From: a virus
IMG/VR virus record: IMGVR_UViG_3300029954_001014
Span: 1 to 32,887 of that record
DNA length: 32,887 nt
Strand: one strand, 5' to 3'
Shown here: positions 1 through 32,887 of the stretch, in pieces
Position numbering within the stretch: the first letter of the stretch is position 1
Layout: each line of letters opens with the position of its first letter
Notes under the pieces: generated by a model
Told to the model about the DNA's origin: nothing
What the model saw: only the letters and a program-made list of their open reading frames with translations
Database searches by the model: none
Program-made: the position numbers and the translations under genes

Positions 1-1119
1 TTGCTTAGACTGCACTTTCTCAACGTCGATCATGGCGACTGTATCGTGCTTGAGCACGAGAGTGAAGGCGTAAGGTCGTTCGCTATAGTCGATAGCAATT
101 CAAACGCCAAGGATGAGCCTCGAGCTCTTCTCAAGCTGCGTGCGATCGGCGCAACCCACCTAAATTTCGCAGCTGTCACTCATCCTCACGCAGATCATTT
201 CCTCGGTATGTCAGAGGTCCTGAAAGAATACGCTGGCAAGACAGAAATTTTTTACACTTTCCCTATTGACCGTGCCGAACTAAAAAAAATGATCGGCGCA
301 GTGGTGCAATCTGTAACGGGTATTGACGACCAAATCTATAGTCGGAGTGCTCGGCAGTTTGCCGAAGTCATGATGGCAGGCAAGGAGATAGCAGAGTCTG
401 AGGAGGGAGATTGGATAACCCCACTCGGCGAATCGACAACTCTTATGCCGAGCGGATTTAAGGGTGTGAAATTCACGGCGATCCTGCCACCTGGCCGGGT
501 AAAAGGGAAATTCTTCGAGGATATCCAAAATAATCAATTTGATTTGCGTGAACGAAATTCTAATAACGTCAGCATGGCGTTGTTAATCGAATATGCGGGA
601 CATGAAATTATTTTGGGCGGTGACGGAACCAAAGAAAATTGGTCATTCCTCCAACGCGCACGGAGCCGTGCAGGTCTCGAGTTCGCTCCTACCGTCGTCA
701 AGCTCCCCCATCATGGGTCGGAAGAAGATAGCGGGAAAGCAGTACTCGATCTTCTCTTCCAGAATCGACCTCAAAAGGTCACTCCTATCGCCTGTATATC
801 GGCAAACGGGCGAACTCACCCTTCCAATGAAGTGCTGGATGAGCTAATTGCCAAGGGCATCCATCCGTATTGCACCAATTTAGCCGAGCGATGTGGCGCG
901 AAAGCTAGAGAAATGGTAACCAGCGCCGATTGCGAACCTGAGCTCGCGCGCTTTTTGAATTCAGTCGCATCAATAGATAGCGTCGGCCGCAAACAGCCTT
1001 GTCAAGGAGACATTTCAATCACGTTTGCTGCCGACGGCTCCATAGATGTCGCCACCCAATATAACCATCCGTGCGCCTACCGCGGGGAATACGAATTCCT
1101 CGCAAATCTTGTTCAATAA
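1..1119 (+). CDS. ComEC/Rec2-like metallo-beta-lactamase-fold hydrolase
   Basis: The 372-aa protein has the metal-binding THPHADH motif (residues 60-66, the HxHxDH signature), a GGD near residue 208 and LPHHGS at 235-240. This arrangement is typical of stand-alone relatives of the ComEC/Rec2 MBL domain. The opening LRLHFLNVDHGDC is the usual N-terminus of the family, so the TTG at position 1 is plausible as the true start, although the window edge hides any upstream alternative or RBS. No membrane segment or signal peptide is seen. It is probably a cytoplasmic metal-dependent hydrolase of unknown substrate. Such proteins often sit in mobile or conflict-related loci, but its partner, if any, would lie to the left. 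It may be host DNA flanking the prophage or the leftmost phage cargo. Confidence 0.8.
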   Translation: MLRLHFLNVDHGDCIVLEHESEGVRSFAIVDSNSNAKDEPRALLKLRAIGATHLNFAAVTHPHADHFLGMSEVLKEYAGKTEIFYTFPIDRAELKKMIGAVVQSVTGIDDQIYSRSARQFAEVMMAGKEIAESEEGDWITPLGESTTLMPSGFKGVKFTAILPPGRVKGKFFEDIQNNQFDLRERNSNNVSMALLIEYAGHEIILGGDGTKENWSFLQRARSRAGLEFAPTVVKLPHHGSEEDSGKAVLDLLFQNRPQKVTPIACISANGRTHPSNEVLDELIAKGIHPYCTNLAERCGAKAREMVTSADCEPELARFLNSVASIDSVGRKQPCQGDISITFAADGSIDVATQYNHPCAYRGEYEFLANLVQ

Positions 1120-1152
1120 GATTGCTCAGCTTTTCGGAGACCGCCCCTAAGC

Positions 1153-1183
1153 GGCCGCCCCCCCCTTAGCGGGGAGGGGGCCA
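1153..1183 (+). other. C-tract/G-tract hairpin
   Basis: A run of nine C (1158-1166) and its flanking GGCC can pair with GGGG-A-GGGGG-CC (1172-1183), leaving two mismatches. There is no T-tract, so it is not a classic terminator. The G-rich arm lies on the plus strand. Confidence 0.4.
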
Positions 1184-1236
1184 AGTTCCTCCAAAAGACA
1201 ACGGAAGGTGCGTCAAAACGCGTCAAATTCGATGCT

Positions 1237-1275
1237 GCCCGGCCTGGCTCCTAAGCCACGCCGGGCTTACTTTTG
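1237..1275 (+). terminator. Probable terminator after the MBL gene
   Basis: GCCCGGC (1237-1243) pairs perfectly with GCCGGGC (1260-1266). An inner TGGCT/AGCCA stem follows after one C/C mismatch, with a CCTA loop. The tail TTACTTTTG is moderately T-rich. It lies about 120 bases after the MBL stop codon. Confidence 0.5.
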
Positions 1276-1551
1276 CCAGTGACGCATTTTTGAGTCAAAA
1301 CAGCCCTATGTAGCGGGCAGGCGCGGGGTGGGGGCAACTGCGCGCGCCAGGCTGAAATTGCCCCAAAACATTCCATTTTGACAACATATCGAGGAATCGC
1401 CGTAGGCGGCTCAGGACGGCCCAGGCGACGCCGATGCAATGGGACAGCTCTGCCCTCGCCCGCATCACTCTCGCCTTGCCTTGACGCTCTGCGCAGGTCA
1501 TTGCGCCCGTCTCTTTGTCATGGCAGTCAAAGAGGAAGCCGGGACATCGCT

Positions 1552-1580
1552 TTGACAATTTGTAATCGATCGATTACAAT
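1552..1580 (+). promoter_or_regulatory. Sigma70-type promoter of the TA operon with palindromic operator
   Basis: TTGACA (1552-1557), a 17-base spacer and TACAAT (1575-1580) form a near-consensus promoter. The perfect 20-bp palindrome TTGTAATCGATCGATTACAA (1560-1579) covers the spacer and most of the -10 box. This is the expected place for an autoregulatory antitoxin operator. The toxin ATG starts only 6 bases after the -10 box, so the transcript is predicted to be leaderless or nearly so. Confidence 0.75.
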
Positions 1581-1586
1581 AACTGC

Positions 1587-1880
1587 ATGTTCTCAATAAA
1601 ACCACTCCCAGAATTCACGGCATGGCTCGACGGCCTGAAAGATTCCTCGGTTCGCGGCCTTGTCGTGGCGAGAATCAAAAGATTGGAACGCGGACTCATG
1701 GGGGATGTTGAGCCGGTTGGCGAAGGCGTCTCGGAACTTCGCATCCATGTGGGGGCGGGATGGCGTGTGTATTTCACGCAGCGCGGCGGGCATGTGGTCG
1801 TGCTACTCGTTGGGGGCTCCAAGCGTTCGCAAAAGAACGATATCAAGCGCGCTAAGGCGCTCGCAGCGATGTTGGATTAA
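1587..1880 (+). CDS. HigB/RelE-superfamily toxin (Gp49-like)
   Basis: The 97-aa protein is of normal length for the phage-derived Gp49-like/HigB2 family (PF05973 type). It runs from LPEFTAWLDGLKD through RGLVVARIKRLERG to GWRVYFTQRG and LLVGGSKRSQKNDIKRA, the usual order of elements in this family. Members are ribosome-dependent mRNA interferases held inactive by the antitoxin encoded just downstream. The gene starts 6 bases after a -10 box, so no Shine-Dalgarno is possible on the predicted transcript. The antitoxin gene follows after 9 bases, giving the toxin-first order usual for HigBA. Toxic activity is inferred from the family only. Confidence 0.88.
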   Translation: MFSIKPLPEFTAWLDGLKDSSVRGLVVARIKRLERGLMGDVEPVGEGVSELRIHVGAGWRVYFTQRGGHVVVLLVGGSKRSQKNDIKRAKALAAMLD

Positions 1881-1889
1881 CGGAAGGAA

Positions 1890-2201
1890 ATGACTATGAC
1901 CAAACGAATTAAAGTTGACGAGTTGCCGGAATTCGACGCCGCCCCTTATCTCGATAACGAGGAAGCCATTGCGGCCTATCTCACCGACATTCTGGAAGCG
2001 AACGACGCGGCTTTGCTGGCGTCGGCACTTGGCGACATCGCGCGTGCTCGTGGCATGGGCGAAATTGCCAAGTCGGCAGGCATTACACGCGAGGCGCTCT
2101 ACAAGGCTTTGCGCCCTGGCAGCGCCCCGCGCTTTGACACGGTCAACCGTGTTTGCGCTGCGCTCGGTGTGCGCCTGGTGGCGCAAGCCGTGCATAGCTG
2201 A
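1890..2201 (+). CDS. HigA-like antitoxin, XRE-type helix-turn-helix
   Basis: The 103-aa partner of the upstream toxin belongs to the 'addiction module antidote' family. Its N-terminal part (FDAAPYLDNEEAIAAYLTDILE) is typical, and residues about 45-95 form an HTH (MGEIAKSAGITREALYKAL, then FDTVNRVCAALGVRL). It should neutralise the toxin and bind the palindrome at 1560-1579 to repress its own operon. An AAGGAA RBS lies just upstream of ATG 1890; a second in-frame ATG at 1896 is possible. Having its own RBS while the toxin has none would favour antitoxin excess. Confidence 0.88.
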   Translation: MTMTKRIKVDELPEFDAAPYLDNEEAIAAYLTDILEANDAALLASALGDIARARGMGEIAKSAGITREALYKALRPGSAPRFDTVNRVCAALGVRLVAQAVHS

Positions 2202-2237
2202 TCGCGCACGAAGTTACTACTGTCGCCGACCGCAAAT

Positions 2238-2270
2238 AGATAAGGCCGCATTGTGCGGCCTTATCTTTTC
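2238..2270. terminator. Bidirectional intrinsic terminator
   Basis: A perfect 13-bp stem (AGATAAGGCCGCA / TGCGGCCTTATCT) with a TTG loop spans 2238-2266 and is followed by TTTC on the plus strand. It separates the plus-strand TA operon from the convergent minus-strand portal/terminase unit and can serve both. The minus-strand T-tract is poorer. Confidence 0.8.
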
Positions 2271-2479
2271 TATCTACCGTTGCGCGCTCGCGCCGCCTCT
2301 TCCTTCTCGTAGTCGTCCCTGCAATCGTCATTGCAAAACAAAATCTCAGGCTGTAGTGTCTCATCGCAAAAATGACAGTGGCAGTCCGGCAGCAAAACAG
2401 GCCGGCGACGCACGGCGGCGAGGCCGGCGGAAACAGTTGCAAAAATTCGGCTGTCAGCGATATCGGCGTGGTCGCTCAT
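2270..2479 (-). CDS. Small zinc-finger protein downstream of portal
   Basis: The 69-aa protein has CxxC (C35, C38) and CxxxC (C49, C53) pairs in a CHFCDETL...LFCNDDCRDDYEKEEAAR context. This is a compact treble-clef or zinc-knuckle-like finger followed by a charged helix. The start lies 3 bases beyond the portal stop, so it is the last gene of the minus-strand P-Q unit and ends inside the terminator region. Small zinc-binding proteins at this site occur in P2-like phages of beta- and gammaproteobacteria, and their role is not known to me. It may be a DksA/TraR-like regulator by size, but the finger spacing differs from canonical DksA. Confidence 0.75.
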   Translation of the reverse strand: MSDHADIADSRIFATVSAGLAAVRRRPVLLPDCHCHFCDETLQPEILFCNDDCRDDYEKEEAARARNGR

Positions 2480-2482
2480 GGT

Positions 2483-3529
2483 CTATTCTCCCGTGGATAA
2501 GTTGTAAGGTTCGAAGCTGATGACTTGTTCGCCGGCCCATTCGTTGATCGCCTCGAACTGCGCTTGCAGCGGCGCAATCTCATGGCGTGCAAAGACATTG
2601 GCGGCCGGCACGATGGCACCGAAGCCGCCCGAGTTGCTGGGAACGATCCCCAGCAGTTGCGGCGGCACGCGATGCGCGGCCAGCACGTCATCGCGCGTGG
2701 CCGCTTTGATGTTAAAAAACTCGTCCTTGGCCGCAATCTCCGACACCGGCAAAATCTGGATGCCGTCCTTCTTGCCGCCTGGTGCGTACATGAACAGATT
2801 GCGGAAATTTCCCGGCCCCTTGCTCTCGCGCAGCGCGCGGCGCAAGCCATCGACATCCTCCTGGCTGTTCGCCGTGTCGGTCATGTACATGATGAAACCG
2901 GCGTGAGAACCGTTCTTGTAGTAGCGCCGGCGGAACAGCGTCGCCGATTCATTGAGCCAAGCTGATTGCAGCGCGCTCAGATACTGCGGCACGCCGTACA
3001 GTTCCTGATTAACGTCGGGCTCCAACATGTGCCAGACAGAACCGGGCTCGAACTCATACGACGCTTGCCCGTTCGTGACGAAAAAATAGCGGCCGTCCCC
3101 GACGCCGCGCCGCGTGTATTTCGCCAGCGCAGGTTTGATTTTCAGCAGGCGGTTCGTGGCGCTGCGCCGCGCCTCGGCGTAGCAGTTGCCGAACGTCAGA
3201 TGATCGAGCGCCAGGCGCTTAAAATCCTCGCGCGACAAGATCGGAGACGGCTTAAAAGTCGAGGTCAAAATATTGACCTTGAACAGGATTGCGCTGCTGT
3301 GGTGAACGCTGGCCGTGAATGACTTCGCCAGGCCTGCCAGGTCAACCGGCGGCTCGTACCAGTCGCCCACGCGCCAGCACTCGAAGCAATCGAAAATCTC
3401 TCGGCTGTCCAGCACCGAGACAGGATCGCCGAACGTGAAGGATTCGACCCGACCGGCGGGTTCCGTGGTCGCCGCCGGCGACACGTCCGCCAATGGCCGC
3501 GCGCCGCCGTATTTCTTGTTCTTTCTCAT
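2483..3529 (-). CDS. Q: Portal protein (P2 gpQ family)
   Basis: The 348-aa portal-family protein forms the dodecameric ring at the head vertex through which DNA enters and leaves. Family hallmarks include ESFTFGDPVSVLD near the N-terminus, FKPSPILSREDFKRLALDHLTFGNCYAE, WHMLEPDVNQELYGVPQYLSAL, RRRYYKNGSHAGFIMYMTD and the C-terminal HRVPPQLLGIVP. Length matches P2 gpQ (344 aa). The start is ATG 3529 because a GGAGA RBS sits 8 bases upstream and the ATG overlaps the terminase stop as ATGA. The longer open frame upstream is simply the overlap with P. Translation is probably coupled to P. Confidence 0.95.
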   Translation of the reverse strand: MRKNKKYGGARPLADVSPAATTEPAGRVESFTFGDPVSVLDSREIFDCFECWRVGDWYEPPVDLAGLAKSFTASVHHSSAILFKVNILTSTFKPSPILSREDFKRLALDHLTFGNCYAEARRSATNRLLKIKPALAKYTRRGVGDGRYFFVTNGQASYEFEPGSVWHMLEPDVNQELYGVPQYLSALQSAWLNESATLFRRRYYKNGSHAGFIMYMTDTANSQEDVDGLRRALRESKGPGNFRNLFMYAPGGKKDGIQILPVSEIAAKDEFFNIKAATRDDVLAAHRVPPQLLGIVPSNSGGFGAIVPAANVFARHEIAPLQAQFEAINEWAGEQVISFEPYNLSTGE

Positions 3530-5310
3530 GCGTACATCTCCATAAACGATTGACTGGTTTGTGTGCCGCCTTCGAACGGTTCGTGATCGAGGGCATGCAT
3601 CACCGCCCACGCAAGGTCTGCATGGCCGGTTTCTTCGGAGCGTCCGGCGTCATAGGTGACGGCACGGCCGCTGGGGGTGAGTGTTTTGCGAATCGCCATG
3701 AACGATTGCGCGATATCCGTCCATCCGGCATCGAACTGCAAGCGGCCTTTGTAGATGACGTTCTGCGCTTTCAAGACCATGCGCGTTTTCACTTCGGGCG
3801 AATAGTTGATCGCCGTCACGGCCGGGAAAAATTGCTTCACCAGCGGGAAAACGCCGATGCCCATGCCGGTCGTGTCGATGCCGATGTATTCGACGTTGTA
3901 GGTCTCCGTCATTTTTTTGATGAGCGCGGCCTGTGCTTCAAAGCCGATGTTTCGCCATTGGTGACGCTCAAGAATGCGGATAGGGCCGCCCGGCACCGAC
4001 GGCGGCGCGATCACGGCGCAACCGGCGCTGTCGCCCGTCAGGGATGGGTCGTATCCAATCCACACGGGGCGATGAGCAAACGGGCGAGGCGCGAGGAACT
4101 TCACGTCGTCCCAGGCGACCCAGGAATCAACCATGCAGCGTTGCAAATCAGCCAGCGGAAACACCGACGCAGAATCGTCGATGAAATTACACATGAGCAG
4201 GTTTTCGAACTGGTCCGGCGTGTATTCGAAGTCGCGGAGCTCGTCGATATCGAACAGGTCGCAACCGCCCTTCTCTGCGTCCAGAATCGTGACGATTTGC
4301 CGCCAAATTTTGTCTTCGCCGGTGAAGCCTGACGACAGCCGCTTATGACTGATGTCGATGCTGATCTTGTCGCCCTTGGCGCGACGGCGATTGAACCTCT
4401 CGCCGGTCCAGAGCGCATACGCCTCATGTGTGGTCGCTGACGGCGTCGAAAAATAGGTCTTGCGATACATCTTTTGCATCGCCATACCGGACGCGACCTT
4501 GTTCAATTCCGTGAAATTGTGGGTCCAGAAAAATTCATCGAAATAGAAGTTGCCGTGATAGCCCTGGGCCGTGCGTGCGTTCGTGCCAAGGAAATACAAA
4601 TGCGCGCCGTTGGGCAACACAATCGGATCACCAGACAACTCGACGCCACAGGATTCCTTAGCGAATTGGATGATGTACTGCTTAAAGACGTGCGCCTGCG
4701 ACTTCGACGCCGACAAGAAAATCTGATTGCGCCCGCTCTGAATCGCATCGACCAGGGCTTCGCGCGCAAAGTACCAGGTAGCGCCAATCTGACGCGACTT
4801 GAGAATCGCTCGCGTGCGTTGCTCGGCGTTGCGAAACCATACCTTTTGATAATCGAACAGCGAGTCGTTGAACGCTTCCAGCAGCTTGCTTTGATGTTCC
4901 TCGCTGAACTCGTTGCGACTCGGCTTTTTCTTCGGTCCTGCGTTGCGATTGGCGATGTTCGGATTGAGATCGCCCTCATGGCCGCCGGGTTGTTCGTAGC
5001 GCCGCACACGCGCCAGTTGCACCACCTGGCGGCCTAATAAATCGATTTCCTTATAGTCGCTTCCGGTCTTTACTTCTTTCGCAATCAGTTGCACCATGCG
5101 CGCTTCGATGGCCAGTTCAATGCGCTCGGAGGCCGGCACCTTTTCCCAGCGGTCGCGCTGCTTCCAACTATTGACCGTCGAACGCTTCACACGCAGGTGA
5201 CGCGCAATCGACGACACCCGCCAGCCCTGGAAATACAAGCCGCGCGCCTTGCGTCTCGGCTCGCTCAGCTCATCAAGTTTTTCGGTGGTGTTTTCGGAAA
5301 TTTCTAACAT
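3526..5310 (-). CDS. P: Terminase large subunit, ATPase and nuclease (P2 gpP family)
   Basis: The 594-aa protein (P2 gpP is 590) packages DNA and cuts at cos. An N-terminal HTH (about residues 26-50, VSSIARHLRVKRSTVNSWKQ) is followed by the ATPase with a Walker-A-like SRQIGAT (172-178) and Walker B FYFDEFFW (D258-E259). The RNase-H-like nuclease has acidic residues in IGYDPSLTGD (D421), YIGIDTTGMG (D479) and GHADLAWAV (D565). I chose ATG 5310 because it gives the family length. The open frame reaches a TTG at 5427, which would add 39 unfamiliar residues and run into the divergent O promoter region. Confidence 0.95.
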   Translation of the reverse strand: MLEISENTTEKLDELSEPRRKARGLYFQGWRVSSIARHLRVKRSTVNSWKQRDRWEKVPASERIELAIEARMVQLIAKEVKTGSDYKEIDLLGRQVVQLARVRRYEQPGGHEGDLNPNIANRNAGPKKKPSRNEFSEEHQSKLLEAFNDSLFDYQKVWFRNAEQRTRAILKSRQIGATWYFAREALVDAIQSGRNQIFLSASKSQAHVFKQYIIQFAKESCGVELSGDPIVLPNGAHLYFLGTNARTAQGYHGNFYFDEFFWTHNFTELNKVASGMAMQKMYRKTYFSTPSATTHEAYALWTGERFNRRRAKGDKISIDISHKRLSSGFTGEDKIWRQIVTILDAEKGGCDLFDIDELRDFEYTPDQFENLLMCNFIDDSASVFPLADLQRCMVDSWVAWDDVKFLAPRPFAHRPVWIGYDPSLTGDSAGCAVIAPPSVPGGPIRILERHQWRNIGFEAQAALIKKMTETYNVEYIGIDTTGMGIGVFPLVKQFFPAVTAINYSPEVKTRMVLKAQNVIYKGRLQFDAGWTDIAQSFMAIRKTLTPSGRAVTYDAGRSEETGHADLAWAVMHALDHEPFEGGTQTSQSFMEMYA

Positions 5311-5451
5311 GCCGCCAGCGTAGGCGGCGCGCGCGCGTAGCGGGTCATCGGCGAAGCCAGTAAGCCTGATATCAACCTGCTCGACGTTGAATGGAATCGC
5401 GCATCGGCGGACGATGACGTTATCCAATCAACCGACCACGAGCGCACACAC

Positions 5452-6279
5452 ATGTCCACCAAAAGCAAATTCTTTCGCGTCGCAACAGAAGGCGCCACGA
5501 CCGACGGCCGCACGATTGACCGCATTCAAATTCAAGAAATGGCCGCCAGCTTCAACCCATCCACCTATGGCGCGCGCGTTTGGTTGGAACATCTGCGCGG
5601 CATCATGCCCGACGGCCCCTTCAAAGCCTACGGCGATGTCACTGCGGTAAAGGCCGAAGAAGTTGACACAGAAAGCGGCAAGCGCCTGGCACTGTTCGCA
5701 CAGATCGCACCGACGCCCGAAATGATCGCCATGAACAAGGCCCGTCAAAAGATTTACACCAGCATCGAAATCAATCCAAAATTTGCCGACACCGGCCGCG
5801 CCTATCTGGTTGGTTTAGGCGTCACCGACACACCCGCCAGCCTCGGCACCGAAGCACTAACTTTCTCGGCGCAGAACCCACAAGCATCCATCTTCGCACA
5901 CCGAAAATTATCGCCTGACAACCTGTTCTCAGTCGCTGTCGAAACCGAACTGGTGTTTGAAGACGACACGCCATCGGTCGGCACCAAGCTGGCAGATTCG
6001 GTCAAAGCCATCTTTACCCGCCTCACCAAAAAATCGGACAACGACGATGCGCGCTTCGCCGATGTCTCCGAAGCGGTCACCGCCGTTGCCGAACAATTCG
6101 GCCAAGTCGCCCAACGCAACGATGGCTTCGACAAGCGCCTGGCCGAGCTCGAAACCCAGTTCTCTGCCGAACAGGAAACGGCCGCCGAATTCCGCCGCAA
6201 GCTCGACTTCACCGACAAGAGCAGCACGCACCGCCAGCCAGCCACCGGCGGTGACGGCACCTTGCAGACGGATTTCTAA
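5452..6279 (+). CDS. O: Capsid scaffold and maturation protease (P2 gpO family)
   Basis: The 275-aa protein both scaffolds the procapsid and cleaves itself and the capsid protein. The N-terminal serine protease domain shows residues that line up with the P2 triad: D18 (TTDGRT), H47 (WLEHLRG) and S104 (IYTSIEINP). The C-terminal half is charged and helical (QFGQVAQRNDGFDKRLAELETQF), as expected for the scaffold. It is divergently oriented from the terminase and is the first gene of the rightward head operon. The roughly 140 bases between P and O should hold the divergent late promoters, although no clear Ogr site could be read. Confidence 0.93.
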   Translation: MSTKSKFFRVATEGATTDGRTIDRIQIQEMAASFNPSTYGARVWLEHLRGIMPDGPFKAYGDVTAVKAEEVDTESGKRLALFAQIAPTPEMIAMNKARQKIYTSIEINPKFADTGRAYLVGLGVTDTPASLGTEALTFSAQNPQASIFAHRKLSPDNLFSVAVETELVFEDDTPSVGTKLADSVKAIFTRLTKKSDNDDARFADVSEAVTAVAEQFGQVAQRNDGFDKRLAELETQFSAEQETAAEFRRKLDFTDKSSTHRQPATGGDGTLQTDF

Positions 6280-6342
6280 GTCGGCGCGCGCTCACCCCAA
6301 TAACGGCCACCCCATTCACGCATCCCCCTCGGAGCCCCCACA

Positions 6343-7368
6343 ATGAAGAAGCACACCCGCATCGCCGTTGCGCACTACACCCAACGTCTGGCGCAACTAA
6401 ATGACACCGACAGCGTCGCCGCCACCTTCTCGGTCGATCCCTCGGTGCAACAAAAGCTGGAAACCAAATTGCAGGAAAAGTCCGACTTCCTGAGCAAAAT
6501 CAACATCCTGCCCGTGACCGAACAAGAAGGTCAAAAGATCGGCCTGGGCGTCTCCGGTCCCGTGGCCAGCCGCACCAATACCGCCACCAAGGAACGCCAG
6601 ACACGCGATGTCAGCACCCTCGATCAACGCGGCTACCGTTGCGAGAAGACCAACTTCGACACCCATATCACCTATCAAAAGCTCGACACCTGGGCCAAGT
6701 TCCCCGACTTCCAGACGCGCGTCTCCGGTGCCGTCATCGAACGCCAAGCACTCGACCGCATCATGATCGGATTCAACGGCATCAAGGTCGCACCCGATAC
6801 CGACCTGGCCGCCAACCCGCTGCTGCAAGATGTGAATAAGGGCTGGTTGCAACATCTGCGTGAAGATGCCCCCGAACGTGTGCTCGGCCTGGTCGGCAAA
6901 GATTTGCCAGGCAAAGTCATCATCGGCGCCCATGCCGGTGCGGATTACGCCAATGTCGATGCCGCCGTCATGGACGCCATCAACCTGCTCGACACCTGGT
7001 ATCAGGAAGACACGGGTCTAGTCGCCATCATTGGCCGCAAACTCTTGAGCGACAAGTATTTCCCCCTGGTCAACACCAAGCAAGCCCCGACCGAAACGCT
7101 GGCCGCCGACATCATCATCAGCCAGAAGCGCATCGGCGGCCTGCCAGCGGTACGCGTCCCCTTCTTCCCAGAAAACGCCATCCTGATCACGCGCCTCGAC
7201 AATCTATCGATCTATTACCAGGAAGGCGCACGCCGCCGTCGCCTGGTAGACGAGCCCAAGCGCGACCGTCTGGAAAACTACGAATCGTCCAATGACGCCT
7301 ACGTGGTCGAAGACAACGGCCTGGCCGCCTTCATTCAACACATCGAATACCAAGCGGAAGCCGCGTAA
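6343..7368 (+). CDS. N: Major capsid protein (P2 gpN family)
   Basis: The 341-aa HK97-fold capsid protein lies directly after the scaffold gene. Recognisable family segments are the N-terminal HYTQRLAQLN, FLSKINILPV, TNFDTHITYQKLDTWAKFPDFQTR, NPLLQDVNKGWLQHLREDAPERV and the C-terminal GGLPAVRVPFFPENAILITRLDNLSIYYQEGARRR. In P2, gpO removes the first 31 residues of gpN; the equivalent position here lies in the VDPSVQQKLE region (inference). A GGAG-containing RBS (cctcggagccc) precedes ATG 6343. Confidence 0.96.
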   Translation: MKKHTRIAVAHYTQRLAQLNDTDSVAATFSVDPSVQQKLETKLQEKSDFLSKINILPVTEQEGQKIGLGVSGPVASRTNTATKERQTRDVSTLDQRGYRCEKTNFDTHITYQKLDTWAKFPDFQTRVSGAVIERQALDRIMIGFNGIKVAPDTDLAANPLLQDVNKGWLQHLREDAPERVLGLVGKDLPGKVIIGAHAGADYANVDAAVMDAINLLDTWYQEDTGLVAIIGRKLLSDKYFPLVNTKQAPTETLAADIIISQKRIGGLPAVRVPFFPENAILITRLDNLSIYYQEGARRRRLVDEPKRDRLENYESSNDAYVVEDNGLAAFIQHIEYQAEAA

Positions 7369-7371
7369 ATC

Positions 7372-8088
7372 ATGACGTATCAGTCCCCTGCCTTGCGCCA
7401 TCGCGAGCGTGTCATGGCGGCACGCTCGGCGGCTGCCACAGAAAGCGGCGGCATCACCACCGGCAGCGCCTACGAGCTCCAATTGATGAAACTCGCCGGC
7501 GACCGCCGCACGCTCAGTGAGATTCAATCCATCGAACGCAAGATCGCCATCAAAGCGACCTTGCTGCCCAGCTATCAAGAATGGGTCGATGGCGTCTTGA
7601 CCGAAGGCAACGGCGGTCAGGATGACGTGTTGGCGACGGTGCTGGTCTGGCACATCGACACCGGCGACTATGACCGCGCCTTGCAAATTGCCCGCTATGT
7701 GGTCGAGCACAAATTCACGCTACCCGACCAATACAGCCGCAACGTCGCAACCATGCTCATTGACGAATTCTCAGGCGGCTACCTCAACGGCAAGCTGTCG
7801 CAAGACCCCGCGCATGCCGTCGTGGTGCTCACCGAAGTCAAGGCACTCACCGATGAAGCCGATGCCCCAGACCAAGCGCGCGCCAAGCTGCACAAAGCCA
7901 TTGCCTACGCACTGCTGGCAAGCGTCGATGCCGCCGACACCGAAAACATCGCACCGGCCGTCGCGCCCCAGGCCAAAGACGCACTAACAAACCTGCAACG
8001 CGCCCTATCGCTATTCCAGGGCATCGGCGTAAAGAAAGACATTGAGCGATTGGAACGCCGCCTCAAACGGCTAACCGATTCCCCCTAA
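7372..8088 (+). CDS. M: Terminase small subunit (P2 gpM family)
   Basis: The 238-aa protein starts 3 bases after the capsid stop. It opens with SPALRHRERVMAAR and contains LPSYQEWVDGVLTEGNGGQDDVLATVLVWHIDTGDYDRALQIARYVVEHKFTLPDQ, the conserved core of P2-type small terminases. It recognises cos DNA and stimulates the gpP motor. Placement between N and L is as in P2, and length is close to P2 gpM (247 aa). Confidence 0.93.
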   Translation: MTYQSPALRHRERVMAARSAAATESGGITTGSAYELQLMKLAGDRRTLSEIQSIERKIAIKATLLPSYQEWVDGVLTEGNGGQDDVLATVLVWHIDTGDYDRALQIARYVVEHKFTLPDQYSRNVATMLIDEFSGGYLNGKLSQDPAHAVVVLTEVKALTDEADAPDQARAKLHKAIAYALLASVDAADTENIAPAVAPQAKDALTNLQRALSLFQGIGVKKDIERLERRLKRLTDSP

Positions 8089-8182
8089 CGAGCACCCCAC
8101 GGCGCTCGGCGGCGCGGGTTGACGACTGTCTCGGCATACCCCGACATTCCGACGCCCGCCCACCGCCGACTTAAACACGACC

Positions 8183-8674
8183 ATGACCGTCATCGACAAC
8201 GCCCTGCCATCGACGAGTGCCGCCACGCCAGACGCCGGCGCGACCATCATCAACGACGGCTTCTTTATCCACATCGACATGCTCGCCATGCGCGATGCAA
8301 TGCGCCTGGATGGCACCGTCACCGATGCCCGGCTGCGACCGGCCATCGTCAGCGCCATGCTGTGCGTCAATCGTGAACTGTACGAATGGCAGCAAACGCA
8401 ACAGCGCAAGGGCTACGCCAGGCTGGCCGACGTGCCAGCAACGCAGATCGACGACGAAAGCCGCCTCGTCTGCCTCTATCGCCGCGCGGTCTACAGCACG
8501 GCGAAAGCAGACCTGATCGAACGCTATCGCGACTACGACACCACGGCCGCCGCCTTATCCGACAAAAAAAGTATGGAATGGATGGACATCGCACCGGCGG
8601 ATCAGCGCAGAAACGCCCATTGGGCCATTGCCGACATCGTCGGCCGACCGCGCATGACCGTGGAACTCATCTAA
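8183..8674 (+). CDS. L: Head completion/stabilisation protein (P2 gpL family)
   Basis: The 163-aa protein is in the L position. Characteristic text includes FFIHIDMLAMRDAMRLDGTVTDARLRPAIVSAMLCVNRELYEW, ESRLVCLYRRAVYSTAKADLIERYRDYDTT and the C-terminal HWAIADIVGRPRMTVELI. gpL completes filled heads at the connector so that the tail can attach. The start has no strong RBS. The stop overlaps the next start by one base (taATG), suggesting coupled translation. Confidence 0.9.
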   Translation: MTVIDNALPSTSAATPDAGATIINDGFFIHIDMLAMRDAMRLDGTVTDARLRPAIVSAMLCVNRELYEWQQTQQRKGYARLADVPATQIDDESRLVCLYRRAVYSTAKADLIERYRDYDTTAAALSDKKSMEWMDIAPADQRRNAHWAIADIVGRPRMTVELI

Positions 8675-8883
8675 TGCAAGTGCGCAGCCAACAAAACGAA
8701 ACCCTGGACGGCATCATCTGGCGCACCCTGGGAGATGGCAGCGCCTACCTAGAACAAGCCTTGCAACTGAACCCGCACATCGCCGGCTTCGGCGCGGTCC
8801 TGCCCAGCGGCACCCTGATCGCATTGCCGCCCGCCGCACCAGCGCCAGACACGACACAAAGTTCAATCAGCCTATGGGATTAA
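8674..8883 (+). CDS. X: Tail protein X, LysM-like (P2 gpX family)
   Basis: The 69-aa protein belongs to the short tail family that includes P2 gpX. The pattern SQQNETLDGIIWRTLG, then LEQALQLNPHIAGFGAVLPSGTLIALP resembles a LysM repeat and is typical of the family. It is needed for tail assembly and probably sits near the tail tip. Its start codon shares a base with the L stop codon. Confidence 0.9.
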   Translation: MQVRSQQNETLDGIIWRTLGDGSAYLEQALQLNPHIAGFGAVLPSGTLIALPPAAPAPDTTQSSISLWD

Positions 8884-8926
8884 TGCCATGCACTATCAAC
8901 CCCCGATCACCAAAGGAAACCAAACC

Positions 8927-9301
8927 ATGCCAGCAGAATCGACCGGCGGCATCGCCGCCTTAGTGAAGTTATACGGCCTCAAGGCCGCCTTAGGCATGAT
9001 GGGCACCGCACTACTCTACATGGTGCTACCGCCGCGCAACGCCGACGGCTCCTTCAACGAACTCGAATTCGCCGGCCGTCTGGCCTGCGCCGGCGTCTTC
9101 TCCTGCGTCTTTGGCGATCCGGTCTTCGCGCTCCTGGCGCAGCACTGGCCGACCATTGCCAGCGCCATCGGACCCAAACCGGTCGATTTGATGGTCGGCG
9201 CTCCCGCCTGGTGGATCACCCGCGCTGTTGCCCTATGGTTTCAACGCCGCGCTGACAAAGACATCGCCGAGCTCAGCAAGGATGTGAAAGAATCGCTATG
9301 A
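8927..9301 (+). CDS. Phage holin-like membrane protein
   Basis: The 124-aa hydrophobic protein has segments at about residues 14-35 (LKAALGMMGTALLYMVLP), 49-72 (LACAGVFSCVFGDPVFALLAQ) and 92-108 (PAWWITRAVALWF), with a charged C-terminal tail. It precedes the endolysin, the position of the P2 holin gene Y, but its sequence is of the type seen in beta- and gammaproteobacterial P2-like prophages. It would open the inner membrane at lysis. ATG 8927 is preferred because AAAGGAAA lies 7-8 bases upstream; an upstream in-frame ATG at 8888 lacks this. The stop overlaps the endolysin start as ATGA. Confidence 0.85.
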   Translation: MPAESTGGIAALVKLYGLKAALGMMGTALLYMVLPPRNADGSFNELEFAGRLACAGVFSCVFGDPVFALLAQHWPTIASAIGPKPVDLMVGAPAWWITRAVALWFQRRADKDIAELSKDVKESL

Positions 9302-9840
9302 CTATCGACGACATCATCGACGCAGTCATCAACGCCGAGCAAGGCTATGTCAACGACCCCGCCGACCATGGCGGCGAGACCAACTACGGCATCACGGTCG
9401 CCGTCGCCCGCGCCAATGGCTACACCGGCAACATGCGCGACATGCCGCTCGCGCTCGCCCGCCGTATCTACCTGCAACGCTACGTGAACGAACCCAAGTT
9501 TGATCGCGTAATCGCCATCGACAGCCGCATCGGCGCCGAACTGGTGGACACCGGCGTCAACATGGGGCCGCATCGCTCGGCCGAGTTCTTGCAACGCTGG
9601 CTCAATGCCTTCAACGACACCGGCAGTCGCTATCAAGAGCTATTCGTCGACGGTCGTCTGGGCGAGATTTCACTCGCTGCGCTAACCGCCTACATCAAAT
9701 GGCGCGGCAAAGAAGGTAGTAAGGTGATGTTGCGCGCACTCAACAGCATTCAGGGTGCGCGCTATTTGGAAATCGTCGAAGGCAACAAAAGCCAACGTCG
9801 CTTCGCCTACGGCTGGATTCGCAATCGGGTAGTGCCATGA
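9298..9840 (+). CDS. Endolysin, GH108-family peptidoglycan hydrolase
   Basis: The 180-aa protein carries the GH108 signature with the catalytic glutamate in NAEQGYVNDPADHGGETNYGI (E14). The C-terminal region (LFVDGRLGEISLAALTAYIKW) matches the peptidoglycan-binding part that usually follows in this family. It cleaves the glycan strands once the holin opens the membrane. There is no signal peptide, so it is a canonical holin-dependent endolysin. It overlaps both the holin and Rz genes by 4 bases in a tight lysis cassette. This enzyme type differs from the lysozyme-like gpK of P2 itself. Confidence 0.9.
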   Translation: MTIDDIIDAVINAEQGYVNDPADHGGETNYGITVAVARANGYTGNMRDMPLALARRIYLQRYVNEPKFDRVIAIDSRIGAELVDTGVNMGPHRSAEFLQRWLNAFNDTGSRYQELFVDGRLGEISLAALTAYIKWRGKEGSKVMLRALNSIQGARYLEIVEGNKSQRRFAYGWIRNRVVP

Positions 9841-10382
9841 GCTTGCCTGCTTGGTTGCGCAATACTGCCCTAGTCGCGCTACTCGCCGGCGCGGCACTGG
9901 CCGGCTGGACGGTCCAGGGTTGGCGCAAAGACAGCATCATCACCGACTTACGCCTGGCTGCAGCCCAAGCCGACGCAGCAGCCGCATTAACACTCGCGCG
10001 CGCAAGCGAAACCACACACCAACGTGAACAAGACGCCGCCCAAGCACAGCAGGCACGCGAATACCAACTCATCAAGGAAAGAGACGATGCAAAATTTGCT
10101 CGCGATCACTTCATTGCTGGCGTGCGTAGTGGCGCTATCCGGCTGTCAATCCCCATCCTTGCGCGTGACGGAAACACCGACAGCGCAGATACCCGCGTTA
10201 TCAAAGGAAGTCGGCACCAAACGCGTGCCGAACTTGACCCCGAGACTGCGCAGTTTCTTGACGCCATCGCCAGCGACGGCGACGACGCCATCCGACAGCT
10301 AAACGCCTGCATCGACACCTACAACACCGTGCGAGAAAAATTCAATGTACAAACCGGACAGCCTCAAACAGCATCTCACTAA
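9837..10382 (+). CDS. Rz: Rz-like i-spanin
   Basis: The 181-aa protein has an N-terminal membrane anchor (about residues 8-27, TALVALLAGAALAGWTVQGW), followed by a long Ala/Gln-rich coiled coil (AAAQADAAAALTLARASETTHQREQDAAQAQQAREY) and a periplasmic tail. This is the layout of inner-membrane spanins, which fuse inner and outer membranes at the end of lysis. An Rz1 gene is nested in another frame, and the 3' end overlaps gene R by 38 bases. Confidence 0.88.
   Translation: MSLPAWLRNTALVALLAGAALAGWTVQGWRKDSIITDLRLAAAQADAAAALTLARASETTHQREQDAAQAQQAREYQLIKERDDAKFARDHFIAGVRSGAIRLSIPILARDGNTDSADTRVIKGSRHQTRAELDPETAQFLDAIASDGDDAIRQLNACIDTYNTVREKFNVQTGQPQTASH
10087..10302 (+). CDS. Rz1: Rz1-like o-spanin lipoprotein, nested in Rz
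   Basis: The 71-aa lipoprotein lies entirely within Rz in the +1 frame. ATG 10087 is preceded by AAGGAAAGAG. The signal peptide ends in a lipobox ALSGC (C20), followed by a Pro-containing mature part (VTETPTAQIPALS, NLTPRLRSFLTPSPATATTP), as in Rz1 proteins. It should be sorted to the outer membrane and pair with Rz across the periplasm. The longer open frame from 10024 would destroy the signal peptide. Confidence 0.88.
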   Translation: MQNLLAITSLLACVVALSGCQSPSLRVTETPTAQIPALSKEVGTKRVPNLTPRLRSFLTPSPATATTPSDS

Positions 10383-10830
10383 CGCCATTGCCGACCTGCG
10401 CCAGAATCCCGACAAGATGCATATCTTCATCGACGAAGGCAGCGCACTCGGGACCGGCACGGCATCACTATCGTTTCGTTATGAGTACGCGCTGAATGTG
10501 ATTATTACGGATTTTGTAGCGCCGCTCGACGCACTATTCGTACCGATCATTGCCTGGCTCAAGGTCAACCAGGCAGAAATATTTATGAACGAGGAATTGC
10601 GCAAAAAGGCGATCCGCTTTGAAATGGACCTGAACAATCATGAGTCACGCGACATTTCCATCACCCTGCTACTGACCGAGGCCGTCGCCATCAAGGCACT
10701 CGATGCCGGTCGGCTGGATGTCACCCATGTGCGCGAGCCACAACTTACCCCGCCGTATGACGATCCGTTTTGGAAGCTCTACAACGGCGACAACTTGCTG
10801 GCCGAATGGGCCACGCCGAAATCCATATGA
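10345..10830 (+). CDS. R: Tail completion protein (P2 gpR family)
   Basis: The 161-aa protein aligns by eye with P2 gpR: it opens YKPDSLKQHLTNAIADL, then HIFIDEG, TASLSFRYEYALNVIITDF, FVPIIAWLKVNQ and DISITLLLTEAV. gpR caps the head-proximal end of the tail and is needed for joining to the head. It begins inside the end of Rz and its stop overlaps S as ATGA. Confidence 0.93.
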   Translation: MYKPDSLKQHLTNAIADLRQNPDKMHIFIDEGSALGTGTASLSFRYEYALNVIITDFVAPLDALFVPIIAWLKVNQAEIFMNEELRKKAIRFEMDLNNHESRDISITLLLTEAVAIKALDAGRLDVTHVREPQLTPPYDDPFWKLYNGDNLLAEWATPKSI

Positions 10831-11297
10831 ACAACGATCTCACCGCCTTCGAAGAATGGGCCGGTGCGCTGCTATCCAAGCTCGGCCCCGGGCAACGGCG
10901 TGTGCTTGGCCGTCAGGTGGCAATTGAGTTGCGTCGCAGTCAGGCCCAGCGCATCGCGCAACAGCGCGCACCTGACGGTTCGTCCTTTGTGCCGCGCAAG
11001 AATCGCAAAGAATTTCGCGGCAAGGCTGGGCGCATCAAGCGCCAAAAAGCCGCCATGTTCAACAAGCTACGGACAACCGCTTACCTGCAAACACGCGTCG
11101 ATGAAAATCAGATTTCCGTCGGCTTCTTCGGACGGGTCGCGCGCCTGACGCATGTGCATCAGGAAGGCTTGGCGGATCGCGTCGCACCGACCGGGCCGAA
11201 ATACACCTACCCAGTACGTTCGTTGCTGGGGTTTTCGCAAAGCGACTACGCACTAATCCGCGAGGTGCTTCTCAAGCAGTTGGTGCTTGGATCGTAA
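10827..11297 (+). CDS. S: Tail completion protein (P2 gpS family)
   Basis: The 156-aa basic protein shows the family text TAFEEWAGALLSKLGPGQRRVLGRQVAIELRRSQAQRIAQQRAPDGSSFVPRK, a GFFGRVARLTHVHQEG segment, and the end YPVRSLLGFSQSDYALIREVLLKQL. It acts with gpR in finishing the tail. ATG 10827 overlaps the R stop as ATGA; the frame stays open upstream inside R. It is the last morphogenesis gene before the AT-rich cargo block. Confidence 0.93.
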   Translation: MNNDLTAFEEWAGALLSKLGPGQRRVLGRQVAIELRRSQAQRIAQQRAPDGSSFVPRKNRKEFRGKAGRIKRQKAAMFNKLRTTAYLQTRVDENQISVGFFGRVARLTHVHQEGLADRVAPTGPKYTYPVRSLLGFSQSDYALIREVLLKQLVLGS

Positions 11298-11478
11298 TAA
11301 ATATTGACTACACTTGCTATTGCCTGAAAAATCAAGAAAGCTCGCTGTGGATGACGTGTGAATTCGAATATTTCTGATAAAGTTTAGAGGTTTAAATGAC
11401 CGTAATCGTCCAACAGTGGACATGCAATTCGTTAAGAAGTCCTGTCTTCACAAGTATTGCTCCTTATCCTGAGGATCT

Positions 11479-11880
11479 TTGAAAGTACGTATCAGAATGG
11501 AAAATGCAAAAGAAAGAATTATTAAAATCCTCTTGAGAGTAATTCGATTAGCAAACCTTCCTATCTGGCACCATACCAAGGCGATGCTTACAGTGATACT
11601 GATGCTCTGGGGGAGATTGGTTTTTCTGCGCTTCAATGAGGCACAGCGATGGGAGGTTCGAGGCAGTGAAGTGATTCAGATCTCCGTTCTGGGTAGCGCC
11701 TTCATCCTCGCTGTGTGGCTTCTCAGTGGTTTTGCCAATTATTGCCAGTACTCACGATTTCCCGCTTATTTGAAATTGGTTTCTGCCAGCAGATTTATCG
11801 GACGAATTCTGTGGTACGGCGTTATTAGCTCGGTGATTGTGCTCGTTATACTTGGTGTCTTATTTGGTGTTGGTACTTAA
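11479..11880 (+). CDS. Membrane protein of unknown function (cargo)
   Basis: This protein of up to 133 aa has three likely membrane segments (about residues 35-50 AMLTVILMLWGRLVFL, 67-87 VIQISVLGSAFILAVWLLSGF, and the C-terminal 108-131 IGRILWYGVISSVIVLVILGVLFG) and a basic N-terminus. I do not recognise a family. The TTG at 11479 has a GAGGA upstream but only a short gap; ATG 11497 (MENAKER, 127 aa) is the alternative. The base composition is visibly AT-richer than the flanking S and V operons, and it is followed by its own terminator, suggesting an independently acquired moron. Confidence 0.6.
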   Translation: MKVRIRMENAKERIIKILLRVIRLANLPIWHHTKAMLTVILMLWGRLVFLRFNEAQRWEVRGSEVIQISVLGSAFILAVWLLSGFANYCQYSRFPAYLKLVSASRFIGRILWYGVISSVIVLVILGVLFGVGT

Positions 11881-11922
11881 GGCCGCAACCGACCAAAAGC
11901 AGACATCCATCAAAAGCAAAAG

Positions 11923-11945
11923 GTCCGCATTTGCGGGCTTTTTTT
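11923..11945 (+). terminator. Intrinsic terminator
   Basis: GTCCGC pairs with GCGGGC (one G-T pair) around an ATTT loop, followed by seven T. It ends the 133-aa membrane-protein unit and would also stop read-through from gene S. Confidence 0.8.
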
Positions 11946-12054
11946 GATACAGTTATCGATGTCCGCAATTGGCTAAGAGTGGAAAGCCATAGACGAACAT
12001 AAGTCCCCGTCTCTCAATTCATAATGTTTATAACTAATCAGAAAAGGAAATATT

Positions 12055-12294
12055 GTGGGCCCGACACTCATCAGTTTTTTACCGATGTTTATCATCCAGT
12101 TGATTTATGCAGTCTTTGTTGCGCAAATAGCGGCACGAACAAATAAGAACATCCCTGTTTATGTCGTAGTCACTCTGATTCCCATTGTTGGTATGTTCTT
12201 CTTGATCTATGTTTTCTGGTCGACGATCTTGTCGCTCCTTGACTCAGTAAATCAGTTAAAGCAGTCGCTGACCAGCAAGATTGAAGGAACATGA
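12055..12294 (+). CDS. Small two-TM membrane protein (cargo)
   Basis: The 79-aa protein starts with GTG behind a good AAAAGGAAA RBS. Two membrane helices (about residues 6-25 and 33-58, VYVVVTLIPIVGMFFLIYVFW) are followed by a short amphipathic tail (LLDSVNQLKQSLTSKIEG). I recognise no family. It has its own terminator immediately downstream, so it forms a second insulated cassette. Membrane localisation and insulation fit a lysogenic-conversion or superinfection-exclusion gene, but this is only inferred. Confidence 0.65.
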   Translation: MGPTLISFLPMFIIQLIYAVFVAQIAARTNKNIPVYVVVTLIPIVGMFFLIYVFWSTILSLLDSVNQLKQSLTSKIEGT

Positions 12295-12319
12295 GTGAAA
12301 CGGACATCCGAAGAAGCGT

Positions 12320-12344
12320 AAAGCCCGCTAAATGCGGGCTTTTT
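12320..12344 (+). terminator. Intrinsic terminator
   Basis: A perfect 9-bp stem AAAGCCCGC/GCGGGCTTT with loop TAAAT ends in a T-run. It lies 25 bases after the stop of the 79-aa protein. Confidence 0.85.
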
Positions 12345-12452
12345 GCTGTTTCGAGAAAATGCTCGGATACACTTCGATAGCAAAGTCCAAGCAGGGAACA
12401 CTATGTATTAAGGGAACGATCAATCCCTTCATAATCATATAAGGAAATTGTG

Positions 12453-12956
12453 ATGAAGTATTTTGTTTGCTTGTTTTGGGCGTTTATTATTTCACTGGAG
12501 TTATTTATGCTCAATGGAGCCATTGGTGATTATTTCTCGTATTCACACCCACCGATGAATACCTCATTGGAGGATGAAACATTCTTGATTCTTAAGGCCT
12601 CAATGAAGGTGCCAAATTTTAAGATTTTGAGTGCGAATGGTTCAGAAAGTTATTTATCGTTTCCTTATAGTGTGATGGGCCCACCAAAAAGTGGCGTGAA
12701 CGCAGAGTTTTTAAAGAGAAGTGATATGGATTCCCTCCAGGGGTGTAAGGCTCACGCCAAGGTTGCCAAACTTTCTTGGTTGTTTGTGAACCGTAAGCAA
12801 ATATGGAGTATTGCATGTGAAAACGGTGGAATTGAGTTTTCATTAAGCGAGATTGAGAGTCATTACACTCAAGGAGCGATCACAAAATTGATCATTGGGT
12901 TAGTCCTGGCGGCGATAGTGCCGTGGCTTATCCTAAAAAAGCTAAGGTGGATTTAA
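12453..12956 (+). CDS. Membrane-anchored protein of unknown function (cargo)
   Basis: The 167-aa protein has an N-terminal hydrophobic segment (about residues 3-25), a roughly 115-residue soluble domain containing two Cys (QGCKAHAK, SIACENGG), and a C-terminal membrane helix (IIGLVLAAIVPWLILKKL). ATG 12453 follows AAGGA with a 7-base gap; the overlapping GTG at 12450 is less well placed. I recognise no family. The bipartite anchoring suggests the middle domain faces the periplasm. It is the third gene of the AT-rich S-V block. Confidence 0.65.
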   Translation: MKYFVCLFWAFIISLELFMLNGAIGDYFSYSHPPMNTSLEDETFLILKASMKVPNFKILSANGSESYLSFPYSVMGPPKSGVNAEFLKRSDMDSLQGCKAHAKVAKLSWLFVNRKQIWSIACENGGIEFSLSEIESHYTQGAITKLIIGLVLAAIVPWLILKKLRWI

Positions 12957-13071
12957 ATCTAAAGGTGGTTAGGAAATATTTCTGAATTTAAATCAGAAGG
13001 AATTTCAAAGGTAGTGCCCCTTGAGAATTTTTAATCATCGCTAAAAGAATAATATTTTTGTTAGGGCTAGC

Positions 13072-13476
13072 ATGCGTCTCCTGAATATCCTCATAGCTTC
13101 TTTACTTTTACATCAGCTCGTTGCCTTTGCAGAGTCGGCAAGTTGTTTGAAGTATGAGCCAGAGGTTGTTACGATATCTGGGAAACTGGTTAGAGAGACA
13201 TTTCCTGGTCGTCCTAACTACGAAAGCATTGCAGATGGAGATGAGCCAGAAACTGGCTTTTATTTATTGCCAGAGACGCCAATATGTACAGTCGCTGAAA
13301 ATGCAATAAATCAAACTGCATTTAATGATGTTAAAAAAATTCAGCTCGTTCTCAATGAAAAACAGTACGACGAACTCAGACCTAAACTTGGTACAACGAT
13401 TCGACTAAGAGGGCAATTATTTTCTGCATTCACTAGGCATCATCATGCAAACGTATTACTTCAGATTCTTAACTGA
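13072..13476 (+). CDS. Exported DUF4431-like protein (cargo)
   Basis: The 134-aa protein has a signal peptide (residues 1-20, cleavage near AFA-ES). The mature part reads CLKYEPEVVTISGKLVRETFPGRPNYESIADGDEPETGFYLLPETPIC in pieces that match my memory of the DUF4431 family, a small beta-rich periplasmic domain of unknown function. The end (KLGTTIRLRGQLFSAFTRHHHANVLL) resembles an OB-like strand pattern. The next gene starts 18 bases later, so the two exported proteins may be made together. The RBS is weak. Confidence 0.7.
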   Translation: MRLLNILIASLLLHQLVAFAESASCLKYEPEVVTISGKLVRETFPGRPNYESIADGDEPETGFYLLPETPICTVAENAINQTAFNDVKKIQLVLNEKQYDELRPKLGTTIRLRGQLFSAFTRHHHANVLLQILN

Positions 13477-13494
13477 GTTGGAGCAGAAAATAAA

Positions 13495-14592
13495 ATGAAT
13501 TTGGTTACTAAGTATTTTCCTGCCATGGTATTGGTGTTTATCGGTTTATCAAACGCCTTTGGTGCATCATCCACAGACACCTCAGATCAACCCAGTTTTT
13601 CCTGTTTATCTCCGACCAAACTAGAGGCAACTATTTGTGCTGATCCGACGTTGACTGCCCGTGACCGAACTATGGCGGCCCTCTATGCGGTAGCCCACAA
13701 CGGCATTTTTGGTTCCCGCACATCACAAGAAGAGACGCGGCAAAAAAAATGGCTCAAGGATAGGGATGTACGTTGCCCAAAGGAGGAAACATATACTTGT
13801 CTCGTGGATGCTTACGATGATCGCTTATATGAACTGGCAGTCGCAGCACTTTTCCAATCCCCTACTCTTGCTCTCGCTGAAATTCGTCGCCAAAAGCCGA
13901 AATCTGCACCGATTTACGAGGCCATTTATAACTATGTAACGCGTGATCAAGCATCCGACAGAGCCAAGATTGTAGAACCATTGATTGCGCCGTTATTTCA
14001 AAACGTCGACGAAGATCTACGGGATCGTATTTTATCTGGTGAAGACATTCTAGACGCGCATGCGGCGGTAGCATCCGACTTTGCATTCGCGTTAATTTTG
14101 GATGTCGCATCGATTAATGAAACAAGGCTGATCTTGCCGTGTGTAGCTTTAATTCGTCGCCCCAATCTCGTTGATGCTCTGGGTCCACATTACAGCGGCG
14201 CCCTTGATGGTTCACTTATCCGATCGAATTGCATGGAGGTACTCCCATCTATTCCGGGAGTGGATCGTCTTGTCAATACCGCAGTGTCTGTGCAGCCATT
14301 TTGTCCAGGAACTATAAGATTTTCACTTGCGCGTGCCTATGATCAGACCTTAGTTGAAATCCGTCTTCACCTTAGGTATCCGTGGAAAACAGTTGGTCTT
14401 CCGGAAAGCGAGCAAGCTAATGAAAATAATTTCCGTTCGTCACATCAAGCGCCAATTGAAGCGGCAATTGCCGAATTAGCCAACTATTATGCAGAATATT
14501 TTGGCATTTCAAAACAGCAGGCTAGGATCGATGCGAATTCTGCAATCAATGCCGTTATTGGAGGCGCATTTAATCTGTGTGAGGAGGGGTAA
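13495..14592 (+). CDS. Exported protein with LprI-like (DUF1311) N-terminal domain
   Basis: The 365-aa protein has a signal peptide (cleavage near AFG-AS, residue 23). Residues 35-115 hold the DUF1311/LprI pattern: FSCLSPTKLEATICADPTLTARDRTMAALY, then KKWLKDRDVRCP...TCLVDAYDDRLYEL, with four Cys (37, 48, 94, 102) likely forming two disulfides. LprI of Mycobacterium inhibits lysozyme, and related domains are common in proteobacterial periplasmic proteins. The remaining 250 residues are helical and unrecognised. It sits directly behind the DUF4431-like gene. A lysozyme-inhibitor function would be interesting in a phage, but it is not shown by sequence. Confidence 0.65.
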   Translation: MNLVTKYFPAMVLVFIGLSNAFGASSTDTSDQPSFSCLSPTKLEATICADPTLTARDRTMAALYAVAHNGIFGSRTSQEETRQKKWLKDRDVRCPKEETYTCLVDAYDDRLYELAVAALFQSPTLALAEIRRQKPKSAPIYEAIYNYVTRDQASDRAKIVEPLIAPLFQNVDEDLRDRILSGEDILDAHAAVASDFAFALILDVASINETRLILPCVALIRRPNLVDALGPHYSGALDGSLIRSNCMEVLPSIPGVDRLVNTAVSVQPFCPGTIRFSLARAYDQTLVEIRLHLRYPWKTVGLPESEQANENNFRSSHQAPIEAAIAELANYYAEYFGISKQQARIDANSAINAVIGGAFNLCEEG

Positions 14593-14781
14593 AGCTGTCA
14601 TCGGAGGTATTTGTAGATCCCCATCAGCGTCGATGAAGAAGCGCTTATTGAGTAGATACTCATTCCCTTCTAACCATACTGTCCTTCACTGCGACATGTA
14701 TCTCGCTTGATGAAACTACTAATTTCTTCCCATCAATGAGATATGCATTGAACGTAATCAGACTAGGAATCACCCACTGCA

Positions 14782-15303
14782 ATGAATTTTTTGAATACAT
14801 TAATCCGGAATATCACAACAATCATTGTCGGCCCTGTCGCAGTCTTGATGGCCTATGGTGATTGGGAAGGACAATATCTTTATTTACCTCCCAGCGAACG
14901 ACCTTACGGCTTTCTGATGAGCGCGTTTAGCGCATCGTTTTCTCTAGCGATTCTTGGCATTTATCTGGCTTTTGATAAAGAAAGTGAAAACTATTCCATT
15001 AAGCAGCGACTAATTTTGATCACAAAAGTCGCTTTCATTTTTTTGCTCCCGTCCATCATCATGGATACATACAATCAATTCTCGTTGCATTCAAAAGTGG
15101 ACGTCGAGCACGGTACGCGCAATTACCTTGTTGTGAATTGCATTGCCATAACAAGTGGTGTACTTGGTATTCAAATAGCCATGAAAAAAAATGTCTGGGA
15201 TGCAAAAATTTTTGCTAGCGTCGCTTACATACTATTTTCCAGCGCATATTATATTTTCATGCTCTTCGTTCTCATGATTGCTCTATCTGGAAAAATTCCC
15301 TAA
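14782..15303 (+). CDS. Polytopic membrane protein of unknown function (cargo)
   Basis: The 173-aa protein has about five hydrophobic segments (residues 8-25, 44-62, 77-95, 116-134, 143-169). No family is recognised. The RBS (AGGA) is 13 bases away, so expression may be weak or the start may differ. It is the last gene of the AT-rich block before the V promoter region. The 190 bases before it show no gene. Confidence 0.6.
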   Translation: MNFLNTLIRNITTIIVGPVAVLMAYGDWEGQYLYLPPSERPYGFLMSAFSASFSLAILGIYLAFDKESENYSIKQRLILITKVAFIFLLPSIIMDTYNQFSLHSKVDVEHGTRNYLVVNCIAITSGVLGIQIAMKKNVWDAKIFASVAYILFSSAYYIFMLFVLMIALSGKIP

Positions 15304-15353
15304 CCGACAAGTTCAAAAAATATCGTCACCACGTTATCTCTTTCCCATTCACT

Positions 15354-15383
15354 TTGACGCACTAGATTAGTAAACCGTATACC
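15354..15383 (+). promoter_or_regulatory. Candidate promoter for the V-W-J-I-H operon
   Basis: TTGACG (15354-15359), an 18-base spacer and TATACC (15378-15383) lie about 50 bases before V. In P2, V has its own Ogr-dependent late promoter, and upstream terminators in the cargo block require one here too. I could not see a convincing TGT-N12-ACA Ogr site. Confidence 0.4.
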
Positions 15384-15432
15384 AACCCGCCGCAACGTGC
15401 CTTCTCACGCGCGATCCGGCACCATGGGTTGC

Positions 15433-16077
15433 ATGAGTTACGACCTCTCCGACATCGCCCGCACGCTTACCAATCTGATCCGCACCGGCGTCATCGCCGA
15501 GGTGGATGGCGACAAAGCGCGCGTGCAGTTGGCCCCCAATTTATTCACCACCTGGCTACGCTGGATCACTGTTCGCGCCGGCAATGCGCGCACCTGGTGG
15601 TCACCCTCCATCGGCGAGCAAGTGATTGTTCTCTCACCCGATGGCGACCTGAGCAAAGGCAAAATCCTCGGCAGCATCTACACGCTCGACGCACCCGCAC
15701 CCGAGACGAACCCGCTGGTGCATGCCACCCACTATCCCGACGGCGCAGTCGTCCGCTACGACGCCCAGGCGCATGCCCTGAGTGCCATTCTCCCCAGTGG
15801 TAGCACCGCAACCGTCAAAGCCGACCTCGTAACGGCCGACGCAAAACAAACTGTCTGCACCGGCGATGTCGAAATCAAAGGCGACCTGGTCGTACAAGGA
15901 ACAAGTGCACTGAACAACGGCGCAACCGTCAAGGGCGGCAGCGGCGGCGCGGCGGTCGTCATCAAGGGCGACGTAAGCGCCACCGGCGACGTCAAAGCCG
16001 GCAATATCAGTCTGCGCCATCACAAAACCACCGGCGTCAAACGTGGCGACGAAGTCAGCGACGGGCCGACAGCATGA
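15433..16077 (+). CDS. V: Baseplate spike protein (P2 gpV family)
   Basis: The 214-aa protein is the trimeric membrane-piercing spike. The N-terminal OB-fold (IARTLTNLIRTGVIAEVDGDKARVQLAPNLFTTWLRWITVRAGNARTWWSPSIGEQV) matches P2 gpV closely. The C-terminal half is a repetitive beta-helix (VEIKGDLVVQGTSALNNGATVKGG...). The apex motif, normally HxH for iron binding, reads LRHHKTTGV here. ATG 15433 (SYDLSDIAR) gives the family-like N-terminus; upstream ATGs at 15397 and 15424 have no better RBS. The stop overlaps W. Confidence 0.93.
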   Translation: MSYDLSDIARTLTNLIRTGVIAEVDGDKARVQLAPNLFTTWLRWITVRAGNARTWWSPSIGEQVIVLSPDGDLSKGKILGSIYTLDAPAPETNPLVHATHYPDGAVVRYDAQAHALSAILPSGSTATVKADLVTADAKQTVCTGDVEIKGDLVVQGTSALNNGATVKGGSGGAAVVIKGDVSATGDVKAGNISLRHHKTTGVKRGDEVSDGPTA

Positions 16078-16418
16078 GCGGCATGAACTCCCTCACCGGT
16101 CGTGCACTCGCTGGCTTGGATCACATCCGCCAATCCATCCGCGATATTTTGACAACGCCCATCGGCTCGCGCATCCGTCGCCGCCGTTACGGCTCCGACA
16201 TCCCCGAACTCATCGACCAGCCGCTAAACGCGCCGACCGTGCTGCGCATCTACGCCGCAACCGCCTACGCCATCGCGGCCTGGGAACCGCGCATCTCGCT
16301 GACCAGCGTCAAGCTGTCGCGCGACGCCGGCGGCGTCATCTATGTGCTGCTGGAAGGCGTCGCCAACGGCCAGAGCCTTGACCTATCCATCCCCGTGCGC
16401 AATGGGGTGACGCCATGA
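16074..16418 (+). CDS. W: Baseplate protein (P2 gpW family, gp25-like)
   Basis: The 114-aa protein has the gp25-like pattern LDHIRQSIRDILTTPIGSRIRRRRYGSDIPELIDQPLN...VLRIYAATAYAIAAWEPRISL. gp25-like proteins form part of the baseplate wedge that triggers sheath contraction. ATGA overlaps on both sides (V stop, J start) show tight coupling. Confidence 0.94.
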   Translation: MSGMNSLTGRALAGLDHIRQSIRDILTTPIGSRIRRRRYGSDIPELIDQPLNAPTVLRIYAATAYAIAAWEPRISLTSVKLSRDAGGVIYVLLEGVANGQSLDLSIPVRNGVTP

Positions 16419-17338
16419 GCGCACCTATCGACTTGAGCTTGCTGCCCATGCCGCAGCTTGTTGAGACTTTGGATTTTGAAGACATTCTCGCAACACGCAA
16501 ATCTAACCTCATCGGCCTGATGCCCGAGGCGGAGCGCGAAGCAACCGCCGCCATGCTGGAGCTCGAATCAGAGCCAGCCGTCAAGCTGCTGGAAGAAAAC
16601 AGTTATCAAGAAATCGTCATCCGCAACCGCATCAACGACGCCGCGTTAGCCGTCATGCTGCCTTACTCCAAAGGCAGCGACCTCGATAACCTGGGCGCCA
16701 ACTACAACGTCCAACGCCTGACCGTGGTCGCCGCCAATCCGACCACCACACCGCCGACGGCCGCCCTCATGGAAGAGGAAGAAGCCTATCGGCTGCGTAT
16801 TCAAGCGTCGGCCGATGGCCTGTCAACGGCCGGGCCGCGCAGTGCTTACGAGTTTCATGCACGCAGCGCCGACGGTCGCGTCAAGGACGTGCGCGCGATT
16901 AGCCCCGCGCCCTGCGAAGTCGTGATTGTGGTGCTATCCACGGCCACCGATGGCATTGCGCCACCCGACCTATTACGCGTGGTCGAGGAAGCCGTCAACG
17001 ACGAAGAAAAGCGTCCACTCGGCGACCTGGTGACAGCGCAGTCCGCGACCGTCGATGACTACGCCGTCGAAGCAACCTTGTATGTCGCCAAAGGACCGGA
17101 AGCGCCTATCGCACTGGCCGCCGCACAAGCGAACGCCACCACCATCTCGACGCCGCGCCGACCGCTGGGATTTTCCATCTACCGCGCCGCCTACATCGGC
17201 GCGCTCAAGGTCGAAGGCGTCGTCAATGTCGTATTGACCAGCCCAGCCGCCGACATCCTGCGCAATAAAACACAGGCCGCGCGCTGCACGGCGATTCGCA
17301 TCAAGACCGCCATCCTCGAAGAGGCCGACGATGCATAA
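16415..17338 (+). CDS. J: Baseplate wedge protein (P2 gpJ family)
   Basis: The 307-aa protein belongs to the baseplate J-like family. Recognisable parts are the N-terminal PQLVETLDFEDILATRKSNLIGLMPEAER, MLPYSKGSDLDNLGANYNVQRL, YRLRIQASADGLSTAGPRSAYEFHARSADGRVKDVRAISP and the C-terminal RPLGFSIYRAAYIGALKVEGVVNVVL. It links the wedge to the tail fibres. It overlaps W by 4 bases and I by 8. Confidence 0.95.
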   Translation: MSAPIDLSLLPMPQLVETLDFEDILATRKSNLIGLMPEAEREATAAMLELESEPAVKLLEENSYQEIVIRNRINDAALAVMLPYSKGSDLDNLGANYNVQRLTVVAANPTTTPPTAALMEEEEAYRLRIQASADGLSTAGPRSAYEFHARSADGRVKDVRAISPAPCEVVIVVLSTATDGIAPPDLLRVVEEAVNDEEKRPLGDLVTAQSATVDDYAVEATLYVAKGPEAPIALAAAQANATTISTPRRPLGFSIYRAAYIGALKVEGVVNVVLTSPAADILRNKTQAARCTAIRIKTAILEEADDA

Positions 17339-17951
17339 CTTCGTTGCCACCCTGCCGCCCAACACGACCCCTTTAGAACGCGCGCTCGCGACATCCTGCG
17401 CTGCCCTGGTCGATATCCCGGTGCCGCTGCGTGACCTGTGGAGCACAGACCGCTGCCCGCTGGCACTGTTACCGATCCTGGCCTGGTCGTTCTCAGTTGA
17501 CCGTTGGGACGATTCCTGGAGCGAAGCGACCAAGCGCGCCACCATCAAGGCATCGCGCTACATCCATCAACACAAGGGCACCATCGCCGCCGTGCGGCGC
17601 GTAGTGGCTTCGCTGGGCTACGTGATCAAGATCACCGAATGGTGGCAAACCATACCAAGGGGACCGCGTGGCACTTTTGGCCTGGAAATCGGACTACTCG
17701 ACTCCGGCATCAGCGAAGAAATGTTTGTCGAAATGGAACGCCTGATTGCTGATACCAAGCCATTAAGCCGACATTTAATAGGACTCGCGATCCATCTCGA
17801 AACACGCGGAACGATATTCATTAGCGCGCTGGCTTATCACGGCGACGAAATGACTATCTACCCATGGTTAGCAGAAAAAATCGAAGTGCGCGGCATCCTC
17901 ACGCAGGTCGGCGCATCCCAAACTATTGACACCATGACGGTTTATTCATGA
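17331..17951 (+). CDS. I: Baseplate/tail protein (P2 gpI family)
   Basis: The 206-aa protein carries the gpI signature LPPNTTPLERALATSCAALVDIPVPLRDLWSTDRCPLALLPILAWSFSVDRWDDSW...KRATIKASRYIHQHKGTIAAVRRVV. It forms the outer wedge with J and W and lies between J and the fibre gene as in P2. It overlaps H by 4 bases. Confidence 0.95.
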   Translation: MHNFVATLPPNTTPLERALATSCAALVDIPVPLRDLWSTDRCPLALLPILAWSFSVDRWDDSWSEATKRATIKASRYIHQHKGTIAAVRRVVASLGYVIKITEWWQTIPRGPRGTFGLEIGLLDSGISEEMFVEMERLIADTKPLSRHLIGLAIHLETRGTIFISALAYHGDEMTIYPWLAEKIEVRGILTQVGASQTIDTMTVYS

Positions 17952-19306
17952 GCACATATTTCGCAATTTTGACAAAAGTCGGAGAGGCCAAGCTGGCCAA
18001 TGCCATCGCGCTCGGCACAAAACTGGACCTGACGCAAATGGCCGTAGGTGACGGCAACGGCAATCTGCCCATGCCAAGCCGCGAGCAAACAGCGCTGACG
18101 CATGAAGTCAGGCGCGCCGCAATAAATCAATTGAGTCGTGACGCCACCAACAACAGTCAGATCATTGTCGAACAGGTATTGCCGGAAAACGTAGGCGGCT
18201 GGTGGATTCGCGAAATCGGCATCTACGACGCCGCCGGCGACCTCTGCGCCGTCGCCAATTGCCCGCCGAGCTATAAACCACAACTGGCTGAAGGCAGCGG
18301 CCGCACGCAAGTAGTGCGCGTAATTCTGATTGTCGCAAGCAGCACCGCTATCGAACTCAAAATTGATCCATCGGTCGTACTCGCCACAAAGAAATATGCC
18401 GATGACAAGATGATCGAAGTCATTACCTTACACGAGGGAAAACTCAACCCGCATCCGCAATACATGAACCAAGTCGAGGGCGAGCAAAGTATTGCCGCTG
18501 CCGTAACGGCTTTGACTGACAAAATAGCGCAAAAAGCCGATCTCGCCGGAACAGAAAACCAGACTTTCAAGGTCGGCAAAGCCACGTTGCCATCACATGC
18601 CATCAATCTCGGCCACGCCGATAGCCGCTACATGCCGGCAAGCGGTGGCGAGCGCATCGGCGAAATGGTCGACTGGCCCTATCCAAGCATCAAGCCCAAT
18701 ACCTTGCTGTGCAATGGCCAAGCGGTATCAAGCACGGTATATGCAGCGCTGTTCGCCTTCGCCGTCAAGGTAAAAGTCGGTGCAACCATCGCGATGGCCG
18801 CGCCCACTGTAGTGACCTGGCCGAATCATCCGCTCTATATCAATGCCCCCATCAAGTTCACCAGCACCGGCGCATTGCCGAACGGCTTGGTGACAGGTAG
18901 CACTTACTACGTCATCGGCGGGCTTAACTACGGCGCCAACACGTTCCAGATCAGCGCAACCATAGGCGGCCCGGCCATCATAGCTAGTGGCGCGCAGTCT
19001 GGCGTACACACCGCAATTCACGCGGTCCACGGCTGCGCCAATGACCTCAGTACGTTCAACTTGCCAAATGTTCCAGCCGGTTTCGCTACGATTCAAGCAG
19101 CAAACACGGAAGGCACGACGACCGTCGGCCAGGTGCTTGAGCACAATCACACCAATGTCAATTATCGCGGTGACCTTGTTGGCGGCGGCGGTAGCGGTGC
19201 GCTGATCTCGAATACCTATGGTTCTCAGTATTTGATCAATGGCGGCGGCGGTTCTGCCAACCTCGCCGCAGGCTTGGCCGTGCGCAAGTGTATTTATTTT
19301 GCATAA
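17948..19306 (+). CDS. H: Tail fibre / collar protein (P2 gpH-like)
   Basis: The 452-aa fibre protein opens with the conserved baseplate-attachment domain (about residues 1-150, STYFAILTKVGEAKLANAIALG... VGGWWIREIGIYDAAGDLCAVANCPPSYKP). A shaft linker with the NPHPQYMNQ motif follows. From about residue 235 a tail-collar domain begins (GERIGEMVDWPYPSIKPNTLLCNGQAV), and the Gly-rich C-terminus (GGGGSGALISNTYGSQYLINGGGGSANLAAGLAVRKCIYFA) is likely the receptor-binding tip. It is shorter than P2 gpH (669 aa). No fibre-assembly chaperone gene (G) follows. Confidence 0.9.
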   Translation: MSTYFAILTKVGEAKLANAIALGTKLDLTQMAVGDGNGNLPMPSREQTALTHEVRRAAINQLSRDATNNSQIIVEQVLPENVGGWWIREIGIYDAAGDLCAVANCPPSYKPQLAEGSGRTQVVRVILIVASSTAIELKIDPSVVLATKKYADDKMIEVITLHEGKLNPHPQYMNQVEGEQSIAAAVTALTDKIAQKADLAGTENQTFKVGKATLPSHAINLGHADSRYMPASGGERIGEMVDWPYPSIKPNTLLCNGQAVSSTVYAALFAFAVKVKVGATIAMAAPTVVTWPNHPLYINAPIKFTSTGALPNGLVTGSTYYVIGGLNYGANTFQISATIGGPAIIASGAQSGVHTAIHAVHGCANDLSTFNLPNVPAGFATIQAANTEGTTTVGQVLEHNHTNVNYRGDLVGGGGSGALISNTYGSQYLINGGGGSANLAAGLAVRKCIYFA

Positions 19307-19318
19307 AGGAATGTCGCC

Positions 19319-19498
19319 ATGGATGCAATTGCAGACGCATTTGCCCCGCTCAATACGACATTTGACGTACCGCCAAATTTTGCCAACAACAACCGGAGAA
19401 ATGCATGTCAACCGATTATCACCATGGCGTTCGCGTCATCGAAGTCAACGAGGGCTCACGCCCGATCCGCACTATTGCAACAGCCGTCATCGGCCTGA
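19319..19498 (+). CDS. Possible 59-aa ORF between H and FI
   Basis: An AAAGGA RBS lies 7 bases before ATG 19319, and the frame runs for 59 codons, the last 31 or so overlapping the start of the sheath gene. The first 25 residues (MDAIADAFAPLNTTFDVPP...) look more like protein than the tail end. It occupies the slot of the missing fibre chaperone. It may be a remnant, a translational leader or chance. Confidence 0.25.
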   Translation: MDAIADAFAPLNTTFDVPPNFANNNRRNACQPIITMAFASSKSTRAHARSALLQQPSSA

Positions 19499-20580
19499 TT
19501 GCTACGGCCGCAGACGCGGACCCCGCCGTCTTCCCGCTCAATACGCCGGTTCTCGTCACCAACGTGATCGCCGCACAAGCCAAGGCCGGCACCAAAGGCA
19601 CCCTGCGTCGCGTGCTCGAAGTGTTCGCCGCGCAGACCAAACCACTGACCGTCGTCGTGCGTGTGGCCGAAGGCGCCACCGAGGCAGAAACGAGCTCAAA
19701 TGTTGTCGGCGGCGTCTCCGAAGACGGCAAGTATCTGGGCGCCCAAGCCTTGCTGGCGGCGCAAAGCAAGCTCGGCATCAAGCCGCGCATCCTGGGCGCA
19801 CCGGGTCTTGATACCCAGGCCGTCACCAATGCGCTCGCCAGCGTGGCACAAGCGCTGCGCGGTTTTGTCTATGCCTTCGCCCATGACTGCGCCAACGTCG
19901 TCGAAGCCACCACCTATCGCGGCCAGTTCGGCCAGCGTGAAGTCATGCTCCTCTGGCCCAACTTCCTCTCCTGGGACACCGCGACCAGCGCCGACAAGGA
20001 AATGTCGGCCGTCGCCTACGCCATGGCACTGCGCGCCAAAATCGACGAACAGACCGGCTGGCACAAGACACTCTCCAACGTCGTCATCAACGGCCCGACC
20101 GGCATCGCCAAAGACGTGTTCTGGGACTTGCAAGACCCCGCCACCGACGCCGGCGTCTTGAACGCCAAGGAAGTCACCACGCTGATTAATGCCAGTGGCT
20201 ATCGCTTCTGGGGCTCGCGCACCTGCGAAGTGCCAGGCGGCTTCTTCCCCTTCGAGAACTACACCCGCACCGCGCAAGTGCTGGCCGACACCATTGCCGA
20301 CGCGCATATGGATTACGTCGATAAGCCACTGCATCCATCGCTCGTGACCGACATGCTCGAAAGCATCAATGCCAAATTCCGCGAACTCAAAGCCTTCGGC
20401 TACCTCATCGATGGCCAAGCCTGGTACGACGAGAAATTCAACGACAAAGACACCCTGAAAGCCGGCAAGCTCACCATCGACTACAACTACACGCCAGTGC
20501 CGCCGCTGGAAAACCTGATGTTCCAGCAACGCATTACCGACAGCTACCTGGCCGACTTCGCCAGCCGCATTACCGCCTAA
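19405..20580 (+). CDS. FI: Tail sheath protein (P2 gpFI family)
   Basis: The 391-aa contractile sheath protein opens with the typical TDYHHGVRVIEVNEGSRPIRTIATAVIGLIATAADAD, includes GAPGLDTQAVTNALASVAQALRGFVYA, and ends with KAGKLTIDYNYTPVPPLENLMFQQRITDSYLADFASRI. It polymerises around the tube and contracts at infection. Length matches P2 FI (396 aa). A GGAGAA RBS precedes ATG 19405. Confidence 0.96.
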   Translation: MSTDYHHGVRVIEVNEGSRPIRTIATAVIGLIATAADADPAVFPLNTPVLVTNVIAAQAKAGTKGTLRRVLEVFAAQTKPLTVVVRVAEGATEAETSSNVVGGVSEDGKYLGAQALLAAQSKLGIKPRILGAPGLDTQAVTNALASVAQALRGFVYAFAHDCANVVEATTYRGQFGQREVMLLWPNFLSWDTATSADKEMSAVAYAMALRAKIDEQTGWHKTLSNVVINGPTGIAKDVFWDLQDPATDAGVLNAKEVTTLINASGYRFWGSRTCEVPGGFFPFENYTRTAQVLADTIADAHMDYVDKPLHPSLVTDMLESINAKFRELKAFGYLIDGQAWYDEKFNDKDTLKAGKLTIDYNYTPVPPLENLMFQQRITDSYLADFASRITA

Positions 20581-20646
20581 TCCGACCTAGCTGCCGACAA
20601 CTTCGCCAGCCAGTCAAACACCAACACTGCACGAGGAGCTTTCACC

Positions 20647-21156
20647 ATGGGTATGCCCAGCAAATTAAAACTATTCAATCTGTTCTCGGACGGCACCAGC
20701 TACCTCGGTGAAGTTCCCGAGATCACCTTGCCAAAACTGTCTCGCAAGATGGAAGAGTATCGCGCCGGCAGCATGACCGGCCCCGTCTCCGTTGACCTGG
20801 GCAACGAAGCGATTTCGCTGGAATTTACCGCCGGCGGTCTCATCGTCGATGCCCTGAAAAAATACGGCGCCAAGAAACACAACGCCGTGCAACTGCGTTT
20901 CGCCGGCGGCTATCAGAACGACGACACCGGCGCGGTTGACGCCGTCGAAGTGGTCGTACGCGGTCGCTATAAAGAAGTCGATATGGGCAACGCCAAGGCC
21001 GGCGACGACACCAACCAGAAATACACCATGCCATGCAGCTACTACAAGCTGACCATCAATAACGAAGTCATCTACGAATTCGACTTCGTCGCCGGCATCG
21101 AAAACATTGCCGGCGTCAGCCAAAACAGCGACCTGCTGAAAGCCATCGGCCTGTAA
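20647..21156 (+). CDS. FII: Tail tube protein (P2 gpFII family)
   Basis: The 169-aa tube protein is equal in length class to P2 FII (172 aa), with GMPSKLKLFNLFSDGTSYLGEVPEITLPKLSRKMEEYRAGSMTGPV at the start and MPCSYYKLTINNEVIYEFDFVAGIENIAGVSQN near the end. It forms the inner tube that conducts DNA. A GAGGAG RBS precedes ATG 20647; an in-frame ATG at 20653 is also possible. Confidence 0.96.
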   Translation: MGMPSKLKLFNLFSDGTSYLGEVPEITLPKLSRKMEEYRAGSMTGPVSVDLGNEAISLEFTAGGLIVDALKKYGAKKHNAVQLRFAGGYQNDDTGAVDAVEVVVRGRYKEVDMGNAKAGDDTNQKYTMPCSYYKLTINNEVIYEFDFVAGIENIAGVSQNSDLLKAIGL

Positions 21157-21206
21157 TCCCGTCAGCCGTCCGAACGCAACATCCTCTCACCATACCAAGG
21201 AACAAC

Positions 21207-21524
21207 ATGTCCAAGCCCACCGAAGCCAAACCAGAAACCGCCGTCATCGTCCTCGACGAGCCCATCGCGCGCGGCAACACCGACATCACCGAAATCACCA
21301 TCCGCCGCCCAAAATCCGGCGCGCTGCGTGGCGTCAGTTTGCTGGACCTGTTGCAACTGAACGTCACCGCCCTGCAAGTCGTGTTGCCGCGCATCACTGA
21401 GCCGTCACTCACGCAAGCCGATGTGGCCGCCTTGGACCCGGCCGACCTATTGCAGATTGGCACCGAGGTTTCGAATTTTTTGGCACCGAAGGCCGATCGC
21501 GCCATGGTCTCCCGCTCGAAGTAG
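21207..21524 (+). CDS. E: Tail assembly protein E (P2 gpE family)
   Basis: The 105-aa protein is in the E position. Its central part (ITEITIRRPKSGALRGVSLLDLLQLNVTALQVVLPRITEPSLTQADVAALDPADLLQIGTEVSNFL) is the family core. Together with its frameshifted form it acts as chaperone for the tape-measure protein, as do gpG/gpGT of lambda. A slippery heptamer lies at codons 90-92. Confidence 0.92.
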   Translation: MSKPTEAKPETAVIVLDEPIARGNTDITEITIRRPKSGALRGVSLLDLLQLNVTALQVVLPRITEPSLTQADVAALDPADLLQIGTEVSNFLAPKADRAMVSRSK

Positions 21525-21646
21525 AAGAAGCCATGGCCGACATCGCCGCCGTCTTTCATTGGATTCCGGCGGCGATGGACGAATTGGATGTAGACGAGTT
21601 GATGAGCTGGCGCGAGCGCGCCCGGGTCCGAAGCGGAGCGGAGTAA
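21207..21646 (+). CDS. E+E': Frameshift fusion E+E' (P2-type -1 frameshift)
   Basis: The heptamer T TTT TTG lies at 21476-21482, in the correct phase (AAT TTT TTG, codons 90-92 of E). It is the same slippery sequence known from P2. A -1 slip there joins E to the open frame that continues through HWIPAAMDELDVDELMSWRERA and stops at 21644-21646, giving about 146 aa. The stop lies directly before the T start codon. E' is not preceded by a good RBS of its own, which supports the fusion. Coordinates span both frames. Confidence 0.85.
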
Positions 21647-24271
21647 ATGAGCAACGATCTCAAAATGCAGGTGGTGTTTTCTTTGTTGGACCGCATCACC
21701 GGCCCGATGAAAAAAATTACCGGCGGTTCCAGTGAGACCGCCAGGGCCTTGAAGGCGGCCAGTGATCGCCTGCGCCTGCTCCATGAACAACAGCGCAACA
21801 TCAGCCAATTCCGTGAACTGCATCAAGGTCTGGCGAAGACATCGTCGACATTGCGAGAGGCACAACAACGCGTAGCCGAACTCGCCAACAAGATGAAAGC
21901 CAGCGCAACCCCGACGCGAGCCATGACGCGCGAATTCAACGCCGCCGTGCGCGTCGCTGGCAGTCTGAAACACGCCAGCGAACGCCAGACCTTCCAACTA
22001 CAACAGATGCGTGAGCGCCTGTCCGGCGCCGGCATTGAAACGCGCAAACTCGGAGACGCACAAAGCTGGCTCAAAAAAAATATCGCCTACACCAATGCCG
22101 AACTCGAATCCCAGCAAAAGAAACTAGCCGCCACCGCCAGACGTGATCAACGCGTCACGGCCGCGCATCAGCGCGCCGACAAACTGCGCAGCACTGCCGC
22201 CAACCTCGTCGGCGCTGGTGCCGGCGCTACCGCTGGCGGCATGGTGCTAGGTGCGCCCCTGGTAAAAGGCTTGAACGAAGCCAAGCACTATCAGACCGAA
22301 TCCGGCCGAGTGCAGGCACTGGGCCTCGACAGCAAGAGCAATGCCGCAGCCATGGCGTTTGCCAAGAACATGAAAACCTACGGCACCAGCCAGCTCGACA
22401 ATCTGCAACTGCTGCGTGACGGCATTACCGCGTTTGGCGATACCCACCACGCCGAAATGGTGGCCCCGATACTGGCAAAAATGAAGTTCGGCAATCACGC
22501 GTTCTTTGGCGAAGCCGAAGGTGCAGACAACGAGCGCAAGTTCATGGATATGCTCAAAGTCATCGAAATGCGCAACGGCACCAAAGACCTGGCAACCTTC
22601 GAGAAGCAAGCCAACATGGTTCAGCAAGTCATCACCGCCACCGGCGGCCGGGTTGGCCCATCCGAATGGCTCAACATGATCAAGACCGGCGGCATCGCAG
22701 CCAAGGGCGTCAAGGATGAGTCCTTCTATTACCAGATGGAACCACTCGTGCAGGAAATGTCAGGCAACCGCGTCGGCACGGCCATGATGAGCGCCTATCA
22801 GAATCTGTATCAAGGCCGCACCACGAAACGCTCGATGGCGTTGCTATCCGATCTGGGCTTGATCGGCGACGCCAGCAAGGTAAAGCACGACAAGGCCGGT
22901 CAGATTTCCTTCTTGAATCCCGGTGCAATCAAGGGCGCCGACCTGTTCCGCGATAGTCAATTCGCGTGGATGGAAAAGGTCATGCTCCCGCAACTGGCCA
23001 GCAAAGGCATTACCAGCGAAGATGCTGTGCTCGATGCCATCGGCGGCATCTTCTCAAACCGCACCGCATCGAACCTGTTTGCGACCATGTACCAGCAGCG
23101 CAACCAGATTCACAAGAATGAAAAGCTCAACCGTGGCGCAGCCGATATCGACCAGTTGGACCAGCTCGGCCGTACCACCGCCAGCGGCCAGGAACTGGAA
23201 ACGCAAGCCAAGCTCGCCGACCTTAAGTTAAAACTCGGCACGGCAATCTTGCCGATGTACGCACGCGCCCTGGAAATAGCGACCTCAGCGGCACAAGGTT
23301 TGACCGCCTTCATGGAGCGCAACCCGACGCTCGCAAAAGCAATGATTGTCGGGCTCGCTGCTGTAGCCGCGATCCTGGTCGTGATCGGTCCCTTAATGCT
23401 AGGGCTCGCCGCCCTCATCGGCCCCTACGCCATGCTGCACCTCATGTTCGCCCGTCTAGGTGTGCAAGGCGGCGTGCTGATGCCAATCTTGCGAGGTCTC
23501 GGGACGGTCTTCATGTGGCTGGGCCGCGTGTTTCTGATGAACCCTATCGGCCTGGCCGTGACCGCTATCGCCGGCGCTGCTTACCTGCTGTACCGAAATT
23601 GGGAGCCGATTTCCGCGTTCTTCATGGGCCTGTGGGGCCAGGTGCAAACCGCCTTCGCTGGGGGCGTCGCTGGCGTGGGTGCGTTGATATTAAATTGGTC
23701 TCCACTTGGCTTGTTCTGCCAGGCGTTTGCCGCCGTGCTGGGCTGGTTCGGTATCGACCTGCCGGCGAAATTCAGCGAGTTCGGCGCCATGATCCTGCGC
23801 GGCCTGGCAAACGGCATCACCGGCGCACTGGGAACAGTGAAAGACGCCGTCATGTCGGCCGGCTCGGCTGTCATCAACTGGTTTAAAGAAAAGCTCGACA
23901 TCCATAGCCCCAGCCGCGTTTTTGCGGAGCTCGGCGACTACACCATGCAAGGACTGGCCATCGGCATGAACCGAGGCGAGAACCAGCCCTTGCAGGCGGT
24001 TTCCAGCCTGGCGCGCAAGCTGGCCGGCGTCGGTGCGGGCATCGCCATTGGCACAGCGAGCATGCCGGCGATGTCGTTCGACACGCGCCCGGCGCTAGCT
24101 CCTGGCGGTGGCGGTGGCCTCGTTGTCCATGGCGACACCATCAACATCACCATACAAGCCACCTCCGGCATGGACGAACAAGCCATCGCCCGCACCGTCG
24201 CGACCGTGCTCGAGCGCCGCGAACGCGACAAGGCCGCACGCTTGCGCTCGTCACTGTCCGACCGCGCTTAA
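21647..24271 (+). CDS. T: Tail tape-measure protein (P2 gpT family)
   Basis: The 874-aa protein sets tail length. The N-terminal half is helical and coiled (for example RLRLLHEQQRNISQFRELHQGLAKTSSTLREAQQRVAELANKMK). A hydrophobic region around residues 560-660 (AMIVGLAAVAAILVVIGPLMLGLAALIG and more) provides membrane-inserting segments. The C-terminal motif WFKEKLDIHSPSRVFAELGDYTMQGLAIGM is widely shared among tape-measure proteins. The start follows the E' stop without gap. Length is close to P2 gpT (815 aa). Confidence 0.95.
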   Translation: MSNDLKMQVVFSLLDRITGPMKKITGGSSETARALKAASDRLRLLHEQQRNISQFRELHQGLAKTSSTLREAQQRVAELANKMKASATPTRAMTREFNAAVRVAGSLKHASERQTFQLQQMRERLSGAGIETRKLGDAQSWLKKNIAYTNAELESQQKKLAATARRDQRVTAAHQRADKLRSTAANLVGAGAGATAGGMVLGAPLVKGLNEAKHYQTESGRVQALGLDSKSNAAAMAFAKNMKTYGTSQLDNLQLLRDGITAFGDTHHAEMVAPILAKMKFGNHAFFGEAEGADNERKFMDMLKVIEMRNGTKDLATFEKQANMVQQVITATGGRVGPSEWLNMIKTGGIAAKGVKDESFYYQMEPLVQEMSGNRVGTAMMSAYQNLYQGRTTKRSMALLSDLGLIGDASKVKHDKAGQISFLNPGAIKGADLFRDSQFAWMEKVMLPQLASKGITSEDAVLDAIGGIFSNRTASNLFATMYQQRNQIHKNEKLNRGAADIDQLDQLGRTTASGQELETQAKLADLKLKLGTAILPMYARALEIATSAAQGLTAFMERNPTLAKAMIVGLAAVAAILVVIGPLMLGLAALIGPYAMLHLMFARLGVQGGVLMPILRGLGTVFMWLGRVFLMNPIGLAVTAIAGAAYLLYRNWEPISAFFMGLWGQVQTAFAGGVAGVGALILNWSPLGLFCQAFAAVLGWFGIDLPAKFSEFGAMILRGLANGITGALGTVKDAVMSAGSAVINWFKEKLDIHSPSRVFAELGDYTMQGLAIGMNRGENQPLQAVSSLARKLAGVGAGIAIGTASMPAMSFDTRPALAPGGGGGLVVHGDTINITIQATSGMDEQAIARTVATVLERRERDKAARLRSSLSDRA

Positions 24272-24283
24272 GGAATGCACACC

Positions 24284-24847
24284 ATGATGATGATTTTAGG
24301 CATGTTCGTTTTTAGTCTGCCGACCCTGGCGTACCAAGAGTTGCAGAGAAAAACGCAATGGAAATACGCCAGCAACGGCCGCATCGGCCGACGCGACGCC
24401 AAGCAATTCACCGGCCCAGGCGACGACACCATCACCCTGTCCGGCTGGGTCGCCCCCGAACTCACGGGCAGCCTCTACTCCTTCGACGCCCTGCGCCTGA
24501 TGGCCGATACAGGCAAGAGTTGGATACTGATCCAAGGCACCGGCCGCATCTATGGCGCATATGTCATCACCGACCTGGCGGAAACCCGCACCGTTCTCGA
24601 CGGCAGCGGCGACGCCGCCAAGGTCGAATTCAGCATCACCTTAGAACGTAGCGACGACAACGTGCCCGCCCTGATCGGCCTCGGCGACATCTCAGAACTG
24701 CGCAACATGTTGCGTCTAGATAGCCTCACCAATAGCATCGCCGACGGTGCGAGAAATGCCATCGGCAGCGTCGTCGGCGGCATCACCGACAAGGTCGGCG
24801 GCGTGGTCGATGCGATCAAAGGACCATTCGGCGGGAGCAGCACATGA
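24284..24847 (+). CDS. U: Tail terminator/tip protein (P2 gpU family)
   Basis: The 187-aa protein belongs to the gpU family: ILGMFVFSLPTLAYQELQRKTQWKYASNGRIGRRDAKQFTGPGDDTITLSGWVAPELTG...YSFDALRLMADTGKSWILIQGTGRIYGAYVITDL. AGGA at 24271-24274 is well spaced for ATG 24284, whereas the earlier ATG 24275 abuts it. The Gly/Val-rich C-terminal 40 residues extend beyond the core family. It overlaps D by 4 bases. Confidence 0.93.
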   Translation: MMMILGMFVFSLPTLAYQELQRKTQWKYASNGRIGRRDAKQFTGPGDDTITLSGWVAPELTGSLYSFDALRLMADTGKSWILIQGTGRIYGAYVITDLAETRTVLDGSGDAAKVEFSITLERSDDNVPALIGLGDISELRNMLRLDSLTNSIADGARNAIGSVVGGITDKVGGVVDAIKGPFGGSST

Positions 24848-26067
24848 GCGCACACGTACCAGCATTCAAAGTGACGATTGACGACAAGGACATCAGCACA
24901 CTGGTGACGCAGCGCCTTTGCAGCTTCCGCTTACTGCTGAGCAGAGGCGACGAAGCCGACCAACTCGACCTAAGCTTAGACGACACCGACGGCAAGCTCG
25001 CCTTGCCAGCGACCGGCGTCAAAATTTCCTTCCTGCTGGGATGGCAAGGAAAACCGCTCGTCGATGCCGGCAGCTTCACAGTCACCGAGGTCGGCCACGC
25101 GGGCGCACCGGATCAAATCACCATCCGCGCGCGCTCGGCCAACCTGATCGACACCTTCAAGCAACAGCGCGAACGCAGCTACCACGACACCACGCTCGGC
25201 ACGATCATCGACCAGATCGCGGCCGAAAATCAATTGCGCCCAGGCATCGCCAACCCGCTGCGCGGCATAACGATTGCGCACCTCGACCAGACCCACGAAA
25301 GTGACGCCGCATTGCTACGCCGACTTGGCAAAAAATACGACGCCGTCGCCACCGTCAAAAATGACACGCTGCTGTTTATCCCAATCAACCAAAGCCGCAC
25401 CGTCAGCGGCAAGCAACTGCCAACGATCAACATTAAACGCAACCTCGGTGACCAGCACAATTACCTCTCCTCCGAGGCCGACGCCTATAGCGGCGTGCGT
25501 GCATACTGGTTCGATGACAACCACGGCATGCGCCGCAGCGTCGTCGCCGGTGTCGCCGGCAACAGCAAGCGCCTGCGCACGACCTATGCAACGGAGGAAG
25601 ATGCACGCACGGCAGCGGCGTCCGAATGGCAACGCCTGCTGCGCGGCCTGGCGACCTTCGAGATGACCCTTGCTATCGGTGATCCAACTATCTCGCCACA
25701 ATCGCCGGTACAGCTTGCCGGCTACAAGCCGCAGATTGACGCGACCGAATGGCTATCGAAATCAGTGGAACACAACGGCAGTCGCAACGGCTTCACGACG
25801 CATGTGCAGTTTGAAACCAAGACAGCGCCTGCCGACACTGAGCGCGAGTTGCAGCATGACCCTGACGAAGGAATTACGGGCGTCATTGCGAAGTGGAAAG
25901 ACAAGGTCAGCAAAAAGTCGGGAAGTAAGACCGCCGGTGCGCTCGGCAATCCCAAGACCTTGAAGCACGTTTATGCCAGCAAGCAAAGTGCGAAGCGGGC
26001 GGCAAAGCTTGAATGGGAAAAGATCAAAGAGGTGCGGGAGATCATTGCCGAAAATTCAGATGCATAG
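24844..26067 (+). CDS. D: Tail hub protein (P2 gpD family)
   Basis: The 407-aa gp27-like hub protein starts HVPAFKVTIDDKDISTLVTQRLCSFRLLLSRGDEADQLDLSLDD. It contains HDTTLGTIIDQIAAENQLRPGIANPLRGITIAHLDQTHESDAALLRRLGKKYDAVATVKNDTLLFIPINQS and ends with a basic KSKR-rich tail (YASKQSAKRAAKLEWEKIKE). It forms the hub that connects tube and spike V. It is the last gene of the tail operon; no clear terminator follows before the convergent cargo gene. Confidence 0.94.
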   Translation: MSAHVPAFKVTIDDKDISTLVTQRLCSFRLLLSRGDEADQLDLSLDDTDGKLALPATGVKISFLLGWQGKPLVDAGSFTVTEVGHAGAPDQITIRARSANLIDTFKQQRERSYHDTTLGTIIDQIAAENQLRPGIANPLRGITIAHLDQTHESDAALLRRLGKKYDAVATVKNDTLLFIPINQSRTVSGKQLPTINIKRNLGDQHNYLSSEADAYSGVRAYWFDDNHGMRRSVVAGVAGNSKRLRTTYATEEDARTAAASEWQRLLRGLATFEMTLAIGDPTISPQSPVQLAGYKPQIDATEWLSKSVEHNGSRNGFTTHVQFETKTAPADTERELQHDPDEGITGVIAKWKDKVSKKSGSKTAGALGNPKTLKHVYASKQSAKRAAKLEWEKIKEVREIIAENSDA

Positions 26068-26094
26068 GCCGAGGATGAATGTCGCCGTTGGCAA

Positions 26095-26538
26095 CTATCC
26101 TGTAATTGATTTTATTCCTATGCTCAACGCTTCTTTTGCCGCTGACTTGAGTACGTCCATTGCACCTGCTTTAGCGGACGCCACTAGACGGTCACCGATG
26201 GATTGTTTGTTTACCAGGCTATCAGGAACTGCATTGAGCACTGCTAACCCTTTTTGTGTCAGTACAACCCTCCGGAAATAGACTTGTGTCGGAAGTGATG
26301 CTGCAGCCGATATGTACCCCTCGCTGATCAGCCATTGCACGGTTGCAAAGACAAAATTCTCTGAAGACGTCAGTATTATGCGAGGAGAAAAATCGGACGT
26401 CTGTTCCGGTTCAGTTATATTTTTATCATCGAAAAAATCGCGAAGATGAATCTCTGTCGGGACAGGAAAACACTGGTAAAGATTAGCAAAAACTTTACCA
26501 GCAGTTCCGTTAAACATATCAATATTGGAGGCTGTCAT
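26095..26538 (-). CDS. Hypothetical winged-helix-like protein (cargo)
   Basis: This protein of up to 147 aa is not assigned to a named family. A core of FNGTAGKVFANLYQCFPVPTEIHLRDFF, FATVQWLISEGYIS and FRRVVLTQKGLAVLNAVPDSL looks like a winged-helix fold. It ends in an amphipathic C-terminal helix (DRLVASAKAGAMDVLKSAAKEALSIGIKSITG) that might touch membranes or a partner. Two starts are possible: ATG 26538, whose codon overlaps the divergent gene's ATG, or ATG 26517 (FNGTAGK). Neither has a visible RBS. It is convergent with D, and AT-rich composition marks it as cargo. Confidence 0.6.
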   Translation of the reverse strand: MTASNIDMFNGTAGKVFANLYQCFPVPTEIHLRDFFDDKNITEPEQTSDFSPRIILTSSENFVFATVQWLISEGYISAAASLPTQVYFRRVVLTQKGLAVLNAVPDSLVNKQSIGDRLVASAKAGAMDVLKSAAKEALSIGIKSITG

Positions 26539-26776
26539 GTCTATATACAATTTAACTGAACGCGAAAAGCAAATGAGGAAACAGACCGAGGATGTTCGTA
26601 GAGTGCTACAACAGCAGATCGCCGGTGCAATTGATACGAGGCGCTCAAAAGACTATTGGCAAAACATCCTTTCGGATTTTTCGATTGAAGCCATTGCAGA
26701 AGCGTTGTCATCTGAGCTAAACCATTTTAACTACTGCGAGGTGACGCACCGACATTGTTGCTGCCGTTCGCGGTAA
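26537..26776 (+). CDS. Small helical protein, divergent (cargo)
   Basis: The 79-aa protein starts behind a strong GGAGG RBS with a 5-base gap. It is charged and helical (LTEREKQMRKQTEDVRRVLQQQIAGAIDTRRSKDYWQNIL, then FSIEAIAEALSSELNHF). The last 12 residues (CEVTHRHCCCRSR) look unlike the rest and suggest a truncated or frameshifted 3' end. The gene ends 2 bases before the convergent HEPN-like gene. No function is recognised; its position hints at a link with its neighbours. Confidence 0.5.
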   Translation: MSIYNLTEREKQMRKQTEDVRRVLQQQIAGAIDTRRSKDYWQNILSDFSIEAIAEALSSELNHFNYCEVTHRHCCCRSR

Positions 26777-26778
26777 CG

Positions 26779-27591
26779 CTATTGCGGCATCATGTTTGCA
26801 AACTCTTCATCGGTAACTTCTCGCTCCTCATATTCAAAATCATCGTTTATTGTGGGTGGAAACATAGTGGTGACAACGTGTTTTGGGCCAACATAAACAC
26901 AATTCGGTAAGTAGACCAATCGAATAAAAGGGTGAGCTTCCCATTCTTTTTTTATGTAACTCTGCCCAGGAATGGGAATAAACCACGGCTGCATGCCGAA
27001 GGCGCTAAATTGTTCTCCGACGATTCCTTGAAGATTGAGAATGGCCGCCAATGCAAGGTCGCGGGTATCTTCATCTGTCGAAGGATTGAAGTGCAAAGCG
27101 GCGTTCCGCCGTCCGTGCAATTCTCTGAACAAAGAGACCACGTTAGGCAGGAGAATTCCCCAGCTTTCGAGCGTATCAATTGCTACCGACCAATTATCAA
27201 ACGAAGCTTTACGAAAGACGGTTTTATATTCAGAAGTTCCTTTGAATTGATCTCGTAGATTCAGTACCAAGTGATTGAGAATACGCTCACCCAAGGCGCA
27301 AGCTGACGTCAATGCTGGATAATAAGAACAGATTACAAACGCATTGCGGCACTGGTCGAGAAAGGCATTGTGATAAGCGACAATCGACCAAGGTTTGTTT
27401 TGCAGCGCAATAAAATTTTCGATCTTGACCGGAAGACGTTGTTCTCCGAACTGAAATGCAAAGCGGCCAATCGCTTGCTGCCGATTCTGCTCATGGTTCG
27501 CTTTAGTCGGATCATCCCAATGATCACTAGCAGGCACTAGCGTCTGCGCACGACTGTCAAAATCAAACGAGAAAATTCGGTAGCGTTTCAT
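26779..27591 (-). CDS. HEPN-like protein with RNxxxH motif (candidate RNase, cargo)
   Basis: The 270-aa protein starts MKRYRIFSFDFDSR. A helical core contains YYPALTSACALGERILNHLVLNLRDQFK and, after a DTLESWGILLP segment, LFRELHGRRNAALHFNP. R162-N163-x3-H167 fits the HEPN RX4-6H motif in which N often follows R. The C-terminal third (QPWFIPIPGQSYIKKEWEAHPFIRLVYLPNCVYVGPKH) is conserved in my memory of related unnamed proteins and may be a beta domain. HEPN proteins are commonly RNases in toxin-antitoxin, Abi and CRISPR systems. Catalysis and defence role are inferred. ATG 27591 is preferred over upstream starts because it gives the family N-terminus. Confidence 0.6.
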   Translation of the reverse strand: MKRYRIFSFDFDSRAQTLVPASDHWDDPTKANHEQNRQQAIGRFAFQFGEQRLPVKIENFIALQNKPWSIVAYHNAFLDQCRNAFVICSYYPALTSACALGERILNHLVLNLRDQFKGTSEYKTVFRKASFDNWSVAIDTLESWGILLPNVVSLFRELHGRRNAALHFNPSTDEDTRDLALAAILNLQGIVGEQFSAFGMQPWFIPIPGQSYIKKEWEAHPFIRLVYLPNCVYVGPKHVVTTMFPPTINDDFEYEEREVTDEEFANMMPQ

Positions 27592-27808
27592 CAATAATTT
27601 TCTAGACAATGCTCCGCCGCTATCATGGCTCTAATCAATTGGTTGGTTTGCGAATCGCGCGAAGACGAATCATCTCTGCATGGCCGGCCGGAGTCAGCCA
27701 CCCAAAATAGGTCGAACTCACGAATACTTGATATCGTTTATCCATTGCTGCCCGTCCATTGTTATGTATTTGAGCTACTTGAATCGTTCTCAGACCTCGT
27801 CTTGTAGG

Positions 27809-28120
27809 TCAACGCTGCCGATAGCTCTTTTTCCCAGCATCATCCAGACAATACTGTCCGCCGCGCGGCCCGGTGCAGTATTGATGACTGCGGCAACTAC
27901 AGTCGCCACCATCATCTTTTTTCTTTGGGACAAGGCGCTGTGTCGTGTCCATTGAACATATTTTCTTGGATGCACTAATAGAGCCATCATTACAAACGAA
28001 ATCAGCGCCGGCGCAATGAGATACACCACCCTTACTGCCGGAGCAGGGATAGTTTGCAGCGACTGCCATGCCTGACATGAAGAACAGGCATGTCAACAAC
28101 AAAGTCGATTTGAATTGCAT
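27809..28120 (-). CDS. Secreted Cys-rich protein (cargo)
   Basis: The 103-aa protein has a signal peptide (STLLLTCLFFMSGMAVA-A). The mature part has eight Cys: YPCSGSKGGVSHCAGADFVC...KKIC, then GDCSCRSHQYCTGPRGGQYC. The two halves look like a CNDGS-type module followed by a CSCRS/CTGPRGGQYC module. Similar small periplasmic proteins of unknown function occur in other proteobacteria (from memory). GGGGGAG lies 6 bases before ATG 28120. It has the same orientation as the repressor, so expression in the lysogen is possible. Confidence 0.65.
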   Translation of the reverse strand: MQFKSTLLLTCLFFMSGMAVAANYPCSGSKGGVSHCAGADFVCNDGSISASKKICSMDTTQRLVPKKKDDGGDCSCRSHQYCTGPRGGQYCLDDAGKKSYRQR

Positions 28121-28279
28121 TTCCACTCCCCCGCATTGATTTTTTATTTTTTTATGTATTGATGAAAAACTATGACGCGTTGGCCTCGATATGCATCATT
28201 GCCATGACTATTCGCTCATTTTCTACTGTGAGTGGCGGTGCCTCTTGCGCATATCGTTATCACAATACACACATCGTCA

Positions 28280-28708
28280 TTATTTTTTTTTGCCACCTAC
28301 GATGATGGTTTGAGGTGCGATGATATCGCCCGTCACTTGCTGACCAATATCACCATGAAACACTATGCTCTGCTGACGTTTTACCGGCTTCTCAGGTTCA
28401 GTTGCTGCAATACCTTCAGCAACCCCTAAGAGCCTCGCTTTCCCTTTCGCATCGAGAGAGCGAAATACAGCAACTAACGCGGTCTCGTCATCTGAAAGTG
28501 TGGCATCTGACACAATTCCCGTTATGACGTATTGAACGTCCACACCAATTTTGGATACAGCGAATAGGTAGCTTGCATCCGGGTGCCGTTCGTCCTGCTC
28601 ATAGAACAATTGCGCGCGCCGTTGCACGCCACCAATCGCACCGAAGTCTTCCTGATTGAAGCCTAGCCGTGTTCTTTCACTCTTAAGCCGAGCACCTATT
28701 GTTTTCAT
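28280..28708 (-). CDS. XRE-family repressor (P2 C-type role)
   Basis: The 142-aa protein has an N-terminal XRE-type HTH (residues 3-65, IGARLKSERTRLGFNQEDFGAIGGVQRRAQLFYEQDERHPDASYLFAVSKIGVDVQYVITG). The middle segment (LSDDETALVAVFRSLDAKGKARLLGVAEGIAA) is a likely dimerisation helix. The C-terminal tail (VFHGDIGQQVTGDIIAPQTIIVGGKKK) is beta-rich. It lacks a LexA-like Ser/Lys protease, so induction would not be by RecA cleavage. It faces the RHH gene across a promoter with an inverted repeat. ATG 28708 gives the family N-terminus; the frame is open for 57 codons upstream through the switch promoter. Confidence 0.85.
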   Translation of the reverse strand: MKTIGARLKSERTRLGFNQEDFGAIGGVQRRAQLFYEQDERHPDASYLFAVSKIGVDVQYVITGIVSDATLSDDETALVAVFRSLDAKGKARLLGVAEGIAATEPEKPVKRQQSIVFHGDIGQQVTGDIIAPQTIIVGGKKK

Positions 28709-28724
28709 AAAGACGCATTTAATG

Positions 28725-28753
28725 TTGACATGAGTCTTTTTGGACTCTATATT
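28725..28753 (+). promoter_or_regulatory. Early promoter with operator in the spacer
   Basis: TTGACA (28725-28730), exactly 17 bases, then TATATT (28748-28753) form a strong sigma70 promoter driving the rightward early genes. The spacer contains the inverted repeat GAGTC-TTTTTG-GACTC (28732-28747), a natural repressor operator. The half-site ATGAGTC (28730-28736) recurs at 28791-28797 over the RHH start codon. Confidence 0.8.
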
Positions 28754-28790
28754 GAAGTCATTGCTAAGTGACGTACACAAATGATATCCC

Positions 28791-28991
28791 ATGAGTCCCT
28801 CAAATACCGTTCCCGACACCGAGAATGCGCGCACCTCGCTGCCGATCACCACGCGCCTGCACCCCGACGAAGTGGCCAAGGCTGAGCGCTACGCCCGCCA
28901 GGACCAACGCACCCGTGCCGGCTTTCTGCGCGTGTTGATTTTGCGCGGTCTGGCGTCTTACGAAAAAGAGCGCGACATCAGCGTCGCCTGA
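28791..28991 (+). CDS. Small RHH-like regulator in the Cox position
   Basis: The 66-aa protein reads SLPITTRLHPDEVAKAERYARQDQRTRAGFLRVLILRGLASYEKER, a beta strand followed by two helices, the pattern of Arc/CopG ribbon-helix-helix proteins. It is first in the rightward early operon opposite the repressor, where P2 has cox. The fold appears different from P2 Cox, a winged helix, so this is a positional rather than sequence equivalence. It probably represses the C promoter and may assist excision. Its start codon overlaps a second half-operator. The RBS is weak. Confidence 0.7.
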   Translation: MSPSNTVPDTENARTSLPITTRLHPDEVAKAERYARQDQRTRAGFLRVLILRGLASYEKERDISVA

Positions 28992-29096
28992 ACCGAGTCA
29001 TCGCGCCATGTCGGCGCCCTGCAACGCCTACCTGGTCCCGGCCGAACGGGGACTTTGCCAAGGATTTTTACCATGCATGAAATCAAATTGAGCGTA

Positions 29097-29606
29097 TCAA
29101 AAAAACTGAATTCCCGGTGGCGGCTGGTAGCGCTCGGCGGTGGCGTAGCGATTTTTACAAGATGGGCAGCACAGCCACACCACACCGCCTTCCTTTGCCG
29201 TCTGGAGCACGACTTTCTGTGCAAAGTTGTCCAGGCAGCGCTGACAAAGATAATGCATGGGAACGTGCGCCTTCTCAGCTTCATCGGATTGAATCAGCGC
29301 CAGGACAAAAACTCCTTTATCCAGCTCGGCAAGCTGATACTTTCCCCGCTCCAACTGCCGCTGCGTCAGCTCTACTATTTTTTCCTCAAGCTCTCGTTTG
29401 ATATTATGGAGCGCAGCTATGTCCTGTTGTTGCGCCATAATTTTGTCTTGCAACTGACTCATCGCTATCTTGATTTCTCGGATCCGCTCATTAAAGAGCT
29501 CTGTCGCCGCGGTGATTTGATGATCGTCTCTGAACTTGACGGCAGCTTGGCTGAGCTCAAAAGCCGTTTTCAATGCCAGCAATGCGGCGCCAATTTCTTC
29601 CATCAT
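29097..29606 (-). CDS. Coiled-coil protein with C-terminal zinc ribbon
   Basis: The 169-aa protein has an N-terminal helical segment (MMEEIGAALLALKTAFELSQAAVKFRDD), a long coiled coil (ERIREIKIAMSQLQDKIMAQQQDIAALHNIKRELEEKIVEL), and a C-terminal zinc ribbon (YLCQRC...WLCCPSCKN). ATG 29606 follows GGAGAAGGCGAG. It runs against the flanking early genes, typical of an inserted accessory gene. Similar coiled-coil/zinc-ribbon proteins recur in prophages, mostly unnamed (from memory). The function is unknown; a single-gene defence or regulatory role cannot be excluded. Confidence 0.75.
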   Translation of the reverse strand: MMEEIGAALLALKTAFELSQAAVKFRDDHQITAATELFNERIREIKIAMSQLQDKIMAQQQDIAALHNIKRELEEKIVELTQRQLERGKYQLAELDKGVFVLALIQSDEAEKAHVPMHYLCQRCLDNFAQKVVLQTAKEGGVVWLCCPSCKNRYATAERYQPPPGIQFF

Positions 29607-29747
29607 GTTGTCTCGCCTTCTCCGTTCGCGCCAGTACGTCGGCCGCATTCGTGCCAAGCCGGCGATGTGGCGGCGACAGTGCCTGAGCGTCCTCTTTCAA
29701 AAAATGGGTGATTCAATCAACTTCAGCGCAGAAGGAGAGCCAACAGT

Positions 29748-30008
29748 ATGAGAGTCATCAGCATCCCTTGCCCGCATTGCCAAAGCCGCGTACGGGCCAC
29801 TAAAAGCCGCACCATGTCGAACCTGTTCAAGGAAATCACCTACATGTGCCAGAACGATGCCTGCGGCCATGTCTTCATCGCCGGTCTGGAAGTCTTGCGC
29901 ACCGTCTCGCTGTCGGCCATCCCGGCCGGCGACGTACGCATCCCGCTCTCGCAGCACGCTCGCAATGCAGCCAGGCATCAACTGGCCTTAGACCTGGTGG
30001 CGGCATGA
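29748..30008 (+). CDS. ogr: Late-gene transcriptional activator, Ogr/Delta family
   Basis: The 86-aa protein has the Ogr/Delta zinc finger: C8-P-H-C11 and C34-x4-C39 (CX2C-X22-CX4C) with TKSRTMSNLFKEITYMCQNDACGHVF and VLRTVSLSAIP, the conserved core. It binds upstream of late promoters and contacts RNA polymerase alpha to switch on the P, O, V and F operons. AAGGAGA precedes the start. In P2, ogr lies beside D; here it is in the early region between the switch and A. Confidence 0.93.
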   Translation: MRVISIPCPHCQSRVRATKSRTMSNLFKEITYMCQNDACGHVFIAGLEVLRTVSLSAIPAGDVRIPLSQHARNAARHQLALDLVAA

Positions 30009-30069
30009 TCAGCGTCCAGCCAAGCGCGCCGCCTTAAGCCGCATCTCACGCCGTTTTTTTAGTACCTGT

Positions 30070-30089
30070 CGCACGTGCATTGACGTGCG
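30070..30089. repeat. Inverted repeat downstream of ogr
   Basis: CGCACGT and ACGTGCG arms surround GCATTG. There is no T-tract on either strand, so a regulatory site is more likely than a terminator. Confidence 0.35.
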
Positions 30090-30168
30090 CGGGATTCGCT
30101 CACCCTGAAGAAAGTGAATGATGACGACACAAACGCAACCTACCCGTACCGCAACACCGATCGGTAAC

Positions 30169-30453
30169 TTACTCTGGTTTAAAGATGGCGTTGTAGCCTT
30201 GACGCGGTCCGGACGCCTCTTCCAATTCATCGGTCATGTTCAGGCCGGTGAGTTTTCCGATGACTTCCAAAAAATCCGGCAGCCCGGTAACGCCAATGAC
30301 GCGGTAGATGGCACCCTCGTGATTGCGGATGCCGATCACCATGCGCTGCTGCCGAACGGTGTGAATTTCCGTGACCTGCGCATGCAGTTTTTCAAGGATT
30401 TTTCCATCGGCTGCGCCAATGGAGACGTGATCAATCAGTGTCGTGCAAAGCAT
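30169..30453 (-). CDS. Hypothetical 94-aa protein in the early region
   Basis: The minus-strand gene has a strong GAGGAGA RBS 4-5 bases before its ATG. The protein (MLCTTLIDHVSIGAADGKILEKLHAQVTEIHTVRQQRMVIGIRNHEG...VTGLPDFLEVIGKLTGLNMTDELEEA) has ordinary globular composition and no recognised domain. A longer plus-strand frame covers the same DNA but reads like a shadow. Two palindromes lie just upstream, between this gene and the rightward short ORFs. Confidence 0.65.
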   Translation of the reverse strand: MLCTTLIDHVSIGAADGKILEKLHAQVTEIHTVRQQRMVIGIRNHEGAIYRVIGVTGLPDFLEVIGKLTGLNMTDELEEASGPRQGYNAIFKPE

Positions 30454-30487
30454 ACATTCTCCTCGATGGTGGCAATTTTCATTGGGC

Positions 30488-30501
30488 CAGTGACATCACT
30501 G
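30488..30501. repeat. Short palindrome in early intergenic region
   Basis: CAGTGA-CA-TCACTG, with 6-bp arms, lies 35 bases before the start of the minus-strand 94-aa gene. It could be half of a regulatory region together with the larger repeat at 30518-30543. Confidence 0.5.
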
Positions 30502-30517
30502 ACGCCGATTGCGCAGG

Positions 30518-30543
30518 TTTACGGACGCAAATACGTCCGTAAA
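30518..30543. repeat. Perfect 10-bp inverted repeat (operator candidate)
   Basis: TTTACGGACG and CGTCCGTAAA flank a 6-base CAAATA spacer with no mismatch. No T-tract follows on either strand. It lies in the gap between divergent genes (minus 94-aa gene and plus short ORFs leading to A), the place for a dimeric regulator site. Confidence 0.6.
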
Positions 30544-30632
30544 GTTCTCATGCACTCGGATGACTCGAATCATACGAACAAGCATGTTGGCAATGCACCG
30601 GCGTCAGCCACAGTTGCGCAGGGAGGCCAGCC

Positions 30633-30680
30633 GTGTCTTGGTCAATCATGATCGACAACGACTTGGCAGGGGCCTGGTGA
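30633..30680 (+). CDS. Possible 15-aa minicistron
   Basis: GTG 30633 lies 6 bases after GGGAGG and encodes SWSIMIDNDLAGAW before a TGA whose last base is the first base of the next ATG. It is probably a translational leader for the following small membrane protein. Confidence 0.3.
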   Translation: MSWSIMIDNDLAGAW

Positions 30681-30787
30681 TGGCACCGCTGTTTGCTTTT
30701 CTACGCCGCCTGGTGCCGCAGCTCATCGCCTTGCTGCTCCTGAGCGCACCAGCGCTGTTACCGGCCTTAGGTCTGATCAAGGACTAG
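30680..30787 (+). CDS. Small single-TM protein, 35 aa
   Basis: ATG 30680 overlaps the stop of the preceding minicistron (TGATG). The peptide APLFAFLRRLVPQLIALLLLSAPALLPALGLIKD is almost all one hydrophobic helix with two basic residues near its N-terminus, so it should insert in the inner membrane. It stops 2 bases before the next gene. A longer frame from 30509 in the same phase is unlikely because its first 57 codons read through the palindrome region. Function is unknown. Confidence 0.45.
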   Translation: MAPLFAFLRRLVPQLIALLLLSAPALLPALGLIKD

Positions 30788-30789
30788 CC

Positions 30790-31143
30790 ATGCGTAGCGC
30801 CAAGATTAAAGACCATGCGTCCTTTCATCCTGCGTCCGAGTTCTTGCTGGCACGCGAGGCCGAAGTGCCAACGCCGCCGGGTGACCCGTTGGCGTTGGCA
30901 GAATTGGCCAAGGTCAAAGCGACGTTGCAAGCACGCCAGCGCGTGAATAGCACCCCTTTAATAGCCCAGGCTTGGGGCGTCACCCCGCGTGCCGTACGCC
31001 GCAATGTGCTCAACTTGGCCGGCCTCGATCCTAATCGCTGGGAGTCGCCCATTCACTCCTTCACCGACGCCGAACGCATCGCCATTCGCGCCGCCGCACA
31101 GCGTGCCGTGCGCGCTTACGAAGGGGTGTTGAATGCGATCTAA
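30790..31143 (+). CDS. Early protein with possible HTH, upstream of A
   Basis: The 117-aa protein has a central segment TPLIAQAWGVTPRAVRRNVLNLAGL (about residues 56-80) that looks like a helix-turn-helix, followed by a helical TDAERIAIRAAAQRAVRAYEGVL. It may be a DNA-binding partner or regulator of replication; no family is recognised. It starts 2 bases after the 35-aa membrane peptide and overlaps the start of A by 11 bases, showing coupled early expression. Confidence 0.7.
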   Translation: MRSAKIKDHASFHPASEFLLAREAEVPTPPGDPLALAELAKVKATLQARQRVNSTPLIAQAWGVTPRAVRRNVLNLAGLDPNRWESPIHSFTDAERIAIRAAAQRAVRAYEGVLNAI

Positions 31144-32887
31144 GCGGGTCCAGCTGCCGCAACGCAAGCTGCACGAAGCCTTCTTGCAGTCCCCGCGCTT
31201 TGCGCCCGAACTCGCCCACATTCCGATCAAGTGGCGTCGGCGCGTCGTCAACGCTGCGCTCGACAAGATGGCTTGGTCGCACTGGTGGAAGATTTACGAA
31301 TCCATCGCCGTCGATTACGTGCGCGACTTCGCTAAACAGTATGTGCCGGCTGGTGTCGATCTGTCGCAAGACGATAGCGATATCATCGCCACCGCAGAAA
31401 AGGCCGCCGCCAACGTCGTCAAGATGCTGTGGAGCGCGACCTCGGAACAGCACGCGCTCGACATCATCGATATCGAGTGTGCCGACTACGGCATCACTGC
31501 GCCGGACATTGAAGACGATGCCAGCGCCATCATTGCCCGCGTCATCGATCCGCGCTGGTGGCGTCGCCAATTGCGCAAGCGCGTCAAACGCGCCTTCGAA
31601 GCCGGCAATATCAAACTCGGCTATGTCCACTATCGTGCCGAGCCCTATGCCAGCAATGACGCGGTCCTGTCGCGCATCGCACAGAACAAGCGCAACGCAG
31701 CCGCGCTAGAAGCCAGCATCGTCAAAAACGAATTCGGCCAGCAATTCAGCATTGCCGAGCTCGCAGAAAAAACAACAGCCAATAAAGCCATTCGTCGCGG
31801 CGAACTGATGGTTCGTATTAATGGCTTTGAAAAAATTGCCCGCGAGGATAACGACCAAGGCTTGTTTGTCACCTGGACTTGCCCGTCACGCTTCCACTCG
31901 ACCCGCCATGGTGGCGCGCCCAATAAGAACTATGACGGTTCGACGCCTCGTGAAGCCAATCAATACCTCGGCAAAATGACGGCGCTATGCCGTTCGGCGC
32001 TGGCGCGGCGTGGCATTGGGTTATATGGCTTTCGGATCGCTGAGCCGCACCATGATGGTTGCCCGCACTGGCACATGCTGCTGTTCGTACGCGCCACGGC
32101 CAACTACAAAACGCCACACATACGCGACGTAGCCAGCCGCGCCGTGCGCATCATGAAGCGCTACGCCTGGCGCGTAGATCGCGGCGAGCCTGGCGCCTTC
32201 CAGCGCCGCCTCGACATCAAACCAATCGACTGGAATAAAGGCAGTGCTGCTGCCTACATTGCCAAGTATGTTTCCAAGAACATCGATGGTGTTGCCGATC
32301 ACAAGACCAAAGAAGGCCACCTTGTGGTGCCCGAGCATGTCGGTGAGGTCGAGCTGGTGCCGTCGGCCCGTGTCGAAGCCTGGGCCGCTGCCTGGGGCAT
32401 TCGTCAATTCCAGCAATGGGGCGGCGCGCCAGTGACGATCTGGCGCGAACTGCGCCGCATCAAGCAAGACATGATCGCCGAAGCGCCGCCAGCGATGGCA
32501 GCGGCCTGGAATGCCGTGCAAAAAATCGAAGGTGAAAAGCGCGCCTGCTGGGCCAGTTATCTGCGTGTCCAGGGTGGTGCATTGGTTAATCGCAAAGACC
32601 TAGTCATCACGCTGGCCAAGGATGAGAAGAGCGTCATCGGCCGCTATGGCGAAACGCAGAAAATCACGCCCTATGGCGTGCGCTGCGCCGAGTTGGTCGG
32701 GGTGGTCTTTAAATCAGTGCGGCATACATGGACGCCTGTGCAAACCGGCAACGTTCGCGCATCGGCTGGTGTGGCCGTTGCCTTTCCTTGGACTCGTGTA
32801 AATAACTGTACGCACCGCGTCGGCGAAGTCGAGCCGATGCCCTACCCTTCCGCGCCGGAATCAATGCCGGCGCAGCTTCCCAGTGAA
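31133..32887 (+). CDS. A: Replication initiator, HUH endonuclease (P2 gpA family), 3' truncated by window
   Basis: The 585 codons run open to the window end. Text such as WWRRQLRKRVKRAFEAGNIKLGYVHYRAEPYASNDAVLSRIAQNKRN is typical of phage GPA replication proteins. The HUH motif is PHWHMLLF (H312, H314), and the twin catalytic tyrosines are Y375 and Y379 in AAYIAKYVSKNIDG, matching the YxxxY of P2 A. It nicks the phage origin, in P2 within A itself, and starts rolling-circle replication. P2 A is 761 aa, so roughly 175 residues are probably missing. Confidence 0.94.
   Translation, partial: MRSKRVQLPQRKLHEAFLQSPRFAPELAHIPIKWRRRVVNAALDKMAWSHWWKIYESIAVDYVRDFAKQYVPAGVDLSQDDSDIIATAEKAAANVVKMLWSATSEQHALDIIDIECADYGITAPDIEDDASAIIARVIDPRWWRRQLRKRVKRAFEAGNIKLGYVHYRAEPYASNDAVLSRIAQNKRNAAALEASIVKNEFGQQFSIAELAEKTTANKAIRRGELMVRINGFEKIAREDNDQGLFVTWTCPSRFHSTRHGGAPNKNYDGSTPREANQYLGKMTALCRSALARRGIGLYGFRIAEPHHDGCPHWHMLLFVRATANYKTPHIRDVASRAVRIMKRYAWRVDRGEPGAFQRRLDIKPIDWNKGSAAAYIAKYVSKNIDGVADHKTKEGHLVVPEHVGEVELVPSARVEAWAAAWGIRQFQQWGGAPVTIWRELRRIKQDMIAEAPPAMAAAWNAVQKIEGEKRACWASYLRVQGGALVNRKDLVITLAKDEKSVIGRYGETQKITPYGVRCAELVGVVFKSVRHTWTPVQTGNVRASAGVAVAFPWTRVNNCTHRVGEVEPMPYPSAPESMPAQLPSE

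Follow-up and report, generated by a model that had tools for sequence, protein, structure and literature searches.

Genes of the D-repressor interval

The window analyzed here is the whole 32,887-nucleotide stretch of virus record IMGVR_UViG_3300029954_001014. A block of three genes at 26095–27591 is bordered by tail gene D (24844–26067) on the left and by the repressor ORF (28280–28879, minus strand) on the right. The first gene (26095–26538, minus strand) encodes a predicted winged-helix protein of 147 aa (phrog_2266), and the second (26537–26776, plus strand) encodes a helical protein of 79 aa (phrog_25421). These two genes are divergent, and the sequence CATG at 26536–26539 holds both of their start codons. 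The third gene (26779–27591, minus strand) encodes a 270-aa protein assigned to the HEPN superfamily. Its stop codon is located 2 bp from that of the 79-aa gene, the two genes being convergent. The start codon ATG at 27591 matches the start in seven homologues, while the alternative ORF start is TTG at 27609.

The original prediction had described three genes in an AT-richer block between tail gene D and the repressor, and these ORFs are real and lie at the positions given. The GC content of the block is 45.5%, compared to 58.4% in D and 55.4% over the whole window. The strong ribosome-binding site ascribed to the divergent 79-aa gene was likewise recovered, with GGAGG found a short distance 5' of its ATG, and the RRNAALH motif is present in the 270-aa protein at residues 161–167. 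Comparison with phage relatives yielded dN/dS values of 0.085 for the 270-aa gene and 0.081 and 0.119 for the other two, the ratios being approximate at dS of 1.4 to 2.4 (1.4 for the 270-aa gene). These values suggest purifying selection on each of the three genes.

Between the 270-aa gene and the repressor, there is a 105-aa ORF (27809–28126, minus strand) with a signal-peptide-like start, which matches NCBIfam PRK10040 hypothetical protein models below their cut-offs. Another AT-rich stretch, with a GC content of 38–49%, is located within the structural genes at about 11300–15400; its ORFs include some resembling membrane proteins and one of 365 aa that matches LprI weakly. The ORF at 1–1119 (plus strand), cut by the start of the window, adjoins the portal gene and shows a weak match to the metallo-beta-lactamase fold (E 0.0056); it is possibly the cargo of an A-Q-type hotspot.

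Assignment of the 270-aa protein to HEPN

Homologues of the 270-aa protein were found in phage, plasmid, and bacterial sequences. The closest one, with 81% identity, is encoded by a phage contig (L001, the same contig as L044). Identities of 56–58% were found for the homologues from Alloalcanivorax, two Halomonas, Marinobacterium, and a Cellvibrio MAG, followed by Sphingomonas (48%), a Bradyrhizobium plasmid (45%), and a Hyphomicrobiales MAG (42%). An internal stop codon interrupts the Marinobacterium copy, and a Bradyrhizobiaceae MAG contains a decayed remnant of the gene. The genome scan returned no loci with the single 270-aa sequence and eight loci with a three-row alignment; scans of the collections work on short patterns, and distant relatives are missed. 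In 369 genomes drawn from the class, no copy of the family was found beyond the seed genome, and it is therefore rare. The 270-aa protein had no match in Pfam, NCBIfam, PHROG, or PADLOC models, and none of its eight homologues was matched convincingly by Pfam in hmmscan.

The alignment of eight homologues (42–81% identity) showed that R162, N163, and H167 of the predicted RNase active site (R162-N163-A-A-L-H167, codons at 27091–27108, minus strand) are invariant, as is the acidic residue E102 (27286–27288, minus strand), which the model places in helix 2. Also invariant in the eight aligned members are R3–R5, F7, and F9–S13 at the N-terminus and Q201–W203, I213–K214, V234–P236, and H238 in the C-terminal part. 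In shuffles of the 270-aa protein, RNx3H appeared in 2.7%, R[NDH]x3H in 6.6%, and Rx4-6H in 76% of cases. The RNxxxH motif by itself is thus weak evidence for HEPN, and what counts is its invariance in homologues, which persists down to 42% identity.

HEPN domains are defined by an Rx4-6H motif that is located where helix 3 ends and in which R is mostly followed by N, D, or H; helix 2 often contains an acidic residue, and inserts between helices 2 and 3 are frequent (Anantharaman et al. 2013, PMC3710099). The AlphaFold model of the 270-aa protein built from eight sequences is weak overall (mean pLDDT 57.6), the better part being residues 70–198. It contains predicted helices at 70–86 and 90–111, an insert at 113–143, and further predicted helices at 149–166 and 170–198. 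In the model, H167 lies immediately past helix 3, and the predicted helix order of the core follows the published HEPN plan (PMC3710099). E102 lies inside helix 2, and four residues after it the protein has N106, versus K or R in the typical Ex3[KR] pattern.

A Foldseek search against PDB gave HEPN or HepT structures as 12 of the 13 best matches, with TM-scores, taken on the shorter chain, of up to 0.63, each match being individually non-significant (E 0.6 or worse). For a few of these 12, the assignment to HEPN or HepT is a reading of the entry title. A search of the viral fold library gave nothing informative. Among the three HEPN families taken into the hhalign comparison, the HepT-like family PF01934 was matched with 82% probability, with GE and RNxxxH aligned. 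The score was 36; none of 200 column shuffles exceeded 22, and the reversed family scored 13. The match to DUF4145 was marginal, scoring just above all shuffles, and there was no match to PF05168, another HEPN family, or to the unrelated 147-aa family.

The Foldseek and hhalign results are strong only when combined. The protein could instead be some other helical bundle carrying RNxxxH by chance: it matches no Pfam HEPN family, its fold E-values are individually weak, and the motif is not rare in shuffles. This is very improbable, because the motif is invariant in homologues, HEPN proteins fill the top fold matches, and the HepT profile score exceeds those of all 200 shuffles. The HEPN assignment of the original prediction is upheld by these lines of evidence, and the 270-aa protein is very probably a HEPN protein.

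Distribution of the HEPN gene and of the divergent pair

The expectation of a variable site with defence-like cargo in a P2-like phage is supported: what lies between the two conserved genes changes from relative to relative. In four relatives whose tail gene D is 87–89% identical, the D-repressor interval is filled by a different set of genes each time: the HEPN gene with an untyped gene 12 bp upstream and no 79/147 pair in L044, a 595-aa protein in L045, proteins of 331 and 354 aa in L046, and the 79/147 pair with a DUF4062 gene and no HEPN gene in L047. Since L044 has the HEPN gene without the pair and L047 has the pair without the HEPN gene, the two assort independently. A protein of 223–224 aa is present in all four relatives and missing from the window. 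The C-terminal end of the window's repressor (FHGDIGQQVTGDIIAPQTIIVGGKKK) resembles the start of this protein (VEFSGDVGQAVMGDV), the two sharing a motif.

Just upstream of the HEPN gene, at 27635–27745 (minus strand), the window retains an in-frame deletion scar of a DUF4062 gene, 36 codons long, recognized by blastn and tblastn against L047, where this gene is intact. The first 13 codons are fused in frame to about 22 last codons, and about 296 codons are gone; the two ends match L047 with E-values of 7e-7 and 3e-4. In the window, the HEPN gene is flanked by the 79/147 pair on one side and by this scar on the other, and for this reason the ancestor of the window phage probably had the L047 layout before DUF4062 was lost. 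In the Cellvibrio MAG (L011, 6001–8128), the next cassette after the HEPN gene encodes a DUF4062 protein 41% identical to that of L047. HEPN and DUF4062 genes are thus adjacent in two cases, in opposite order, which is a lead to cooperation, not proof of it.

The original prediction had linked the three genes into one system by adjacency alone, as it stated itself; this would be a defence or toxin-antitoxin system with the HEPN protein as effector, the 79-aa protein as antitoxin or sensor, and the 147-aa protein as winged-helix regulator. The genes do abut in the window, and the start codons of the pair overlap. However, the three were found together only in the window, and nine other places with the HEPN family, plus a decayed one, lack the pair. 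At the other loci with a 147-aa relative, the few flanking kilobases covered contain no HEPN gene. The HEPN cassettes consist of one ORF each, and the HEPN and 79-aa genes are convergent and do not form an operon. The three-gene reading is largely refuted and has very little chance of being correct.

The 79/147 pair is a separate, conserved module not linked to the HEPN gene. Single-sequence searches of viral contigs with the 79-aa and 147-aa proteins found no relatives; those of the 147-aa protein were found through an alignment. Of the 27 viral loci found to contain this family, 25 have the same CATG start-codon overlap with a partner of 63–64 aa, and the overlap is also present in L003, L004, and L047. 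Three of the small partners from viral loci were tested and belong to phrog_2454; they are too divergent for a good alignment with the 79-aa protein. The CATG overlap has been kept (L017–L041, L003, L004, and L047) though the small partners diverged almost beyond alignment, and the ribosome-binding region of each gene lies inside the other gene.

All 25 overlap loci, on enterobacterial P2-like phage contigs, carry the portal gene and 23 also carry gene A, which places the pair in the A-Q region, a P2 defence hotspot (Rousset et al. 2022, PMC9122126). In L047, which is more closely related to the window phage, the pair is found at the D-repressor site, both proteins being present with identities of 69% and 68% to those of the window. 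The model of the 147-aa protein (mean pLDDT 80) looks like a winged helix followed by two helices, and its fold matches are mostly MarR, PadR, and other winged-helix proteins, all with E of 0.06 or worse; this fits the winged-helix-like protein of the original prediction, the C-terminus being helical. Our best guess, made with low confidence, is a winged-helix DNA-binding regulator with a small helical partner. A relationship of the 147-aa protein to the winged auxiliary domain of DUF4062 was rejected (probability 1.8%, with 2 of 100 shuffles doing equally well). For the 147-aa relative, HHpred similarity to T7 5.5/5.7 is noted in the annotation of phage Midge. The combination of phrog_2266 with phrog_2454 or phrog_25421 is singled out as a widespread divergent pair in P2-like phages.

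In marine gammaproteobacteria, the HEPN gene is carried as an integron cassette, and in five genomes (L007–L011) it is located in a cassette holding this single ORF. The attC-like sites, called by a simple script, are clear on both sides of the ORF in L008 and L010. In L007 the upstream site is clear and the downstream one degenerate, in L009 the upstream site is clear and the downstream one looser, and in L011 both are looser. In Alloalcanivorax and both Halomonas, about 15–20 bp separate the ORF start from the preceding attC-like hairpin, and the stop codon falls within the TAACAA that opens the following attC-like site; five of the six sites in these genomes have folding z-scores of -2.7 to -6.8. 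Since attC-like sites bracket the ORF so tightly, the cassette moves the HEPN ORF alone, and neither an antitoxin gene nor an outlying RNA would fit into it. No attC-like sites were found at the five non-cassette copies (window, L001, L002, L012, and L013). An integron integrase was not found near the cassettes, and full-length integrase genes are present in two of the six host genomes, on contigs other than that of the cassette; the arrays thus resemble attC arrays that lack an integrase in their vicinity.

The neighbours of the HEPN gene are defence-rich but vary by genome, with no fixed partner. They include Dsr1 upstream in L007, PD-Lambda-4_A downstream in L012, a pPIWI-associating nuclease in L002, DUF5677 in L011 and L013, an HNH protein similar to type IV restriction enzymes in L008, and AbiV-HEPN and DUF4145 cassettes near the copies in L009 and L010. 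In L001, only 12 bp separate the HEPN gene from the untyped gene that precedes it, and a partner of the HEPN protein is therefore possible in some copies. A resemblance of this untyped gene to a PIN domain was seen by eye only, and no profile or PDB match was obtained. The Dsr1 sirtuin defence gene of L007 (1994–5878) is full length (1,294 aa), ends just before the attC-like site preceding the HEPN cassette, and is of a large size for a neighbour of a cassette array.

Proposed function and comparison with known systems

With moderate confidence, we interpret the 270-aa gene as an independently moving single-gene HEPN module, a moron at the D-repressor hotspot, which probably encodes an abortive-infection RNase effector. 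The HEPN four-helix core, at about residues 70–198, would contain the active site (R162/N163/H167 with E102), and the N- and C-terminal flanks, with their family-specific conserved residues, would most likely hold the RNase inactive by autoinhibition. A superinfecting phage or another stress would release the protein, which would then cleave RNA through R162/H167 in a metal-independent manner, the activity established for other HEPN RNases (PMC3710099). Such cleavage would halt phage growth together with the cell. The defence-rich company of the gene makes a role in defence likely, by guilt by association.

The more specific version, a one-protein antiphage HEPN RNase that senses infection by its own flanks, needs no partner, and is exchanged as a single ORF, is tentative, and we put its chance slightly below even. 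If it is true, a single ORF is exchanged among integron cassette arrays, plasmids, and the P2-like phage hotspot.

Since the mobile unit lacks an antitoxin, an autoinhibited sensor-effector is favoured over a toxin-antitoxin pair, in which the HEPN protein would be the toxin and an upstream protein or RNA the antitoxin. HepT is the best profile match, the untyped gene of L001 lies 12 bp upstream, and regulation by RNA has been described for phage-borne HEPN (AbiF) proteins (PMC12373285). Against this, the upstream neighbours differ in every genome, the ORF of the cassettes has about 15–20 bp in front of it and nothing behind it, and the family has HFN in place of the HepT tyrosine of Rx4HxY. 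We consider a two-component module unlikely. The main functional rival is an active HEPN RNase serving stress dormancy or phage-host takeover and not anti-phage defence. A role in dormancy had been suggested in 2013 for the HEPN proteins of integron cassettes (PMC3710099), but known defence genes are repeatedly found nearby, and the gene is located in an accessory-gene hotspot of a temperate phage; a role of this kind is rather improbable. An abortive-infection effector remains the preferred reading.

Of the known HEPN proteins, the closest in profile are HepT-like (HEPN-M) proteins of PF01934, the toxins of MntA-HepT, which share GE in helix 2 and RNxxxH with the 270-aa family and are also among its best fold matches. 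The HepT motif is Rx4HxY, and its tyrosine is the modified residue of HepT. Unlike HepT, all eight homologues have H167-F168-N169 in place of HxY, and the family has long conserved N- and C-terminal regions. No minimal nucleotidyltransferase (MNT) gene was found among the Pfam-scanned neighbours of the HEPN-family loci, which are a part of all neighbours. HEPN proteins with Rx4-6H occur in integron cassettes of gammaproteobacteria (the PDB 3jrt family; PMC3710099); in contrast to that cassette family of Anantharaman et al. 2013, the 270-aa family is also found in phage, plasmid, and alphaproteobacteria. The 270-aa profile matched no PDB chain below E = 1, and 3jrt was therefore unmatched. The family represents a new HEPN family outside the coverage of Pfam, NCBIfam, PHROGs, and PADLOC. 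By description it may be set beside Tha (PMC11087260), a HEPN defence system of Staphylococcus prophages, which belong to another phage lineage than that of the window.

A 2026 preprint (PMC13174449) reports that DUF4062 proteins act as antiphage NADases activated by the portal, and names them Swarozyc. A member of the DUF4062 family occupies the D-repressor site in L047; the protein is unrelated to HEPN, and the window's copy, being deleted, was cargo of the site in the past and does not belong to the HEPN module. Integron cassettes were described in 2025 reports as reservoirs of antiphage genes, and in one Vibrio cholerae integron, about 10% of the cassettes were antiphage-active (reviewed in PMC12409362). 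A single-gene HEPN unit found in cassettes, a plasmid, and phages fits this concept. The site itself resembles the published defence hotspots of P2-like phages (PMC9122126), where a small accessory block with high turnover lies between two conserved genes, as here. The published site is A-Q, in which pairs of the 79/147 type occur, while the window site is D-repressor, and the nearest published case to the latter is the cI-integrase site of K139-like phages (PMC9122126). The D-repressor interval of this phage group is a place to mine for defence genes.
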